Below are positions 1 to 64,000 of a stretch of DNA of 64,000 nt, one piece after another. The stretch covers positions 399,588 to 463,587 of the forward strand of contig NZ_HE998567.1 of NCBI RefSeq assembly GCF_000327285.1. The letters run 5' to 3'. Position 1 is the stretch's first letter. Each line of letters starts with the position of its first letter. This stretch comes from Holdemania massiliensis AP2 (GTDB taxonomy: Bacteria > Bacillota_I > Bacilli_A > Erysipelotrichales > Erysipelotrichaceae). The notes beneath the pieces were generated by a model. It saw only the letters and a list, made by a program, of their open reading frames with translations. It did not search any database and had not been told where the DNA came from. Both the position numbers and the translations under genes were made by a program.

Positions 1-1
1 G

Positions 2-562
2 GGGATCAATGCCCTGCGTCAGCACATGCCCAACGATGCGCGGGTGCATGGGATTGTGACCAACGGCGGAGCAGCCGCTAACATCGTACCGGAAACGGCA
101 TCCTGTCAGTTTTATATCCGGGCTAAGACCCGCGAAACGCTGGAAACCTTAACTGAGCGGATCATCAACTGTGCCAAAGGCGCGGCGCTGATGACAGGGG
201 CGTCCCTGAATGTTCACAATTTTGAGAATTCCTATGATGATCTGGTTTACAGCGAACCGCTGCGGAAGCTGTTAAAAGAAAATCTGGAAGCGCTGGGGGT
301 AACGAACTTTGTTCCTGAATCCAATGAAGCTTCCGGCTCCACCGATATCGGCAACGTTTCCCATGTCTGCCCAACGGTTTACTGTGAAATTGAAACCGGT
401 GCCTGTCCGCCGGTCTATGCTCACAATGAAGATTTTCTGGCTTTTGTGCATGGCGTCAATGCCGATTCGTCGCTGCATACGGCGATCAAAGCGATGGCGT
501 ACAGTGCTCTGCAGGTTTATCGCCAGCCGCAGCTGCTGAAAGAATCAGCTTTGCCGCGTTAA
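2..562 (+). CDS. M20-family amidohydrolase, C-terminal part
   Basis: This is the last 186 residues of a metallo-amidohydrolase whose start lies upstream of the window. The frame is open from base 2. What remains is the end of the lid domain and the second half of the catalytic domain. The stretch DARVHGIVTNGGAAANIVPE followed by a predicted strand (FYIRAKTRE) is typical of M20 enzymes of the aminobenzoyl-glutamate/aminoacylase type, where it forms the dimerisation domain. NEASGSTDIGNVSH carries the late metal-ligand region. Enzymes of this kind hydrolyse N-acyl amino acids or small peptides in the cytoplasm. The substrate cannot be told from this part. A hairpin terminator follows the stop, so it probably ends a transcription unit. 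Confidence 0.85.
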   Translation, partial: GINALRQHMPNDARVHGIVTNGGAAANIVPETASCQFYIRAKTRETLETLTERIINCAKGAALMTGASLNVHNFENSYDDLVYSEPLRKLLKENLEALGVTNFVPESNEASGSTDIGNVSHVCPTVYCEIETGACPPVYAHNEDFLAFVHGVNADSSLHTAIKAMAYSALQVYRQPQLLKESALPR

Positions 563-582
563 ACCGGACGAACCTTAGATGA

Positions 583-625
583 AAAAAGACTGCCTTGATT
601 TTGCATCAGGGCAGTTTTCTTGTTT
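583..625 (+). terminator. Intrinsic terminator after the M20 gene
   Basis: An 11-bp stem (589-599 with 605-615, one G-T pair) closes a five-base loop and is followed by a T-rich run. It separates the M20 gene from the kinase gene downstream. Confidence 0.8.
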
Positions 626-744
626 TGATAATGCTGCAAGTCAAACTCTTACTGTCATTGGATACGAACTCTTTCTATACCTCCTTTTGATTCCTGATCC
701 ACCTTCAGCAGCAAGAAAAAGAAGCAGATTGGGCAGGCAGAAGC

Positions 745-773
745 TTGTGTTTGGTCTGCCGGATGTTTATAAT
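745..773 (+). promoter_or_regulatory. Promoter of the pyridoxal-type kinase gene
   Basis: TTGTGT at 745-750 and TATAAT at 768-773 are separated by 17 bases, a housekeeping sigma factor arrangement. The kinase ATG follows 38 bases after the -10 box. Confidence 0.65.
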
Positions 774-811
774 CTTTTTAGAGTCGTCAGACTTCAAGGA
801 GGACGAGAAAT

Positions 812-1648
812 ATGAAGCGAATTGTGACCATTCAGGATATATCCTGCGTCGGGAAATGCTCGCTGACGGTGGCGCTGCCGATCCTTTCCGCGATGGGTGT
901 GGAAACGGCGATCATTCCGACAGCAGTGCTGTCGACCCATACGATGTTTCAGAACTATACGTTTCATGACCTAACGGATGAAATTCAGCCGATTGCTCAG
1001 CATTGGAAGCAGGAAAAGCTGGATTTTGCGGCGATTTATACAGGCTATCTGGGATCGAAACGCCAAATCGAGCTGATTTCTGATTTTTTTGATCAGTTTA
1101 AAACGGAAGAGAATCTGATTTTTGTCGATCCGGTGATGGCGGATAATGGCAGGCTGTATCCGTTGTTTGATCTGGACTTTGCCCATCAGATGGCCCGACT
1201 GTGTGCCAAGGCGGATATCATTGTTCCAAATTTAACCGAAGCTTGTTTTCTGACCGGAACAGAATATCGGGAGGATTATGATGAAGCTTATATCGAGGCT
1301 TTGCTTAACAAGCTGGCGGCGTTGGGAACCCAACGGGCGGTAGTGTTAACGGGCATCGCTTTCCAGCCGGGAAAAAACGGCGTTGTTGGTCTGGACATTC
1401 AAACCGGGGAAAGAATCGCGTATGTTCATGATCGCATCCCGGTCAGCTACCATGGTACCGGTGATATTTTCTCCAGCACGACTGTCGGTGCATTGACCTT
1501 GGGAAAAAGTCTGCAGGAAGCGCTTGAGATTGCGGCGGATTACACCGTATCCTGTATACGCGAAACGATGGAGCATGATCAGCAGAAAAAGTATGGCGTT
1601 AATTTTGAATTGATGCTGCCGCAGTTAATCCATCGGCTGGGTCATTAG
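812..1648 (+). CDS. Pyridoxal/pyridoxamine kinase family protein
   Basis: This 278-aa protein belongs to the ribokinase-fold vitamin B6 kinases, which phosphorylate pyridoxal, pyridoxine or pyridoxamine with ATP. The N-terminus (IVTIQDISCVGKCSLTVALP) is the usual substrate-side glycine/serine segment. VDPVMADNGRLY is the conserved DPVMGD-like motif in the middle. YHGTGDIFSS near residue 210 carries the anion-hole GTGD with the catalytic aspartate. The length is normal for PdxK/PdxY. The start follows AAGGAGG at a good distance. It has its own promoter and no cotranscribed partner, so it is probably a salvage enzyme. The exact B6 vitamer is unknown, and a related hydroxymethylpyrimidine kinase role is less likely because of the PdxY-like N-terminus. 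Confidence 0.9.
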   Translation: MKRIVTIQDISCVGKCSLTVALPILSAMGVETAIIPTAVLSTHTMFQNYTFHDLTDEIQPIAQHWKQEKLDFAAIYTGYLGSKRQIELISDFFDQFKTEENLIFVDPVMADNGRLYPLFDLDFAHQMARLCAKADIIVPNLTEACFLTGTEYREDYDEAYIEALLNKLAALGTQRAVVLTGIAFQPGKNGVVGLDIQTGERIAYVHDRIPVSYHGTGDIFSSTTVGALTLGKSLQEALEIAADYTVSCIRETMEHDQQKKYGVNFELMLPQLIHRLGH

Positions 1649-1746
1649 GTTCACTTTCCCGAACGTCTGTCCCGGAAGGCGGGCCTGAAAGGTCAATCAA
1701 CAGTAAAAAAAACTTGAAAATCAGCGGTTGGATCGGTAAAATTACA

Positions 1747-1775
1747 TTGACTGGAAAAGGCCGTTGTGCTATTAT
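1747..1775 (+). promoter_or_regulatory. Promoter of the rplU-prp-rpmA operon
   Basis: TTGACT at 1747-1752 and TATTAT at 1770-1775 have a 17-base spacer. Transcription would begin near 1782, giving a leader of about 120 bases before rplU. Confidence 0.75.
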
Positions 1776-1780
1776 TATCA

Positions 1781-1892
1781 CGTTGTATGCCCCTCTGATG
1801 GCTGCAACCGCTCATAACAGGGCTTTAAGACAAAAGCTTGTCCCCTGCGTTGGCGAGTCTCTTTCAGAAATACATGAATAAATGAACGGAGG
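1781..1892 (+). ncRNA. Ribosomal protein L21-type mRNA leader
   Basis: The roughly 110-base untranslated leader between the promoter and rplU holds segments such as CCCCTCTGATGGCTGCAACC and the paired-looking CTTGTCCCCTGCGTTGGCGAG. Its position and composition fit the L21 leader element of Firmicutes, thought to bind L21 and control its own operon. I recognise it by context and general pattern, not by covariance scoring. The ribosome binding site (ACGGAGGTG) lies at its 3' end. Confidence 0.6.
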
Positions 1893-1900
1893 TGCAAGTC

Positions 1901-2212
1901 ATGTACGCAGTAATTGAAACAGGCGGAAAGCAGCTGCGCGTTGAAGTCGGCCAGTCTATTTTCGTAGAAAAGCTGGACGTTCAGCCGGGTGAAGAAGTTG
2001 TCTTCAACACCGTTGTGCTTTATGCCAACAGAACAACAAAAATCGGTACGCCGTATGTCAAAGGTGCTAAGGTAACCTGCAAAGTTGAGAAACAGGGTAA
2101 GGAAAAGAAGATCACGGTCTTCAAGTACAAAGCCAAGGACGGTTCTTCTCACCGCAAACAGGGTCACAGACAGCCGTATACGAAGCTGACCGTTGAAGCC
2201 ATCGAAGCTTAA
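1901..2212 (+). CDS. rplU: 50S ribosomal protein L21
   Basis: This is a 103-residue large-subunit ribosomal protein that binds 23S r[21 protein letters not shown] is the standard L21 N-terminus, and the C-terminal [20 protein letters not shown] is the basic rRNA-binding tail. A GTG nine bases upstream is in frame, but the ATG at 1901 sits at the right distance from GGAGGTG and matches L21 proteins elsewhere, so it is taken as the start. It is the first gene of the conserved rplU-prp-rpmA operon, followed after six bases by prp. Regulation is probably through the leader upstream. Confidence 0.98.
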
Positions 2213-2218
2213 GACTTT

Positions 2219-2536
2219 ATGATTCGGATCAAGATGACTGAACGTCAGGGAAAGGTGGAAACCTTGCTGGCGGAGGGTCATGCAGGCTACGCCGAAATGG
2301 GACAGGATCTTGTCTGTGCCGGCGTCAGCTGCATTACGATCGGAACCAATAATGCTCTGGATGAATTGGCTCCCGGGACGTTTCAAACGGAAACACGGGA
2401 AGGGTTTTTGAAAATTCGGGTTTTAAATCCCGAGGATCCGAAGACTCAGCTGATTCTCCGAACAGCCTGGATTCAGCTGCAAACCATTGCAGAGAGTTAT
2501 CCAGAATTTATAAAACTTAAAAAACAGGAGGTGTAA
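2219..2536 (+). CDS. prp: Ribosomal-processing cysteine protease Prp
   Basis: This 105-residue cysteine protease removes the N-terminal extension of ribosomal protein L27 in Firmicutes. The catalytic histidine is H21 in EGHAGYAE and the catalytic cysteine is C33 in LVCAGVS, matching the known His/Cys pair of the YsxB/Prp family. It sits between rplU and rpmA, the invariant location for this family. There is only a weak ribosome binding site, six bases after the rplU stop, so translation is probably coupled to rplU. Its substrate, an L27 with the cleavable leader, is the next gene. Confidence 0.95.
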   Translation: MIRIKMTERQGKVETLLAEGHAGYAEMGQDLVCAGVSCITIGTNNALDELAPGTFQTETREGFLKIRVLNPEDPKTQLILRTAWIQLQTIAESYPEFIKLKKQEV

Positions 2537-2539
2537 GCC

Positions 2540-2824
2540 ATGAAGTTAGTATTGAACATTCAGTTGTTCGCTTCCAAAAAGGGTGTCGGTTCTACAAAGA
2601 ACGGCCGTGATTCTCAATCGAAAAGACTGGGAGCTAAGAAAGCGGACGGACAGTTTGCGACAGCGGGTTCAATCTTATACCGTCAGCGCGGCACAAAGAT
2701 TCATCCGGGTGTGAATGTCGGACGCGGCGGCGATGATACCTTATTCGCAAAAGTCGACGGAACTGTAAAATTTGAACGCGTAGGCAAGGATAAGAAGAGA
2801 GTTTCTGTTTATCCTGCAGCGTAA
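2540..2824 (+). CDS. rpmA: 50S ribosomal protein L27 with cleavable N-terminal extension
   Basis: This is the 94-residue ribosomal protein L27, whose mature N-terminus reaches the peptidyl transferase centre. The first ten residues ([10 protein letters not shown]) are the Firmicute-type extension, and Prp would cut after F10 to expose [15 protein letters not shown]. The rest, including the basic [20 protein letters not shown] segment, is canonical L27. Translation starts three bases after the prp stop with a strong AGGAGGTG site. The operon ends at the hairpin terminator just after the stop. Confidence 0.98.
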
Positions 2825-2828
2825 GTCA

Positions 2829-2857
2829 ACAAAATCCCCGGTTGGGGATTTTTGTTT
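2829..2857 (+). terminator. Intrinsic terminator of the rplU operon
   Basis: AAATCCCC pairs with GGGGATTT around a four-base loop and a T-rich run follows. This ends the ribosomal operon before obgE. Confidence 0.85.
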
Positions 2858-2904
2858 GAGGCATAACGATCAAGGTTATTCTAAGAAGAAAGGAGGCGTT
2901 TTCC

Positions 2905-4185
2905 ATGTTTATAGATCGTGTTAAAATGAAATTGAAAGCCGGTAACGGCGGCAACGGCTTAGTTGCTTTCCGGCGTGAGAAATATGTTCCGTTAGGAGGG
3001 CCAGCTGGCGGAGATGGCGGAGATGGCGGCGATATTATTTTTGAAGCTGACAGCAACAAATCAACATTGCTGGATCTGCGCTATTCCAAACAGCTCGTAG
3101 CCGGCAACGGAGGGGTTGGAAAACCCAAGAAGATGCACGGCGCGGATGGCGACGATGTGATCGTCAAGGTGCCGTTAGGAACGCTGGTCAAGGATCTGGC
3201 GACAGGCGGACTGATCGCCGATTTAACCAAACCCGGACAGCAGGCGGTCATTGCCAAAGGCGGCAAAGGCGGCCGGGGCAACTGGCATTTTGCTTCAGCC
3301 CGCAATTCGGCGCCGGAGTATTGTGAGCAGGGAGAAAATGGCGAAGCCAAAGAAATTCAGGTGGAATTGAAACTGTTGGCGGATGTAGGACTGGTGGGTT
3401 TTCCTTCCGTAGGGAAATCAACCTTGTTATCAGTCGTTTCCAAAGCCCGTCCGGAAATTGCGGATTATCCGTTTACGACGATTACGCCGAATCTGGGAAT
3501 GGTTCAGGTTCCTGACGGCCGTTCGTTTGTCATGGCCGATCTGCCGGGTCTGATCGAGGGCGCCAGTGAAGGCAAAGGACTGGGACATCAGTTTCTGCGG
3601 CATATTGAACGCTGCCGGGTTATCGTTCACGTCGTGGACATGGGCGCCAACGACGGTCGGGATCCGTTGGAGGATTACCGGATCATCAACAAGGAATTAG
3701 AACAATATGAGCTGCGGTTAATGGAACGGCCGCAGATTGTATTGGCGAATAAGATGGATCTGGAGGGTGCGGAAGACAACCTAAAACGATTTAAAGAAGC
3801 CTATCCTCAAGTGCCTGTCTATCCGGTCATTACTTTGATCGCAGAGGGTCTGGATGAAGTGCTTTACAAAGTTGCTGATTTGCTGGAAACAACGCCGGAA
3901 TTCCCAATGACCGGCGAAACGGAAACGGAGGAGGGCGTCTTGTATAAATTCGTACCGAAGGCTCCGGATTTCACCGTTACCAATTTGGGCAACCATCAGT
4001 GGCGTTTGGAAGGCCCGAAGGTCGAAAAGCTGTTCAAGATGACGGACTTTGAAGTGGAATCCCAGGTGTACCGCTTTGCCCAGTCGCTGCGCAAGCTGGG
4101 GGTCGATGAAGCCCTGCGGCAGAAAGGGGCAGAAGACGGCGATCTGGTATTTATTCAGGATTACCAATTTGCTTTTGTTGAATAA
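2905..4185 (+). CDS. obgE: GTPase Obg (CgtA)
   Basis: This is a 426-residue essential GTPase that acts in late 50S assembly and links growth to nucleotide levels. Residues 1-157 form the glycine-rich Obg fold (repeated GGDGGDGGD, GGKGGRGN). The G domain starts with GFPSVGKS at 165-172, then DLPGLIEGA (switch II) and NKMD (G4). Residues from about 350 onward are the OCT domain (YKFVPKAPDFTV... RKLGVDEALRQKGAEDGD). It begins after AAAGGAGGCG. Location after rpmA is conserved across Firmicutes, although a terminator here separates the two. Confidence 0.97.
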   Translation: MFIDRVKMKLKAGNGGNGLVAFRREKYVPLGGPAGGDGGDGGDIIFEADSNKSTLLDLRYSKQLVAGNGGVGKPKKMHGADGDDVIVKVPLGTLVKDLATGGLIADLTKPGQQAVIAKGGKGGRGNWHFASARNSAPEYCEQGENGEAKEIQVELKLLADVGLVGFPSVGKSTLLSVVSKARPEIADYPFTTITPNLGMVQVPDGRSFVMADLPGLIEGASEGKGLGHQFLRHIERCRVIVHVVDMGANDGRDPLEDYRIINKELEQYELRLMERPQIVLANKMDLEGAEDNLKRFKEAYPQVPVYPVITLIAEGLDEVLYKVADLLETTPEFPMTGETETEEGVLYKFVPKAPDFTVTNLGNHQWRLEGPKVEKLFKMTDFEVESQVYRFAQSLRKLGVDEALRQKGAEDGDLVFIQDYQFAFVE

Positions 4186-4189
4186 TCAA

Positions 4190-4215
4190 TCAGAGGTGCA
4201 TTGCGCCTCTTTTCC
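4190..4215 (+). terminator. Intrinsic terminator after obgE
   Basis: AGAGGTGC pairs with GCGCCTCT (one G-T pair), followed by TTTTCCTTT. It lies six bases after the obgE stop. Confidence 0.65.
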
Positions 4216-4239
4216 TTTGATCAGAGAGGAGCTGAGTTG

Positions 4240-4680
4240 ATGACGATTTTACGGCTGGCACAGAAAACAGATTTGCGGGCGTTATTAACCCTGTATACAT
4301 ATTTAGGCGACAATCCAATCCCCCAGGATCGGGATAAGCTGGCGCGATGTTGGCAAACGCTTCTCAGCGATGAGCGGACCTCGATCATCCTCGCTCAAAC
4401 GGCAGATCAGGTGGTTTCGACATGCACGCTGACCGTGATTTTGAATTTGACGCATGATCTGCGTCCTTATGGATTCATCGAAAACGTTGTCACCTTGCCG
4501 GCATATCGCAAACAGGGGCTGGCAGGGCAATGTTTGGCGGAAGCCGTGCGGATAGCTCAAGCTCAGAATTGTTATAAAGTTGTGTTAACGACCGGTTCAA
4601 AAAGGCCTGAAACGTTGAATTTTTATCGGAACGCCGGATTTAATGATTCGGATAAGACCGCTTTTGTTCGCTGGCTGTAA
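4240..4680 (+). CDS. GNAT-family N-acetyltransferase
   Basis: This 146-residue protein transfers an acetyl group from acetyl-CoA to an amine; the acceptor is unknown. The GNAT fold is visible as IENVVTLPAYRKQGLAGQCL (acetyl-CoA pyrophosphate loop, R/Q-x-x-G-x-A form) and the closing strand with RPETLNFYRNAGFND, typical of the family. The start at 4240 is chosen because AGAGGAGC lies just upstream; an in-frame extension to 4201 would run into the obgE terminator. It is transcribed alone or by read-through from obgE. No partner gene hints at the substrate. Confidence 0.85.
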   Translation: MTILRLAQKTDLRALLTLYTYLGDNPIPQDRDKLARCWQTLLSDERTSIILAQTADQVVSTCTLTVILNLTHDLRPYGFIENVVTLPAYRKQGLAGQCLAEAVRIAQAQNCYKVVLTTGSKRPETLNFYRNAGFNDSDKTAFVRWL

Positions 4681-4927
4681 AACGTTCTGAGTTTTTGATT
4701 AGGTCCGGTTTCCAATTCACGTAAAGAAGAAGGCTTTCCGGCATTCTTCCAGGACGTTTTTAATGGAAAAGCTTGGCGGCCGGAAGCTTGATCTTGGCTT
4801 TGGATTGCTGCTTGAGTACGTAGGATCTAAAAAGGCAGAATTAGGACAGCGGGGGAATTGCAGCGCCGATGGATAAACGTATGGTGTGCGGCATGAAATT
4901 ATGGTAAAATAAACGGCAGGTGATAAC

Positions 4928-5509
4928 ATGATAGCAATGATTAAGGGAACGGTATTTGCCGTGGGTTTGGATTGGATCATCATCGAGAACCAGGGCATCG
5001 GATATAAAGTGTTCTTTTCCCGCCCGGAAACGGTAAGATTAAACCAGGAAGTCCGCGTTTTTACATATCAGCACGTCCGTGAAGATGAATTCAGCTTGTT
5101 TGGGTTTTTATCTATGGATGAACAGGATCTTTTCGTCAAGTTGATCTCAGTAAAGGGATTGGGACCGAAGACGGCGATGAATATGTTGGCGGCGGCTACC
5201 TACCAGCAGATGGTGCAGATGATTGAACAGGGCGATGTTGCGGCGCTGAAGAAAATGCCGGGAATCGGGGCCAAGACAGCCTCGCAGATCATCCTTGATC
5301 TCAAAGGCAAGCTTGTCCGGGAAGAAACGAACGAGGGGACTGCCAGCCAGGCGATCGAAGATGCATTGGAAGCGCTCAAAGCTCTGGGATACAAACAGAA
5401 CGAATTAAGCGGCTTGTCTAAAATCATGCGCGAGCATCCGGATAAGACGACCGACGAATATGTAAAGCTAGGTCTGCAGCATCTGCTGCAGCGGAAAAGA
5501 GGAGGATAA
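4928..5509 (+). CDS. ruvA: Holliday junction DNA helicase subunit RuvA
   Basis: This 193-residue protein binds four-way DNA junctions and loads the RuvB motor. MIAMIKGTV is the usual start of the N-terminal OB fold. Two helix-hairpin-helix motifs follow (VKGLGPKTAMNML and MPGIGAKTASQIILDLKGKL), and a C-terminal RuvB-contacting domain ends the protein. A TGGTAAAAT extended -10-like element lies at about 4903-4910, so a promoter just upstream is likely. The 247 bases between the acetyltransferase and ruvA show nothing else I can name. ruvB starts three bases after the stop, so the two are coexpressed. Confidence 0.97.
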   Translation: MIAMIKGTVFAVGLDWIIIENQGIGYKVFFSRPETVRLNQEVRVFTYQHVREDEFSLFGFLSMDEQDLFVKLISVKGLGPKTAMNMLAAATYQQMVQMIEQGDVAALKKMPGIGAKTASQIILDLKGKLVREETNEGTASQAIEDALEALKALGYKQNELSGLSKIMREHPDKTTDEYVKLGLQHLLQRKRGG

Positions 5510-5512
5510 CGG

Positions 5513-6523
5513 ATGGATGAGGAACGGCTGCTTTCCGCCTTGCCGGAAGCTGGGGAAGATGAATCATCACTGCGCCCGCAGCGGCTGGCAGACTATATCG
5601 GCCAGACCGGTTTAAAAGAGAATTTAAAAGTCTTTATCCAGGCCGCTTTGCAGCGCAATGAAACGTTGGATCATGTTCTGCTGTACGGGCCTCCGGGATT
5701 AGGCAAAACGACCTTGGCTTACATTCTGGCCAATGAAATGGGCGGCAAGGTCCGTACGGCCAGCGGCCCCAGTATTGAACGCAGCGGGGATCTGGCTGCG
5801 ATTTTATCGACGCTGGAACCGGGCGACGTCCTGTTTATTGATGAAATTCACCGGCTGCCGAAAATGGTGGAAGAAGTGCTGTATCCGGCGATGGAAGATT
5901 TCTGCATTGATATCGTAGTCGGCAAGGATTCCGGCGTGCGTTCCATCCGTTTGGATTTGCCGCCGTTCACCTTAGTCGGAGCTACGACACGAGCCGGAGA
6001 TCTGACCGCTCCGCTGCGCGATCGGTTTGGGATCGTCAATAAGCTGGAATATTATGATGAAGATCAGCTTTCCCAGATTGTATCGCGGACTTCCCGTGTG
6101 CTCAATGTGGAAGCGGCGCCGGAAGCAGTGCGGGAGATTGCCAAGCGTTCGCGCGGGACACCGCGAATTGCCAACCGGCTGCTCAGACGGGTGCGCGATT
6201 TTGCGCAGGTTCTCAATCATGGCGTGATCTCGCTGGAGGTCGCCCAAACCGCTCTGGATCGGCTGCGCGTCGATTCCCTGGGACTGGATGATGTGGATAT
6301 TCGCTATCTGCGGGGCATTATCGAACGTTTCCGCGGCGGACCGGTCGGTCTGGAAGCGCTGGCTTCCAGCATTTCAGAAGAGCCGATGACGCTGGAAGAC
6401 GTATATGAGCCATATTTGATTCAAATCGGGTTTATCAATCGGACTTCCCGGGGTCGGGTTGCCACGCCGAAAGCCTATGAACATTTAAAAATCGCTTATC
6501 ATGATCAGCTGTTTGATCTGTAA
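5513..6523 (+). CDS. ruvB: Holliday junction DNA helicase motor subunit RuvB
   Basis: This 336-residue AAA+ ATPase drives branch migration of Holliday junctions together with RuvA. Walker A is [11 protein letters not shown], Walker B is [11 protein letters not shown], and sensor 1 is [31 protein letters not shown] is the sensor 2 region. The C-terminal winged helix ([21 protein letters not shown]) binds DNA. Its length and gene order after ruvA are standard. The gene ends in a strong hairpin that also serves the convergent SRAP gene. Confidence 0.98.
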
Positions 6524-6557
6524 GCGAACAAATTAGAATTAAGCTGCAAGCGAAAAA

Positions 6558-6607
6558 GAAAATGAAAAGGGTGCTGATCTATTGAAATCAGCACCCCTTT
6601 TCATTTT
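6558..6607. terminator. Bidirectional terminator between ruvB and the SRAP gene
   Basis: A long stem (AAAATGAAAAGGGTGCTGAT with its complement ATCAGCACCCCTTTTCATTTT, almost perfect) with A- and T-rich flanks can terminate both strands between the convergent genes. Confidence 0.85.
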
Positions 6608-6668
6608 GTGGATGGAAGTTCGCTTTGTGCAGACATCCTTTGTTCCTTTATTTCTGCAGCCTGTTGGC

Positions 6669-7241
6669 TTATCCGGCCGGACTGGCCTGCAGCTTGCTGA
6701 CGCAATGCAGACGATCTTCACCCCGGCAATAGCGCAGGGCATTTTCCTCGCTTAAAATTACCGGCATGCGGTCGTGAATGGATTCCAGTTCAGGCAAAGC
6801 AGGGCGGGTCATGATGACAAAATGCGGACCATCCGCTTCTTCATGATAGAAGCCAGCCATGCACAGCAGAGTCTGGTCCGGCATCGTAAACAACATTTTC
6901 CTGCGGCTGGGCTTTTCCCATTCATAGTAGCCGCTGGCACAGATGACACAGCGGCGATGGCGCAGACTTTCGCCGAACATCCGCGAGCGCGGTGCTGTTT
7001 CAGAGCGGGCGTTGATCACCAGCCTTTTTTGCGTCGGATGGGAAAACCCCCAGCGCATCGGGGTCGGCGTCAGTTCATCTGCCTGTTCTGACAGAAAGCA
7101 GACCGGCGTGAGCTGAGAGGGAAAAACCTCGCCCAAGCTCAGTTCTGAAAGCTGTTCTTCGCCGAGCTGCATTTCAAGCAGCGCCAGCAGCGAACGAATC
7201 CGCGCATTGTTCTGATCAAAAAATAAATAACGTCCGCACAT
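6669..7241 (-). CDS. SRAP-domain abasic-site shielding protein (YedK/HMCES family)
   Basis: This is a 190-residue SOS response-associated peptidase. Proteins of this family covalently trap abasic sites in single-stranded DNA through the amino-terminal cysteine exposed after removal of Met1. C2 is in MCGRY, and the other active-site residues are visible: N78 in VINARSET, E107 in GYYEW, and H156 in IHDRMPV. The start at 7241 is fixed by the need for Cys2 and by GAGGATG upstream; longer in-frame starts would bury the cysteine. It lies 10 bases after the 77-aa gene and divergent from a LexA-like repressor, so it is probably DNA-damage controlled. Confidence 0.95.
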   Translation of the reverse strand: MCGRYLFFDQNNARIRSLLALLEMQLGEEQLSELSLGEVFPSQLTPVCFLSEQADELTPTPMRWGFSHPTQKRLVINARSETAPRSRMFGESLRHRRCVICASGYYEWEKPSRRKMLFTMPDQTLLCMAGFYHEEADGPHFVIMTRPALPELESIHDRMPVILSEENALRYCRGEDRLHCVSKLQASPAG

Positions 7242-7251
7242 GATTTCATCC

Positions 7252-7485
7252 TCATTTCTCAATAAACCAGCGATTTTCGCAAAAGTACAGGTACCGTCGC
7301 TGCCCCTGGGAAAACAGACAGGTGTAGCGCAGGCCGGCGCCGCCGCTTTTCAGGGAAGCCGCAGGACAACGCTGAACGATCTTCTCTATCTTATATTTTA
7401 ACCCATTTTCCCAAAGAATAAACAACGGGATAAAGCTGCCGTCCTCTTCCCAGTTCCCATTGACTCGTACATACTGCTTTTCCAT
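7252..7485 (-). CDS. Small conserved protein next to SRAP, function unknown
   Basis: This 77-residue protein begins MEKQYVRVNGNWEEDGSFIP and ends RYTCLFSQGQRRYLYFCENRWFIEK. I believe short proteins of this pattern (an acidic-aromatic N-half, then a conserved RYTC ... YL(Y/F) ... W(F/Y)VE tail) occur beside DNA-damage genes such as SRAP or dinB in other Firmicutes. That is recollection, not a search. No catalytic motif is visible. It is well supported as a gene: a strong GAGAGGAGCG site sits before the ATG, a plausible promoter lies upstream, and the SRAP gene follows 10 bases later. A structural or regulatory role in the SOS response is a guess. Confidence 0.8.
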   Translation of the reverse strand: MEKQYVRVNGNWEEDGSFIPLFILWENGLKYKIEKIVQRCPAASLKSGGAGLRYTCLFSQGQRRYLYFCENRWFIEK

Positions 7486-7511
7486 GAAAATATCGCTCCT
7501 CTCTGTTTCTT

Positions 7512-7539
7512 ATTTTACTTGAAAACTATTCAATATCAA
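7512..7539 (-). promoter_or_regulatory. Promoter of the 77-aa protein/SRAP operon
   Basis: On the minus strand TTGATA (7539-7534) and TAAAAT (7517-7512) are 16 bases apart. A copy of the repeat TACTTGAAAA lies within the spacer and -10 area, where a repressor would block this promoter. Confidence 0.6.
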
Positions 7540-7592
7540 GACTTACATGAACAAATTTAAAGGATAAACCTGGAATACTTGAAAAAAGTTCC
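7516..7592. promoter_or_regulatory. Paired putative operator sites (TACTTGAAAA repeats)
   Basis: TACTTGAAAA occurs at 7516-7525 and again at 7576-7585, 60 bases apart, with similarity continuing to a TTC (13 of 16 bases). The second copy sits in an imperfect dyad beginning GGAA (7572) and ending TTCC (7592). One copy overlaps the minus-strand promoter; the other lies just upstream of the plus-strand promoter. They are the natural candidates for binding by the LexA-like repressor. Confidence 0.5.
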
Positions 7593-7601
7593 GATAAGCC
7601 G

Positions 7602-7630
7602 TTGAAAAAACAGGAAGATTCCGTTACAAT
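7602..7630 (+). promoter_or_regulatory. Promoter of the LexA-like repressor gene
   Basis: TTGAAA at 7602-7607 and TACAAT at 7625-7630 are separated by exactly 17 bases. Transcription would begin at or near the ribosome binding site, giving a very short leader. Confidence 0.7.
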
Positions 7631-7651
7631 GAATCCAAGGTGGTGATTCCG

Positions 7652-8266
7652 ATGTATTTTAAGGAAAATCTGAGATATCTCAGAAAAAAGTATCATATTA
7701 CACAGAATGACCTGGCAGAAAAATTCGGTTATAAATCATTTACAACCATTCAGAAATGGGAAGACGGCACTTCGATGCCGAAGATGAGCATCCTGCAGCA
7801 GCTGGCGGATTTCTTCAATCTGACGATTGAGCGGCTGATCAATCAGGATCTGACGCGCGATGAAATGTCCGGCGTGCGGGTGCCGGTTTTGGGCAGTGTC
7901 AAAGCGGGATATGATCACTTTGCGGAACAGATCGTTGAAGATTACGAATGGGTCAGTCCGGATGAAGCGAGGGGCGGCGAGTATTTTTATCTGGACGTTG
8001 TCGGGGATTCGATGAAGAATGCCCGGATTGAGGAAGGCGACCGCGTTTATATCCACCGGCAGAATTCTGTCGATAACGGTCAGATCGCGGTGGTGCTGCT
8101 GGAAAATGATGAAGTGACGCTGAAGCGGGTCTTTTATAAAGACGGAGATATGATTCTGCAGCCGGAAAATGACGCGTATGAACCGATTGTCGTACCGTTA
8201 AAGGACGTCATGGACCGCAGAGTACAGATTTTGGGCCGGCTGGTGCACAATAAAATCCGCTATTGA
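7652..8266 (+). CDS. XRE-type LexA-like self-cleaving repressor (S24 family)
   Basis: This 204-residue regulator joins an N-terminal XRE helix-turn-helix (about residues 5-60, DLAEKFGYKSFTTIQKWEDG) to a C-terminal S24 peptidase domain. The cleavage site is A85-G86 in GSVKAGYD. The nucleophile is S120 in VVGDSM and the general base is K158 in EVTLKRV, with the same Ser-Lys spacing as LexA. Such proteins cut themselves when RecA filaments form, releasing SOS promoters. The start at 7652 is chosen over a GTG at 7640 because AAGGTGG then sits at proper distance. Divergence from SRAP implies it controls that operon and itself. The DNA-binding domain is phage-repressor-like, not the LexA winged helix. 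Confidence 0.9.
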   Translation: MYFKENLRYLRKKYHITQNDLAEKFGYKSFTTIQKWEDGTSMPKMSILQQLADFFNLTIERLINQDLTRDEMSGVRVPVLGSVKAGYDHFAEQIVEDYEWVSPDEARGGEYFYLDVVGDSMKNARIEEGDRVYIHRQNSVDNGQIAVVLLENDEVTLKRVFYKDGDMILQPENDAYEPIVVPLKDVMDRRVQILGRLVHNKIRY

Positions 8267-8295
8267 GGAATGGGAAAAGCCAAGAGGCAAACATG

Positions 8296-8335
8296 AAGAT
8301 CGTTCGGTTCTGGATGAACTGGGCGGTCTTTTCAA
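8296..8335 (+). terminator. Terminator after the LexA-like gene
   Basis: AAGATCG (from 8296) pairs with CGGTCTT, extended by GGTTC/GAAC, and a T-rich end follows. It isolates glpK from the repressor gene. Confidence 0.6.
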
Positions 8336-8346
8336 TTGAGCTTGTG

Positions 8347-9900
<1,554 letters not shown>

Positions 9901-9931
9901 TCACTCAGAAAAAGGAGCGTATTAAATATTT

Positions 9932-10558
9932 ATGGTGCTGAATCAGGAAGGTTTCAATCAATGGGCGGCGAATTATGATCAAAGTGTCGCACAGTCCCAA
10001 CAGGAACAAAGCTATCCGTTTGCCGGCTATGATGAGGTTCTTGCGAGGATTGAAAAGCGGATTGCGGCGCATCCCGGAGCCTTGGTCTTGGACGCGGGTT
10101 TTGGTACCGGCGTTCTGACCGAACGTCTGGCTAGAGCCGGCGCTGTGCTCAGCGGATTTGATTTTGCTTCAGCCATGGTCGATTCAGTTAAGAAAAAACT
10201 GCCGCAGGCTCAGCTGTTTATTCATGATTTCAACGATGGCTGGCCGGCCGTTCTGGCCGAAGATCAGTTTGATTTCATTGTGTCTACTTACGCGCTGCAC
10301 CATTGCGGCATGGCGGATCAGATCGACTGGATTCAGGCAATGACTGCGCATCTGAAACCGCAGGGACAGGTTCTGATTGGCGATATTGCCTTTGAGAATG
10401 AGGAAGCGTACAAGCTTTGCCGCAGGCAGGCGGCCTCACGGTGGGATGCGGAGGAAACGTATCTGACACGTGAGCAGCTTCAGTCCATTTTCGGCGGTCA
10501 GTTTACATGGGAGCGCTGTTCTTTCTGCGCGGCTTTGATGATCTTCAAAGCTTGTTAA
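9932..10558 (+). CDS. Class I SAM-dependent methyltransferase
   Basis: This 208-residue Rossmann-fold methyltransferase has motif I VLDAGFGTGVLTERLA at about residue 50. Motif II is LSGFDFASAMV, and the motif IV region is DFIVSTYALHH. The N-terminus FNQWAANYDQSVAQSQ resembles the small-molecule methyltransferases annotated as YrrT or SmtA-like in Firmicutes. The substrate is not identifiable. The ribosome binding site AAAGGAGCG is about 15 bases from the ATG, a little long. It follows glpK by 31 bases, so it may be cotranscribed. Confidence 0.85.
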   Translation: MVLNQEGFNQWAANYDQSVAQSQQEQSYPFAGYDEVLARIEKRIAAHPGALVLDAGFGTGVLTERLARAGAVLSGFDFASAMVDSVKKKLPQAQLFIHDFNDGWPAVLAEDQFDFIVSTYALHHCGMADQIDWIQAMTAHLKPQGQVLIGDIAFENEEAYKLCRRQAASRWDAEETYLTREQLQSIFGGQFTWERCSFCAALMIFKAC

Positions 10559-10603
10559 GTGTTTAATTGAAATCGGAAATAGCTAAGAAAAGGGGGTAAG
10601 GTT

Positions 10604-11266
10604 ATGCAGGCATTCATCTTTGATATGGACGGGGTTATTATCGACAGTGAAAAGGTGTATGAACAGGCCGATCAGAAGTGGTTTGCGGAAAACGGCATTC
10701 AAACCGACCGCATTGCGCTGCGGCAGTGTTTAGGATGTACGGATGATGTTAATTGGGGCATGATCGCGAAGTGGAATCCGGATCGGGATATCCCTGAAAT
10801 TTATCGGCAATATCGTGAATTCTGCAAGGAGATCCGAGTGAATTACCGTCAAATTTACCGACCGTACGTACAGACGCTGATCGATCAATGTCATCAATAT
10901 GGAATCCAGACAGCGCTGGCTTCCAGTTCGCCGATGGACAACATTCTGACGGTCATCCGCGACTGCGGCCTAGAGAATCAGTTTGATTTGATCGTCAGCG
11001 GCCGGGATCTGCCGCAAAGCAAACCCGATCCGGCGATCTTTCTGCAATGTGCCAAGCAGCTGGGCATAGTTCCGGCAGCGTGCGTGGTGATTGAAGATTC
11101 GTATAACGGCGTAACGGCCGGCAAACGCGCCGGTATGACGGTCATCGGTTTAGATGATCCGTATTTTGGTCAGGATCTGAGCGAAGCGGATGTTCGCGTT
11201 GAGGTCTTGGAACAGATCGAAATCACAGCTCAGGGTTTCGGCATCAAGGCCAGGGCTGCGTTATGA
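10604..11266 (+). CDS. HAD-superfamily phosphatase, beta-phosphoglucomutase-like
   Basis: This 220-residue HAD hydrolase has FDMDGVIIDSE at the N-terminus with nucleophile D8 (DxD motif). ALASSSP is motif II, SKPDP is motif III with the lysine, and VVIEDSYNGVTAGKRAGM is motif IV. The helical cap between residues 15 and 85 makes it a subfamily IA member, the group of beta-phosphoglucomutases and sugar phosphatases. It follows AGGGGGTAAGG and overlaps the next gene by four bases (ATGA), so translation is coupled with the histidine phosphatase. The natural substrate cannot be read from sequence. Confidence 0.88.
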   Translation: MQAFIFDMDGVIIDSEKVYEQADQKWFAENGIQTDRIALRQCLGCTDDVNWGMIAKWNPDRDIPEIYRQYREFCKEIRVNYRQIYRPYVQTLIDQCHQYGIQTALASSSPMDNILTVIRDCGLENQFDLIVSGRDLPQSKPDPAIFLQCAKQLGIVPAACVVIEDSYNGVTAGKRAGMTVIGLDDPYFGQDLSEADVRVEVLEQIEITAQGFGIKARAAL

Positions 11267-11802
11267 AATTATTGTTCGTGCGCCATGGTCATCCGGATTA
11301 TTCTGAGCCCAAAGCGCTGGGATATCCGGGCTTCGGCAATGATCTGGCGCCTTTGGATGTATTAGGCCGGACACAGGCTGAACAGGCAGCACAGGATCCG
11401 CGGCTGAGACAGGGGCAGCTGATCGTCGCTTCCCCATTTACGCGCGCTCTTCAAACGGCGGCGATTCTTTCCCGCCGACTGGATCTGGATCTGCGCGTAG
11501 AAGTGGGACTGCATGAATGGCTGCCGGATCTAACCTATACGTATACGCAGATTGAAACGGTCGAGCAGGCCAGAGCGGAATTTGACGCCGTGCACGGCAT
11601 TGCCGAGGCAGAAAGAAAAGGACAATGGGAAACGTGGGAACAGATGCGTTTCCGTGCGGAACGGGCACTGGCGCGCTATGCTGGTTATGAATGCCTGATC
11701 GTGGTCTGTCACGGACTTTTGATGCAGTGCTTTGTGGAGGAAAAAAAGATTCCCAACGGCGGGTTTTTTGAGGTACAATGGATGCCTGGACACACGCGTT
11801 GA
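11263..11802 (+). CDS. Histidine phosphatase family protein
   Basis: This 179-residue protein of the phosphoglycerate mutase-like superfamily starts MKLLFVRHGHPDYS. RHG carries the phosphorylated histidine. ASPFTRALQTAAIL is the second arginine motif, a glutamate lies in VGLHEWLPD, and the second catalytic histidine is in IVVCHGLLM. Members dephosphorylate small molecules, for example alpha-ribazole phosphate or sugar phosphates. It overlaps the HAD gene upstream by four bases and is followed after 15 bases by a P-loop kinase, so three small phosphoryl-transfer proteins form one unit. Confidence 0.88.
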   Translation: MKLLFVRHGHPDYSEPKALGYPGFGNDLAPLDVLGRTQAEQAAQDPRLRQGQLIVASPFTRALQTAAILSRRLDLDLRVEVGLHEWLPDLTYTYTQIETVEQARAEFDAVHGIAEAERKGQWETWEQMRFRAERALARYAGYECLIVVCHGLLMQCFVEEKKIPNGGFFEVQWMPGHTR

Positions 11803-11817
11803 GGGGAGGCGCAAAGC

Positions 11818-12327
11818 ATGGAACGAATTTGTATTATCGGCTGTCCCGGCAGCGGCAAGAGTACGCTGGCATCCCGATTAGCCGCCGCCACAAACATCCC
11901 GGCGATTCATCTGGATCAGCTGTTCTGGAAAGAGAACTGGGTTCAGCGTACCGACGAAGAATTCGATGAGCTGTTAGCCGAGGCTTTAACACAGCCCCGC
12001 TGGATCATGGACGGCAACTTCGCCCGTACCCTGCCGCTGCGGTTGGGCTTTGCGGATACGCTGATCGTTTATGATCTGCCCAAATGGCGCAGTGTCGCCG
12101 GCTATTTTCAACGGCTGCGGCGCTATCGCGGAAGCACCCGTCCTGACATGACGGAGGGCTGTGCGGAAAAGCTCGATTGGGAATTTGTAGGCTACATCTT
12201 AAAATTTAAAAGACCGGATCTGACGGCTTTGCGGCGGGAATTTCCGCAGCTGACGATACTTCGGCTGCACTCGCACCGCCAGGCAGAAAGCTGGCTGGCG
12301 CAGCTGGAAAAACAGTTTAAATCGTAA
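11818..12327 (+). CDS. P-loop NTPase, FlaR/topology-modulation-protein-like
   Basis: This 169-residue nucleotide-binding protein begins with Walker A CIIGCPGSGKSTLASRLA. IPAIHLDQLFWKENWV, RWIMDGNFARTLPLRL and IVYDLPKWRSV match the adenylate-kinase-like family historically named DNA topology modulation protein FlaR. The true role is unknown; a small-molecule kinase is likelier than a DNA role. The start uses GAGGGGAGGC immediately upstream. It is the last gene of the HAD/phosphatase unit or shares it with the acetyltransferase 59 bases downstream. Confidence 0.82.
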   Translation: MERICIIGCPGSGKSTLASRLAAATNIPAIHLDQLFWKENWVQRTDEEFDELLAEALTQPRWIMDGNFARTLPLRLGFADTLIVYDLPKWRSVAGYFQRLRRYRGSTRPDMTEGCAEKLDWEFVGYILKFKRPDLTALRREFPQLTILRLHSHRQAESWLAQLEKQFKS

Positions 12328-12386
12328 TAGCGACAGCCTCAGTCAAGGATTTTGAAAGTTTGTCAGAAAGAAAGAGGGTGAATATA

Positions 12387-12908
12387 ATGCTTGAACTACG
12401 TCCATTGACAACCGCAGACGGCGAAGCAGCCTATATGTTTCTGCAGGCTTTCGCGCCGGATGAAAACGGATTTGAAAATCCCTATCGCGGCTGTTCAAAA
12501 GAAACCTTTTTAACCCAGGAGCTGCCGTTGATTTTAGATCATGCTCAAGGGCGGAATCTGAAAGAAAATTATGTTCCGGAAACCTGGTATTTTCTGTGGG
12601 ACGACGATCAGATGGTCGGTCTGTTTCGGATTCGGCATTATCTGACGGAAGCGTTGGCCCAGGGGGCAGGCCATATCGGTTACGGCATTCATCCGGATCA
12701 CCGCGGCAAGGGCTACGCGACGCGCGGTTTGGCGCTGGCCGTCGAAGAAGCGGCGAAACTGATTCCGGAGGATGAAGTCTATCTGTCCTGTCACAAGGAT
12801 AATCCGGCTTCGCTCAGGGTGCAGCTTAAAAACCATGCGCGGATCGATCATGAGGATGAAGTGGAATATTATACGCGGATTCCGCTGCCGAAACACCTGC
12901 ATCGTTAA
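12387..12908 (+). CDS. GNAT-family N-acetyltransferase
   Basis: This 173-residue acetyltransferase begins MLELRPLTTADGEAAYMFLQ. The acetyl-CoA loop is HIGYGIHPDHRGKGYATRGL (HRGKGYA), the clearest motif. The closing half VYLSCHKDNPASLRVQLKNHA is also typical of the Rim-like or YkkB-like GNAT branch. The ATG at 12387 follows AGAGGGTG; an extension upstream to 12360 is less likely. The acceptor is unknown. A strong hairpin terminator follows, ending the unit that started with the HAD gene or glpK. Confidence 0.88.
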   Translation: MLELRPLTTADGEAAYMFLQAFAPDENGFENPYRGCSKETFLTQELPLILDHAQGRNLKENYVPETWYFLWDDDQMVGLFRIRHYLTEALAQGAGHIGYGIHPDHRGKGYATRGLALAVEEAAKLIPEDEVYLSCHKDNPASLRVQLKNHARIDHEDEVEYYTRIPLPKHLHR

Positions 12909-12911
12909 TCT

Positions 12912-12962
12912 AAAAGTCTGGCGGAATCAGAAGAAACACCCTTCTGTCCGCCAGACCTTTTT
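12912..12962. terminator. Terminator between the acetyltransferase and patatin genes
   Basis: GTCTGGCGGA (12916-12925) is perfectly complementary to TCCGCCAGAC (12947-12956) with a 21-base loop and a T run. It lies between convergent genes. Confidence 0.8.
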
Positions 12963-12989
12963 ACGGATTCTTTTTTGGATTTAACGCGG

Positions 12990-14306
12990 TTAGAAATTGT
13001 GATTTAGCTTAAACCAGCGAATCAAAAAGGCGGCAAACCAGCTGACCAGAACCTCCTGCGCCATCATTGGCGCAAGCCAATGCAGCTGCTGAAGCAGGGA
13101 ATTCTGACGGTGCAGCATCTGATCGCAGAGGCTGCGGCATAACAGGATGCGGTCAGCTTTGCCGATCAGCGTCAATAACGACTGCCGGGTTGTCTGTTGA
13201 AGCAAACTCTGATACAAGGAACGCTCAGTCTCCAAAGCTGGACTTCCGGCGCTGAAAAATTTCGCGGCTTCAATAAGAAAGGTTTGCGGATCGAGAAGTG
13301 TCTGAGCCTCTTTTTTCATGAGCTCAGCGGCAAGCTCCATCATCCGGACAAACAGCGTTTCAAACGAATCGCCTGGCGCTTTGAGAATTTTATCCAGCAG
13401 GACGTTCTGCGGCCACAGCGTATCAATAAACGGATGATCGGAGTCATCCAGCTGACATTGAAATAAAGTCAGCTCGCGCACCAGAACTTCGGCCAAAGTT
13501 TGAAGCGAAGGGGTCAGGGGAGTAAAGACATACCGCTCACCGATCCGTTGGCCGAGAAATTTCTGCGCGTCAAGCACGCCCAGCTCACGGTTGCGTTTCA
13601 GGATCATCGGATCAAAGGATAAAAAGGATCCAAGATCGCGCGACGGGCTGAGAACCTTGACCTGCGGCAGTTTTTCCAGCGTTGGATGAATTGGACTTTG
13701 ATAATGCAGATTGACGGCGATGACCCGTTCCGCTCCCATCCGTAACGCTAAGGCAATCGGCAGGTTGTCCTGATAGCCGCCGTCGATATATTGCTGCCCG
13801 GCGAATTCGTAGACAGGAAAAGCGGGAAAGCAGGAAGCTGAAGCAATCAGATAATCCTTGATCTGACCTTGGGGAATTTCCTGCTTTGTCAGCTCGACTG
13901 CCTGCAGGGAAGGATAGCGCACCGTGACGAGACCGAAATCAATCGGGGACTGCCGCAGCTTCGGCTCGTCGACTAACCGGGCGATCCTGTCTTTTAACGG
14001 CGTGTTGTCAGCGCCTTTGGCATTGACGTATTTTTTCAGAAATGGCGCGATTTTCTGTTTGTTCTCCATGATCGCGCTGAGCTCCAGATCCATTCCGTCC
14101 TTTATCACATCATCAATCCGCAGATTTTCCCATAAGTCGAGAGCCGCCTGGTAGTCCTGCTGGACAATCAGCGCGCCGTTTAAGGCTCCGATGGAGGTGC
14201 CGGTTACGATATCCGGCGTCATGCCGGCTGCCCGAAAGGTCTGCCACACCCCGATTTCATAGGCTCCCCGTGAACCGCCTCCGCATAACACCCATGCTGT
14301 TTTCAT
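12990..14306 (-). CDS. Patatin-like phospholipase family protein
   Basis: This 438-residue lipid acyl hydrolase has the patatin Ser-Asp dyad. The oxyanion loop is CGGGSRGAY (8-16), the nucleophile S38 is in GTSIG, and D175 is in IDGGYQ. The fold covers roughly residues 1-280 and a helical C-terminal region of unknown role follows. There is no signal peptide, so it acts in the cytoplasm or at the inner membrane face. An in-frame extension of 37 residues upstream is rejected because AAAAGGAG stands directly before the ATG at 14306. It is transcribed alone, with a TATAAT-like sequence about 40 bases upstream. Confidence 0.9.
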   Translation of the reverse strand: MKTAWVLCGGGSRGAYEIGVWQTFRAAGMTPDIVTGTSIGALNGALIVQQDYQAALDLWENLRIDDVIKDGMDLELSAIMENKQKIAPFLKKYVNAKGADNTPLKDRIARLVDEPKLRQSPIDFGLVTVRYPSLQAVELTKQEIPQGQIKDYLIASASCFPAFPVYEFAGQQYIDGGYQDNLPIALALRMGAERVIAVNLHYQSPIHPTLEKLPQVKVLSPSRDLGSFLSFDPMILKRNRELGVLDAQKFLGQRIGERYVFTPLTPSLQTLAEVLVRELTLFQCQLDDSDHPFIDTLWPQNVLLDKILKAPGDSFETLFVRMMELAAELMKKEAQTLLDPQTFLIEAAKFFSAGSPALETERSLYQSLLQQTTRQSLLTLIGKADRILLCRSLCDQMLHRQNSLLQQLHWLAPMMAQEVLVSWFAAFLIRWFKLNHNF

Positions 14307-14433
14307 CGTTAATCTCCTTTTGATGTTCGATTGTTTTCTCCTGCTATGTATTATATAATAACGGCGCAGGTTTCGATACGCTGAATTGTTCTTTAGATGT
14401 TGAACCCTGAGTTTCATTGAAGGAAAGGAGCGG

Positions 14434-14667
14434 ATGGCGTTGAAATTAATCCATCACGCGGTCTATTTTATCAGCTGCATGGCGATTTATATTGCTTTGT
14501 TCTGGATCGAATGCCAGGTTGTGCCGGTCGTACTTCAGCTGTGTCTGCCATCAGGATGGCTGGGAGTGCAGTGGGCTGCGCTGGGCTTGTTTTTACTGTT
14601 TCCCAATCCGCAGCTGACCTGGATTTTAGGTAATTCGATTTCCCGCCGACTGTCGCCGGGCGCTTGA
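14434..14667 (+). CDS. Small two-helix membrane protein, unknown
   Basis: A 77-residue hydrophobic protein lies just before ftsW. Two membrane segments are visible, at about residues 8-35 (YFISCMAIYIALFWIECQVV) and 43-60 (LGVQWAALGLFLLFP). I do not recognise the family. AAAGGAG sits only three bases before the ATG but nine bases before an in-frame TTG at 14440, so the TTG may be the real start (75 residues). Context suggests a link to cell division or the envelope, but nothing shows it. The gene ends before an inverted repeat that overlaps the ftsW ribosome binding site. Confidence 0.55.
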   Translation: MALKLIHHAVYFISCMAIYIALFWIECQVVPVVLQLCLPSGWLGVQWAALGLFLLFPNPQLTWILGNSISRRLSPGA

Positions 14668-14676
14668 TTTGACATC

Positions 14677-14725
14677 AAGTTTCACTTTCTTCGTGCATAC
14701 GCTGTACGGGAGGTGAAACTTTTTT
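14677..14725 (+). promoter_or_regulatory. Inverted repeat covering the ftsW ribosome binding site
   Basis: AAGTTTCAC (14677-14685) is exactly complementary to GTGAAACTT (14713-14721). The stem can extend inward by pairing TTTCT with GGGAG, which contains the Shine-Dalgarno bases. Six Ts follow immediately and run into the ATG. The element can act as an intrinsic terminator, a translation switch, or both. Confidence 0.5.
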
Positions 14726-15805
14726 ATGTTCCATCGAAAAAACAGGCTGCTTTTGATCGAAGTGCTGACGCTGGTAGCCGCCGGGTTGATCATGATCGCC
14801 TCCAGCTCGGTGTACTGGGCGGAGTTTAAATATCACAATCCCTGGTATTTTGTGCAGCGTCAGGCGTTATTTGCGGTTTTAGGATTGTTTGCGATGAATC
14901 TGACCAGCCGGCTGAACATTCAGAAGCTGCGGGAAAAACAGAAACCGATTCTGATCGGCTGTTACATCGCTTTGGCGCTGGTGCTGATTCCGGGGCTGGG
15001 CGTGCAGCGCAACGGATCGCGCAGCTGGTTCGGCGTCGGCAGCTTTTTGATCCAGCCCTCTGAGTTTTTCAAGCTAGCGCTGATCTTGTCAGTGTCGGAT
15101 TATCTTGCCAAGAAGGATCGGATCAAGAGTCTGCGCAAAGATTTGCTCGTCCCGTTGTTTCTGACGATGCTGGGGTTTGGCTTAATTTTGCTTCAGCCGG
15201 ATTTCGGCAGCGGTCTGGTCATGGTCTGCAGTATCGTTGTAATTGTTTTGGCAGCCGATGCCCCGTTTAAATATTTCGTGCGGCTGGGCTTATTGGGCGC
15301 GGCGGGATTAACGGCTTTGATCCTGGCTGCCCCTTACCGCATGGCGCGCATCATCTCCTTTCTTGATCCTTGGAAGGATCCGTTAGGCAGCGGGTTTCAG
15401 ATTATTCAGTCGCTGTTTGCGATTGCCCCGGGCGGGTTGTTGGGAGCCGGCTTAAACCGGTCGATGCAGAAGCATTTCTATCTGCCGGAGCCGCAGACTG
15501 ACTTTATCTTTGCGATCACGGCGGAGGAGCTGGGCTGGATCGGCGCGTCGTTAATCATCGTCATTTACCTATTCATCATATTGGAAGGCGTGCGGATCGC
15601 TAAAGGGGCGCATGATCCATTTCTGTGCTATGTTGCGGTCGGGATCATCAGCTTATTTGCGATTCAGGTGATGATCAACCTCGGCGTCGTCGTCGGATTG
15701 TTCCCTGTTACCGGCATCACGCTGCCATTGATGTCCTATGGAGGCAGTTCCTTAGTTATGATTATGGCGTCTTTGGGTATCTTAATGAGTATTGCGAAGG
15801 CATAA
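14726..15805 (+). CDS. ftsW: SEDS peptidoglycan polymerase, FtsW type
   Basis: This 359-residue multi-pass membrane protein polymerises lipid II with a partner class B PBP. It has about ten hydrophobic helices. Signature segments are RNGSRSWFGVGSFLIQPSEF, a LQPDFGSGLVM loop (the conserved aspartate), PLGSGFQIIQSLFAIAPGGL, QTDFIFAITAEELGWIG and LPLMSYGGSS. Such residues are shared by FtsW and RodA. Location directly before murG-murB-divIB favours FtsW. The start overlaps the T run of the preceding hairpin, and GGGAGG is its ribosome binding site. It is somewhat shorter than many FtsW proteins but complete. Confidence 0.92.
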   Translation: MFHRKNRLLLIEVLTLVAAGLIMIASSSVYWAEFKYHNPWYFVQRQALFAVLGLFAMNLTSRLNIQKLREKQKPILIGCYIALALVLIPGLGVQRNGSRSWFGVGSFLIQPSEFFKLALILSVSDYLAKKDRIKSLRKDLLVPLFLTMLGFGLILLQPDFGSGLVMVCSIVVIVLAADAPFKYFVRLGLLGAAGLTALILAAPYRMARIISFLDPWKDPLGSGFQIIQSLFAIAPGGLLGAGLNRSMQKHFYLPEPQTDFIFAITAEELGWIGASLIIVIYLFIILEGVRIAKGAHDPFLCYVAVGIISLFAIQVMINLGVVVGLFPVTGITLPLMSYGGSSLVMIMASLGILMSIAKA

Positions 15806-15835
15806 GCGACATGCGGGTGGGCGTGAAGGGGGATG

Positions 15836-15846
15836 TATGCTATAAT
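15836..15846 (+). promoter_or_regulatory. Extended -10 promoter before murG
   Basis: GTATGCTATAAT holds TATAAT at 15841-15846 preceded by a TGN extension. No clear -35 box is seen. It could add transcription of murG and downstream genes independently of ftsW. Confidence 0.5.
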
Positions 15847-15888
15847 AAGGCAGATAAAAAAGAAAACGGAAAAAGGAGTGAAACGCAA

Positions 15889-16962
15889 ATGCGCGTATTA
15901 ATTGCGACCGGCGGTACCGGCGGTCATATTTATCCGGCGCTGGCGCTGGCGGATGCGATGAAGGAAAAAGATCCGAAAACGGAGATTCTGTTTGTCGGTA
16001 CGGCCAACCGGATGGAAGCCACGGAGATTCCCAAGGCGGGCTATCGCTTTGAAGCGATCAAGGCCAAGGGCTTAAATGGTTCAGCGCTGGCCAAGGTGCA
16101 GGCGATCGTTCAGCTGGTTCATGCTTATTTTGCCTGCCGTAAAATTGTCCGGCAATTTCGTCCGGATTATGCGATTGGTTTTGGCAACTATATTAGCGCC
16201 CCGGTCATTCTGGCAGCGCATTTCGCCCATGTGCCGACGATGCTGCATGAACAGAATTCCTATGCCGGTAAGGCCAATCGGTTTCTTGCGCAGTACGCTG
16301 ATAAAATTGTCGGCTGCTATCCTGAGAATCTGCAGCAGTTTCCGGCTTCAAAAACCCGGATTCTCGGCAATCCGCGGGCCAGCGTTGCGGCGCAAGCCCA
16401 GCGGGATCCGCAGGTCGTTCGGCAGCTGGGCTTGGATCCAACAAAACCGTTGATCGTTGTGGTCATGGGTTCGCTGGGCTCGGAAAGCGTCAATGCCGTG
16501 ATGGTTAAAGCCCTGAAGTCAATGGCCGGCAAGGCCTATCAGGTATTGTATGTCACCGGCCGGGCGGCTTATCAACAAGTTCAAAGCCAGGGCCTGGAAT
16601 GCGCAAACATCAAAGTTGTTGAGTATATCGACGGGGTGCGCGTGATGGTCAATGCCGATCTGGCCGTTGTGCGGGGCGGGGCGACCACAGCTGCCGAAAT
16701 CACGGTTTTGGGTCTGCCGGCGATCATTATTCCCAGTCCCTATGTTCCCAATAACCACCAGGTGCTCAACGCCAAAGCGCTGCAGGAGGCAGGGGCAGCG
16801 CTGATGATTGAAGAAAAAGACTTGACAGATGCGGAAATTACCGCAAAAATAGAGGGTGTTATTTTTGATCCGATCCGTTTGGAAGGGATGCGTGCTGCGG
16901 CGAAGCGGTTAGGCCATCCGGATGCAAACGAACAGATTTACAACTGGATTCAACAAGGATAA
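15889..16962 (+). CDS. murG: UDP-GlcNAc:undecaprenyl-PP-MurNAc-pentapeptide GlcNAc transferase
   Basis: This 357-residue GT28 glycosyltransferase makes lipid II at the inner membrane face. The N-terminal glycine loop is ATGGTGGHIYPALALA. HEQNSYAGKANRFLA is the conserved acceptor-side motif, and VVMGSLGSESVN is the start of the C-terminal domain. VVRGGATTAAEI and the PSPYVPNNHQ-NA-L segment form the UDP-GlcNAc site. The start at 15889 is set by AAAAGGAGTG. An in-frame extension upstream would overlap ftsW and is not credible. murB follows after 15 bases. Confidence 0.97.
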   Translation: MRVLIATGGTGGHIYPALALADAMKEKDPKTEILFVGTANRMEATEIPKAGYRFEAIKAKGLNGSALAKVQAIVQLVHAYFACRKIVRQFRPDYAIGFGNYISAPVILAAHFAHVPTMLHEQNSYAGKANRFLAQYADKIVGCYPENLQQFPASKTRILGNPRASVAAQAQRDPQVVRQLGLDPTKPLIVVVMGSLGSESVNAVMVKALKSMAGKAYQVLYVTGRAAYQQVQSQGLECANIKVVEYIDGVRVMVNADLAVVRGGATTAAEITVLGLPAIIIPSPYVPNNHQVLNAKALQEAGAALMIEEKDLTDAEITAKIEGVIFDPIRLEGMRAAAKRLGHPDANEQIYNWIQQG

Positions 16963-16977
16963 AAGGTGATTCTAACG

Positions 16978-17874
16978 ATGAGAGACAGCTTGGAAAGACT
17001 GCGGTGCTATGGCGATGTGGCGGAAAATGTTTCGATGTCGACGCTGACAACGCTGCGCATCGGCGGCAATGCCCGCGCCATTGTCTATCCCAAGACAATG
17101 CTGGCGCTGACGCAGGTGCTTCGCCTGCTGGCCAAGCAGGGGATTCCGTTTAAAATTTTCGGCAAGGGGAGCAATTTGCTATGCTCCGACAACGACTATG
17201 AGGGCGTGATCATAAAACTTGACCGCTATCATGATGATTTTTATTTTGACGGACAGACGGTTGTCGCTGAGGCGGGCTGTTCCATTATTGCTTTGTCGTA
17301 TGAAGCGATGAAGCATTCGCTGTCCGGGCTGGAATTTGCCAGCGGCATTCCCGGAACAGTCGGCGGCGCTGCGTTTATGAACGCGGGCGCTTATAAAAGC
17401 TGCATGGCTGAGGTTGTCAGCGAAGTGTTTGTGCTGCGTGAGGGACGTTGCGAATGGCTGAGTCCGGGAGAGTGCGGTTTCAGCTATCGGACTTCGATTT
17501 TTCAAAGTCATCCCGACTGGGTGATTCTGGCGGTACGGTTTCATTTAACCACACAGGATCAGGCGGAAATCCGGGATCTGATGGATCGGCGGCGGCAGCG
17601 AAGGATGGAATCTCAGCCGCTGGATAAACCGAGTGCCGGCAGCGTGTTCCGCAATCCCAAGGATCGTCAGGCCTGGCAGATGATTGATGAGCTGGGCTAT
17701 CGCGGCCATCGCGTCGGCGGGGTTTCCGTCAGTGAGAAGCACGTCAATTTTATCGTCAACGATCAACAGGGGAAGGCGCGGGATTTTATCGAACTGGTTG
17801 AAGAAATTCAGGATCAGGTACGCCGTAAGTATGGCGAGGAACTGATTCTGGAAGTGGAGAAGTTTAACTGGTGA
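16978..17874 (+). CDS. murB: UDP-N-acetylenolpyruvoylglucosamine reductase
   Basis: This 298-residue FAD enzyme reduces the enolpyruvyl group to form UDP-MurNAc. TLRIGGNARAIVYP and GKGSNLLCSD are FAD-binding motifs. LSGLEFASGIPGTVGGAAFMNAGAYK is the core of the type II active site, PSAGSVFRNP carries the catalytic serine, and the C-terminal VSEKHVNFIVN is typical. The ATG at 16978 lies nine bases after AAAGGTG; a GTG at 16966 is inside that site and is rejected. Its stop overlaps the start of divIB (TGATG), so the two are translationally coupled. Confidence 0.96.
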   Translation: MRDSLERLRCYGDVAENVSMSTLTTLRIGGNARAIVYPKTMLALTQVLRLLAKQGIPFKIFGKGSNLLCSDNDYEGVIIKLDRYHDDFYFDGQTVVAEAGCSIIALSYEAMKHSLSGLEFASGIPGTVGGAAFMNAGAYKSCMAEVVSEVFVLREGRCEWLSPGECGFSYRTSIFQSHPDWVILAVRFHLTTQDQAEIRDLMDRRRQRRMESQPLDKPSAGSVFRNPKDRQAWQMIDELGYRGHRVGGVSVSEKHVNFIVNDQQGKARDFIELVEEIQDQVRRKYGEELILEVEKFNW

Positions 17875-18728
17875 TGCGCAAGCCCGCTCCGGCATCTCCG
17901 GATAACAAGACCTCGGTCGATCTGTTGATTGAACAACGCAAGCGTCAGGCTCAGCAGAAAAACTTTCGCCGCCAGAAACGCCGGCTGTTCAAAGCAGCCA
18001 TCGGCTGCGCGCTGATCGTCATGGGAACAGCGTATTATTTCAGCGATGCCGCGTTGGTCAAAACCGTCAGCGTTCAGGGCAACGTCAGCTTAAGCCGCAG
18101 CGATGTGCTGGAGCTGGCCGGGATCACGGCCCATTCACGCTGGCTGACGGTATTTACGCCGCAGGTAAAAAATGCACTGCAGCAATATCCGCTCATCGCC
18201 TCAGCCTCAGTGCGGCATGAGCGCGGCAATCAGATTGTGATTGAAATTGAAGAACGGGAGCCGGTTGGCTACCGCTACATCGAAGAACCTGAAATTTTAT
18301 TGAAGGATGGCAGCATCGTTAAAATGGATGAGAGGATGATGGGGCTGATTGCCCGGATTCCGCTCATCGTCGGATTTCAAAGCGCGGAGCAAAGCGCGGA
18401 TCTGGCGATGGCTTTCCGCAATGTATCGGCGGGGATGATCTCCTTAATTTCCGAGATTCAGCAGTTTGAGGTTTCTTATGACCCGAATATGATCCGTTTG
18501 ATCATGCATGACGGCAACCAGTTTTTTTCCAGCTACTATTCGATGGACGTACTCAATGAGTACAACAGCATCGTTTCCAATCTCAACAAGGCTCAATCCT
18601 GCATCTATGTCGACGAGATGTCCAAGTCTGCCTATACCCAGCTGTGTCCGGGGGAAGTGGATCCCAACGCGCCGGCGGAAGGCGATTCAGATGAAAATTC
18701 TGACACAAACGGCGCAGAAAATGAGTAA
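17874..18728 (+). CDS. divIB: Cell division protein DivIB/FtsQ
   Basis: This 284-residue bitopic divisome protein has a basic cytoplasmic tail (residues 1-45), one membrane helix (about 46-62, AAIGCALIVMGTAYYF), a POTRA domain from VKTVSVQGNVSLSRSDVL through the INIEEREPVGY-like strand, and a beta domain. The C-terminus is acidic and low in complexity (DPNAPAEGDSDENSDTN), probably disordered. It would stabilise the FtsL-FtsB complex at the septum. The start overlaps the murB stop. Similarity beyond the POTRA region is low, as usual in this family. Confidence 0.88.
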   Translation: MRKPAPASPDNKTSVDLLIEQRKRQAQQKNFRRQKRRLFKAAIGCALIVMGTAYYFSDAALVKTVSVQGNVSLSRSDVLELAGITAHSRWLTVFTPQVKNALQQYPLIASASVRHERGNQIVIEIEEREPVGYRYIEEPEILLKDGSIVKMDERMMGLIARIPLIVGFQSAEQSADLAMAFRNVSAGMISLISEIQQFEVSYDPNMIRLIMHDGNQFFSSYYSMDVLNEYNSIVSNLNKAQSCIYVDEMSKSAYTQLCPGEVDPNAPAEGDSDENSDTNGAENE

Positions 18729-18731
18729 AAT

Positions 18732-18759
18732 TTGAAAAGTACAAATAGTTTGATATAAT
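18732..18759 (+). promoter_or_regulatory. Promoter of asp23-fakA
   Basis: TTGAAA (18732-18737), a 16-base spacer with a TGA extension, and TATAAT (18754-18759). The asp23 ribosome binding site AAGGAGG follows. Confidence 0.75.
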
Positions 18760-18784
18760 AAATAAAGCGAAGGAGGAATCGTTC

Positions 18785-19144
18785 ATGTCTATAGAACGTG
18801 TAACCAGCTACGGCAACATCAACATCTCGCAGGAAGCGATCGCAACTTTAGCCGGAGGCGTCGTCAGCGAATGCTACGGCGTAGTCGGTATGGCTTCCCA
18901 GAAGTTAGTGAAGGATGGCTGGGCCGAATTATTAAAAAAAGAAAATTATTCCCGCGGGGTTGTCGTCAGAAAGACCGAAAAGGGAATGGAACTGGATCTA
19001 TATATCGTCATCGGCTTCGGGGTTAAGGTTTCTGAAGTTGTCAGTGAAGTACAGAAGAAAGTGAAGTATGTCCTTGAGAAAACTCTGGAGCAGGATTTTG
19101 CAGCCGTCAATGTCTATGTGCAGGGTGTCCGGGTTATTGGTTAA
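18785..19144 (+). CDS. Asp23/Gls24 family envelope protein
   Basis: This 119-residue protein of the alkaline shock/DUF322 family begins MSIERVTSYGNINISQEAIATLAGG. The conserved core continues YGVVGMAS and LYIVIGFGVKVSEVVSEVQ, then a YVQGVRVI ending. Members are membrane-associated or cytoplasmic proteins linked to envelope homeostasis. Placement immediately before fakA is the widespread Firmicute arrangement (yloU-yloV in Bacillus). There is no membrane helix of its own. The gene has a good promoter and AAGGAGG, suggesting strong expression. Confidence 0.93.
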   Translation: MSIERVTSYGNINISQEAIATLAGGVVSECYGVVGMASQKLVKDGWAELLKKENYSRGVVVRKTEKGMELDLYIVIGFGVKVSEVVSEVQKKVKYVLEKTLEQDFAAVNVYVQGVRVIG

Positions 19145-19156
19145 TCGGAGGGTATC

Positions 19157-20785
19157 ATGAATAGAATTAACGGAACGGATTTTAAAGAAATGCTGCTCAG
19201 CGGAGCGGCTCATTTGAGCAACCGCCATGACGCGATCGACGCTCTGAACGTTTTCCCAGTCCCCGATGGTGATACGGGAACGAACATGTCGATGACGTTT
19301 ACCTCCGGGGTCAAAGAAGCGATGCAGGCCTGTACCGATGATCTCAGTGTATTGGCGAAGACGTTGTCGAAGGGTCTGTTGATGGGCGCGCGGGGAAACT
19401 CCGGCGTCATTCTGTCGCAGATTTTCAGAGGCTTTTATCAGTCCATCGAAGGCAAGAGCGAACTGGCTCCCGCCGATCTGGCTGCGGCGTTTGTCAACGG
19501 CAGCAAGGTTGCCTATAAGGCGGTCATGCGGCCGGTAGAAGGAACGATTCTGACCGTGGTCCGGGAAGCGAGCGCGGCCGGGGATCAATACATGAAGGAA
19601 CATCCGGAGGCGACGATCGAGGATGTGTTTAATTGTATTCTTGATGAATCGCGGATTTCTCTGGCCAACACGCCGGAGCTGCTTCCGGTCTTAAAGGAAG
19701 TCGGCGTCGTGGACAGCGGCGGAACGGGCTTGGTCGTCATTTTGGAAGGTTTCAAAGCGGCGATGGATGGCCGGCCGTTTGTCATGGAAGAAAAAGAAAG
19801 CACCACCGCCAAAGCGGCGATGGAATTGGAAAATGAAGAGTTCGGTTACTGCACTGAATTCATTCTGCGCTTAAGCGAACAGGGGCAGGTTACATTTACC
19901 GAAGAGAAGATGAAGAAGGCGCTGGCCCGCTTAGGCGAGTCCATCGTCGTCGTTCAGGATGAAGATTTAGTCAAGGTGCATGTGCATACACTGACTCCCG
20001 GCGACGCGTTGAACTACGCTCAGCGGTACGGTGAATTCGTCAAGCTGAAAATTGAAAATATGCAGGAACAGCACAACACGATCATGAATGAAACGCTGCC
20101 GCCCAAAGCCGAGGAACCGGTTCAGGAAAAGGATTATGCGCTGATCGCGGTGGCGGCTGGGGATGGCTTGAAAAAGCTGTTTGAGGAGTACCGTGTAGAC
20201 GTCGTGATTTCCGGCGGACAGACGATGAATCCGTCCACTGAGGATTTTGTGGCGGCCATCAAACGGGTGAAAGCCAAGCATATCTTTATTTTGCCGAATA
20301 ACTCGAATATCATCTTAGCTGCGCAGCAGGCTGCGGCGGTGATGGAAGATCAGGATATTCGTGTGCTGCAGACCAAATCCATTCCGCAGGGACTGTCGGC
20401 GTGCATTATGTTCAATCCGGAAGTTTCCGCTGATGAGAATGAAGCGGAAATGACAGCGGCGTTGGAGCATGTCAAAACCGGACAGATCACCTATGCGATC
20501 AAGGATACAACCTTTGACGGCATGGAAATTGTGGCGGGTGATTACATGGGCATTGCAGAGAAGTCAATCGTGATTTCAACACCGAACAAGATGGATGCTT
20601 GTCTGCGGTTATTGGATAACCTGATTGATGGGGATTCAGAGATTGTTACCGTGCTTGCCGGCGAAGATGCCAGCGAGGAAGAAACGGCGCAGATTGCCCG
20701 TTATATCGAAGATCAGTTCGGTGTGGAAACGGACATTCAAGCTGGCGGTCAGCCGGTCTATGCCTTTATTTTCGGTGTTGAATAA
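19157..20785 (+). CDS. fakA: DAK2-domain fatty acid kinase FakA (YloV family)
   Basis: This 542-residue kinase phosphorylates fatty acids bound to FakB (DegV) proteins, feeding them into phospholipid synthesis. The N-terminal DhaL domain (about residues 1-200) carries NVFPVPDGDTGTNMSMT, whose aspartates bind ATP-Mg, and MGARGNSGVILSQIFRG. A middle domain follows, with CTEFILRL and DLVKVHVHT. The C-terminal DegV-like part contains SGGQTMNPSTEDF and LPNNSNI. Length matches Staphylococcus FakA. A FakB-like gene lies far away at 55430. The pair asp23-fakA is transcribed from the promoter at 18732. Confidence 0.92.
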   Translation: MNRINGTDFKEMLLSGAAHLSNRHDAIDALNVFPVPDGDTGTNMSMTFTSGVKEAMQACTDDLSVLAKTLSKGLLMGARGNSGVILSQIFRGFYQSIEGKSELAPADLAAAFVNGSKVAYKAVMRPVEGTILTVVREASAAGDQYMKEHPEATIEDVFNCILDESRISLANTPELLPVLKEVGVVDSGGTGLVVILEGFKAAMDGRPFVMEEKESTTAKAAMELENEEFGYCTEFILRLSEQGQVTFTEEKMKKALARLGESIVVVQDEDLVKVHVHTLTPGDALNYAQRYGEFVKLKIENMQEQHNTIMNETLPPKAEEPVQEKDYALIAVAAGDGLKKLFEEYRVDVVISGGQTMNPSTEDFVAAIKRVKAKHIFILPNNSNIILAAQQAAAVMEDQDIRVLQTKSIPQGLSACIMFNPEVSADENEAEMTAALEHVKTGQITYAIKDTTFDGMEIVAGDYMGIAEKSIVISTPNKMDACLRLLDNLIDGDSEIVTVLAGEDASEEETAQIARYIEDQFGVETDIQAGGQPVYAFIFGVE

Positions 20786-20807
20786 GCGTTGAAGCTGAAG
20801 CATAAAA

Positions 20808-20836
20808 CGTAGGCAGCCATTGGGCTGCCTTTTGTC
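20808..20836 (+). terminator. Terminator after fakA
   Basis: AGGCAGCC and GGCTGCCT pair perfectly around a four-base loop and are followed by TTTTGT. Confidence 0.85.
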
Positions 20837-20956
20837 TAGCCGAAGCGCTTTTTCTAAACGGAAAGCGAAGGGCAGACGGTAGGAAAAAGTATCGCAAAGT
20901 TCCAATCTCAATGATACAATAAAAGCACCGTAAAAAAGACATAAAGGAGAATTTCA

Positions 20957-21490
20957 ATGATACTGTCAGATAAAACATTAATCAAAATGCTGAACGACCA
21001 TTCACTTGTAGTGACGGACTTAGAACCAGAACAAATCCAGCCCGCAAGTATTGATATTCGAATCGGAAACACGTTCTGCATCGTTGAGGATTCGCCTTCT
21101 GGAATCATTAATTTAGAGGATGAAATCCAATACAAGCAAATCACAGCTGAAAAATATACGCTGCTTCCCGGCCAATTTGTCTTGGCCACCACGATGGAGT
21201 ATGTTGAATTGCCGGATGATCTTACCGCCTTTGTGGAAGGCCGCAGTTCATTAGGTCGCATGGGATTGTTTATCCAGAATGCCGGATGGGTAGATCCGGG
21301 CTTTAAAGGCGAAATTACGCTGGAATTATTTAATGCGAATCGCTGTGCAATTGAGTTATGCGCCGGCCGCCGGATCGGACAGTTGGTCTTTGCCCAGCTC
21401 GATGAAAAAGCCCTGAATCCTTACCGCGGGAAATATCAGGGCCAAAGAGGGGCCACGGGATCCAAAGTGTTTTTAGATTCAAAGAAGTGA
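20957..21490 (+). CDS. dcd: dCTP deaminase
   Basis: This 177-residue trimeric enzyme deaminates dCTP to dUTP, a step toward dTTP. The conserved stretch VEGRSSLGRMGLFIQNAGWV has the nucleotide-binding serines, and DPGFKGEITLELFN contains the catalytic glutamate. IQPASIDIRIG is the conserved N-terminal motif. Bifunctional dCTP deaminase/dUTPases share the fold, and I cannot exclude that activity here. An extended -10 (TGATACAAT, -10 at 20915-20920) lies 37 bases before the ATG, so it is probably its own unit. Confidence 0.93.
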   Translation: MILSDKTLIKMLNDHSLVVTDLEPEQIQPASIDIRIGNTFCIVEDSPSGIINLEDEIQYKQITAEKYTLLPGQFVLATTMEYVELPDDLTAFVEGRSSLGRMGLFIQNAGWVDPGFKGEITLELFNANRCAIELCAGRRIGQLVFAQLDEKALNPYRGKYQGQRGATGSKVFLDSKK

Positions 21491-21558
21491 AGGGCTTCCT
21501 CAATGATTAAATACAGATGTTCATCGCTTTTCGGCAGAATAACCAAAGGGAGGGTGTT

Positions 21559-22365
21559 ATGAAATTTACACGAAGTCAGTTTTCCAAAACCTTTGGCATC
21601 AGTATGGAATCACTGCGGTATCTGGAAAAGAACGGCAGCATCCAGATCGCCCGCAACCAAGAAAATCAATATATGGAATACACGGAGGAACAGATCCCGA
21701 TCATTTTGTCGATCAAGAAATTTCAGCAGGCCAAAATTCCGCTGGAAGAAATTCTGCCGCTGACGGGTCAGCAGGTTCCTGATCATATCGCTTTTTTGGA
21801 TCGCTGCATTGGCGAGTTGAAGCAGCAGAAGGAACAGATTGAGGCTTCTTTAGGCTATCTGCAGTTTATTCAATCGGTGTATCAGGAAGAGATTCAGAAA
21901 GTAAATCAGCTGCAGTTAAAATGGGAAGGGGAATGCTTTTATCTGCGTTTTGATCCCAAGGGCCGGAATAACGCGTTAATCCGTGAGGCGATGCAGTATC
22001 TTCCGCATGTTGATCTGATGACGATTCTGGATCTGGATCAGCTTGATGAGGAACAGCCCAAAGTTCAGCTGGGATTGAATCTGCCGCTGTATATCGACAG
22101 CTGCAAGCCTCTGATTCAGGCTGTGGAACATTCCAATCAGCTGCATAAGACTGCGGATGGAACGTATCTTTATAAAGTGATATTCAAAACGAATATTCTA
22201 AAGATCTGCCGCTCGGACATTCAGGATATGCTCGATTATGCCGCGCAGCATCATTTCACCCTGCAGCAGGAAATTTTCGGCTTCGTGATGGGACCGGAAA
22301 TCCGCAATCAGGAAAAAGGATATTATATCCGGTTGTACTGTCTGATTCAGAAGGACGCTGAATAA
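21559..22365 (+). CDS. MerR-family transcriptional regulator
   Basis: This 268-residue regulator has an N-terminal MerR winged helix (residues 1-70: SQFSKTFGISMESLRYLEKNG). A coiled-coil linker around residues 90-135 includes LKQQKEQIEASLGYLQFIQS. The C-terminal half has about 130 residues and looks like an effector-binding domain (WEGECFYLRFDPKG, YYIRLYCLIQKDAE). The start at 21559 is chosen because AAAGGGAGGGTG precedes it and MKFTRSQFSK is the natural N-terminus. The next gene has a classical MerR-type promoter with a 19-base spacer, so it is the likely target. The inducer is unknown. Confidence 0.88.
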   Translation: MKFTRSQFSKTFGISMESLRYLEKNGSIQIARNQENQYMEYTEEQIPIILSIKKFQQAKIPLEEILPLTGQQVPDHIAFLDRCIGELKQQKEQIEASLGYLQFIQSVYQEEIQKVNQLQLKWEGECFYLRFDPKGRNNALIREAMQYLPHVDLMTILDLDQLDEEQPKVQLGLNLPLYIDSCKPLIQAVEHSNQLHKTADGTYLYKVIFKTNILKICRSDIQDMLDYAAQHHFTLQQEIFGFVMGPEIRNQEKGYYIRLYCLIQKDAE

Positions 22366-22393
22366 GTTATCCCTGAGAACAACCTAAAAAGAA

Positions 22394-22422
22394 CGAAAGT
22401 TTGGGTCTGCCCCAAACTTTTT
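22394..22422 (+). terminator. Terminator after the MerR gene
   Basis: AAAGTTTGGG (22396-22405) pairs with CCCAAACTTT (22411-22420) around a five-base loop, followed by TT. It separates the regulator from its presumed target gene. Confidence 0.8.
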
Positions 22423-22489
22423 GCGTTAAGGGAAGTAAAAGAATGAAAAATTTATAAAAGAATGGGATAAAAATCACAAAATCACCCTC

Positions 22490-22520
22490 TTGACTCTGGG
22501 GCTGCCCCAAAAGCTAAGAT
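22490..22520 (+). promoter_or_regulatory. MerR-type promoter with 19-base spacer and dyad operator
   Basis: TTGACT (22490-22495) and TAAGAT (22515-22520) are 19 bases apart, longer than normal, as in promoters activated by MerR proteins through DNA distortion. The spacer contains the perfect dyad TGGGGC-T-GCCCCA (22497-22509). The regulator gene lies directly upstream. Confidence 0.8.
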
Positions 22521-22543
22521 AAGGCTATTAGAAAAGAGGGAAA

Positions 22544-24250
22544 ATGATGAAACAGAAACAAATTTCACGCCGGGCCTTTTTGAAAGGAACGGCAGCTGGA
22601 GCCTTAGGCATCGCCGCGGCGGGGTTGTTGAGCGGCTGTGCGAATGAAAACGAACAAACCGCCGTACCGACGCCTGGATTGGATGATCAACCGCAGAGCA
22701 CCTCAAGTGACTGGCTGGGCAGCGCCCCAGTGATTGATGAGAAACAGATTGTCGCGACCTACGATTGCGACGTCGTTGTCATTGGAGCGGGAACGGCAGG
22801 CTTATTTGCCGCCTGTGCCGCCGCTGAGGAAGGCGCCGATACAATCCTGGTTGAAAAATTCGGGGAAGAATATGGCGGTTCAGGAATTCGCGATACGCTG
22901 GCAGCGGTGAACTCCCGGCAGCAGATCGAAAACAACGACAATCCGGATCCGTTTGATGTGATGACGGAAATGGTTCGTCAGTCCAATGGTTATGGCGATC
23001 AGCGGCTGTATAAAGTCTGGGCAGAGCATTCCGGAGAAACGATTGACTGGTATGCGGATCTGCTTCAAGCCAACGGTCTGCGGCTGCGCCACGAGGTTGA
23101 CAATCATACCGAGTCTGTCCGCTATCCGATTTATGATGTCGGTCATTCCCTGCAGATGAGCGATACGCAGGGGGCCGAAGGTGTCACGGCCAAAATATTA
23201 AAAGATTACGGCGTCGGTCTGGGACTGTCGATTCATTACAATACTGCACTGACATCCCTGGTTAAAGATGGTGAACAGGTCGTCGGCATGATCGCCGCTG
23301 TGGAAGGCGGATATGCCCGCTACAATGCGAAAAAAGGCGTCATTGTCTGTACCGGGGGCTACAGCCTGAACAAAGAGATGCTCAATGCCCTGCAGCCGGA
23401 AACCGTGAAAATGACGAATATCAATTATTCTTATCCAGGCAGCACCGGCGATGGCATCAAAGCCTGTCTGTGGGCAGGGGCGGCAATGGATGAAACCCAT
23501 GCTGCGATGTTGTTTGACCGCGGCGCAATCAAACCGGATCAGGTTGGATGCGATGAACAGGGCGTGCTGTTCTGGATGGGATCGCAGCCGTTTTTGAAGG
23601 TGGATCTCAACGGCAACCGCTTCGCCAATGAAAGCGGCTGTTATGATCATATTCTGCATGATGCGTTTAATCTGCCGCAGATGACGTATGCGATGGTGTG
23701 GGACGCTAATTACATTCAGGATATGGAACGCTTTGATACCCATGGCTGCAGCCGGATGTTCCCGCATGCCAACGGAGCAGAATCCGTTTGGCCGCTGGAA
23801 TTCAACGAAGCTGTATTTATGAGTCAGTATCGTGAACAGGGTATTGTTGTGTCCGCGGAAACGATTGAGGAACTGGCTGACAAGCTGGGCATTCCGCAGG
23901 AAAACTTAAAAGCTACAGTACAACGGTATAATGAGCTGGCGGATAAGCAAAAGGATGAGGACTTCGGTAAGGAACCGTTCCGTCTTTCCCATCTGCGTCA
24001 GGCACCGTTTGAAGGCGTCCGCATGAGCGGCGGCTACTTCATCTGTACGCTGGACGGGATTAAGATTGACGTCAATATGAATGCGATGACACCGCAGGGA
24101 AAACCGATCGAAGGTTTGTATGTGGCCGGGGATTGCTCAGGCGGCTACTTTGACGGCAGTTATCCGAATTTGTTGGCAGGCTGTGCCGCAGGCCGCTCAG
24201 TCACCTTTGGCCGTTTGGCGGGAAAACTGGCGGCGCACCGCGAAGGGTAA
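22544..24250 (+). CDS. Tat-exported FAD-dependent lipoprotein reductase (fumarate reductase-like flavoprotein)
   Basis: This 568-residue flavoprotein has a twin-arginine signal with SRRAFLKG at 8-15 and a lipobox LLSGC with C32, so it is probably folded with FAD, exported and lipid-anchored outside the membrane. VVVIGAGTAGLFAACAA (about 76-92) is the dinucleotide fold. YVAGDCSGGYFDGSYPNLLAG near the C-terminus is the second FAD-contact motif of the fumarate reductase/flavocytochrome c/3-oxosteroid dehydrogenase superfamily. No FMN-binding or heme domain is present. The start may be the second ATG (22547), better spaced from GAGGG. The acceptor is unknown. It is controlled by the MerR-type promoter upstream. 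Confidence 0.88.
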   Translation: MMKQKQISRRAFLKGTAAGALGIAAAGLLSGCANENEQTAVPTPGLDDQPQSTSSDWLGSAPVIDEKQIVATYDCDVVVIGAGTAGLFAACAAAEEGADTILVEKFGEEYGGSGIRDTLAAVNSRQQIENNDNPDPFDVMTEMVRQSNGYGDQRLYKVWAEHSGETIDWYADLLQANGLRLRHEVDNHTESVRYPIYDVGHSLQMSDTQGAEGVTAKILKDYGVGLGLSIHYNTALTSLVKDGEQVVGMIAAVEGGYARYNAKKGVIVCTGGYSLNKEMLNALQPETVKMTNINYSYPGSTGDGIKACLWAGAAMDETHAAMLFDRGAIKPDQVGCDEQGVLFWMGSQPFLKVDLNGNRFANESGCYDHILHDAFNLPQMTYAMVWDANYIQDMERFDTHGCSRMFPHANGAESVWPLEFNEAVFMSQYREQGIVVSAETIEELADKLGIPQENLKATVQRYNELADKQKDEDFGKEPFRLSHLRQAPFEGVRMSGGYFICTLDGIKIDVNMNAMTPQGKPIEGLYVAGDCSGGYFDGSYPNLLAGCAAGRSVTFGRLAGKLAAHREG

Positions 24251-24272
24251 GCGATCATCCTCTGAAATAAGA

Positions 24273-24332
24273 TCAGGAATCTGTTTCCGCGTTAAAACAG
24301 CGTGTGGAACGATTCCTTTTTTTGTTTGATAT
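24273..24332 (+). terminator. Terminator after the flavoprotein gene
   Basis: AGGAAT-C-TGTTTCC pairs with GGAAC-GATTCCT and a run of seven Ts follows. The remaining bases up to recG hold only the recG promoter. Confidence 0.7.
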
Positions 24333-24465
24333 GGCGAACGGCTGCAAGCGATTCAAAAAAAATTAGAAGATAAGCAGCAGAGACGCGAGCATCCCGTCAA
24401 TATGAACTTATTGGAAGCAGAATTGGCTTTTTTCCTTTCGCAGAAACAAGCTTTTTCAAGTTCGT

Positions 24466-24495
24466 TTGGCGCTGACTTGAAAAATAAGGTATAAT
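24466..24495 (+). promoter_or_regulatory. recG promoter
   Basis: TTGGCG (24466-24471) and TATAAT (24490-24495) are separated by 18 bases. AAGGGAGG and the recG start follow. Confidence 0.55.
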
Positions 24496-24528
24496 AAAAA
24501 TATTCCTGTTTGAAGGGAGGAAGAACGG

Positions 24529-26547
24529 ATGGCGCTGACGCTGAAACAATTAAAAATGACTCCGAAGCGAACGGAGTTGTTAGAAAAAATGGGCCTGACG
24601 GACAGCGATGCAATTTTAATGTGCGTCCCGCTGCGTTATCAGTGCCGTGAGGTCGTTCCTTACGAACAATGGCAGGTGAAAAGCGAAGTGATTCTGGAAG
24701 GGCAGATCGTCCGTCCGGCGCGGTCCATGCGGATCCGCGGCGGCAAAACCATGACGAAATTCCAGCTGGAAAATGAAGACGATTGTTTTGAAATTACAAT
24801 CTTTAACCGACCTTGGGCAAGCAATTTGTCCGTCGGCCAGCGGATCACGGTGATCGGCTATTATCAAGGCGCGGGCAAGATCACCGCGACAACCTATAAC
24901 AGCCAGCCGCTTCAGGAACAGTTGGGCGTCACGCCGGTTTATCCGCTGAAAGAGGGCATGACCCAGAAAATGATGCAGGAAATCATCAGAAAAACATTCC
25001 TTACCGCCCAATCTCATATTGAAGAATTAGTTCCGCCCTCGCTGCAGAAGCAATATCGCCTGCTGCCCAAGAAAACCGCGCTGCGCTGTCTGCATTTTCC
25101 CCGTTCCATGGAGGAAGTCTATCAGGCGACGCGGACGCTGAAATATGAGGAATTTCTGAAATTCCATCTCGTGCTGGAGATGATTCATCGCCAGCAGACG
25201 GAAACGGTAACGAAGAAGGCGAAGCAGTTTGATGCGGAACAGGTCTACGCGCTGGCGAATCATCTCGCCTTTGCGATGACGCCGGATCAGTTTAAGGCTG
25301 TGCGGGATATCTTGGCTGACATGGGCAGTGACAAAATCATGTACCGGCTGATTCAGGGCGATGTGGGATGCGGCAAAACGTTGGTGGCTTCCCTGGCTCT
25401 GTATGCCTGCGTGCTCAGTGGTCATCAGGGGGCGATCATGGCGCCGACCGAAATTCTCGCTCGTCAGCATGCCGTTTCCTTGAAAAAGCTGTTTGCCGGA
25501 CTGCCGATCAAAATCGACGTGCTCTGTTCGTCGCTGCCGGCGGCGAAAAAGAAAGAAGTGCTGCAGGCGATGAAGGACGGTACGCTGCATCTGGTTGCCG
25601 GAACGCATGCTTTATTTCAGAAGGAAGTTGAGTTTGCCAAGCTGGGATTGGTCGTTGCGGATGAACAGCACCGCTTCGGCGTGCAGCAGCGCAAGGCCTT
25701 AAAAGAAAAAGGCGAAAAGGTCGATTTCCTGTTGATGAGCGCGACGCCTATTCCGCGGACGCTGGCCGCGACTCTGTATGGGGATATGGACATTTCAACG
25801 ATCATGACAATGCCGCCGGGACGCAAGCCGATCCAGACGCAGCTGATCGAGAAAAATACGCTCAGTCCGATCATGCCGCAGCTGCTGGAGCAGTTAGCAC
25901 AGGGCGGTCAGATCTACATCGTGTGCAGCGCGATCGAAGAAAATGAAAATTTTGACGGTCGCAATGTTCTCGATATCTTTGAAAGCTTAAGCAAGGCATT
26001 TGCCGGCAAGGCTAAGCTCGGATTGATGCACGGACGGATGAGCAGTGAAGAAAAGGAACAGGCGATGCATGACTTTGAGGCCAACAAGACGCAGATTCTT
26101 GTTTCAACCACGGTCATCGAGGTCGGCGTCAACGTTGTCAACGCCTGCTGCATGGTGATTTACGACGCCCATCGGTTCGGACTTTCCCAGCTCCACCAGC
26201 TGCGCGGCCGGGTCGGACGGGGCAATCGGCAGGGCTATTGCTTTCTTCTGACTTCCAGCAAAGATCCGGAAAGTCTGGCGCGCTTGAAGATCATGGAACA
26301 GACGACGGATGGATTTGAGATTGCGATGAAGGATCTGGAGCAGCGTGGCCCGGGTGAACTTCTGGGAACTCGCCAAAGCGGTGTACCGGGGTTGATTTTG
26401 GGCGATTTAGTGGCGGATACGAAAATCATTCAAACCGCTCGGCAGGACGCGGCCAACATCTTAAACAACCCGGAGAATCCAGAGTATCAGCCGTTGTTAA
26501 CTAAAATCCGGAAAGAAAATGAATCCGCTATTTCTTATATGGATTAA
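24529..26547 (+). CDS. recG: ATP-dependent DNA helicase RecG
   Basis: This 672-residue superfamily 2 helicase remodels stalled replication forks. The N-terminal OB/wedge domain covers residues 1-200. Motif I is LIQGDVGCGKTLVASLAL, motif Ia is GAIMAPTEILARQH, motif II is VVADEQHRFGVQQR, motif III is LLMSATPIPRTLA, motif V is ILVSTTVIEVGVNV, and motif VI is QLHQLRGRVGRG. The DEQH box is usual for RecG (DEQH). Length is normal. rnc follows after 42 bases with its own TATAAT-like element in between. Placement after asp23-fakA within a few genes is a Firmicute pattern. Confidence 0.97.
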   Translation: MALTLKQLKMTPKRTELLEKMGLTDSDAILMCVPLRYQCREVVPYEQWQVKSEVILEGQIVRPARSMRIRGGKTMTKFQLENEDDCFEITIFNRPWASNLSVGQRITVIGYYQGAGKITATTYNSQPLQEQLGVTPVYPLKEGMTQKMMQEIIRKTFLTAQSHIEELVPPSLQKQYRLLPKKTALRCLHFPRSMEEVYQATRTLKYEEFLKFHLVLEMIHRQQTETVTKKAKQFDAEQVYALANHLAFAMTPDQFKAVRDILADMGSDKIMYRLIQGDVGCGKTLVASLALYACVLSGHQGAIMAPTEILARQHAVSLKKLFAGLPIKIDVLCSSLPAAKKKEVLQAMKDGTLHLVAGTHALFQKEVEFAKLGLVVADEQHRFGVQQRKALKEKGEKVDFLLMSATPIPRTLAATLYGDMDISTIMTMPPGRKPIQTQLIEKNTLSPIMPQLLEQLAQGGQIYIVCSAIEENENFDGRNVLDIFESLSKAFAGKAKLGLMHGRMSSEEKEQAMHDFEANKTQILVSTTVIEVGVNVVNACCMVIYDAHRFGLSQLHQLRGRVGRGNRQGYCFLLTSSKDPESLARLKIMEQTTDGFEIAMKDLEQRGPGELLGTRQSGVPGLILGDLVADTKIIQTARQDAANILNNPENPEYQPLLTKIRKENESAISYMD

Positions 26548-26589
26548 TCACGATATAATAAAACAAGAGAATCAGAAAGGAAGAAAAAA

Positions 26590-27270
26590 ATGAAAATATG
26601 CGAATGGCTTGAAGCACGAGGAATTCATTGCAAAGACAGCCGTCTGATCGAGCAGGCTTTTGTGCATTCCTCGTATGTCAATGAACATAAGCAGCTGAAA
26701 CACGATAACGAACGTCTGGAATTTATGGGCGACGCGGTGCTGCAGCTGTGGGTATCGGATAAATTATTCCGGCTCGATCCGCCGTTGGATGAAGGCCGCA
26801 TGACGACGTTTCGGGCGCAGTTGGTCTGTGAGGAAGCGCTGGCGATCTATGCTCGGCAGCTGCAGCTCAATTCGTTTTTAAAGCTGGGCGTGGGCGAAGA
26901 GAAAACCGGCGGCCGCGAGCGGGACTCCATCATCGCCGATATGTTTGAAGCGATGCTGGGCGCCTTGTATGAAGACGGCGGAATGGCGCCGATTGACAAC
27001 ATTCTGACGGAGGTGATCATGCCGCATTTGAGTCATCCGGAAGAACCGATTATCGTCGATTATAAAACCAAGCTGCAGGAATATGTTCAGTCGGATTCCC
27101 GCAAAACGGTAACCTATGAAGTTATTAATACAACCGGCCCGTCCAACAAGCCGGAGTTTGAAGTTCAGGTCAAGCTGGAAGGAATTATTCTGGGTACCGG
27201 CAAAGGCAACTCCAAAAAGAAGGCGGAGCAGAAAGCCGCTCAGAATGCTTTTGAAAAGATGGTGCTGTAA
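26590..27270 (+). CDS. rnc: Ribonuclease III
   Basis: This 226-residue double-stranded RNA endonuclease matures rRNA and trims structured mRNAs. The catalytic signature NERLEFMGDAVLQLWVSD is at about residues 39-56. The second acidic cluster is DMFEAMLGALYEDGG. Residues 158-226 form the dsRNA-binding domain (KTKLQEYVQSDSRKTVTYEV through GKGNSKKKAEQKAAQNAFEKM). It starts after GAAAGGAAG. galM begins two bases beyond its stop, an unusual but tight spacing that suggests cotranscription with galM-galK. Confidence 0.97.
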   Translation: MKICEWLEARGIHCKDSRLIEQAFVHSSYVNEHKQLKHDNERLEFMGDAVLQLWVSDKLFRLDPPLDEGRMTTFRAQLVCEEALAIYARQLQLNSFLKLGVGEEKTGGRERDSIIADMFEAMLGALYEDGGMAPIDNILTEVIMPHLSHPEEPIIVDYKTKLQEYVQSDSRKTVTYEVINTTGPSNKPEFEVQVKLEGIILGTGKGNSKKKAEQKAAQNAFEKMVL

Positions 27271-27272
27271 GG

Positions 27273-28292
27273 ATGAAACAGGGATATTTCGGAACACTGC
27301 AGGACGGCCGTTCGGCCCAATGGCTGGAAATTGAAAATGAAAAACTCAGAGTGCGCGTCAGTGATTATGGCGCAACTCTGGTTTCGCTGTGGCTGAAAGA
27401 CGCGCAGATTGACGCTGTTCTGGGATTTGATGAGGTCAGTGGCTATCAACAGTCGGTCAAATACATGGGCGCGATGATCGGCCGGGTGGCCAACCGCATT
27501 AAGGATGGTCAGTTTACGCTGAACGGTCAGGTTTATTCATTGTACCGCAACGATAAGGGCAATACGCTGCATGGCGGTCAGGAGGGCTTTGACGCAAAGC
27601 TGTGGACAGTCATCGAACAGCGCGAGGATACACTGACGCTGAGTTTGTGTTCACCGGCGGGGGAGGAAGGCTTTCCTGGAGAATTGACCGTGACGGTGAC
27701 CTATGCGTTAGCCGGCTGTCGGCTGTCGATCACAACGCGGGCCGAAAGTACGGCAGATACGCCGGTCTCACTGACCAATCACGCCTATTTCACCCTCAGC
27801 GGTTCAACACTGTCGCTCAAAAACCATTGGATTCAGGTCGATGCCGATGAAATCGGACTGCTGGATCCCAACGGCTGTACGCGTCCGGAAACGATGGAGG
27901 TCGAAGGCACGGTCTTTGATCTGCGTGAACCCCAATGCATTATCGAGGTGCTGAAGCAGCATCACAGTCAGCTGGAAATTGCCGGGGGACTCGATCATAA
28001 CTATGTCCTCAACGGGATCGGATTCCGGCCCGTTGCCAGTTTGCACAAAGGCGCGCTGACGATGCGGGTGCTGACGGATATGCCGGATATGCATGTCTAC
28101 ACGGCGAACTTCTTAAACAGTGACTGCGGCCGCGGTGGGGCACAGTATACGCCGCATTGCGCGGTTTGCTTTGAAACTCAGTATTATCCTAACAGCGTCA
28201 ATGACCCATCCAAGATTTCCTGCATTCTGCATCCAGGTGAAACGATGGAGCATTGCACAGCGTTTGAATTTGATCAGGAGGAACAGGCATGA
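27273..28292 (+). CDS. galM: Aldose 1-epimerase
   Basis: This 339-residue mutarotase interconverts alpha and beta forms of galactose or glucose. GAMIGRVANRIKDGQFTLNG has the conserved arginine, NTLHGGQEGFDAKLW carries the HGG motif, and LTNHAYFTLSG holds the catalytic histidine. GGLDHNYVLN and CFETQYYPNSVNDP contain the conserved aspartate/glutamate region. It overlaps the kinase gene downstream by four bases (ATGA), so the two are translated together in a galactose-type pathway. The start lies two bases after rnc. Confidence 0.95.
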   Translation: MKQGYFGTLQDGRSAQWLEIENEKLRVRVSDYGATLVSLWLKDAQIDAVLGFDEVSGYQQSVKYMGAMIGRVANRIKDGQFTLNGQVYSLYRNDKGNTLHGGQEGFDAKLWTVIEQREDTLTLSLCSPAGEEGFPGELTVTVTYALAGCRLSITTRAESTADTPVSLTNHAYFTLSGSTLSLKNHWIQVDADEIGLLDPNGCTRPETMEVEGTVFDLREPQCIIEVLKQHHSQLEIAGGLDHNYVLNGIGFRPVASLHKGALTMRVLTDMPDMHVYTANFLNSDCGRGGAQYTPHCAVCFETQYYPNSVNDPSKISCILHPGETMEHCTAFEFDQEEQA

Positions 28293-29557
28293 ACAAGACA
28301 GAACTTAAAGCTTTGCTGAATCAGAACCGTTCGCGGCTTGGCAGTCTGTATGGCCAGACTCAGATCGAGCGGCAGATTGACCGGTACTCCCAGCTTATTG
28401 ATGCCTATGAGGCAGCGTTCAACGATCAGGACTGCGCGCTGTTTTCTGCCCCGGGACGCACGGAGGTCGGCGGCAATCATACCGATCATCAGCACGGCCG
28501 GGTTTTGGCCGCCAGCGTCAATATGGATGCCGCTGCCGCCGCAGGCAGACGGGAAGGGGAAGTTGTTTTTCATTCGGAAGGCTTTGCGATCAAACCGGTT
28601 TCGTTGGATGATCTTTTTGTCCATCCAGAAGAAAAGAATACATCGGAAGCCCTGATCCGCGGTGTGTTGGCTGGATTCGTCCAGCGCGGTTATAAAATCG
28701 GCGGTTTCCAGGCGGTGTCCAACAGCACTGTGCTGAAAGGCTCAGGCATTTCTTCATCCGCGGCCTTTGAAGTGCTGATCGGAACGATTTTGTCACATTT
28801 ATATAATGACGGTCAGGTTTCCGCCCAGGAGATTGCCAAGATCGGTCAGTATGCGGAGAACGTTTATTTCGGCAAGCCAAGCGGTCTGCTCGATCAGATG
28901 GCGTGTTCGGTCGGCAATTTCGTGACGATCGATTTCAAGGATCCGCAGAACGTTCTTGTCGAGCAGGTTGATTTTGATTTTAACCACAGTCAGATCGCGC
29001 TGTGTCTGGTCGATACGCGGCAGGATCATGCGGATCTGTCTGATGAATATGGCCTAATGCCGGCGGAAATGCGGCAGGTGGCGGCGTATTTTGGCTGCGA
29101 GGTGCTGCGGCAGGTGGATCCGGCCGATTTTTACCAGCATATTCAGGCGGTACGCGCACAGGTTCAAAATGATCGGGCCCTACTCAGGGCAATTCATTTC
29201 TTTGAGGAAGACGCGCGGGTTCCGTTGCAGGTACAGGCTTTGAAGGATCAGGATCTCAGCCGATTCTTTGAACTGGTTATCGAATCTGGTCATTCCAGCT
29301 TCATGTATCTGCAGAATGTAACCAGTCCAAGCGATATCCGTCATCAATCTCTGGCACTGGCGCTGGCCTTATCGGAAAAGGTGCTGAAAGGCCGCGGGGC
29401 ATGGCGGGTTCATGGCGGCGGCTTGGCAGGAACGATTCAGGCGTTTGTGCCGCTGGATCTTTTGGACGCCTATCAGCAGGTGATGGACGATTGCTTCGGT
29501 GCCGGCAGCTGTCATGTTTTATCTATCCGTCCGGAAGGCGGAGTCCGATTGCTTTAG
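28289..29557 (+). CDS. galK: Galactokinase-family GHMP kinase with an atypical signature
   Basis: This 422-residue GHMP kinase is most like galactokinase. The N-terminal signature is PGRTEVGGNHTDHQHG (55-70). Canonical galactokinases have PGRVNLIGEHTDYNDG, so the sugar-contacting glutamate is replaced by N63, while H64 and D66 are kept. The ATP loop is LKGSGISSSAAFEVLIG, and the third GHMP motif is WRVHGGGLAGTIQAFV near the C-terminus. A family of such variant galactokinases occurs in gut Firmicutes, as far as I recall. Overlap with galM supports a galactose role, but no galT or galE is nearby. Substrate assignment is therefore moderate. Confidence 0.8.
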   Translation: MNKTELKALLNQNRSRLGSLYGQTQIERQIDRYSQLIDAYEAAFNDQDCALFSAPGRTEVGGNHTDHQHGRVLAASVNMDAAAAAGRREGEVVFHSEGFAIKPVSLDDLFVHPEEKNTSEALIRGVLAGFVQRGYKIGGFQAVSNSTVLKGSGISSSAAFEVLIGTILSHLYNDGQVSAQEIAKIGQYAENVYFGKPSGLLDQMACSVGNFVTIDFKDPQNVLVEQVDFDFNHSQIALCLVDTRQDHADLSDEYGLMPAEMRQVAAYFGCEVLRQVDPADFYQHIQAVRAQVQNDRALLRAIHFFEEDARVPLQVQALKDQDLSRFFELVIESGHSSFMYLQNVTSPSDIRHQSLALALALSEKVLKGRGAWRVHGGGLAGTIQAFVPLDLLDAYQQVMDDCFGAGSCHVLSIRPEGGVRLL

Positions 29558-29585
29558 AAAGAACCGTTTGGTTCTTTTTCTTTTG
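29558..29585 (+). terminator. Terminator after galK
   Basis: AAAGAACC and GGTTCTTT flank a GTTT loop, followed by TTCTTTTG. Confidence 0.8.
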
Positions 29586-29659
29586 TCAAGATAAATGAAT
29601 TCCAAGTCAGACAATTTCGTTAAAATGATAATTGTGAATAATGAAATTAATTGAACTTG

Positions 29660-29688
29660 TTGAATTCAGGGATACTTCGCTATATACT
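29660..29688 (+). promoter_or_regulatory. nfnAB promoter
   Basis: TTGAAT (29660-29665) and TATACT (29683-29688) are 17 bases apart. The first gene starts 38 bases after the -10 box. Confidence 0.65.
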
Positions 29689-29725
29689 TAAATTATGAAA
29701 GGGATTGCAGAAAGGATGAGAGAAT

Positions 29726-30544
29726 ATGGTTGATATTTTAGAAGCTCGTGTCCTGAACCCACAGATTACGCTGCTGAAATTAAAAGTAGAACGGATCGCT
29801 AAAAAGGTTCAGCCAGGACAGTTTGTGATTCTTCATCAGGACGAAAAAGCAGAAAGGATCCCGTTAACGATTGCCGATTCCGATCCGGAAGCGGGCACGA
29901 TCACGGTCATCGTGCAGGCTGCCGGGGAATCAACGAAGCGTTTATGTGCGCTAAAGACGGGAGATCAGATCCGTGATGTGGTCGGTCCGTTAGGTCAGGC
30001 GACAGATTTTGAAGGAGCGCAGAATATCTGCGTCATCGGTGGCGGTGTCGGCTGTGCGATTGCTTACCCCAGTGCGAAAGCTTGTCATCAGCGGGGTGCG
30101 CATGTTGATCTGATCGCTGGCTTTAAGGATGAATCGCTGGTGATTCTGAAAGAGGAAATGGCGGCGATTGCCGATGAATTCACGCTGATCAGCGACGACG
30201 GCAGCACTGGAAAGCAAGGTTTTGTTACCGACGCGTTAAAAGAAAAATTAGATCAGGGAAAGAAATATGATCTGGTGATTGCGATTGGCCCGATCATCAT
30301 GATGAAGATGGTCTGCAAGGTGACCGAAGCCGCCGGCATTAAAACATTGGTCAGTCTGAATCCGATCATGATTGATGGAACCGGAATGTGCGGAGGATGC
30401 CGGGTCACGGTGGGCGGCAAAGTAAAATTTGCCTGTGTTGACGGTCCGGATTTTGATGGTCATCAGGTTGATTTCGACGAGCTGATGCAGCGCAATCGAA
30501 CCTATATGGAAGATCACCGCTGTCACCTTGAGGAGGTGAAATAA
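29726..30544 (+). CDS. nfnA: NfnA-type ferredoxin:NADP oxidoreductase small subunit
   Basis: This 272-residue FAD/NAD-binding subunit belongs to the sulfide dehydrogenase/NfnA family. The N-terminal half is a ferredoxin-reductase FAD domain (KKVQPGQFVILHQDEKAERIPLTIAD). CVIGGGVGCAIAYP is the nucleotide fold. The C-terminal GTGMCGGCRVTVGGKVKFACVDGP supplies cysteines for a 2Fe-2S cluster. With the large subunit encoded one base downstream it forms NADH-dependent reduced ferredoxin:NADP oxidoreductase, a flavin-based bifurcating enzyme making NADPH in anaerobes. The start follows GAAAGGATG with a long spacer to the ATG at 29726. Confidence 0.9.
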   Translation: MVDILEARVLNPQITLLKLKVERIAKKVQPGQFVILHQDEKAERIPLTIADSDPEAGTITVIVQAAGESTKRLCALKTGDQIRDVVGPLGQATDFEGAQNICVIGGGVGCAIAYPSAKACHQRGAHVDLIAGFKDESLVILKEEMAAIADEFTLISDDGSTGKQGFVTDALKEKLDQGKKYDLVIAIGPIIMMKMVCKVTEAAGIKTLVSLNPIMIDGTGMCGGCRVTVGGKVKFACVDGPDFDGHQVDFDELMQRNRTYMEDHRCHLEEVK

Positions 30545-30545
30545 G

Positions 30546-31922
30546 ATGCCGAATATGCAGAATGAAAAAACACCGATGCCGCTGCAGGAGGGCTTGGTGC
30601 GGATTACAAATTTTGATGAAGTTGCGCTAGGATATACCGAGGAACAGATGATGAATGAAGCAGAGCGTTGTCTGCATTGCGTCAATCATCCATGTACCGC
30701 GGGCTGCCCGGTTTCGGTCATGATTCCCGATTTTATCAAAGCTTTAAAGACAGGGAATATTGATGAAGCTTACGGTGTGATTACCAAGACTAATAGCTTC
30801 CCGTCGATCTGCGGCCGTGTCTGCCCGCAGGAAAACCAATGTGAAAAGAACTGCGTTCGGGCTATCCGCGGAGAAGCGGTGGCGATTGGCCGGCTGGAAC
30901 GATATGTCGCAGATCATCATACCCCAAGCGTACCGGAAAAGCCGCAGGCCAATGGAATAAAAGTGGCGGTTGTCGGTTCCGGTCCGGCGGGTTTGGCATG
31001 CGCCGCGGATCTGGCCAAGGAAGGCTTTGCGGTTACGATTTATGAAGCGCTGCATGAAGCCGGCGGCGTTCTGCGTTATGGGATTCCGGAATTCCGTCTG
31101 CCGAAGCGGATCGTTGACGAACAGCTCGACCAGCTCAAGCAGTTGGGCGTGACGATTGAAACCAATGTGATCGTCGGCAAGACCTTGACGATGCAGGAGT
31201 TAGAAGAGGATGGTTTCCAGGCCGTCTTCATCGGCAGCGGCGCGGGTCTGCCAAAGTTCATGGGGATTCCGGGCGAAACTGCCGCTGGGGTATTCAGTGC
31301 CAACGAAGTGCTGACGCGCGTCAATTTGATGAAGGCCTATCGTGAGGATCATCTGACGCCGTATTATCAAAGCAATCATACGATTGTCGTCGGTGGCGGT
31401 AATGTCGCAATGGATGCGGCTCGCTGCGCCCGTCGTTTAGGCAAGAAGGTAACCGTGGTTTATCGTCGGTCACTGGCGGAAATGCCGGCCCGGAAAGAAG
31501 AAGTCGAACATGCGATGGATGAAGACATCACCTTCATGACACTGCATAATCCAGTTGAAATTTACAAGGATGAAAAAGGCTTTGTGAAAGGCGTGAAGCT
31601 GGAAAAGATGGAACTGGGCGAGCCGGATGAACGCGGACGCCGCTCACCGGTGCCGACCGGGGAAATGATGGATTTAGTCTGCGACTGCGTGATCATGGCG
31701 TTAGGAACCTCCAGCAATCCGCTGCTGGTTCGCAGTGAACCGCGCTTGCAGACAAATCCGCGGGGCTGTCTGATCGTGGATGAACAACAGGAAACGACGA
31801 TGAAAAACGTCTATGCCGGCGGTGATGCGGTCAGCGGCGCGGCAACGGTTATTCTGGCGCTGGGTGCTGGCAAGCGGGCAGCCGCTTCGATCATCAAAGC
31901 CCTGACCCCAAACAAAGCATAA
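30546..31922 (+). CDS. nfnB: NfnB-type large subunit (NADPH-dependent glutamate synthase-like)
   Basis: This 458-residue partner of NfnA is often annotated as gltA, the glutamate synthase small chain. The N-terminal 4Fe-4S domain has CLHCVNHPCTAGCPV and CGRVCPQENQCEKNC. VAVVGSGPAGLACAADLA is the FAD fold, and TIVVGGGNVAMDAARCARRLG is the NADP fold. VYAGGDAVSGAATVILALGAGKRAA is the C-terminal FAD motif. Because its neighbour is the NfnA-type subunit and no glutamate synthase large chain is present, an Nfn bifurcating complex is the better call. The two genes are one unit ending in a hairpin. Confidence 0.9.
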   Translation: MPNMQNEKTPMPLQEGLVRITNFDEVALGYTEEQMMNEAERCLHCVNHPCTAGCPVSVMIPDFIKALKTGNIDEAYGVITKTNSFPSICGRVCPQENQCEKNCVRAIRGEAVAIGRLERYVADHHTPSVPEKPQANGIKVAVVGSGPAGLACAADLAKEGFAVTIYEALHEAGGVLRYGIPEFRLPKRIVDEQLDQLKQLGVTIETNVIVGKTLTMQELEEDGFQAVFIGSGAGLPKFMGIPGETAAGVFSANEVLTRVNLMKAYREDHLTPYYQSNHTIVVGGGNVAMDAARCARRLGKKVTVVYRRSLAEMPARKEEVEHAMDEDITFMTLHNPVEIYKDEKGFVKGVKLEKMELGEPDERGRRSPVPTGEMMDLVCDCVIMALGTSSNPLLVRSEPRLQTNPRGCLIVDEQQETTMKNVYAGGDAVSGAATVILALGAGKRAAASIIKALTPNKA

Positions 31923-31932
31923 ATAAATGATC

Positions 31933-31966
31933 TTGCTGCGTTGGATTATCCAAACGCAGCTTTTCT
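31933..31966 (+). terminator. Terminator after nfnB
   Basis: GCTGCGTTGG pairs with CCAAACGCAGC (one bulged base), with TTTTCTT after it. Confidence 0.8.
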
Positions 31967-31999
31967 TGTTGCAGGATAAAGGAAAATGGAGAAGAATTC

Positions 32000-32650
32000 A
32001 TGCAGAACATCAAAGCAGTTCTATTTGATTTTGATTACACACTTGGGGATTCGAGCTCAGGAATTGTCATCAGCGTCAATTACGCCTTAAATAAGTTGGC
32101 TTACCCTCCTGCAGAACCGCAAGTGGTTTGTTCTACTATCGGTTTATCTCTGCCGGAGACTTTTCTGTGCCTAACAGGCTGTCATGACCCCTTGAAAACC
32201 GCAGCATTTGCCCAATTTTTTAAAGAAAAGGCAGATGAGGTGATGGTCGCGCATACAAATCTTTATCCAGGGGTACAGAATTTACTTGTTTCATTACGAT
32301 CACGACAGATTTGTATCGGGATTGTCTCAACAAAATATCATTATCGAATCAATCAAATTTTAAGTCATAATCAGATTTCCAAGCTCTTTGATGGAATCGT
32401 AGGTGCTGAGGATGTTGTCAATCCCAAGCCAGATCCGCAAGGTGTGCTGAAGATGATGGAACAGTTCGCAAGTACACCGTCAAAAACACTGTATGTTGGC
32501 GATAGCCTAGTGGATGCGCTAACGGCCCAGAATGCTCAGACTTTGTTTGCAGCGGTATTATCAGGCGCGACTTCCGCCGAAGCATTTCAAGTTTTTCATC
32601 CCCTCGCTGTAATGTCGAATTTATCTGAAATTTTAACATTGCTGGATTAA
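32000..32650 (+). CDS. HAD-superfamily hydrolase, phosphoglycolate phosphatase-like
   Basis: This 216-residue subfamily IA HAD phosphatase has FDFDYTLGDSS (nucleophile D10), GIVSTKYHYR (motif II), NPKPDPQGVLKMM (motif III lysine) and LYVGDSLVDALTAQ (motif IV). The cap helices span residues 18-85. Its closest named relatives act on phosphoglycolate or pyrophosphate, but the substrate is unknown. The gene lies after the nfn terminator with a modest GGAGAAG site. Its codon use is slightly more AT-rich than its neighbours. Confidence 0.85.
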   Translation: MQNIKAVLFDFDYTLGDSSSGIVISVNYALNKLAYPPAEPQVVCSTIGLSLPETFLCLTGCHDPLKTAAFAQFFKEKADEVMVAHTNLYPGVQNLLVSLRSRQICIGIVSTKYHYRINQILSHNQISKLFDGIVGAEDVVNPKPDPQGVLKMMEQFASTPSKTLYVGDSLVDALTAQNAQTLFAAVLSGATSAEAFQVFHPLAVMSNLSEILTLLD

Positions 32651-32702
32651 AGAAAAGTGCAAAAATCCAGAACTTGAGCGCGGAATCGAAGCTTTGAGAT
32701 GA

Positions 32703-32748
32703 TCAAAGAAAAAGGCCGCTGACATTCTTTGATCAGAACGCAGCAGCC
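32703..32748 (-). terminator. Terminator of the minus-strand metallophosphoesterase gene
   Basis: On the minus strand GGCTGCTG pairs with CAGCGGCC (one G-T pair) and is followed by TTTTTCTTT. Overlapping it is an 11-base perfect inverted repeat, TGATCAAAGAA (32700-32710) and TTCTTTGATCA (32725-32735), that would compete with this stem. Confidence 0.55.
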
Positions 32749-32774
32749 AATTTTGAATAAAATAAGAGTTCGCT

Positions 32775-33845
32775 TCATTCACTCTGCGGTTTGAAATGCA
32801 GTGTGACCCGCAGCACTTCACTGTCTGTTCCCAAGCGAAACGGCAGGCCCCATGTACCGGTTCCGCTGGTGACGAAAGCCTGCGGTGAAGTATCACAATG
32901 ACCAACAACACAGGGATAGGCTATTCTGACAGCTAGGGAAAACGGGACAACCTGCCCAGCATGCGTATGGCCTGACAATTGCAGTAGCACAGCCGGGTTT
33001 TTCTCTTTCAGCTTCGGCTGATGATCTAAAACAATCCAGTCCTCTTTTGAATTGCCAATCAGTTCATCAAGAGATTGACGCGGCTGAGATCGATCCTGCC
33101 GCAGCAGCAGCTTGAGATGCTCGCCGAGGCTTATGCTCTGATCGCGCAGCAGCTGAATGCGGCTGGCTTGGAGCTGCTGGAAATAAGCTTCATGAAAACG
33201 CTGATGGTATTCATGATTACCGGCAATCATATAAATTGTTTTTAGTTGGGACTGGTTGATTTTGTCAATGAACTGCTGCAGCTGGGAGGGTGTTGTGTAT
33301 TCATCAAATAAATCCCCTAATATCAGCACGGGCTGATCCGGCGTTTCCTCTAAGATCCGGATCAGTGAATCAATCTGCTTTCCTTGAATCGCGGTGCCTA
33401 AATGCAGATCAGAGATCACTGTGAAATGCAGATCATCATGGTTAAACTGTGAGGTTAATGTCAGCTGTGTTTCATGGACGACAAGGGTACGGGCCTGCTG
33501 CCAGCCGATCAGTCCCACGCCCGCGCTTAAAAGGGCGCTGCAGAGCAGCCAGCCGAGTACCCAGACAGTTTTTCCGCTGCACCAGCGCTGGACTAATACC
33601 AGAATCAATGTGGAGATCACAAGCATAATCAGGCAGGCCAGCGCCAGTATTTGAACCAACTCCGTTGAGCCTAAGGGCAGCGGCATAAATCGGGCGATAA
33701 GGACAAAAAAGGCCAAACAATCGAAAATCTGAATCTGTCTGCGGATCTTTTCTGAAACTCGGCAGCGCTGCAGCACCCGCTGCTGCAGCACCAAGCCCGC
33801 CAGAATTCCGATTAAAACCAAGATTAAAATGAATTTGAGCAGCAT
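32775..33845 (-). CDS. Membrane-anchored metallophosphoesterase
   Basis: This 356-residue protein has N-terminal membrane segments (residues 3-20, about 40-60, 64-88 and 94-112) and a calcineurin-like phosphoesterase domain from about residue 140. Metal motifs are FTVISDLHLG, LILGDLFDEY, MIAGNHEYH and LSGHTHAGQVVPF. The catalytic domain probably lies outside the membrane. Proteins of the YaeI/YkuE type hydrolyse lipid A precursors or wall-related phosphodiesters in some bacteria; the substrate here is unknown. A second, shorter paralogue is at 39996. It is transcribed divergently from threonine aldolase. Confidence 0.88.
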   Translation of the reverse strand: MLLKFILILVLIGILAGLVLQQRVLQRCRVSEKIRRQIQIFDCLAFFVLIARFMPLPLGSTELVQILALACLIMLVISTLILVLVQRWCSGKTVWVLGWLLCSALLSAGVGLIGWQQARTLVVHETQLTLTSQFNHDDLHFTVISDLHLGTAIQGKQIDSLIRILEETPDQPVLILGDLFDEYTTPSQLQQFIDKINQSQLKTIYMIAGNHEYHQRFHEAYFQQLQASRIQLLRDQSISLGEHLKLLLRQDRSQPRQSLDELIGNSKEDWIVLDHQPKLKEKNPAVLLQLSGHTHAGQVVPFSLAVRIAYPCVVGHCDTSPQAFVTSGTGTWGLPFRLGTDSEVLRVTLHFKPQSE

Positions 33846-34034
33846 GTTATCACTTCCTATGAATTAGGATACCAAAGAAAATGAAAAATCTTCGGCAGAA
33901 AAATGAAAGAATTTTAAAAAGTTTGTGGATTGCAGGAAAAGAAACGAAATGGAAAGAAATTTCTCTTTTGAAAAATGTTTCATGATGAAATTGAAAAAAG
34001 ATCATCAAGAAGTCAAGGAAACCCGGGAAAAGAC

Positions 34035-34063
34035 TTTAAAAGCCAGGCATTTTTTTCTATAAT
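34035..34063 (+). promoter_or_regulatory. Promoter of the ltaE-peptidase operon
   Basis: TTTAAA (34035-34040) and TATAAT (34058-34063) are 17 bases apart, 25 bases before the threonine aldolase start. Confidence 0.55.
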
Positions 34064-34088
34064 GAAGATCAGAATTGGAGTTGAAATC

Positions 34089-35117
34089 ATGAAAATACTC
34101 GATTTGCGCAGTGATACGGTGACCCAGCCGACACCGCAGATGCGCGAAGCGATCGCCAATGCGGTCGTCGGCGACGATGTGTATGGCGATGATCCGACGA
34201 TCAACGAGCTGGAACATCAGGCAGCACAGCGGCTGGGCAAGGAAGCGGCACTGTTTGTTTCCAGCGGGACGATGGGCAATCTGCTCGGCGTTCAATCTCA
34301 GACCCAGCGTGGCGATGAAGTGATCCTAGGGGCGCGCAGCCATATTATTACGCATGAAGTCGGTCATCTCGCTCAGATCTGTCAATGCATGGGACGGACG
34401 ATTGACAATGCCGATGATCGGATTTATCCGGAAGACATTCGCAAGGCGCTCCGCCCCGATGACATCCACGAACCGCCGACCACGTTGGTATGTCTGGAAA
34501 ATGCGTTGTCCAACGGCACAGTTGTGCCGCTTGCGCTTATGCAGCAGGATTATGCAGAGGCAAAAGCGGCCGGATTGAACGTCCATCTTGATGGCGCACG
34601 GCTGTTTAATGCCGCAGTGGCCTTAGGCGTTGACGTGAAAGCGTTGGCGGACTGTGCGGATTCAGTCACATTCTGTCTGTCGAAAGGCTTATGCGCGCCG
34701 GTCGGTTCGATGCTGTGCGGAAGTCGGGATATGATCGCCCGTGCGCGGCGCAACCGCAAACGGATCGGCGGTGGCTTGCGGCAGGCCGGTTTTCTGGCGG
34801 CGGCGGGATTGATTGCCATGAATGAGATGAGCCTGCGTTTGGATGAGGATCATGCCAATGCCAAAGCCTTAGCGCAGAAGCTTGAAGCGCTGGAAGGCGT
34901 GGAGGTTGCTCAGGATCAGCTGGATATCAACATGATCTTTTTCAGGCTAACGAATTTGGCGGATTCATCGCGGTTTGTCAAAGCGCTGAAAGAGCAGGGA
35001 ATTTTGATTAACGATGCGGATCACGGTATTTATCGGCTGGTGACGCATTGGGGCATTGAAGCCGCGGATTTGCCGCGGATTGCGGCAGCGATTGAACGCT
35101 GCAGAAAGGAAATGTAA
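34089..35117 (+). CDS. ltaE: Low-specificity L-threonine aldolase
   Basis: This 342-residue PLP enzyme splits threonine or allo-threonine to glycine and acetaldehyde. [17 protein letters not shown] is the hallmark N-terminus and [14 protein letters not shown] follows. [14 protein letters not shown] holds the conserved aspartate-arginine pair, and [14 protein letters not shown] holds the PLP lysine in [10 protein letters not shown]. The start at 34089 is preferred over an in-frame ATG at 33975, which would place the promoter inside the gene. Its stop and the next start overlap (TAATG), so it is coupled with the M24 peptidase and probably works in amino-acid catabolism. Confidence 0.95.
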
Positions 35118-36364
35118 TGGATTATAAAACACGCAGAACCCGGGTCATGGAAGCGATGCCGCAGGGTTCGCTAGCTTTGTTTTTTTCCGGAAAAGCTCCG
35201 GTGCGCTCTTTGGATGAAGCGTATCCGTTTTCAGTGAACCGGAATTTCTACTATCTGACGGGTTTGGATCGTGAAGCGATGACCTTGGCGCTGATTAAAA
35301 ACGGGGATCACGTGCAGTCCGTGCTGTTTATCGAACCGTTTGATCCGCTGCAGGCCCGCTGGGTCGGCGGCCGGATGAAGCCGGAGGAAGCCCAGCAGCA
35401 GGCGGATGTCGATGCGGTCTATCCTAAAGATGAGATGCTGGATTTCATTCATCGTCAGATGAAGCTGAACCGCGGCAACCGGCGGATGAGCGTCGGTCTG
35501 GATCTGGCCAAGGAAAGCTGGGAAGAGCCGGATGATGCCGCTCATCAGTTTGCCGGTCATATCCGGCAGCATTATCCAAGCGTGGATTTGGTCAATCTGC
35601 ATGCGGCTTTAGCGCAGTTAAGAATGATCAAGGATGAGGATGAACTGAATTTGATGCGTCAGGCACAGGAAGCGACAATCACTGCAGTGAAGGTGATGAT
35701 GCGGCATTGCGCCCCGGGCATCAATGAAACAGAACTGGAAGGTGTTTTCGATTTTGCATTAATGAAGCAAGGCGTGCGCGAACATGCGTTTCCGACGATT
35801 TGTGCTTCCGGCGCGAATGCAACGATCCTGCATTACAGCCGCAACAACGAGCTGATCGAAGACGGAGATCTTGTTCTGTGCGATCTGGGCGGGGCAATCG
35901 GTCATTATTGTGCCGATATCACGCGAACCTATCCTGCAAACGGCCGCTTCACCCAGCGGCAGAAACAGATTTACGATATCGTGCTGGAAGGTCAGCGGCG
36001 GGTGATCGCTGCGATTCGGCCAGGCCGCACGCTGCGGCAACTCAATCAGGTGCTGGTCGACTTTTATGGCGAACAGCTTGCGGCGATCGGCTTATTGGAG
36101 CAGGGCATGACTGTGCGCGATTATTACTTCCACAGCGTATCGCATCATCTGGGACTCGATACTCACGATGTCAATATTGCGAATCTGCCGTTAGCGGCCG
36201 GCATGGTGATTACGGTTGAGCCGGGGCTGTATCTGGAAGCAGAAGGTATCGGCATCCGCATCGAGGACGACATTCTGGTAAGCGAAACCGGGGCTGTGAA
36301 TCTCAGCGAAAAGCTGCCGCACACAACCGAAGAAATTGAAACGTTCATGAATAAGGGGGAATAA
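35117..36364 (+). CDS. M24 aminopeptidase P-type metallopeptidase
   Basis: This 415-residue Xaa-Pro aminopeptidase-like enzyme removes N-terminal residues before proline. Residues 1-160 are the AMP_N domain (SVNRNFYYLTGLDREAMTLAL). The pita-bread catalytic domain has metal ligands in LCDLGGAIGHYCADITRTYP (two aspartates), HSVSHHLGLDTHDV (histidine), ITVEPGLYLE and IRIEDDILV (glutamates). All five ligands are present. It overlaps ltaE upstream and is followed three bases later by an S9 peptidase, so the cluster handles proline-containing peptides in the cytoplasm. Confidence 0.93.
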   Translation: MDYKTRRTRVMEAMPQGSLALFFSGKAPVRSLDEAYPFSVNRNFYYLTGLDREAMTLALIKNGDHVQSVLFIEPFDPLQARWVGGRMKPEEAQQQADVDAVYPKDEMLDFIHRQMKLNRGNRRMSVGLDLAKESWEEPDDAAHQFAGHIRQHYPSVDLVNLHAALAQLRMIKDEDELNLMRQAQEATITAVKVMMRHCAPGINETELEGVFDFALMKQGVREHAFPTICASGANATILHYSRNNELIEDGDLVLCDLGGAIGHYCADITRTYPANGRFTQRQKQIYDIVLEGQRRVIAAIRPGRTLRQLNQVLVDFYGEQLAAIGLLEQGMTVRDYYFHSVSHHLGLDTHDVNIANLPLAAGMVITVEPGLYLEAEGIGIRIEDDILVSETGAVNLSEKLPHTTEEIETFMNKGE

Positions 36365-36367
36365 ACA

Positions 36368-38353
36368 ATGGACAAGATTCAACGTGATGAATTTTACAAC
36401 TACCGCTTTTTATCCAATCTGACCGTATCACCGGAAAAAACGGCGGCGGCTCTGACAGTCTGGCAGGCTGATCCGAAAAACAACGGTTACACCAGCAACA
36501 TCTGGATCCGTAAGGATCAGGGTTTTGTGCAGCTGACAGCGATGGATAAGGAAAGCAGCTTTATCTTTGAGGATGAAAACACAATCCTGTTTGCGGCCAG
36601 CCGTGACAGTCAGGATGCAAAGAAAGTGGAGGCCGGAGAACCTTACACAGCCTATTATCGCATTCCATTAAACGGCGGGGAAGCGGTCAAAGCCTTTTCC
36701 GTTCCGTTAAAAGCGAGCGGAATCTGGAAGCTGGATGCGGATCTTTATCTGGTTAAAGCGCGTACGGATGCAGCCATCGGTGATTTTGCGGCGATGAGCG
36801 ACGAACAGCGTGAACAGGTTATGAAGACTAAGAAAGAGAATGTTGATTATGAAGTCTTTGATGAGATTCCGTTTTGGGCCAATGGCGGCGGCTTTACCAA
36901 TAAATTAAGAAATACGCTGTATGTTGTCGACGTTCAGGCCAATACCTGCACACCGATCACCGCGCCGTTGTTTATGACCGGCGATGTCGATGTGAAGGCG
37001 GGTCAGGTTCTGTATACCGGTGAGGAATATACGAGCCGGCCGCAGCGCAAGGCCTCCGTCTATCTGTATGACGTGAAGACCAAAACAACAAAATGCGTTT
37101 ACGATAAGAAAGAATATTCAATCCATGAAGCTCGTTTCTTCAAGGATCAGATTGCTCTGGCAGCGGCGACTACAACACGCCATGGCAACAACGAAAACCC
37201 GTATTTGTATAAGCTCGATCCGGCGACAGGCGAAGTCACGCTGTGGGCAGAATATGAGTACAGCATGGGATCTTCTGTCGGCTCTGACTGCCGTTATGGC
37301 GGCGGCAACGGTTTTGCGGCAGATGATCAGGCTCTGTATTTTTTAACAACACGCGAAGACAGCTCGCATTGCTATAAGATGGGAGAATGCGGCTGCATTA
37401 AGCCAGTGATTGAACTGACCGGTTCGATCGATCATTTTGCTTTGGCAGACGGCAAGATTCTGTTCGCGGGCATGATCGGTCAGAAGCTGCAGGAGATTTA
37501 TGAATATGATCTTGAAACTCAGACAACAACGCAGATTTCAGATTTCAATGAAGCGGCGTTAAAAGATAAGTATGTGGCTGTGCCGCAGCGCGTCAGCGTG
37601 GCTTCTGAGGGCACGACGATCAACGGCTGGGTGCTGCTGCCGAAGGATTATGATCCGGCTCAGAAATATCCGGCAATTCTGGACATTCACGGCGGACCGA
37701 AAACGGTTTACGGCGAAGTGTTCTATCATGAAATGCAGGTCTGGGCCAATGAAGGCTATTTCGTCTTCTTCTGCAATCCGATCGGTTCGGATGGCCGGGA
37801 TAATGAATTCGCTGATCTGCGCGGTAAATACGGAACCTGCGATTATCAGAACATCATGGACTTCACCGATGAGGTGCTCAAGCGCTATCCGGCGATTGAT
37901 GAGCAGCGCGTCGGAGTTACCGGCGGCAGCTACGGCGGATTTATGACGAACTGGATCATCGGCCATACTTCCCGCTTCGCGGCGGCCGCCTCCCAACGCA
38001 GCATCGCCAACTGGATTTCCTTCTACGGCGTTTCCGATATCGGCATGACCTTTGGTCCAGATCAGCAGGCCGGCAACATCTATGATGATAATGAGAAGCT
38101 GTGGGAACATTCACCGCTCAAATACGCCCGTGCCTGCACGACGCCGACCTTGTTTATTCATTCGGATGAAGATTATCGCTGTCCGATGGCGGAAGGTCTG
38201 CAGATGTATACAGCCTTGGTGGATCTGGGTATTGAATCCAAACTTGTCTATTTCAAGGGTGAGAATCATGAACTGAGCCGTTCCGGCAAACCGCTGCATC
38301 GGATGAGAAGACTCAATGAAATCACCGATTGGATGCAGTCCCATTTAAAATAA
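36368..38353 (+). CDS. S9-family prolyl oligopeptidase/acylaminoacyl peptidase
   Basis: This 661-residue serine peptidase has an N-terminal beta-propeller (about residues 1-390) and a C-terminal alpha/beta hydrolase domain. The nucleophile is the serine in GVTGGSYGGFMTNW. The acid is in FIHSDEDYRCPMAEGLQ and the histidine is in FKGENHELSRSGKP. DIHGGPKTVYGE is the oxyanion region. There is no signal peptide, so it acts on imported oligopeptides. It shares the operon with ltaE and the M24 peptidase and ends at a clear terminator. Confidence 0.93.
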   Translation: MDKIQRDEFYNYRFLSNLTVSPEKTAAALTVWQADPKNNGYTSNIWIRKDQGFVQLTAMDKESSFIFEDENTILFAASRDSQDAKKVEAGEPYTAYYRIPLNGGEAVKAFSVPLKASGIWKLDADLYLVKARTDAAIGDFAAMSDEQREQVMKTKKENVDYEVFDEIPFWANGGGFTNKLRNTLYVVDVQANTCTPITAPLFMTGDVDVKAGQVLYTGEEYTSRPQRKASVYLYDVKTKTTKCVYDKKEYSIHEARFFKDQIALAAATTTRHGNNENPYLYKLDPATGEVTLWAEYEYSMGSSVGSDCRYGGGNGFAADDQALYFLTTREDSSHCYKMGECGCIKPVIELTGSIDHFALADGKILFAGMIGQKLQEIYEYDLETQTTTQISDFNEAALKDKYVAVPQRVSVASEGTTINGWVLLPKDYDPAQKYPAILDIHGGPKTVYGEVFYHEMQVWANEGYFVFFCNPIGSDGRDNEFADLRGKYGTCDYQNIMDFTDEVLKRYPAIDEQRVGVTGGSYGGFMTNWIIGHTSRFAAAASQRSIANWISFYGVSDIGMTFGPDQQAGNIYDDNEKLWEHSPLKYARACTTPTLFIHSDEDYRCPMAEGLQMYTALVDLGIESKLVYFKGENHELSRSGKPLHRMRRLNEITDWMQSHLK

Positions 38354-38365
38354 ACTTTTATTTCA

Positions 38366-38402
38366 GTAAAACGGCATGCCTTTCCACGGATGCCGTTTTT
38401 CT
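38366..38402 (+). terminator. Terminator of the ltaE-peptidase operon
   Basis: AAAACGGCAT pairs with ATGCCGTTTT around an 11-base loop and a T run follows. Confidence 0.85.
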
Positions 38403-38438
38403 AAAATTTGATCAGAAAGCAAAATCAAAAATAGGATC

Positions 38439-38524
38439 TGTCAATGGATACAAGATAGCGTATAATTAAACTAAGCAATAAACCAAAGAAGAATAGATGG
38501 AAGCCGTTTTGGCTTTTAATTCTT
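38439..38524 (+). promoter_or_regulatory. Promoter and folded leader of the ADP-ribosylglycohydrolase gene
   Basis: TGTCAA (38439-38444) and TATAAT (38461-38466) are 16 bases apart. The leader then contains two nested stems: AAGAAT (38489-38494) with ATTCTT (38519-38524) and, inside, AAGCC (38501-38505) with GGCTT (38511-38515) followed by TTTT. It may attenuate transcription, but the stems are short. Confidence 0.45.
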
Positions 38525-38562
38525 AAAGCTGAGTTATTTCTTATCTTTTTAAGGAGGTCAGG

Positions 38563-39396
38563 ATGGACAATCAGACAAAAGATCAACTTCGCTCTGCGAT
38601 TGTTGGTTTGGCGATTGGGGATGCCTTAGGTGTACCGGCAGAATTTCAGCCGCGGCATACTTTCCATATCAGTTCCATGACCGGCTATGGAACGCATCAT
38701 CAGCCGCCAGGTACGTGGTCAGATGATACAAGCATGACGTTGGCGACCTGTGATGCAATTCGGATGTGCGAAGGTCGTGTCGATCCGGAAAGAATTCAAG
38801 AAGCCTTTGAAAATTGGCTCTTTCATGGAAAATATGCGATTGACGGAATTGTGTTTGACTGCGGGTTTACAACCGGGCAAGCGTTGTCCCGCGGCCGGGG
38901 CTTTGATGATTTTAAGTCCAACGGCAATGGCTCACTGATGCGGATCCTGCCGCTGGCTTTTACGAATGCGGATACGGCGATGATTGAAAAAGTCTCTGCG
39001 ATAACGCATGGTCATGCGATATCCGTGCGGGCCTGTCAGATTTACATTCAATGTGCCCGGTGCCTGCTTGCCGGTGAAAGTCTGGAAGCAGTGATTTTGT
39101 CCTTATCCGAGAACGAACCGTTCGAGCGCTTAGGACACTTGTTTCAAATGAAAGAAGCAGACATTCGATCCAGCGGATATGTTGTAGATACGCTGGAGGC
39201 GGCCTTGTGGTCTTTGGCCCAGAGTCATAGCTTTGCCGAAACAGTGCTGACGGCAGTGAATCTGGGGGAGGATACCGATACTATCGGAGCCATTGCGGGA
39301 GGATTGGCTGGCATTCTTTATGGAATAGAAGGCATTCCGGCACAATGGCTGGATCAGCTGCGAGGCAAAGAGCTGATTGAATCCTGTTTGTTTTAA
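38563..39396 (+). CDS. ADP-ribosylglycohydrolase family protein
   Basis: This 277-residue DraG-like hydrolase removes ADP-ribose from proteins or small molecules using two magnesium ions. Metal and substrate motifs are AIGDALGVPAEF, PPGTWSDDTSMTLA (SDDTSM) and GNGSLMRILPLAF. NLGEDTDTIGAIAGGLAGILYG near the C-terminus holds the second metal cluster (D-T-D-x-x-G). All expected acidic residues are present, so it should be active. It follows AAGGAGG. No ADP-ribosyltransferase is seen in the window. A nucleotide-salvage role is equally possible. Confidence 0.92.
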   Translation: MDNQTKDQLRSAIVGLAIGDALGVPAEFQPRHTFHISSMTGYGTHHQPPGTWSDDTSMTLATCDAIRMCEGRVDPERIQEAFENWLFHGKYAIDGIVFDCGFTTGQALSRGRGFDDFKSNGNGSLMRILPLAFTNADTAMIEKVSAITHGHAISVRACQIYIQCARCLLAGESLEAVILSLSENEPFERLGHLFQMKEADIRSSGYVVDTLEAALWSLAQSHSFAETVLTAVNLGEDTDTIGAIAGGLAGILYGIEGIPAQWLDQLRGKELIESCLF

Positions 39397-39443
39397 GCCG
39401 CATAGAGCAAAAATCGCAGAAGAAAAGAGGAGAAGGAAAAAAT

Positions 39444-39941
39444 ATGGAAGTGACAATTCGTGAACTAAGAAAAGATGAATATCCGCAGTTAACAGATTTT
39501 CTCTATGAAGCGATTTTTGTTCCGCCGGGAACGCCAAAACCTGAGCGGGAAGTGATCCATGAACCTGAGCTGCAGGTCTATGTTGAAAATTTTGGAACAG
39601 GAATAGCCGACTTTGCTTTGGCCGCAGAAGTAGAAGGGGGCTTAGTCGGCTGCGCCTGGACGCGGATCATGAACGATTACGGACATCTTGACGAACAAAC
39701 GCCTTCGCTGGCGATCGCTGTCTTTGAGCAATATCGGGGCAGGGGAATCGGGACGAAACTGCTTAAGACCCTGTTGATTCAGCTGCAAGAATCGGGTTAT
39801 TCCCAAGTGTCCTTATCGGTGCAGAAGGCGAATTATGCCGCTCAGCTCTATCAGAAACTGGGATTTCAGATCGTTAAGGAAAACGCGGAGGAGTGGATCA
39901 TGGCTGTTACACTCAATCCAAAGAAAAAAGAAACGCTTTGA
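39444..39941 (+). CDS. GNAT-family N-acetyltransferase
   Basis: This 165-residue acetyltransferase begins MEVTIRELRKDEYPQLTDFL. The acetyl-CoA loop is FEQYRGRGIGTKLLKTLL (RGRGIGT), and VQKANYAAQLYQKLGFQIV is the typical closing helix-strand. The segment AIFVPPGTPKPEREV is shared with a small GNAT subgroup I cannot name. It starts after AGAGGAGAAGG, 47 bases behind the ADP-ribosylglycohydrolase, and may be cotranscribed. The acceptor is unknown. Confidence 0.88.
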   Translation: MEVTIRELRKDEYPQLTDFLYEAIFVPPGTPKPEREVIHEPELQVYVENFGTGIADFALAAEVEGGLVGCAWTRIMNDYGHLDEQTPSLAIAVFEQYRGRGIGTKLLKTLLIQLQESGYSQVSLSVQKANYAAQLYQKLGFQIVKENAEEWIMAVTLNPKKKETL

Positions 39942-39995
39942 CGGGTTCGCTAAATCCGTTCGCTGCGTTTCTTTATCTTTTGGTTATGTCACAAG

Positions 39996-40976
39996 CTATT
40001 CCTGGGGGTTTTCTTCCGGCTGATCCTGCGGTTCTTCGGGTGCATCATTCGGATCTTGCTCGGTGGAATTCCCGTTGTTGTCCGGCTCGGAATCCTCATC
40101 CGGAACCTCACTTGGCACAGGTTCGGCATGGACAAGACGATAAACAACAATTTCGGCCGGGGAGAACAGACGCACATCCATGCGCGTAGTGCCAGTACCG
40201 TTGGTGATGTCTAAGAGAATATCATCGACCTGGTGCTTGCCGCGATAGTAAATCTCCGCATAATTAGCCCGATAAAAGGTTCCTAACAAGGGGATATAGA
40301 CCTGACCGCCGTGGCTGTGTCCTGCCAGCATCAGATCGGTCTGATCCTGCGGCAGCTGCAAAACCGTATCCGGGGTATGGCATAAGGCAATCGTAAAGCT
40401 GTCCGGAGAAATGTTCTGATAGGCCGCTTCCGGATTTGGGTTGCCCAGCATTTCACTTTCCAAACCGACTAAAGAGATCGACTGCGTTCCCCGATTGCGG
40501 ATTTTGACGGATTGGTTATTCAGCACCTCAAAGCCCGCTTCAAACAATAAATGACTGACCATGTCTGCGCTGCTTTGGGATTCCAGATCATGGTTGCCTA
40601 AGACTGCGAACTTGCCCAAAGGCGCTTTGAGCTGGGTTAAAGCCCCTTTCAGCGTATCCATCGTCTGATCATCTGGCCAGTGGTTGGCAGGATGATCAAA
40701 CAGATCGCCGCCGAATAAAATCACATCGGCTCCCACGCTGTCAATTTTGGAAATCAAAGCTTCCAGCCGGACTTCGTCAACGAAGGCGTTATAATGAACG
40801 TCGGAGAAAAATAAAATTTGCAGTCCGCTGAGGGCTTCCGGAATCTTTTCGGAACTTATCGTTTCCGTTCGGATGCGGATCTGTTTGGGGGCGATCTCTG
40901 TGGCGTCCAGATAAAGTACGCCTGCTCCGGCAAGCAGAAGCAGCACGATTAAGATTATTTTCAGGATTTTCTTCAT
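39996..40976 (-). CDS. Membrane-anchored metallophosphoesterase with acidic tail
   Basis: This 326-residue protein has one N-terminal membrane helix (residues 4-24, ILKIILIVLLLLAGAGVLYL), so the enzyme faces outside. The calcineurin-like domain follows, with ILFFSDVHYN, LFGGDLFDHP, VLGNHDLESQ and MLAGHSHGGQVYIP. About 40 residues at the C-terminus are rich in Glu, Asp, Pro, Asn and Gln and look disordered. The start at 40976 is chosen because AAAGGAG precedes it, six codons inside a longer frame. It is a paralogue of the protein at 32775. The substrate is unknown. Confidence 0.88.
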   Translation of the reverse strand: MKKILKIILIVLLLLAGAGVLYLDATEIAPKQIRIRTETISSEKIPEALSGLQILFFSDVHYNAFVDEVRLEALISKIDSVGADVILFGGDLFDHPANHWPDDQTMDTLKGALTQLKAPLGKFAVLGNHDLESQSSADMVSHLLFEAGFEVLNNQSVKIRNRGTQSISLVGLESEMLGNPNPEAAYQNISPDSFTIALCHTPDTVLQLPQDQTDLMLAGHSHGGQVYIPLLGTFYRANYAEIYYRGKHQVDDILLDITNGTGTTRMDVRLFSPAEIVVYRLVHAEPVPSEVPDEDSEPDNNGNSTEQDPNDAPEEPQDQPEENPQE

Positions 40977-41103
40977 GAGAACTCCTTTCGTCACTCTATT
41001 TTATCATAAGCTTACGGTAAAAAGAATCGCGAAATCTGGGGAATTTACGGAATGGCTGTGAATGATACTAAAGCGTGGGGGAACACTAAATCCGAGGTGG
41101 ATT

Positions 41104-42276
41104 ATGAAGAAAAAATCAACTGCCGCCCGTTTTAACGGGCTGTTTCTGTTTTCTTATGCAGCCGGAGCGATCGGGACGACGCAGACCATTCCCTATCTGG
41201 TATCGATGGGTTTTGAAGGTGTGCAGAAGGGAATTATTCTGTCCGGCATGGCAATCTCAACGCTGGTGACACAGTTCCTGTTCGGTTATCTCTCCGATAA
41301 ATTTAAAGGCTGCCGCTGGTTTTTCTTAATCAGCTTCGGCATCTTCTTTGTCGGCGATGTCGTGCTGTTTGGATTTCGCTGGCCGCAGTTCTGGTACTTA
41401 CTGGCGATGATTTCGCTGACCGGCGGCATTGCCCGAACCTGGCAGGGGCTGGAAGATACCTGGGTGCTGCAGATTGATGAAACCAAGCCGGTATACAGCC
41501 GGATCCATGCCTGGGGAGCCTTTGGCTGGGCGATTGGCAGTTGGACCGCTGCGATTTTGTTAAATTGGCTGGATTTCCCAGTGATTGCCGTTTTGGTCTT
41601 TTTCAGCAGTGGGGCAGCGCTCTATTTTGCCTGGAATCAGGAGGATGCCAAGCGGGCCAGCGGCAAGGTTGTCAAGCTTGCGGATTTAAAAGAGCTGGTT
41701 AAAAATAAAGCTTATATTCTGCTGGTGTTGATTCTGCTGGTGTTGTTTGGCATGGGCACGGCAGATATGTATATCGTTGTCGACAAGGTGATGGCGATTG
41801 GCGGAACCAGCTTTCACGTCGGGGCAAAGTGGGGTCTGCAGTCGCTAATGGAGATTCCCATTCTGTTAGTCGGTGATAAACTAATGAAGAAATATGATCC
41901 GGCCAATCTGATGCTGGGCGCTTCCGTGCTGTTCGGCGTTCGCTTTGTCGTTTACAGTCTGATCCAGAATCCCTGGTGGATGATCGCGGCGGCCGTCTTT
42001 CAGATGGTTACCTTTCCAATCATCATTATCAGCTCCAAGCTGATGATTGATGAGATCATTTCGGAAAAGCTGAAATCCAGCGGTCAGATGGCAGCGATGA
42101 GCGTCTATATGGGCATCTCCCTGTTAGTCATGCCGGTGTTCTGCAGCAGTTTGTCGGAAGCGATCGGCTGTGATCCGGCCCTGCTGGTGGTCGCCGCGTT
42201 TGCTTTGGTGGCGATTGTCTTGATTTTGATATTTAAAAAGGTTCGCGGACCGCTCAAAAAAGGAATGCAGAAATAA
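41104..42276 (+). CDS. MFS transporter, LacY/nucleoside-symporter-like
   Basis: This 390-residue carrier has about twelve hydrophobic helices. YLSDKFKGCRWF is the loop 2-3 motif of the major facilitator superfamily (G-x-x-x-D-(K/R)). The protein is of the MFS_1-like type related to sugar or nucleoside proton symporters (QGLEDTWVLQIDETKPVYSRI, FGWAIGSWTAAIL). Substrate prediction is not possible from sequence. The ATG at 41104 is preceded by GAGGTGG. It is a single-gene unit with its own terminator. Confidence 0.82.
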   Translation: MKKKSTAARFNGLFLFSYAAGAIGTTQTIPYLVSMGFEGVQKGIILSGMAISTLVTQFLFGYLSDKFKGCRWFFLISFGIFFVGDVVLFGFRWPQFWYLLAMISLTGGIARTWQGLEDTWVLQIDETKPVYSRIHAWGAFGWAIGSWTAAILLNWLDFPVIAVLVFFSSGAALYFAWNQEDAKRASGKVVKLADLKELVKNKAYILLVLILLVLFGMGTADMYIVVDKVMAIGGTSFHVGAKWGLQSLMEIPILLVGDKLMKKYDPANLMLGASVLFGVRFVVYSLIQNPWWMIAAAVFQMVTFPIIIISSKLMIDEIISEKLKSSGQMAAMSVYMGISLLVMPVFCSSLSEAIGCDPALLVVAAFALVAIVLILIFKKVRGPLKKGMQK

Positions 42277-42280
42277 GTTT

Positions 42281-42306
42281 TCAGCCGGTGCTCATCCGGC
42301 TTTTCT
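42281..42306 (+). terminator. Terminator after the MFS gene
   Basis: AGCCGG pairs with CCGGCT around a seven-base loop and TTTTCTTTT follows. Confidence 0.75.
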
Positions 42307-42370
42307 TTTGCTTGAAAGCCGATGAACTTTATGATACGCTGTCCAAGGTAAAGTAAAGGAGCGAAAGAAG

Positions 42371-43138
42371 ATGACAAAAAAATGCTACCTGCTGGATCTG
42401 GACGGCACGATGTATCGTGGCACGGCGATTATCGAAGGGGCGAAAGTGTTTGTTGATCATTGTTTAAAGGAACATCTTCCTTTCTTATTTTTGACGAACA
42501 ATTCCGGCCGGACACCGCGCCAGGCTGCCGATCACATGTTAAAAATGGGCTATCGGGGAATTGAACCGAAGCATTTCTATACCTCGGCGATGGCGGCGAG
42601 CGATACGATGATCCGCCGCTTTCCGGAAAAGAAACGGGCCTATATGGTCGGTGCTGAGGGTCTGCGCGAAGCCCTGCTGAACAATGGTTATCAATTAGTT
42701 CAGGATCACGCGGATCTGGTTTTTATCGGATTGGATAAGGAAGGAACCTGGGAAAAGTATTCGCTGGCGCTGCGTCAGGTGCTGGCGGGGGCAATCCTGG
42801 TCGGCACTAACAATGACCGGATTTTGCTGAGTGAAGAGGGAGCCAACTGCGGCAATGGTTCAACTGTCGCCTTGATGGAATATGCCAGCTCCCGGGAAGC
42901 GGTCAAAATCGGCAAGCCCCATGAAGCCATCATCACCGGCGCTCTGGCCTATCTGGGCTTGCGGAAAGAGGACGTCGTCATTGTCGGCGATAATATGGAA
43001 ACGGATATCTTATGCGGCGTTCAGGCCGGAATTGAAACGATCTTAGTGACGACCGGCGTTCATGACCGACAGGCCGCGGCGGCATATTCCTTCGCTGCGG
43101 ATCATATAATTGAAGACCTGAGGGAACTCATGGACTAA
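42371..43138 (+). CDS. HAD-IIA family phosphatase (NagD/AraL-like)
   Basis: This 255-residue phosphatase has LLDLDGTMYRGTAIIEGA (nucleophile D9 in LLDLDGT), FLTNNSGRTPRQAADHML (motif II), KIGKPHEAIITGAL (motif III) and VIVGDNMETDILCGVQAGI (motif IV). The inserted cap of about 100 residues places it in class IIA, whose members dephosphorylate ribonucleotides, p-nitrophenyl phosphate or sugar phosphates. It starts after AAAGGAGCG. The DedA-like gene starts eight bases downstream, so the two are coexpressed. Confidence 0.9.
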   Translation: MTKKCYLLDLDGTMYRGTAIIEGAKVFVDHCLKEHLPFLFLTNNSGRTPRQAADHMLKMGYRGIEPKHFYTSAMAASDTMIRRFPEKKRAYMVGAEGLREALLNNGYQLVQDHADLVFIGLDKEGTWEKYSLALRQVLAGAILVGTNNDRILLSEEGANCGNGSTVALMEYASSREAVKIGKPHEAIITGALAYLGLRKEDVVIVGDNMETDILCGVQAGIETILVTTGVHDRQAAAAYSFAADHIIEDLRELMD

Positions 43139-43146
43139 GGAGGAGG

Positions 43147-43680
43147 ATGCCTATCGGCGTTCTGGAATGGATAAAAAACGGCGGACTTGTACTGTATGCC
43201 TGTTTCAAGGCGTTTCTGCCGCTGCCTTCACTGGAGGTTGTGCTGATTCCGCTGATTCTGAAAAACCCGGATGGCTGGCTGCTGTATGCGCTGGAAGGCG
43301 CGGTGGGGACAGCTGTGGGCGGATGGATCGGCTATCAGATCGCACGCCAGGCTCAGCAGGCTGTGCTCAGAAAGTTTGCCAGCGAAAAGCAGATTGCAGC
43401 CGGGAAAGAATTGATGGACCGCTATGGCGTGCTGGCTGTGTTTATCGGCGGGGTAACCCCGATCCCAGATTTTCTGTTGGCGTATCTGGCGGGCATGACG
43501 CAGATGGCGCTGATTCCGTTTCTGCTCAGCGATGGAACCGCGCGGTTACTGCGCAGTGTGCTGATCGGCTGGTGTATACGCTCACTGGGTTATGTGGTGG
43601 ATATTGAACGCTGGGGCACGGTGATTTCCTTGGTGATGATCGCCTGGCTGCTGCTGCGCTGGGCGCGCAGCGATGAGTAA
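43147..43680 (+). CDS. VTT-domain (YqaA/DedA-like) membrane protein
   Basis: This 177-residue membrane protein has four or five hydrophobic segments. FKAFLPLPSLEVVLIPLIL, AVGTAVGGWIGYQIAR and GGVTPIPDFLLAYLAGMTQM match the VTT domain as seen in YqaA-type proteins, including the re-entrant motif with P-x-P. Family members are implicated in undecaprenyl phosphate or phospholipid flipping and membrane homeostasis. AAGGAGG lies only two to three bases before the ATG, unusually tight, so the start is not certain. It shares the operon with the HAD-IIA phosphatase. Confidence 0.8.
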   Translation: MPIGVLEWIKNGGLVLYACFKAFLPLPSLEVVLIPLILKNPDGWLLYALEGAVGTAVGGWIGYQIARQAQQAVLRKFASEKQIAAGKELMDRYGVLAVFIGGVTPIPDFLLAYLAGMTQMALIPFLLSDGTARLLRSVLIGWCIRSLGYVVDIERWGTVISLVMIAWLLLRWARSDE

Positions 43681-43686
43681 AGCCAA

Positions 43687-43722
43687 GAAAAAAGGCCTCC
43701 GTTCCAAAAGGCCTTTTTCCTT
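43687..43722 (+). terminator. Terminator after the VTT-domain gene
   Basis: AAAAAGGCCT (43689-43698) pairs with AGGCCTTTTT (43709-43718), perfect over ten bases, with a T-rich end. Confidence 0.85.
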
Positions 43723-43739
43723 GTTTATAAGGGGATAGA

Positions 43740-43883
43740 ATGTTCTGTACGATAATTTTTAAAGGGGATATTATGTTAGTTCGTAGGAGAAGAGGTTATC
43801 GTACAGGCAAGAGGTCTTCTCTTTCTCTTGCTGGTATAAATATACCAAAGAAGTATAGGCGAAATATGTCGAAATTGTGTTAA
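43740..43883 (+). CDS. Possible very basic micro-protein
   Basis: A 47-codon frame runs from ATG 43740 to TAA 43883, with an inner ATG at 43773 giving 36 residues. The inner form begins MLVRRRRGYRTGKRSS and is strongly basic, about one third Arg/Lys. Both ATGs are preceded by the same motif, AAGGGGATA (43729 and 43762), which can act as ribosome binding site. I recognise no family. Two inverted repeats overlap the frame, so it may not code at all. It lies between a terminator and the amidotransferase gene in a 267-base gap otherwise empty. Codon content (AGG, AGA, ATA) is unlike the neighbours. Confidence 0.3.
   Translation: MFCTIIFKGDIMLVRRRRGYRTGKRSSLSLAGINIPKKYRRNMSKLC
43745..43806. repeat. 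Long-range inverted repeat
   Basis: CTGTACGATAA (43745-43755) and TTATCGTACAG (43796-43806) are perfectly complementary over 11 bases with a 40-base loop. A second dyad, TGGTATA-AA-TATACCA, lies at 43832-43847. Both could be RNA stems or protein-binding sites. Confidence 0.7.
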
Positions 43884-43947
43884 AATGTGTGATTTTTTTA
43901 AATCTTTGATTATAATGAAACAGAAGAATAGAAATGAGGATAAAGAA

Positions 43948-44664
43948 ATGAAGAAACCGATGATTGCTCTGACTGCCCGAAGCGGCGATTTTGACGGACA
44001 GACGCGAATCTTTGACAATCAGACTTACTTTGATGCGATTGCGCAAGCCGGCGGGATTCCCGTCCTGGTCACCTATGGCGATGATGAAGATTATAAGATG
44101 ATTGCAGAGCGCTTTGACGGTTTGATGGTGACAGGTGGGGAGGATCTGGATCCGGCGCTGTTTCATCAGCCGGCACATCCTTCGCTGGAGCTGACAGATC
44201 CGCGCCTGGATACGCTGGATCTCAGGCTGATTCAGCTGTTTGCCGCCAAGGGAAAACCGATCTTAGGTATCTGCCGGGGGATTCAGAGCATTAATGTCGC
44301 ATTTGGAGGCACGCTGATTCAGGATCTCAATACCCAGTATCCAGCGATGCGCGCGGCCGGACATCAGCAGCACAAGGCGGTGCCGAAGCCGGCCATGGAT
44401 GCAACGTTTCATGACAACACGTTTGTTGAGGGGACGAAGCTGTACGCTATGTTTGGCCCACGCCATGCGGTCAATAGCTATCATCACCAGAATATTGATC
44501 AGGTTGCGGATGGATTTGTCGTTTCTTCCTGGAGTGAGGACGGTCTGGCCGAAGCGATTGAAAAAGATCAGATTCTGGCCGTGCAGTGGCATCCGGAACG
44601 GCTGAGTGCTGATCCGTGTCATCGGGCAATCTTTGAATCTTTTATTCAGGAATGTCGGAAATAA
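43948..44664 (+). CDS. Class I glutamine amidotransferase-like hydrolase (PuuD family)
   Basis: This 238-residue enzyme belongs to peptidase family C26. It resembles gamma-glutamyl-GABA hydrolase. The nucleophile cysteine is in ILGICRGIQSINVAFGG. The histidine and glutamate are in LAVQWHPERLSAD. FDGLMVTGGEDLDPALF and VNSYHHQNID are typical of PuuD-like proteins. The start at 43948 is taken because GAGGATAAAG precedes it; an in-frame extension to 43885 would begin before the TATAAT at 43911-43916. Likely roles are polyamine-derived gamma-glutamyl compound or gamma-glutamyl peptide hydrolysis. Confidence 0.88.
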   Translation: MKKPMIALTARSGDFDGQTRIFDNQTYFDAIAQAGGIPVLVTYGDDEDYKMIAERFDGLMVTGGEDLDPALFHQPAHPSLELTDPRLDTLDLRLIQLFAAKGKPILGICRGIQSINVAFGGTLIQDLNTQYPAMRAAGHQQHKAVPKPAMDATFHDNTFVEGTKLYAMFGPRHAVNSYHHQNIDQVADGFVVSSWSEDGLAEAIEKDQILAVQWHPERLSADPCHRAIFESFIQECRK

Positions 44665-44730
44665 AATTTATACAAAATCCGTAAAGTGTCTATAAAAACC
44701 GTTTAGTTAAGCCTTTTTTCAGAATTTGTA

Positions 44731-44759
44731 TTGACAACGAAGCGTAAATTCAGTAAGAT
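44731..44759 (+). promoter_or_regulatory. Strong promoter of the structured RNA
   Basis: A consensus TTGACA (44731-44736), 17-base spacer, and TAAGAT (44754-44759). A start near 44766 is expected, exactly where the structured RNA begins. Confidence 0.8.
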
Positions 44760-44765
44760 TCTATC

Positions 44766-44888
44766 AGGTCGAAGGACCTGGATTGATTCATCTGTTATTG
44801 TTTTTCCCCCACCCATTCAAACAATAATAGATCCCCCCCAAGAGATCGAATCAATTCTGATAAGGACATCTTCGGATGTTCTTTTTTT
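44766..44888 (+). ncRNA. Unassigned structured RNA with two C-rich single-stranded patches
   Basis: About 123 bases run from the promoter to a terminator. Hairpin 1: CAGGTC/GACCTG (44765-44780). Main stem: ATTGATTC (44782-44789) with GAATCAAT (44848-44855), stacked on a 14-bp inner stem (44790-44803 with 44819-44832, one G-U pair). The terminal loop contains CCCCCACCC (44806-44814), and a 15-base bulge on the 3' side has seven Cs (44833-44839). Terminator: GGACATC-TTCG-GATGTTC (44864-44881) and seven Ts. It may be a trans-acting RNA pairing with G-rich ribosome binding sites, or a regulatory leader for the NUDIX gene 24 bases beyond. I match it to no known family. Confidence 0.75.
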
Positions 44889-44911
44889 GATTTGAAGAAG
44901 GAGGAGAAGGC

Positions 44912-45436
44912 ATGCGGTGTCTTGGCGTTTTTGAAGATACAGTCGATCCAGAACAGCCGATTTTAACCCTGCGCAAAACAGCGCGGGTATTTGTCATCAA
45001 TCCGCAAGGGAAAGTCGGGATGATTCATGTCAAGGGAGAAGATGAGTTTGGCCGGCGTGATCATCTGGAAAGCTGCGGCGGCGGAATCGAGAAGGGAGAG
45101 AATCCCGTTCGGACCATGCTTCGGGAAGCCCGCGAAGAGCTGGGCGCCGTGCTGCGGGATTGGGTTGAATTGGGCTGGATCGAAGATGAATATCATCGGC
45201 TGCAGCGGCGCAATCACAGCACGTTTTTTGCGGCTCATTGTGAAGCTGACTTCTTGCCGAGAAACCTGACGCCGATGGAACGGGCGATGATGGCGGATCC
45301 GGTCTGGCTAAGTCCGCAGGAAATTCATCAACGGCTGGATCCTAAGAATAATCTGGGCATTGCGCTGCTGATCGGGCAACGTGATTTCTGCGCTTGGCAG
45401 GAATTGCTGCGGCGTAAAATCATAGTATTCAATTAA
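44912..45436 (+). CDS. NUDIX hydrolase
   Basis: This 174-residue hydrolase cleaves a nucleoside diphosphate linked to another moiety. The NUDIX box GGGIEKGENPVRTMLREAREELG fits G-x5-E-x7-R-E-x2-E-E-x-G. The N-terminal sheet (TARVFVINPQGKVGMIHV) and a downstream NHSTFFAAHCEADFLP strand complete the fold. Substrate specificity is not evident. The ribosome binding site GAAGGAGGAG directly follows the RNA terminator at 44864-44888, so expression depends on read-through of that structure or an unseen promoter. Confidence 0.88.
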   Translation: MRCLGVFEDTVDPEQPILTLRKTARVFVINPQGKVGMIHVKGEDEFGRRDHLESCGGGIEKGENPVRTMLREAREELGAVLRDWVELGWIEDEYHRLQRRNHSTFFAAHCEADFLPRNLTPMERAMMADPVWLSPQEIHQRLDPKNNLGIALLIGQRDFCAWQELLRRKIIVFN

Positions 45437-45468
45437 AAAGAATCCTTACGGTCAGGATTCTTTTTTCG
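45437..45468. terminator. Terminator between NUDIX and mnmM
   Basis: AAGAATCCT pairs with AGGATTCTT around a short loop, with A-rich and T-rich flanks, serving both convergent genes. Confidence 0.8.
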
Positions 45469-46015
45469 TAGAAAAAGGATTTATTTCCATCCGGCGCAGA
45501 TGATACAGAATCGGCGCTTGCGGCCGTCCGTCGGTATAGGTGCGGACGCTCCAGGAGGAGTCCAGCTGTTCGATCCAGCTGACAATCGCCTGCCACTCTT
45601 CCATGCCGCCCGCATGACCTCGATAGCAGGCCAGAGATAACAAACCATCGGGTTTCAATAAAGACCGCGCGGCATCCAGGGCGGGCAGGGTAGTCTTGGG
45701 GGTTGTAATCATCGGACTGCAGGAATGCGGCAGATATCCAAAGTTGAAAACAATAATCTCAGCCGGATGGTCTGTCCAGCGCGTCAGCTCGGCATGATCG
45801 GCTTGCACCACGGTGATATTGGGGAACGCTGCGGCTTTTTTGCGGGTTTTGGTTACCGCTTCCGCCTGAATGTCTAACGCCAGTACCTCGGTTGCCAGCG
45901 CCGCCAGAAAAACGGTGTCGTTGCCGCCGCCGCAGGTGGCATCGATGGCAAATTCAACATGGTCAAAGGCTTCCCGAATCCAACGGTGATTGACAGTATT
46001 GATGTTATCGGCCAT
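45452..46015 (-). CDS. mnmM: MnmM-like tRNA methyltransferase (YtqB family)
   Basis: This 187-residue Rossmann methyltransferase resembles YtqB, now called MnmM, which methylates 5-aminomethyl-2-thiouridine at the tRNA wobble base. AIDATCGGGNDTVFLAAL is motif I. VLALDIQAEAV is motif II, and IVFNFGYLPHSC is the motif IV region with the N-F-G-Y-L-P core typical of YtqB. The start at 46015 matches family N-termini and overlaps the end of the upstream radical SAM gene by 11 bases; a longer form from 46072 is less likely. The ytqA-ytqB order is as in Bacillus. Confidence 0.85.
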   Translation of the reverse strand: MADNINTVNHRWIREAFDHVEFAIDATCGGGNDTVFLAALATEVLALDIQAEAVTKTRKKAAAFPNITVVQADHAELTRWTDHPAEIIVFNFGYLPHSCSPMITTPKTTLPALDAARSLLKPDGLLSLACYRGHAGGMEEWQAIVSWIEQLDSSWSVRTYTDGRPQAPILYHLRRMEINPFSTKKES

Positions 46016-46958
46016 TGGACACCAGCTTTCCCTGCCATGTATTGAGGTTTGCCATCCGCTTGTCAATTTCATTCAGGACGATTGTCTTTTTCTTTGTCCA
46101 TTCCGGAGCGATCAGCGCTTCACCAGCGCCGTCGCCGGTCAGCCGCTGGATGATGATTTCCGGACGCAGCCGTTCCAGCTGATCCACGACAATCGCCACG
46201 TATTCATCGCGTGTCAAAAGTGGGAAGGGTTGCTGCATGTATGTGTCAGCCAGCTGCGTATCCTGCATCAGATGAAGCATGTGAAGCTTGACGGCATGGA
46301 TCGGCAGCTGATTGATCTGACATGCGGTCTCCAACATCATCGCAGCGTCTTCACCCGGCAGTCCGTTGATCAGATGAACGCAGATTTTAAGCGGCGTGCG
46401 GGCTAAGCGGGTAACGGTTTCAACGACCTGGGCATAGTCATGACCGCGGTGAATCTGCCGGGCGGTGCGGTCATGAACACTCTGAACGCCGAGCTCCAGC
46501 CAGATTTCCTTCTTTGCACAGCACTGGGCGAGCCAGTCAATTTTCTCCTGTTCAAGACAATCGGCGCGGGTGGCAATCGCAATGGCTGCGACTTCCGGCC
46601 GGTCTAAGAAGGGGGTAAGACAGTCCTGAATTTTGCTGAGGGGACCATAGGTGTTGGTATAGGCTTGAAAATAAGGGATAAAGTCGGCGTCCGGCCATTT
46701 ATGGCGCATCATTGCCTGACCTTTAGCATATTGGCTCAACAGCGGCTCAGCCCGATCTCCGGCAAACTCTCCGCTGCCAGAGCGGGTGCAGAACGTACAG
46801 CCGCCTGTACCGCAGGTGCCGTCGCGGTTAGGACAGGTGAAGCCGCCGTCTAACGGAACTTTGGCCACCTTTTTTCCGAATTGATGGCGCAGATAATAGT
46901 TCCAGGTATGATAACGCTTGTTGTCATCGGAATAGAGAAAGGGATTATTGGTCTTCAT
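46005..46958 (-). CDS. ytqA: Radical SAM protein, YtqA/YhcC family
   Basis: This 317-residue protein belongs to the TIGR01212 radical SAM family. The cluster cysteines are in FTCPNRDGTCGTGGCTFC, with the C-x6-C-x2-C spacing of this family. LELGVQSVHDRTARQIHRGH and VHLINGLPGEDAAMMLET are conserved barrel motifs. The function of YtqA/YhcC is not established, but its fixed partner MnmM points to tRNA wobble modification. It overlaps both mnmM (11 bases) and the creatininase-like gene upstream (14 bases), so three genes are translationally linked. Confidence 0.9.
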   Translation of the reverse strand: MKTNNPFLYSDDNKRYHTWNYYLRHQFGKKVAKVPLDGGFTCPNRDGTCGTGGCTFCTRSGSGEFAGDRAEPLLSQYAKGQAMMRHKWPDADFIPYFQAYTNTYGPLSKIQDCLTPFLDRPEVAAIAIATRADCLEQEKIDWLAQCCAKKEIWLELGVQSVHDRTARQIHRGHDYAQVVETVTRLARTPLKICVHLINGLPGEDAAMMLETACQINQLPIHAVKLHMLHLMQDTQLADTYMQQPFPLLTRDEYVAIVVDQLERLRPEIIIQRLTGDGAGEALIAPEWTKKKTIVLNEIDKRMANLNTWQGKLVSNGR

Positions 46959-47721
46959 AACACTCCTTCAGCGGTACGGTTTTCAGTTCGCTGATCAGCT
47001 GAACGAGGAGCTGGCTGATGGCTTCCAGCATCGCTTCACCCCATTGGGCAGTTGCGGTTTGCGGATGATCCGGTCCCGTCCAGCCGTTATCGCAGAGGGC
47101 GGCAACGGGCTGGGGCATCGTCAGAGTGACACCGTGAAACTGAACAGTTTTAAAGCCAGTCGTCTGAATGTTTTCGCTGACAGGTTTTAAAATGGAATCC
47201 CGATATCGTTCAGGATGCACGATTTCCGGACAAATTGCCAACATCGCCGCTGTTTCTTCCCCGCCGCCATGGCCTCCGCCCCAGGCCGGATCGATCTCTT
47301 TGGCCATCTGCCACCAGTTGGCAATGACGCCCAGATCACCCTGGGTATTCAGCCGCAGTGCGACTTGTTCCAAAGCCGGCAAATTGCCGCCATGACCGTT
47401 CAGAAAAAGAAACCGGCGGGCACCGTGAGCGCGCAGGCTGTCGACGATTTCCTGGACAACGCAGCGCAGTGTTTCACTGCTGAGACTGACCGTGCCAGGA
47501 TAGCCTTTCAGATAATCGCAGTAGCCAAACGGCAGGGCCGGCAGCACCAGAATTTCGCTCTGCTTTTCAATCCGCTGAGCCAGGGCCTGCGGCACCAGCG
47601 TATCTACACCCAGCGGATTGTGGACGCCATGACATTCCAGACTTCCAGTGATGATCATGACGCATTCGTTGGTTTTAAAATAAGCCTGAACCTCAGGCCA
47701 GCTTGTTTCCATACAATACAT
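46945..47721 (-). CDS. Creatininase-family amidohydrolase
   Basis: This 258-residue metal-dependent amidohydrolase has ITGSLECHGVHNPLGVDTLV (metal ligands E, H, D), LNGHGGNLPALEQVA and HGGGEETAAMLAI with the late glutamate. Relatives include creatininase and the FAPy deformylase of riboflavin metabolism. The substrate is unknown. The ATG at 47721 follows GAAGGAGAG by about nine bases; a second ATG three codons in is possible. It heads the operon with ytqA and mnmM, which is unexpected, since creatininase-like proteins are not known partners of tRNA modification. Confidence 0.88.
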   Translation of the reverse strand: MYCMETSWPEVQAYFKTNECVMIITGSLECHGVHNPLGVDTLVPQALAQRIEKQSEILVLPALPFGYCDYLKGYPGTVSLSSETLRCVVQEIVDSLRAHGARRFLFLNGHGGNLPALEQVALRLNTQGDLGVIANWWQMAKEIDPAWGGGHGGGEETAAMLAICPEIVHPERYRDSILKPVSENIQTTGFKTVQFHGVTLTMPQPVAALCDNGWTGPDHPQTATAQWGEAMLEAISQLLVQLISELKTVPLKECYEDQ

Positions 47722-47853
47722 GAGCTGATCTCTCCTTCTCTTTCGATTAAGTGTAAGCGATCTGATCATTTTTTTCAACTTGATTGAGGATTGCGGCTTC
47801 TTTGTGGGAAGCAGAAGCGATATAATAAAGAAAAGAATGGGGGAGAAACCTGA

Positions 47854-49224
47854 ATGAATCGAAATGAAGTCTTAAACGCTGCGGTTGAGGAACAAGCCCA
47901 GCTTATCTGCAAAACGGCCGAAGTGATCTGGAAATATCCGGAAACCGGGTTTAAAGAATGGAAAACAAGCGCTTATTTGGAACAGATTTTTACCGACCTA
48001 GGTTATGAGCTGGTCAAACCGGAAGGCATTCCGGGCTTTTATGCCGATCTGGAAACCGGCCGGCCGGGACCGAAGCTGTGCATCATGGGCGAGCTGGATT
48101 CTTTAATCTGTGCGGAACATCCGGATTGTGATCCGCAGACGAAGGCGGTTCATGCCTGCGGCCATCATGCCCAGGCAGCGGGTCTTGTGGGAGCCGCGGC
48201 GGCGCTGAAAGAGCCGGGGGTTCTGGATGGATTGTGCGGCTCGATTCGGTTAATGGCCGTACCGGCTGAGGAGCTGATCGAAGTCGGATATCGAGAAAAG
48301 CTGCGGGCGGAAGGAAAGATCGAATTTTTTGGCGGCAAGGTCGAATTTATGAACCGCGGTTATTTTGAAGATGTCGATCTGTGCGTACTGATTCATACCT
48401 TTGACGATCCAGGCTTGAAGCATGTCTATCAACTGGCGCATGGCAACAATGGCTGCATTGTTAAAAACATTACGGTGCACGGTTTGGCTTCGCATGCGGG
48501 TGGATCTCCGGATAAGGGAATCAACGCGCTGTATGCGGCAATGCAGGCCTTGCAGGCGGTCAATGCTCTGCGTGAAACCTTCCGTGACGACGAGCATATT
48601 CGTTTCCATCCGATCATTACCGAAGGCGGCCAAGCCGTCAATGCGATTCCGGATGAAGTCAAGATTGAAAGCTATGTCCGCGGTGCTTCGCTGGAAGCGA
48701 TTGATCAGGCAAATCGTCGGATCAACCGTGCGATTGCGGCATCGGTGGCGGCAATGGGAGCCACGGTGACGCTGCAGGATCGGCCCGGCTATTGCCCGAT
48801 GCATGATGACGAGCTGATGAACGAAGCAGCGCTGGCTGCCATGAAGCGGATTGTCAGCGAAGATGAAATTTTGATTCAGACGCAATGGGGTACCGGCTGT
48901 ACGGATATGGGCGATCTGTCCGCGGTGCTGCCGACGATCCAGCCAGGTTCCAGCGGCTCCATCGGGGCTTACCACGGCAAGGATTTTCAGATAGTTGATC
49001 CGGAAAAAGCCTACATCATGCCGGCCAAGGCACTGGTCTTTATCGCTGATGAGCTGCTTCAGAATGAGGCTGAAAAAGCCAAGGAAATCATGGCCCAGTT
49101 TAAGCCGCTCTATGCTTCTCAGCAAGCCTATCTGGCAGATGCCCGGCGGCGCTTTCTGGATAAGGAAGCAGTACGGCAGAATGCGGATGGAACAATCACG
49201 CTGGATTTTCAGAACCTGGAATAG
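47854..49224 (+). CDS. M20-family amidohydrolase
   Basis: This 456-residue zinc amidohydrolase resembles AbgB and IAA-amino acid hydrolases. CIMGELDSLICAEHP holds the first metal ligands, HACGHHAQAAGLVGAA carries the histidine ligands, and VPAEELIEVGYR includes the catalytic glutamate region. SHAGGSPDKGINALYAAMQ and WGTGCTDMGDLSAVLP are the dimer and late metal regions. It probably cleaves N-acyl or p-aminobenzoyl amino acids in the cytoplasm. TATAAT lies at 47821-47826. It is a homologue of the partial gene at the left edge of the window. Confidence 0.92.
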   Translation: MNRNEVLNAAVEEQAQLICKTAEVIWKYPETGFKEWKTSAYLEQIFTDLGYELVKPEGIPGFYADLETGRPGPKLCIMGELDSLICAEHPDCDPQTKAVHACGHHAQAAGLVGAAAALKEPGVLDGLCGSIRLMAVPAEELIEVGYREKLRAEGKIEFFGGKVEFMNRGYFEDVDLCVLIHTFDDPGLKHVYQLAHGNNGCIVKNITVHGLASHAGGSPDKGINALYAAMQALQAVNALRETFRDDEHIRFHPIITEGGQAVNAIPDEVKIESYVRGASLEAIDQANRRINRAIAASVAAMGATVTLQDRPGYCPMHDDELMNEAALAAMKRIVSEDEILIQTQWGTGCTDMGDLSAVLPTIQPGSSGSIGAYHGKDFQIVDPEKAYIMPAKALVFIADELLQNEAEKAKEIMAQFKPLYASQQAYLADARRRFLDKEAVRQNADGTITLDFQNLE

Positions 49225-49284
49225 CTGTTTATAAAACAGTTCACATCAAACTGAAACCGGGGAGCTGACAACCAGGGTACAAAT

Positions 49285-49328
49285 CAAAACAGGCGTATCG
49301 TCTAAATTGCGATAGGCCTGTTTTGTTA
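49285..49328 (+). terminator. Terminator after the M20 gene
   Basis: AAACAGGC-G-TATCG pairs with CGATA-G-GCCTGTTT; TTGTT follows. An additional small stem, CTGTTT/AAACAG, lies directly after the stop codon. Confidence 0.75.
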
Positions 49329-49394
49329 TGCAGCAGAGGTAGTGTGAATATAAAACCTTATTTATCTTCCTTATGCTTTTATAAAGCAGCATCA

Positions 49395-50765
49395 CTATTT
49401 CTCATTTTCGGAATGGTTTATCAGCCTTTTACTTTCCCAAACTCTGCTTTTGAAATAGAACAAACCAACGATAGCGGGTAAAAGCGGGGAAACAGCTTGT
49501 CCGATATAGACACCTGAAGATCCGATATTCACGATGAAAGCCAACAGCCAGCTTACAGGAAGCCGGACGATGACCGCATCTAAAAGGGCATTTATCATAG
49601 CAACATTGGCGGAGCCAATACCAATGGCAAAGGAGTCAAATGTATACATAACTGCATAAATCAAGCTGTTTATTCCGCAGCATATTCTTAAATACAGTAT
49701 GCCGTCTTCAATCACTTCCTGGTTTACTGGGTTAAACAGCATAATGACTTGTCTGGCAAATATTTGAACAAATAGGATTACGATCAGTGTAATCATAATA
49801 TTGAAGTACAGTCCTATTTCTGTTGTCTTTTTGACGCGTTCTATATGATTTGCGCCCATATTCTGCCCAGCCATAGCTGTAACGGCCTGCCCGATTGCCC
49901 AACAGGGCATACCCGCAAATGTGTTGACTTTCAATCCAACGCCAGATGCGGCAGCCACCGCCACACCAAAATGATTGAAGCATACCGGTGATCATAAGAT
50001 AAGCAATATTGACAACTACCATCTGAATAGCCGTAGGCAATCCTACTTTTAAAATAATGACTAGCATTTCTCGTTTAATCGCAAAGTGTCGTACCTTAAA
50101 ATCAAAGATAAGTTGTTTCTTTTTAAATGAATGATTGAAATTAAAAGGGAAGCTCCTTGTGAGAAAATGGTAGCATAAGCCGCGCCTTTTGTCCCCATGC
50201 CCAAAGATCCAACCAAGATGACGTCCAGCACAATGTTTACGAGTGTCGCTATTGCGATAAAATAAATTGGACTCTTGGAATCCCCAAAGCCTTTCATAAT
50301 GGAACAAACAGCATTATAGCCAAAGACAAATACAGTGCCATAGCAAATAATTTGCATATATTCGCAAGCGTCCTTCATCGCAATGGCGGGTACATTTAGC
50401 AGCCTAAAAAGAGGCTGATATACGAGTAATCCTAAAATGGTAACGATCAGCGAAGCGATGAGGGATATTGTAAATAGTGTTCCGACTGTTTCACTTTGTC
50501 CTTGTTCGTCATTCGCTCCTTTAAATTGGGCAACTAATACAGTGCCGCCCATGGTAACGCCAATACAAATTGAATTGATGATAAAACTTATCATTGATGC
50601 ATTACTGATGGCGGCAAGCCCTGTTTCTCCTACAATTCTGCCAATAACCAACATATCGACAATACTGTAAAAGGATTGTAATAGATTAGCAAGCAGCATA
50701 GGAAGGGCAAATAGGATTAACGTTTTCGATACATTTCCAGTTGTTAAATCCTGTTTTTCTTTCAT
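49395..50765 (-). pseudogene. MATE-family multidrug efflux gene broken by two frameshifts
   Basis: The full span would code for about 456 residues of a MATE exporter. The N-part starts MKEKQDLTTGNVSKTLILFA at 50765 and reads to IISIIHLK. It leaves frame in a run of five A (minus strand, 50120-50124), where one more A would restore KKKQLIFDF. The middle segment to TGML is in another frame. A one-base excess near 49976-49978 returns to the first frame (NHFGVAVAAASGVG) up to SENEK. Read straight, the product stops at 50061. Base composition is lower in G+C than the surroundings, suggesting a transferred gene. Sequencing error at the two sites is the alternative. Confidence 0.8.
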
Positions 50766-50788
50766 GAGACAATTTCCTTTCTTAACGC

Positions 50789-50831
50789 AAAAAAAACAAA
50801 GGGTAAGCACGAGAATGTGCGCCCTTTGTTT
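50789..50831 (-). terminator. Attenuator-type terminator in the MATE leader
   Basis: On the minus strand AAACAAAGGG and CCCTTTGTTT (with inner GCAC/GTGC pairing) form a strong stem followed by eight Ts, all within about 65 bases upstream of the MATE start. A second dyad, CGCAGA/TCTGCG, lies at 50862-50883 upstream. Together they look like an inducible attenuator. Confidence 0.75.
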
Positions 50832-50942
50832 ATTAAAGCATAGCAGTTATAAACAAAAGGCCGCAGATAAAACGTTGTCTGCGACGCGATGAGTATAAAA
50901 AATTATCTATGAATAAGAACAAGTCAAAAACTACTTCTCAGT

Positions 50943-51053
50943 CTAGGAATAAGTCTTTTCATAAAATGTTTTTATATTAGGCTCCGCACAATGTTTTGTA
51001 ATATACAGTTGTTCGGAGCTACCTTCAATACAAAATTTCCCGTATAACTTCAT
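50943..51053 (-). CDS. Possible 36-residue leader peptide upstream of the MATE gene
   Basis: A short frame begins ATG at 51053 with AAAGGAAAGGGTG at good distance and ends TAG at 50943. The peptide starts MKLYGKFCIEGSSEQLYITK and contains two cysteines. It lies about 110 bases before the attenuator stem and on the same strand as the MATE gene. I recognise no family. Its position suits a leader peptide whose translation controls the attenuator, as with ribosome-targeting antibiotics. It may equally be a small free-standing protein or chance. Confidence 0.45.
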   Translation of the reverse strand: MKLYGKFCIEGSSEQLYITKHCAEPNIKTFYEKTYS

Positions 51054-51169
51054 TGTGCTCACCCTTTCCTTTAACTTTTGCATTTCAATTATAAACACAC
51101 TCACTCAATGATGTCAATTTATTATCTTAAACCATACAAACATATGATTTTATTGATAATAAAATAAAG

Positions 51170-51453
51170 TTGATAGGTAATTCAAATCAAGCTCTGTTAC
51201 CGAAAATCAAAAAAACTCAAAAAGTGGGAATAGAGACAGTATTTGGCACACTTGATTTTGTTGTAAAAAAGGAAATGAACAAATCTATATTCAGGTCAGT
51301 AATAGTATTTCCGATGATAAAATATTTGTTCGTAAAATTACATCACTCTTGGATATTCGCGATGTTTTATTAAAAATATTAATTGCTAGAACACGACACG
51401 AAACTTATCAATATGAAGGGGGGTACAAATCATTGATATTTGTCGTTGGTTAA
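51170..51453 (+). pseudogene. Unidentified decayed reading frame
   Basis: An AT-rich frame from TTG 51170 gives MIGNSNQALLPKIKKTQKVG and continues sensibly to MNKSIFRSVI. After about 51300 a different frame gives protein-like sequence (DDKIFVRKITSLLDIRDVLL and ETYQYEGGYKSLIFVVG) to a TAA at 51453. A one-base shift would join them. I do not recognise the product. Composition (about one third G+C) differs from the chromosome. Low certainty that it ever coded. Confidence 0.3.
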
Positions 51454-51504
51454 GTGAATAATCTATTACCACCTTTTGAAAAAATCTTTATAAGTGGTAA
51501 TGAA

Positions 51505-51571
51505 CATCCATAATTATGTTAAAGGATTGTAGTAGATTCGCTCCCGTTGTTCAATCCGGCTTTTCTTGCAT
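51505..51571 (-). pseudogene. Remnant of a second MATE gene start
   Basis: From 51571 on the minus strand the codons read M-Q-E-K-P-D-stop-T-T-G-A-N-L-L-Q-S-F. The intact gene reads MKEKQDLTTGN, then 15 residues, then NLLQSF. So this copy has a stop at codon 7 and an internal 15-codon deletion, after which similarity is lost. It is clearly a fragment of the same family. Confidence 0.65.
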
Positions 51572-51700
51572 TGAACAATTTCCTTTCTTAACATAAAAAG
51601 GCGGAGGGTGAACACGAGAATGCGCATCCTTTGCTTCTTAAATCATAGGCATTATAAACAAAAGGTCGCAGATTATCTGCGACCCGATTAGTATAATTAA
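51572..51700 (-). repeat. Second copy of the MATE leader/attenuator
   Basis: These bases resemble the leader at 50766-50895. Shared blocks are AATTTCCTTTCTTAAC, CACGAGAATG, TATAAACAAAAGG and CGCAGAT. It has a perfect nine-base dyad, GGTCGCAGA (51664-51672) with TCTGCGACC (51676-51684). The terminator stem is weaker than in the first copy. It leads into the MATE remnant. Confidence 0.7.
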
Positions 51701-51794
51701 ACTACTTATCAGCAACGTACGAAAGTAGCTTAATCACTCGTTGAGGACGCTTTCATGTTTATCGGCTAGGATAACAACGCTGAAAGAAAGTTCA

Positions 51795-53106
51795 TTACAG
51801 CAGAGGAATCCAGTTTTCCAATGGAACACAACACAACAGCGTAAAGCTAGTGATGCTGTACAAGACAGTCCAGCGGGCAGCTGGAACACTTCGAAACAAA
51901 CCAAGAAAAGCAAGCAGGGTGGCTGCGCTGAGCACATTCAATGCCCAGACAGCCAGGATCCGACGCAGTGTCAAACCAAAAACGAACGCGTAAATACCCA
52001 GCTTAACCCCGGCCAACAGCACGAAGGCGAGTGTGCACAGACAGAACAACTTTGCTGCCGCATGCAGCCGTTTGGAGGTAAGCAGGGGAACTTCACTGGT
52101 GCTGCGCAGAGCCGCCAGCACGCTGAGGTTGAGGATCACGATGCCGCACAGCTGCCAGAACCCTTGGACGGCGTATTGACAGGCTACGGTGACCGTGATG
52201 GCTCCGCTGATCAGCAGGCGCAGATAAACAAAGGCTTCCACAGCAAAGAACAAAATGTAAATCAAACACAGCACGCTGAGGACTAAGGCTGTTGTGAAGG
52301 CAGGCAAAACCTGGATTCGAGCCATGCTTGTTTTCCATTGAGACTGAGAAAACAAGGGTTTCGTTGAGGCTAAACATCCTCCGGCTAAGCCGAATAACCA
52401 TGCGCCAACCGGCAGGGAGAGGATCAGCGTAAGCATGATCTGAGGTGAAACTCCGCTGAACAGAATAGTACCTGCCGCTGCTGCAACTTCCGCGAAAAAC
52501 GGATCGGCGCCGCTTAACAAGCTCCAAGCCAGCATTCCAATTCCGCCGGCTAGAAACAGTGAGAGTCCAATCAATCCAGGACTCAGCTTCTGACCGCTGC
52601 GATGAGCCAGATAATCCCGTACAGCTGTACTTAAGACATGAATTCGAAGCAACATCCGCCGCATCGGTCCAACCAGACCACCCCAGACGAATTCCAGAAG
52701 AAAGCTGCCGCTGGTCTGATTGTGGATCAAACACTGCGTTCGGCAAAGCGTCCAGTAGACAGCTTCCAGATGCAGCGCAAGGATTTGCCACAGCGCTAAG
52801 AAGCTGACGGGCTGATAGAAGCATAAAGGAAGCAGCGGTGAGCAGCAGGCAGCCTGCCCAGACCCGGCTTTCCGGACTAGCTTTGCGCTCTGACCGCTCA
52901 GCTCCCTGACTGACGAGCAGGATATAAAGCAAGGTGAAAAGGATTACGGCTGGATTGCGATAAGTCATCAATCGAAAATCCGCAAACCCCATCACATAGC
53001 CGACATACAGGAAAGCCATGGGGAAGCTGAGAAGGGCGGCCATTGTCCATGAAAACTGAACCGTGGGTTTACCGCTTTGTACTGTCTTTGCATTTGCCTC
53101 GCTCAT
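51795..53106 (-). pseudogene. Multi-pass membrane protein (DUF4153/DUF4173-like), frameshifted
   Basis: The N-terminal part starts MSEANAKTVQSGKPTVQFSW at 53106 and holds three membrane helices up to LLSARQL. Near 52795-52805 the frame changes, and protein-like sequence continues in another frame as LALWQILALHLEAVYWTLC and then HNQTSGSFLLEF, through seven or so helices to WIPLL at 51795. One extra base would explain it. The family placement is tentative: large membrane proteins of unknown function with a similar W-T-L-C-R pattern occur with XRE and DUF2975 genes. As read, the protein is truncated or nonsense after about 100 residues. Sequencing error is possible. Confidence 0.7.
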
Positions 53107-53108
53107 GC

Positions 53109-53318
53109 TCAGTCCTCACGCTTAAATTCCAGCAGATCGCCGGGCTGACAGTCCAGAACATCGCAGATCTTGCATAAAGTATCAAACTTAATGCCTTTGG
53201 CTTTGCCATTTTTCAAGATGGATACATTAGCCATGGTGATGCCGATGCGCTGCGACAATTCAGTGACGCTCATTTTGCGTTTGGCAAGCATGACATCTAA
53301 AGTAACATTGATTTCCAT
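53109..53318 (-). CDS. Small XRE-family transcriptional regulator (Cro/YozG-like)
   Basis: This 69-residue protein is a single helix-turn-helix domain: VMLAKRKMSVTELSQRIGIT, then MANVSILKNGKAKGIKFDTL and a C-terminal CQPGDLLEF. It matches the short regulators that accompany DUF2975 membrane proteins in Firmicutes. It begins four bases after the DUF2975 stop and ends two bases before the membrane protein gene, so the three form an operon. It probably represses the palindromic site upstream of DUF2975, or pairs with its membrane partner as a signalling module. Confidence 0.92.
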   Translation of the reverse strand: MEINVTLDVMLAKRKMSVTELSQRIGITMANVSILKNGKAKGIKFDTLCKICDVLDCQPGDLLEFKRED

Positions 53319-53322
53319 AACA

Positions 53323-53802
53323 CTACACCATCAATTCATTCTCGGTCTGAATCTGTTCGGCAATCGTGACCAGATAGGCCAGGGTATAGGCGGCTACAGC
53401 GATCAGCCCGCCCATCGTCATTAATCCCAATCCGCCTAACATCAGTGCCGGATGCAGGATATTGATCGCCAGAGCATACAGACATCCGAGCAGACACAGC
53501 GCGGTGTCAAACAGAGCCAGGCGGCAGATCCAACGTAAGCCATCCGCGTTTTCCGTACAGAAGGAACGATTTCTTCCAATTCGCGTACAGATTTGCCAAA
53601 ACAGGAACAGCGCGATATAGAGAATGAGCGCGGCTGAAGCGGAGAGCAGCTGCAGCGGCAGTTCTTCATTGAAGGTTCGGCCGTAAAACTCAATTAAGCT
53701 GTGCAGCAGTTCTGGAATGGCAAGTGCAAAAACGACAAGTCCCATTGCAGCTAAAATGAAAACAAACAGTTTCAGCAGAAAAGCCAATTTACGATTATTC
53801 AT
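53323..53802 (-). CDS. DUF2975 membrane protein
   Basis: This 159-residue protein has four membrane helices (about residues 8-30, 50-70, 94-114, 122-145). It fits DUF2975: a conserved ICTRIGRNRSFCTENADGLRWIC loop between helices 2 and 3. DUF2975 proteins are nearly always encoded with a small XRE regulator, as here. Their role is unknown, perhaps sensing of membrane stress coupled to the regulator. It is the first gene of the operon and has a promoter with a palindromic operator. Confidence 0.9.
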   Translation of the reverse strand: MNNRKLAFLLKLFVFILAAMGLVVFALAIPELLHSLIEFYGRTFNEELPLQLLSASAALILYIALFLFWQICTRIGRNRSFCTENADGLRWICRLALFDTALCLLGCLYALAINILHPALMLGGLGLMTMGGLIAVAAYTLAYLVTIAEQIQTENELMV

Positions 53803-53826
53803 CTTATCAACCTCATTTCTGCTTTG

Positions 53827-53884
53827 ATTATAACAGAAGAAACATAAAAATCAATAAATATTTATTGTTTTACGATAAATATTT
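53827..53884 (-). promoter_or_regulatory. DUF2975-XRE promoter with palindromic operator
   Basis: On the minus strand TTGATT (53854-53849) and TATAAT (53832-53827) are 16 bases apart. CAATAAATATTTATTG, a perfect 16-base palindrome (53852-53867), overlaps the -35 box. A second ATAAATATTT (53875-53884) lies 21 bases from the first, two helical turns away. This fits a small dimeric repressor binding twice. Confidence 0.65.
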
Positions 53885-53916
53885 TCTGTGATTCGCTTTT
53901 TTTGTAAAAAACAGCG

Positions 53917-53948
53917 GATAAAAAAATCCGAAGCGATCCTTCGGATTT
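53917..53948 (-). terminator. Terminator of the ceramidase-like gene
   Basis: On the minus strand AAATCCGAAG pairs with CTTCGGATTT (perfect ten-base stem, five-base loop) and a T run follows. Confidence 0.85.
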
Positions 53949-53968
53949 CAAGATTTTCTATAATCACT

Positions 53969-55147
53969 TTAACAGCTGCGCAAAAGCTCAGCTACCGCAT
54001 GTTTATCTTCGTTGGTTAAAATTTCAATCATTGTTTCATAAGAAATATCCTGATTATCAGGGCAGCTCAGATAACCAAGATAGCCTTGGGAATAACAGAC
54101 CAATACATCTTTCTTTAAATCGAGATTCTGCATGTACCCTGAGAACAGCTCAAACGGATTAAAGATCAGCCGGAAAGGGCCGAAATTAACGCGGGTAAAG
54201 CGAACCTCATCAGGCAGCATACTCAGCATGCCGCGGTATTGTTCAACCATTTTCGCACCGGTATGCAGCTCGCGGATTTCTTTGTCGCTTAATCCTGAGG
54301 TATCCATCTGATCCAGATCAATTTTTTTCAGGGTCTTATGAATCGGCAGTCTCTGTTCCTTCCACTCTAGCTTCAGCGGCTGCATCCGCGGTGTCAGCTT
54401 CATCATCTTTTCCCAAGCGGAAGCGATTTCGTTCGCCAGCCGGATCACCTCGTCATAATTCTTAGCCTGACGGGTGAAGCGTGTTGAAACATCACCGCAG
54501 GGACCCTGTAAGAAGAGGAAGAACTCCTTCGGATACCGCTGTTTCAGAATGTCCAGAGCTGCGCCTGGATAATCGGATGACAGATAATCAGCATCCTCGG
54601 CTGAAATCGTTGGATGACAGTTATAAATTAAGAAGTTGCCGATCCGCAGTCCTTCTTTAAAGAAGCTTAAGACGCCGGCGGTAACATATTGATCACTGCC
54701 GCCGGATAACCGGCAGCGGCCGACACCAGTAAAGTTGCGTACCTGGTAGGACACGGTCAGGGGAGCATCTTCACTCATCCGACAGTTTCTCACAAGATTA
54801 AGCAGCTTGATATCCAGACTTTCAAGATAAGGGGTATTTTCTTCAATAAAACCCAGCGCATTGCATAAGGAAGGGGCATAATGCGTATGCGAACAGCTGA
54901 AGATGATCAGCGCGTCTTCGCCGATCGACTGCCGCAGCGATTCCTCCATCCGTTCCTGAACATCCTGCGAAATTCCCAGTGAATCAAATGTAATCAAAAT
55001 CACTTCCCGATTTTCGTCTTCCATGCGCAGACATCGGGCGTATAAGTCGCCGCGTACTTTGTTCAGCGGTTCGGTCTGCGTCAGAAATCCGACCGGCAGA
55101 CAACTGAAGGTAGGATTGATGCAGACTTGATTGTAACCAATTTTCAC
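53969..55147 (-). CDS. Neutral/alkaline ceramidase-like protein
   Basis: This 392-residue protein resembles the N-terminal catalytic domain of neutral/alkaline non-lysosomal ceramidases. The N-terminus MKIGYNQVCINPTFSCLPVG is of the expected type. VILITFDSLGIS with IIFSCSHTHYAPSLCNALG carries the zinc-ligand region (S-H-T-H-x-x-P), and LFLQGPCGDVSTRF is the glycine-rich substrate motif. There is no signal peptide and the C-terminal immunoglobulin-like domain of true ceramidases is missing, so the natural substrate may be another amide. It is a single gene with its own promoter and terminator. Confidence 0.78.
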   Translation of the reverse strand: MKIGYNQVCINPTFSCLPVGFLTQTEPLNKVRGDLYARCLRMEDENREVILITFDSLGISQDVQERMEESLRQSIGEDALIIFSCSHTHYAPSLCNALGFIEENTPYLESLDIKLLNLVRNCRMSEDAPLTVSYQVRNFTGVGRCRLSGGSDQYVTAGVLSFFKEGLRIGNFLIYNCHPTISAEDADYLSSDYPGAALDILKQRYPKEFFLFLQGPCGDVSTRFTRQAKNYDEVIRLANEIASAWEKMMKLTPRMQPLKLEWKEQRLPIHKTLKKIDLDQMDTSGLSDKEIRELHTGAKMVEQYRGMLSMLPDEVRFTRVNFGPFRLIFNPFELFSGYMQNLDLKKDVLVCYSQGYLGYLSCPDNQDISYETMIEILTNEDKHAVAELLRSC

Positions 55148-55171
55148 GTGATATCCCTCATTTCAAAATTA

Positions 55172-55200
55172 ATTATAAAACGACTGGTTTGAAAGCGCAA
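55172..55200 (-). promoter_or_regulatory. Promoter of the ceramidase-like gene
   Basis: On the minus strand TTGCGC (55200-55195) and TATAAT (55177-55172) are separated by 17 bases. The 200 bases upstream to the DegV terminator hold a short dyad, TGAAATC/GATTTCA, and no gene I can support. Confidence 0.65.
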
Positions 55201-55383
55201 TCTTTTGTCCTGTTTTCCGGGCATTTGCGTGAAATCTGATGTTGGATTTCATGCATGCCGTATTCGGAATGAACCTTTTCCTGGAATCTGTCTTCTGGAA
55301 TGGAAGGAAGCAGAAAGAAAAGTTGAATCTTCTTGAAATAGAAATTAAATGCTGCAGAGCGATGGAGACGTTAGTTTTTTGAA

Positions 55384-55416
55384 CAGAAAAACGGCGCATT
55401 GAGTTTAGCGCCGTTG
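55384..55416 (-). terminator. Terminator of the DegV-family gene
   Basis: On the minus strand AACGGCGC and GCGCCGTT flank a ten-base loop, followed by TTTCTG. Confidence 0.85.
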
Positions 55417-55429
55417 GCTGAAAATATCG

Positions 55430-56266
55430 TTACAATTCAATCGACTGAATCGCGATGCACCGCGGTCCACCCTGAGTGATGAACGCGCAGGATAAGTCAT
55501 ACAGAACACATTCAGCTTCAGGAAAACGATCTTTGACCTTCGCCAGAATTTTCTCTGCCTGTTCTTTGTTGAAAGCATGAGATACGCTGATCTGAACACG
55601 GGCTTTTTGAACATGTTCTTCCAGATGACCCAGAACGGATTTGATTGCAGCATCAAAGCTGCGGCCAACACCGAACTTTTCTAACCGTCTTCCTTCCTCC
55701 GCCTGAATCATGATCGGCTGCAGTTTTAACAGTCCGCCCATCGCGGCTGCCATCGGCGTGCACCGACCGCCGCGCTTGAGATAACTGAAATCCTGCGGCA
55801 ATAAAAACGAAAGGCTCGTTGCGATCTTCGTTTGCAGCGTATCCAGAATTTCTTCGATCTGCGTGCCTTCGTGAATCAGCCGTGCGGCTAAATCGACAAG
55901 ATAACGATGCGGTCCGCACAGGGTCTGAGAGTTCACGACATGAATCCGTTCAGGATGTTCGGTATGCAGCCGTGCAGCCTCAGCTGTCTGGTAGGTGCCG
56001 GATAAACCATCGGCCATAGAAATGACAAGAATTTCATCCTCCGGATATTTTTCAAACAGCTCGACCAGTTCGCCCATCGAAGGCTGCGAAGAGGAAGGAA
56101 TGTAGCCAGCTTTGATCAGATTCAGAAAAGCTTCGGCATCGATGTCTTCATATTCACGGTAAGTTTTGCCGTTGATGGTGACGCACAGCGGGGTGATGTC
56201 GCAGGGCAGCGCCTTGCCTTCTTCAATGGAATACAATGTGGAAGAATCAGAAATTAAACGAATCAT
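55430..56266 (-). CDS. DegV-family fatty acid-binding protein (FakB-like)
   Basis: This 278-residue protein has the DegV fold. The N-terminal domain includes IRLISDSSTLYS, and the fatty-acid motif is SSSQPSMGELVELFE. ISMADGLSGTYQTAEAA is the second conserved loop and DFSYLKRGGRCTPMAAAMGG is the middle region. Such proteins (FakB) hold a fatty acid while FakA phosphorylates it; a FakA gene is at 19157. Residue ILVISMADGLSGT is close to the carboxylate-binding site. It is monocistronic with an AAAGAGAG site upstream. Chain-length or saturation preference cannot be told. Confidence 0.9.
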   Translation of the reverse strand: MIRLISDSSTLYSIEEGKALPCDITPLCVTINGKTYREYEDIDAEAFLNLIKAGYIPSSSQPSMGELVELFEKYPEDEILVISMADGLSGTYQTAEAARLHTEHPERIHVVNSQTLCGPHRYLVDLAARLIHEGTQIEEILDTLQTKIATSLSFLLPQDFSYLKRGGRCTPMAAAMGGLLKLQPIMIQAEEGRRLEKFGVGRSFDAAIKSVLGHLEEHVQKARVQISVSHAFNKEQAEKILAKVKDRFPEAECVLYDLSCAFITQGGPRCIAIQSIEL

Positions 56267-56316
56267 AGTTGAACTCTCTTTCTTTACTTTTTTAGATTGT
56301 ACAAGGATTTCAAACG

Positions 56317-56970
56317 CTAAAGGAGAATAAAGACCAGGACAGCGATGAAGTGGAAGAAGGAACCCAGCAGAATGAACAGATGAAACAGTTCATGAAACCC
56401 CCAGGCCTTCGACAGATCCGGCTTTTTGATCATGTAGATGACGGCACCGATGGTATAGGCGACCCCGCCCAGTGCGATCAGCATCAGACATCCTGAAGGC
56501 ATTTTGGAGAATCCGCTCCAGTCAAACAGCACTGCCCAGCCCATTGCCAGATACAGCAGCGTATACAAGATCCGCGGGGCATTCAGCCAGCAGATCTTGG
56601 CAATGATGCCGGCAAGGGCAATCGCCCAGATCACAACGGCAAACGTAATTCCTTCCTGACCTGGCAGATACGTCAGACACAGCGGCGTATAAGTGCCGGC
56701 AATCAGCACATAGATCATCGAGTGATCCAGCTTGCGGAACAACGTATGATGCGGATGATCCCAACTTAATGTGTGATAATAGCTGGAAGCGCTGTACAGG
56801 GCAATCATCGAAGCACTGAATACGCAGCAGGCCAGAATGGTTTTCAGCGATCGTTGGTTCGCGATCCCGGCTCCAATAAACACCGCGGTAGCGATGACGC
56901 CGAAGCAGGCGCCGAGAAAGTGGGTGTAGCTGCTGATCGGATCCTGAACATCCTTAAACCAACGAAACAT
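56317..56970 (-). CDS. Hemolysin III/TrhA (PAQR family) membrane protein
   Basis: This 217-residue seven-helix membrane protein belongs to the bacterial PAQR family. The N-terminal VQDPISSYTHFLGACFGVIA and the SSYYHTLSWDHPHHTLFRKLDHSMIYVLIAGTYTP region carry the conserved histidine and aspartate, and the C-terminal GFHELFHLFILLGSFFHFIAV holds the other histidines. The metal ligands expected for a hydrolase are present. Homologues affect membrane energy and lipid state; the haemolytic name is historical. It follows GAAGGAG. A perfect palindrome lies between the likely transcription start and the gene, indicating control by a dimeric repressor. Confidence 0.9.
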   Translation of the reverse strand: MFRWFKDVQDPISSYTHFLGACFGVIATAVFIGAGIANQRSLKTILACCVFSASMIALYSASSYYHTLSWDHPHHTLFRKLDHSMIYVLIAGTYTPLCLTYLPGQEGITFAVVIWAIALAGIIAKICWLNAPRILYTLLYLAMGWAVLFDWSGFSKMPSGCLMLIALGGVAYTIGAVIYMIKKPDLSKAWGFHELFHLFILLGSFFHFIAVLVFILL

Positions 56971-56989
56971 AAGATCAACTCCTTCAATA

Positions 56990-57047
56990 ATCTAGTTTTG
57001 AAAACTAGATCATATAAATATCATATCATATTGATGAGGAAGTTCAA
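56990..57047 (-). promoter_or_regulatory. TrhA promoter with perfect palindromic operator
   Basis: On the minus strand TTGAAC (57047-57042) and TATGAT (57025-57020) are 16 bases apart. Just downstream, 56990-57010 is a perfect 21-base palindrome with half-site ATCTAGTTTT around a central G/C. Bound there, a repressor would block the first transcribed bases. The regulator is not encoded beside it. Confidence 0.7.
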
Positions 57048-57242
57048 CTACAAATCTTGGTTTTTGTCTAAGCGTGTGCTTATTTCCTTGTTCATTTTCT
57101 TATTGTAGCGGTTTTGGTATCAATTGAAAAGCCTTTCGGGAATATTTTTACCTCGAATAAATAAGAAAAAAAGCTGTCTGAAGAAAACCTTTCACAGAAA
57201 AGAAAAAATGAATGAAAACCCTTTGATTTCGGCAAGATTTAA

Positions 57243-57271
57243 TTGACTTAAAATGCGAATTTTGCTATCCT
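57243..57271 (+). promoter_or_regulatory. leuS promoter
   Basis: TTGACT (57243-57248) and TATCCT (57266-57271) with a 17-base spacer stand just before the T-box leader. Upstream bases 57048-57240 are A/T-rich and show no gene. Confidence 0.7.
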
Positions 57272-57277
57272 TAAATA

Positions 57278-57496
57278 AGCGATGAAAAGGAATAGTAATT
57301 CTTGAATCTGACCTTGAGAGAGCCGGTGGCAGGTGAAAACTGGCGGCAGATCAGAATGAACTGGCCTTGGAGCTGAATCTGAAAAGAAGGATTCCGTGAT
57401 TCCTGCGTTAAAGGAAAAAGAGGGCATAGGAAGATTCTTTCTGTGAACTAAGGTGGTACCGCGCGCTGACGTCCTTAGATTGAGGGCGTTTTTTGT
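57278..57496 (+). promoter_or_regulatory. T-box riboswitch, leucine specifier
   Basis: A long stem I region contains AGTA near 57296 and GAA followed by the specifier CTG (57361-57363), a leucine codon. AAGGATTCCGTGATTCC is the stem II/III area. The T-box TGGTACCGCG lies at 57454-57463. The terminator stem ACGTCC/GGGCGT (57469-57489) and six Ts follow. Uncharged tRNA-Leu would bind and prevent termination, raising leuS expression. Confidence 0.92.
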
Positions 57497-57518
57497 TGCT
57501 TGAGAAAGGATGAAATCA

Positions 57519-59921
57519 ATGAGTTACGATCACAAAAGTATTGAATCAAAATGGCAAAAGACCTGGGAAGACCGCAAGACCTTTGCGACGGATGCCTGGG
57601 ATTTTTCCAAGCCGAAGTTTTACGCGTTGGATATGTTTCCTTATCCATCCGGAGTCGGCCTGCATGCCGGACATCCGGAAGGGTATACCGCAACCGATAT
57701 CGTCAGCCGAATGAAGCGAATGCAGGGCTACAACGTCCTTCATCCGATGGGCTTTGACAGTTTTGGCTTGCCGGCGGAACAATACGCCATTCAAACCGGC
57801 AATAACCCGAATGGATTTACATTAAAGAATATAGAAACCTTTAAGCAGCAGCTGAAAATGCTCGGTTTCAGCTATGATTGGGATCGGGAAGTCTCGACCT
57901 GCGATCCGTCGTTCTACAAGTGGACGCAGTGGATTTTCAAGCAGCTGTTTGAAAGCGGTCTGGCCAAATGTGTTGAAATGCCGGTGAACTGGTGCGAGGA
58001 ATTAGGGACGGTGCTGGCTAACGATGAGGTCATTGACGGCAAGAGTGAACGCGGCGGTTATCCGGTTGTGCGCAAGAACATGCGCCAATGGGTCATCGAC
58101 ATCGTGCAGTACGCTGAACGTTTGTTAGAAGGCTTAGAGGAAATTGACTGGCCGGAATCAACCAAGGAAATGCAGCGCAACTGGATCGGCAAGTCGATTG
58201 GGGCACTGGTCGATTTTAAGGTGCAGGGACATGATGAACAGTTCACAGTCTTCACCACTCGCTGCGACACGTTGTTTGGCGCTACGTACTGTGTTTTGGC
58301 GCCGGAGCATACGCTGGTCGATCAGATTACAACGCCGCAGCAGAAGGCCGCGGTGGATGAATACAAACGTCAGTGCGCGACAAAATCCGATCTTGAACGG
58401 ACGGAGCTGAATAAGGAGAAGACCGGGGTGTTCACCGGCGCTTACGCCATCAATCCAGTCAATGGCAAGCCTGTTCCAATCTGGATCTCTGACTATGTTT
58501 TAGCCACCTATGGCACCGGTGCAATTATGGCAGTCCCAGCCCATGATGACCGCGACTATGCGTTTGCCAAGAAATTTGGTCTGGAAATTATTCCGGTGTT
58601 GGAAGGCGGCAACGTCGCTGAAGAAGCCTGGACACAGGATGGTGTGCATATCAATTCAGGCTTCTTGGATGGATTAAACAAGCATGATGCGATTGAGACA
58701 ATGATCAGCTGGCTGAGTGAACATCACTGCGGTGAGCGAAAAGTCAATTACCGGCTGCGGGAATGGATTTTTGCCCGGCAGCGTTATTGGGGCGAACCGA
58801 TTCCGATCGTTCATCTGGACAACGGTGATACCGTAGCTTTAAGCGACGATCAGCTGCCGCTGATCCTGCCGGATCTGACGGATTACAGTCCGTCGAAAAG
58901 CGGAGCTTCACCGTTGGAAAAAGCTCAGGATTGGGTTCAGGTTGAAATCGATGGTGTAAAGGGCCATCGTGAAACAAGCACGATGCCCGGCAGCGCTGGC
59001 AGCAGCTGGTATTTCTTACGCTACATTGATCCGCACAACGAAAAGGAACTGGCCGATCCTGAACTGCTGAAGCACTGGCTGCCGGTGGATCTGTATATCG
59101 GCGGACCGGAGCATGCGGTCGGACATCTGCTTTACAGCCGGATGTGGAACAATTTCCTGTATGACAAAGGGGTTGTCCCTGTGAAGGAACCATTCCAGAA
59201 GCTCGTTCATCAGGGAATGATCTTGGGATCCAACGGCATTAAAATGGGCAAGCGCTTTCCGGAATACGTCGTTGATCCGAATGTGATTGTTGAAAAGTAC
59301 GGCGCGGATACGCTGCGTCTTTATGAAATGTTCATGGGGCCGTTAGAGGCCAGCAAGCCATGGAGTGAAAAGGGTGTCGACGCTGCGCGTAAGTGGCTGG
59401 AGCGCGTCTGGCGTTTAGTCATGGAACAGCCGGAGAAAATTACGGATGAGCTGACGCCGCAGCTGGATTACATTTACAACTTCACGGTAAAGAAAGTCAC
59501 GGAAGATATTGAAACGCTGAATTTCAATACGGCGATTTCCCAAATGATGATTTTTGTCAACGACTGCTACCGCGTGGAAAAGATCAACCGCGATATGCTT
59601 TTAGGCTTTGTCAAACTGCTGAGTCCATTTGCCCCGCATATTGGAGAGGAAATGTATCAGCAGCTGACCGGCGCCGAATCCATCGCTTACGAAAGCTGGC
59701 CAACTTATGATGAAAGCAAGCTGGTCAAAAACGAAACGGAAGTCGTCGTTCAGGTCAATGGCAAACTGCGCGGAAAGTTCATGGCTTCCGTGGATGCCAG
59801 CGAAGAACAGCTGAAAGAAAAAGCATTGGCGGTCGAGAATGTCCGTCCGTTTATCGAAGGAAAGACGATCCGCAAGATCATTGTCATTAAAGGCAAGGTT
59901 GTCAATATCGTCGCCAATTAA
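57519..59921 (+). CDS. leuS: Leucyl-tRNA synthetase
   Basis: This class I synthetase has about 800 residues. The HIGH motif is LHAGHPEG in [17 protein letters not shown]. The editing domain ([34 protein letters not shown] with the key threonine-rich loop and aspartate) is present. [20 protein letters not shown] is the KMSKS region, here KMGKR, with the serine replaced. The C-terminal [14 protein letters not shown] and [12 protein letters not shown] are normal. The start at 57519 is eight bases from AAAGGA, better than an ATG nine bases upstream. Expression is controlled by the T-box. Confidence 0.96.
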
Positions 59922-59933
59922 TCTTGATTAAGC

Positions 59934-59966
59934 AGCCAGGCTTGCCTTTCCAGCCTGGCTTTCTTC
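59934..59966 (+). terminator. Terminator after leuS
   Basis: AGCCAGGC (59934-59941) and GCCTGGCT (59953-59960) form a perfect stem, followed by TTCTTCTT. Confidence 0.8.
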
Positions 59967-60021
59967 TTAATTCATAGATCAGCGCAGCATAAGAAAAGAA
60001 CGAAAGTAAAGGAAGTGAATA

Positions 60022-60507
60022 ATGAAAATCACAATGATTGCCGCATTGGATGAGCATTGCGGAATCGGAAAAGCCGGTCAGATGCCATGGCTCTGTCCGG
60101 CGGATCTGCATCAGTTTCAGGCTTATACGATGGGGAAAGTGTTGTTGATGGGGCGTAAGACAGCACAGCCGCTGTGGCATCGGCTGCCGGGCCGTCAGCT
60201 GTTAATTCAAAGCCGGACCCTGCAAACTGCGGATTTTCCAGTTGTCCGATCCATCGCTGAAGCTTTAACCTGGATGCAGAATCATCCCCGATATCCGGAA
60301 CTGGTCATCGGCGGAGGCGGAGAAATTTATGCGCAATGGCTGCCCTATGCCGACTCTCTCAGGCTCAGTCTGATCCCTGGATGTTATGACTGCGATACAT
60401 TCTTTCCTGCTTGGAATCAGAGTGAATGGACTTGTCAGAAGCAGACAAAGGAAAAGGGATTTATTTTACAGGAATGGGAACGAAAGATAAATTCAATACT
60501 CATTTAA
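60022..60507 (+). CDS. folA: Dihydrofolate reductase
   Basis: This 161-residue NADPH-dependent enzyme regenerates tetrahydrofolate. MIAALDEHCGIGKAGQMPW is the Met20 loop start, PADLHQFQAYTMGKVLLMGRKT carries the catalytic aspartate and the NADPH arginine, and LVIGGGGEIYAQWLPYADSLRL is the GG-x-x-(I/V)Y motif. Length is normal. It follows AAAGGAAGTG in single-gene context between leuS and the regulator gene. No thymidylate synthase is adjacent. Confidence 0.92.
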   Translation: MKITMIAALDEHCGIGKAGQMPWLCPADLHQFQAYTMGKVLLMGRKTAQPLWHRLPGRQLLIQSRTLQTADFPVVRSIAEALTWMQNHPRYPELVIGGGGEIYAQWLPYADSLRLSLIPGCYDCDTFFPAWNQSEWTCQKQTKEKGFILQEWERKINSILI

Positions 60508-60513
60508 AAGTTT

Positions 60514-62508
60514 TTAGGATTTAAAGCGAATCAAGACATCACAGGTCAGCTTTTTTAAATAGCTGGCTTTTTCTTTTTTCAAAATTTCCATGTCGCAGTG
60601 GGTCAATAACTGCATCAGATAAATTTCTGAGACCCTCAGCTTCAATAAAGATGAAAAATCCAAAGCACAGAAAATGACGGTTGAAATCTTATTGCCTTTA
60701 TGCGTGAATTTGCCGTTAGACAGAAAGACATCAATGCCTTCTTTCCCATAATCTTTTTTATTTCCTATCAACAAAAGCGTTTCGTTAATAATCTTGAAAT
60801 CAATGGTTTTTTCAATCTTTTGAAATTCATCAATTAATTTCTGAAACTTTGTGGAAGTCCGGCAGTTTTTATAGACTACAAATTGATAGATCTGCAATAG
60901 ACTTGAAAATTCAATGTTTTCATAAAAACAGATATTATCATCTTTGATAAAATATTCATCAATCAGAAAGACGTCAGAAAAAGCTTGAGTTAAATGCAGC
61001 TTGGTTTCAATATTTCGCTCTTCAAAGCTGACTGTAAAATAAGGCAGATCATAGGAGTAAAATTGGGGAAGCGTACTGAAATCGTAATTGGTAATGATCA
61101 TATCAAATTCAGAATAGTTTAAATGACGGATCTCATACAACTCACAGAGTCGAACTTTTTCAATATAAGCGTCAAATTCACGGGCTATTTGACGAGCGAT
61201 AAAAGCCGAATAGGCTAATCCGGCGCCGGAGGTCACCAAAATCCGTTTTTTCCGGATTGGGATAGGAATTTGCAGCAGAAACGTCATAAAAAAATTGATG
61301 AAACGAAAATAATCATCACTGGACAGAGAAAAATGCCACTTGTTTTCCAAATGTTCAGCCATTTCAAAACCCAGATAACTGGCTAACGGGGAAACATGTG
61401 AAAACTTATTGATAATAACCCCGCCAAAGGTGATCTTCGCTTCAAAATGAAAATAGTGTTTGATCATTATTTGGGCCAAGTGTGTGGTAAACCCATCCAT
61501 GAAAGAAGGATAATCACAAAATTGAAGATTGTAACGCTGATTTAAAAAATTAAAACATTCTTTGCGGATGCGCTGACAAGAATCCGCAATCGGTGAACAT
61601 TCTATAGATTGATTAAATTCACATGCATTTTCGACGTCCGCGCCGCCCATCATTAATGCCGCAAATTGATAAACTTCATTTTGATCAGAATGAAAATAAT
61701 CCGGAAAGCATTGATGAAGATGACTAAAAAGCGCGGCGCTGGGCTTGAGAAAAGGTGTTTTATCCAAGAAGGAAAAAGTCGGACTTTCAGTTATCCAATA
61801 TCCATATCTGCGCCGATTCATCATGATCATCAGATAGAAAGACAGCCAGATAAACATCGCGTCAGTAAAATGGAGCCCGCTGCCGGAAATAAAGATTTTA
61901 AATTCCCTGCGGATTGCCAGAAATAAATCCCGATCACAGTAAATATAAAGGTTATACGTTGTATCATCCTGCTTGATAATTGTCTGATGATGAAGCGGTC
62001 CAATGAGCTGAATGATGGCCATCCGGAAATTGATTTCCAATCCGGCCAGCTTAATGCCTTTGCCTTTTTTATGCAGAATCGTCAGCTGATGATTTTTAAA
62101 ATAAGTTGTGATATCTGAAATAACGGGGCTTAATGCACTGCGGGAAAAGTTGAGCTCTTCGGCTAAATCATCTATTTTTACCCAGTCATCAATCGAGACC
62201 AGTTTGCGGGCAATGTAAAGGAAGCTTTCATTTTCATTGTACTTGATCTGATTGAGAACGGTGCAGGTCACATTGATCTGATCCGCAAAAGCCTGATAGA
62301 GAGCTTCATCTTCCACCTGAATCTCAAATCCGTAGTTTCTTCGCGAAAAGATTGAAAATCCATTTTCCATACAGGCTGGCTGCATTTCCTTGATTGTATC
62401 GCGGATCGTTCGCGAACTTAATTTCAGCTGCTTTGCGATATCGCCGGATTTGCAGGGAGCGGGGTTGCTGAAAAAATAATAAAGAATTCTTAACTGACGA
62501 TTATTCAT
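60514..62508 (-). CDS. Mga/BglG-type transcriptional regulator with PTS-like domains
   Basis: This 664-residue regulator has two helix-turn-helix domains: HTH_11-like at 5-60 (SGDIAKQLKLSSRTIRDTIKE) and Mga-like at about 95-150 (DDLAEELNFSRSALSPVIS). PRD-like helical regions follow. Residues 420-437 (KKRILVTSGAGLAYSAF) sit where an EIIB-like domain would have its cysteine, but that residue is absent. The C-terminus resembles an EIIA-like remnant. It is divergent from a mannose-family PTS operon, so it is the likely activator. Loss of the cysteine implies control by other means, for example PRD histidines. Confidence 0.8.
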   Translation of the reverse strand: MNNRQLRILYYFFSNPAPCKSGDIAKQLKLSSRTIRDTIKEMQPACMENGFSIFSRRNYGFEIQVEDEALYQAFADQINVTCTVLNQIKYNENESFLYIARKLVSIDDWVKIDDLAEELNFSRSALSPVISDITTYFKNHQLTILHKKGKGIKLAGLEINFRMAIIQLIGPLHHQTIIKQDDTTYNLYIYCDRDLFLAIRREFKIFISGSGLHFTDAMFIWLSFYLMIMMNRRRYGYWITESPTFSFLDKTPFLKPSAALFSHLHQCFPDYFHSDQNEVYQFAALMMGGADVENACEFNQSIECSPIADSCQRIRKECFNFLNQRYNLQFCDYPSFMDGFTTHLAQIMIKHYFHFEAKITFGGVIINKFSHVSPLASYLGFEMAEHLENKWHFSLSSDDYFRFINFFMTFLLQIPIPIRKKRILVTSGAGLAYSAFIARQIAREFDAYIEKVRLCELYEIRHLNYSEFDMIITNYDFSTLPQFYSYDLPYFTVSFEERNIETKLHLTQAFSDVFLIDEYFIKDDNICFYENIEFSSLLQIYQFVVYKNCRTSTKFQKLIDEFQKIEKTIDFKIINETLLLIGNKKDYGKEGIDVFLSNGKFTHKGNKISTVIFCALDFSSLLKLRVSEIYLMQLLTHCDMEILKKEKASYLKKLTCDVLIRFKS

Positions 62509-62584
62509 AATCCTGCTCCTTTAATTCGATTGACTGGGGTTGTTGGAAATCGGGTATTGAGTTCCATTTCATTATAACGAACAT

Positions 62585-62724
62585 AACGGAGCCTTTTCCG
62601 TGTAAATATTTTCCAGTATTGATAACGGAAAAAATGAAATTTCCATTAACTATGTGAAAAAAAACGGATGGAATCTTGAGTAATGGAAAAGTAAAATGAA
62701 TTTAAGAAATGTTAAGCGCTTACA
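62585..62724. promoter_or_regulatory. Divergent control region between the regulator and the PTS genes
   Basis: TTTTCCGT (62594-62601) and ACGGAAAA (62625-62632) form a perfect inverted repeat; ACGGA recurs at 62586, 62625 and near 62660. TAAGCGCTTA inside TGTTAAGCGCTTACA (62710-62724) is a perfect ten-base palindrome beside the PTS start, partly cre-like. Probably holds activator and catabolite control sites. No confident -10/-35 pair is seen. Confidence 0.5.
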
Positions 62725-62748
62725 TTTTGAAGGAGAGGAGTCGATAGA

Positions 62749-63156
62749 TTGCGATTATTATTAGGTTCACACGGTCATCTGGCTAGCGGTATGGCAACCG
62801 CAATTGAAATTTTAGCTGGTCCTCAGCCGCATCTGACGATTTTGGATGCCTATGTAGATCAGAGGAACATCGACGAAGAATTAAAAGCTTATTTTGCTTC
62901 TGTTCCATCCGAAGAAACCGTTGTCATGCTTTCCGATCTCTATGGCGGAAGCGTGAATCAGAAAATGTATTTGTATTTGGAACGGCCTCATACGTATTTA
63001 ATTGCGGGCGTCAATCTGGCCTTAGTTTTGGAACTTTGCATGCAGTCGGAGGTGTCGCTGACAACTTTGCATCAGCTGACGGAACAATCCCGTCAATTAC
63101 AGCGGATTGTACTCTATGATGAAGCTCCGGAATTGGAAGATGGGGAATTTTTTTAA
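62749..63156 (+). CDS. PTS mannose-family EIIA component
   Basis: This 135-residue soluble phosphocarrier has LLLGSHGHLASGMATAIEIL at the N-terminus, with a histidine of SHGH as the phosphorylation site (H8 or H10). MLSDLYGGSVNQKM and GVNLALVLELCMQSE are family motifs. It passes phosphate from HPr to EIIB. The start is TTG at 62749, the only candidate near AGGAGAGGAG. It heads an operon with EIIB and EIIC. Sugar specificity is unclear: mannose, fructose, sorbose and N-acetylgalactosamine systems share these domains. Confidence 0.9.
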   Translation: MRLLLGSHGHLASGMATAIEILAGPQPHLTILDAYVDQRNIDEELKAYFASVPSEETVVMLSDLYGGSVNQKMYLYLERPHTYLIAGVNLALVLELCMQSEVSLTTLHQLTEQSRQLQRIVLYDEAPELEDGEFF

Positions 63157-63173
63157 AGAAAAGAGGAAAAACA

Positions 63174-63665
63174 ATGATTAAGTTATGCCGTCTTGATGAT
63201 CGCATGATCCATGGACAGATCGTTACAAAATGGTCGCGGGTGATTTCTGTTGACCGGATTATCGTTGCCAACGATCAGGCTGGAAGCAATCCGATCATTG
63301 CCAAGTCACTGTTAATGGCTGCCCCCGGCAACATGAAAGTTGCAGTAAAAACGGTGAAGGAAGCGATTGAACTGCTCCATAATCCCAAAGCAGCTGCGCA
63401 TGATATTCTGCTGATTGTTGCCAATCCGCAAGACTTACTGACGGTTGTGGAACAGGTTGAGGGAATTCATCGGGTGAATATTGGAAACTGGGGACTGCTG
63501 GAAGCCAGCGATGGGAAAGTGCGGGAAACGGTCTCCCAGTTTGTAGCCTTATCTGATGATGAAAAAGCGATTCTCGCCAAGGTCAATGAAAAGGTCGATG
63601 ACTTTGTTTTACAGGTTACACCGGATGTTTCAGCCATCAAGGTATCATCCATCTTAAAGAAATAG
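63174..63665 (+). CDS. PTS mannose/sorbose-family EIIB component
   Basis: This 163-residue EIIB has the canonical LCRLDDRMIHGQIVTKW motif with phosphorylated H13. IIVANDQAGSNPIIAKSLLMAAPG and VNIGNWGL are typical. It transfers phosphate from EIIA to the sugar as it passes through EIIC/EIID. Seventeen bases separate it from EIIA. It uses AAGAGGAAA as ribosome binding site. The next gene is EIIC, cut by the window end; an EIID gene would be expected beyond. Confidence 0.94.
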   Translation: MIKLCRLDDRMIHGQIVTKWSRVISVDRIIVANDQAGSNPIIAKSLLMAAPGNMKVAVKTVKEAIELLHNPKAAAHDILLIVANPQDLLTVVEQVEGIHRVNIGNWGLLEASDGKVRETVSQFVALSDDEKAILAKVNEKVDDFVLQVTPDVSAIKVSSILKK

Positions 63666-63680
63666 AAAAGGGGAATTACG

Positions 63681-64000
63681 ATGTTAATCGCTGCATTGAA
63701 ACTCAGTGTTCTTTACTGGCTCTTAGGAATTTTGGATACGGCTGCCCTGGGCTGGCAGGCGCTGACCCGTCCAATCGTTATCTGTCCTTTGGTAGGCATT
63801 CTGTTAGGGGATGTAACGACGGGCTGCATTCTGGGCGCTTCATTGGAATCTTTGTTTATGGGGATTTCAGCGATCGGCGGCTCGATTCCGGCCGATGCCA
63901 CAACGACCAGCTATGTTGCAACAGCCTTTGTTATTCTGACCGGGGCTGACATTGAATCGGCGGTGGCCATTGCGATGCCAATCGGCACGGTTCTGGCTTC
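63681..64000 (+). CDS. PTS mannose/sorbose-family EIIC component, N-terminal part
   Basis: The first 106 residues of a membrane permease begin MLIAALKLSVLYWLLGILDT at 63681 after AAGGGGAATTACG. PIVICPLVGILLGDVTTGCILGASLESLFMG is the conserved EIIC helix-loop, and the visible part has about three membrane helices. The gene runs past base 64000. With EIIA and EIIB it completes most of a mannose-type transporter. Confidence 0.92.
   Translation, partial: MLIAALKLSVLYWLLGILDTAALGWQALTRPIVICPLVGILLGDVTTGCILGASLESLFMGISAIGGSIPADATTTSYVATAFVILTGADIESAVAIAMPIGTVLA

Follow-up and report, generated by a model that had tools for sequence, protein, structure and literature searches.

We found that the window, that is, the whole 64,000-nucleotide stretch of Holdemania massiliensis AP2 DNA analyzed here, carries a small RNA of ~123 nt that is, as far as its predicted promoter and terminator define it, a stand-alone, promoter-driven and intrinsically terminated unit, and that recurs, as determined with covariance models (CMs), in 29 loci corresponding to 29 Erysipelotrichaceae genomes of 14 genera. 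The RNA family looks new, and its way of working is probably of a known kind, with trans action via C-rich seeds on G-rich ribosome-binding sites regarded as the most likely, a view that we hold with modest confidence. In the literature found, regulatory RNA in the Erysipelotrichaceae, a common gut family, is little described. The family-wide candidate, with strong covariation, a near-letter-perfect loop and no counterpart in Rfam 15, now offers a covariance model ready for use, a seed that can be tested and, as a named isolate for experiments, Holdemania filiformis DSM 12042. The features of the locus are as follows (G and L numbers below are our handles for genomes and loci).

44731 to 44759, + strand: putative promoter, with the -35 hexamer TTGACA (44731-44736), a 17-nt spacer and the -10 hexamer TAAGAT (44754-44759), 10 of 12 consensus positions
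44765 to 44888, + strand: small RNA transcript of ~123 nt; fold z of -4.5, CM match at 44762-44890, family in 29 genomes
44765 to 44780, + strand: 5' hairpin CAGGUC-GAAG-GACCUG of 6 bp, with compensatory changes in all 6 pairs
44781 to 44789, + strand: 5' strand of stem P1, GAUUGAUUC, pairing with 44848-44856 (fold and covariation)
44790 to 44803, + strand: 5' strand of stem P2, AUCUGUUAUUGUUU, pairing with 44819-44832 (fold and covariation)
44804 to 44818, + strand: C-rich loop UUCCCCCACCCAUUC, 15 nt, with the near-invariant core UUCCCCCACCCAU; proposed seed 1
44819 to 44832, + strand: 3' strand of P2, AAACAAUAAUAGAU (fold and covariation)
44833 to 44847, + strand: C-rich 3' bulge CCCCCCCAAGAGAUC, 15 nt with seven Cs; proposed seed 2
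44848 to 44856, + strand: 3' strand of P1, GAAUCAAUU (fold and covariation)
44862 to 44888, + strand: intrinsic terminator, with a 9-bp stem (44862-44883) capped by a UUCG loop and followed by a U tract that ends at 44888
44912 to 45436, + strand: NUDIX hydrolase gene (Pfam PF00293, E 2e-12), starting 23 nt past the U tract; a neighbor that does not define the RNA

The ends of the small RNA were set from the promoter (5') and from the terminator (3'), with a putative transcription start site at about 44765 ± 2, and we infer that it is transcribed in Holdemania. An earlier sequence-only reading of this DNA had claimed a consensus promoter, which was confirmed, and a complete unit of 123 bases, of which the length agrees with the putative start site but the parts were not complete, the 6-bp 5' hairpin having been missed. 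When the window was compared with the most diverged Holdemania, the -35 and -10 hexamers were identical at 12 of 12 positions and the spacer at 64%, and in most copies of subgroup A, described below, the TTGACA-17-TAnnAT pattern was found at a constant distance from the RNA. As in trans-acting sRNAs with C-rich regions, the predicted promoter and Rho-independent terminator are the RNA's own and independent of its neighbors. No closed reading frame was common to the homologues (29 copies), leaving the possibility of an encoded peptide unsupported.

The segment 44764-44887 was calculated to fold with a free energy of -38.3 kcal/mol (z -4.5), and none of 200 dinucleotide shuffles folded equally well; eight homologues folded one by one had the same general shape, with z values between -4.2 and -6.8. 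P1 (9 bp) is stacked on P2 (14 bp), resulting in 23 pairs, so that the coaxial stem claimed earlier stands but its length of 22 bp does not, and the C-rich loop, the bulge with its seven Cs and the UUCG-capped terminator were all present as had been described. The C-rich segments were unpaired in the conserved fold, both in unconstrained folds and in the conserved structure with its motif, as expected of a trans-acting sRNA with C-rich regions. In some genera, the second C patch may fold into a separate small hairpin, as modeled by single folds around the C run (UAAUC-CCCC-GAUUA in G101 and AUCU-UCCCCC-AGAU in G089).

The family was assembled with a series of CMs, R1 being built from the four Holdemania copies and already detecting the RNA in other genera, R2 from 10 sequences and R3 from 31 sequences; the last include a duplicate of G027 and a degenerate copy from G099, neither of which adds to the 29 loci. 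Weak CM matches to the terminator only were dropped, as the C loop was required. All four Holdemania genomes searched, among them H. filiformis DSM 12042 and Holdemania sp. Marseille-P2844, have one strong copy each. An exact stem-plus-loop pattern matched only the window genome among 395 genomes of the class; because the stem part of such a pattern covaries, the homologues escape it, and covariance models were therefore needed. A sequence-only MAFFT alignment of the cores left the stems unaligned and was discarded. In alignments fitted to the structure, which favors covariation, 37 of 38 pairs were changed on both sides, and 90% of the cells were paired, shuffles reaching 56% and slid registers no more than 44%; with a set of 9 distinct sequences, the respective values in alignments of this kind were 93% and 66% in shuffles. 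Thus, the stems, whose failure to covary had been named as an argument against the earlier reading, do covary. Compensatory changes extend to 8 of the 9 terminator pairs. The window and the most diverged Holdemania share 92% identity in the core of P1, P2 and the C patches, against 56% in the intergenic DNA upstream and 68% in the NUDIX coding sequence; in that pair, only about half of the 5' hairpin is identical, yet the hairpin is kept through compensatory changes.

The C-rich loop UUCCCC(C)ACCCAU was kept in all 29 copies despite the rewritten stems, its core UUCCCCCACCCAU being exact in 27 and lacking one C in the remaining 2, and a run of 3 to 7 Cs was found 15-21 nt after the loop motif in 29 of 29. 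A degenerate copy in G099 (L048, 380-530), with the loop UUACCACCCAUAA and the C run kept, represents a naturally occurring variant of the proposed seed. Two shapes were distinguished from sequences and single folds, and not from a tree: shape A, comprising most copies, has the 5' hairpin as well as a separate terminator, and shape B (five copies: G089, G009, G045, G054 and G017) apparently lacks the 5' hairpin and has the same core. In most B copies, the P1 stem runs almost straight into the U tract, and P1 may double there as the terminator. When R3 was run across the class and the phylum, no match outside the Erysipelotrichaceae had the loop motif, and the small RNA appears to be confined to this family within the range searched. 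No match was found in the phages and plasmids searched, and 53 pattern matches in viral contigs were chance-like when evaluated by CM (best E 0.63).

The claim that this structured RNA is unassigned was upheld, with overwhelming covariation and with no match to Rfam either around the RNA in the window or at the homologue loci scanned. At E of 10 or less, the RNA region had no credible match in Rfam, and at E of 1 or less, 20 homologue loci had nothing at the RNA; the gathering cut-off was not reached for any Rfam 15 family, including RsaE, 6S and the riboswitches. Over the whole window, Rfam 15 at gathering thresholds returned a T-box leader (57273-57479, + strand, RF00230, 130.5 bits) and an L21 ribosomal protein leader (1796-1870, + strand, RF00559, 46.8 bits) only, both of them elsewhere. 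The string CCCCCACCCAU was not found in the literature searched. The main text of the bacterial RNA-discovery surveys consulted refers to the Erysipelotrichia(ceae) only in passing and names neither NUDIX nor Holdemania; their supplementary motif lists may contain the RNA as an earlier, unnamed entry.

With regard to the mode of action, the 5' hairpin would probably protect the 5' end of the RNA, and the long stem would present two unpaired C-rich patches, namely the apical loop UUCCCCCACCCAU and the C run of the 3' bulge. These patches could pair in trans with ribosome-binding sites rich in G (UGGGGGA-like) on several mRNAs, by which translation would be blocked or mRNA decay changed. About half of the lineages have a NUDIX gene downstream, which at short distance would in addition be transcribed via partial read-through of the RNA's terminator. 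Pairing of the C patches with Shine-Dalgarno (SD) sequences, as the sequence-only reading had suggested, may be proposed by analogy: the anatomy of the present RNA, two C patches on a stable stem, is of the same kind as in IsrR and RoxS/RsaE, and we take SD pairing as the most likely mechanism. FsrA is a further trans-acting sRNA with C-rich regions, of the type of RoxS/RsaE and IsrR; judged by Rfam, the present RNA is a homologue of none of the three. In IsrR, a Fur-repressed sRNA of Staphylococcus, pairing of C-rich regions with SD sequences is a documented mechanism, and stem-loops with C-rich single-stranded regions in the loop and beside the stem, a Rho-independent terminator and a C run of variable length (4-7 in its CRR1) are found as in the present RNA (PMC9410917). 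Unlike IsrR, the Holdemania RNA comes from another taxon, has no Rfam match and consists of one long stem with a loop and a bulge, the loop being near-invariant over 13 nt. RoxS/RsaE of Bacillus and Staphylococcus likewise has several conserved C-rich regions and forms a family that extends across genera, and its unpaired C-rich regions pair with SD sequences (PMC4409812), a pairing that is shown there and proposed for the Erysipelotrichaceae RNA; the latter differs in having no Rfam match, a different fold and, in some members, cre-like boxes in contrast to control by ResDE. CsfG, an sRNA of the Bacillaceae, carries CU-rich stretches that are conserved, both in its terminal loops and between its helices, and was formerly taken for the leader of a neighboring gene (PMC3574147), and it differs in taxon and, again, in the lack of a Rfam match on the part of the present RNA; this likeness is one of description and not of a residue-by-residue comparison of the loops.

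A target search with the C patches, proposed as a check in the earlier reading, yielded no conserved mRNA target, either by exact complement or by the UGGGGGA...ATG pattern, the matches of which examined in other genera were mostly inside reading frames. Besides the RNA itself, exact complements GGGTGGGGGAA occurred twice in the window genome and once in H. filiformis; the one in H. filiformis alone is at a start codon, and the same complement is absent from its relatives. This one, a perfect complement of 11 nt, lies over the start region of a NusG-like gene, where the other Holdemania have kept just a G-rich ribosome-binding site. The NusG-like genes of Holdemania (L200-L205) have G-rich ribosome-binding sites, for example, AAAGGGGTGGGGGA-ATG, and are candidate targets of a C-rich sRNA.

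Among the other explanations, it seems very improbable that the hairpin arose by chance or that the locus encodes a divergent form of 6S or of another known RNA. Chance is excluded by the fold z values in the eight homologues together with the covariation; the long stem with its side bulge superficially resembles 6S RNA, but a canonical 6S RNA is present elsewhere in the same genome (53.6 bits, above the cut-off), and the locus has no Rfam match, including RF00013. It was also considered that the RNA could act in cis on the NUDIX gene, as a leader or riboswitch that attenuates transcription at the UUCG terminator. The NUDIX gene lies downstream of the RNA in 14 of the 29 genomes (the four Holdemania, G037, G080, G101, G647, G648, G649, G027, G033, G507 and G108), with a distance from the CM match of 7-26 nt in most and 63-236 nt in some, and where its start on the same strand is close behind the terminator (Holdemania, G037, G080, G101, G033 and relatives), transcription must pass the terminator. 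As the 23 nt between the U tract and the NUDIX gene leave little room for a promoter, the gene in Holdemania is probably transcribed by read-through of the RNA's terminator. However, the RNA is present without NUDIX beside it in the other 15 genomes, and it is thus not defined by NUDIX and not primarily a NUDIX riboswitch; 13 of these 15 were searched with the family's NUDIX protein, and none had a full-length orthologue, the weak partial matches being at E of 1e-6 or worse. The conserved association with a regulated downstream gene that marks riboswitches and cis-leaders is thus lacking, NUDIX being adjacent in 14 of 29. Moreover, the gene downstream of several RNA copies is convergent, visual inspection revealed no conserved antiterminator pairing, and ~100 extra nt separate the RNA terminator from NUDIX in H. 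filiformis and Marseille-P2844 (L004, 1663-1789, and its equivalent in L003), a segment missing in the other two Holdemania. A NUDIX leader is therefore improbable, and of the two options that the sequence-only reading had left side by side, the sRNA is favored over the leader by the comparative data.

A stronger competitor, which we nevertheless consider rather unlikely, is a protein-binding or decoy RNA, in which the near-invariant loop and the C run would be bound by a protein dedicated to them (or by a ligand or a single conserved RNA), and the RNA would titrate or activate that partner rather than pair with many mRNAs. The loop is kept almost letter for letter over 14 genera while the stems covary, the distance between the two C patches is nearly fixed, and no conserved mRNA target was found, all of which would fit such a function; a near-invariant loop of 13 nt is also long for an SD-pairing seed and would equally suit a protein or one conserved partner. 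On the other hand, repeated C-rich single-stranded patches are typical of Gram-positive SD-pairing sRNAs (PMC9410917, PMC4409812), and no candidate protein is known in this system. We give the same tentative, minority standing to the idea that the 13-nt loop and the C run serve to bind a single dedicated partner, be it a protein, a ligand or another conserved RNA, with NUDIX recruited behind the terminator in some genera. If true, it would represent a new functional class of bacterial RNA and not another SD-pairing sRNA.

Among the 15 genomes in which NUDIX is not adjacent, the RNA is flanked in G072 and G632 by a HAD gene on one side and the MnmM/MnmL tRNA-modification genes on the other, and in G030, G040, G576, G052 and relatives it precedes a convergent MnmL gene. 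A cre-like box was found just upstream of the -35 hexamer in six copies of three genera (G072 and G632; G037 and G080; G507 and G108; loci L036, L040, L021, L022, L047 and L049), with 1-2 mismatches of 14 to a B. subtilis cre consensus. The shuffle fractions were 0.00-0.04, about one such box being expected by chance in the 27 copies scanned. No cre-like box was found upstream of the Holdemania copies, and the boxes no more than hint that CcpA controls some members of the family. The copies of group B lie elsewhere, and two of them (L051 and L058) adjoin rubrerythrin and Fur/PerR-like genes, named by inspection, a neighborhood that by itself may suggest a connection with oxidative stress or iron.
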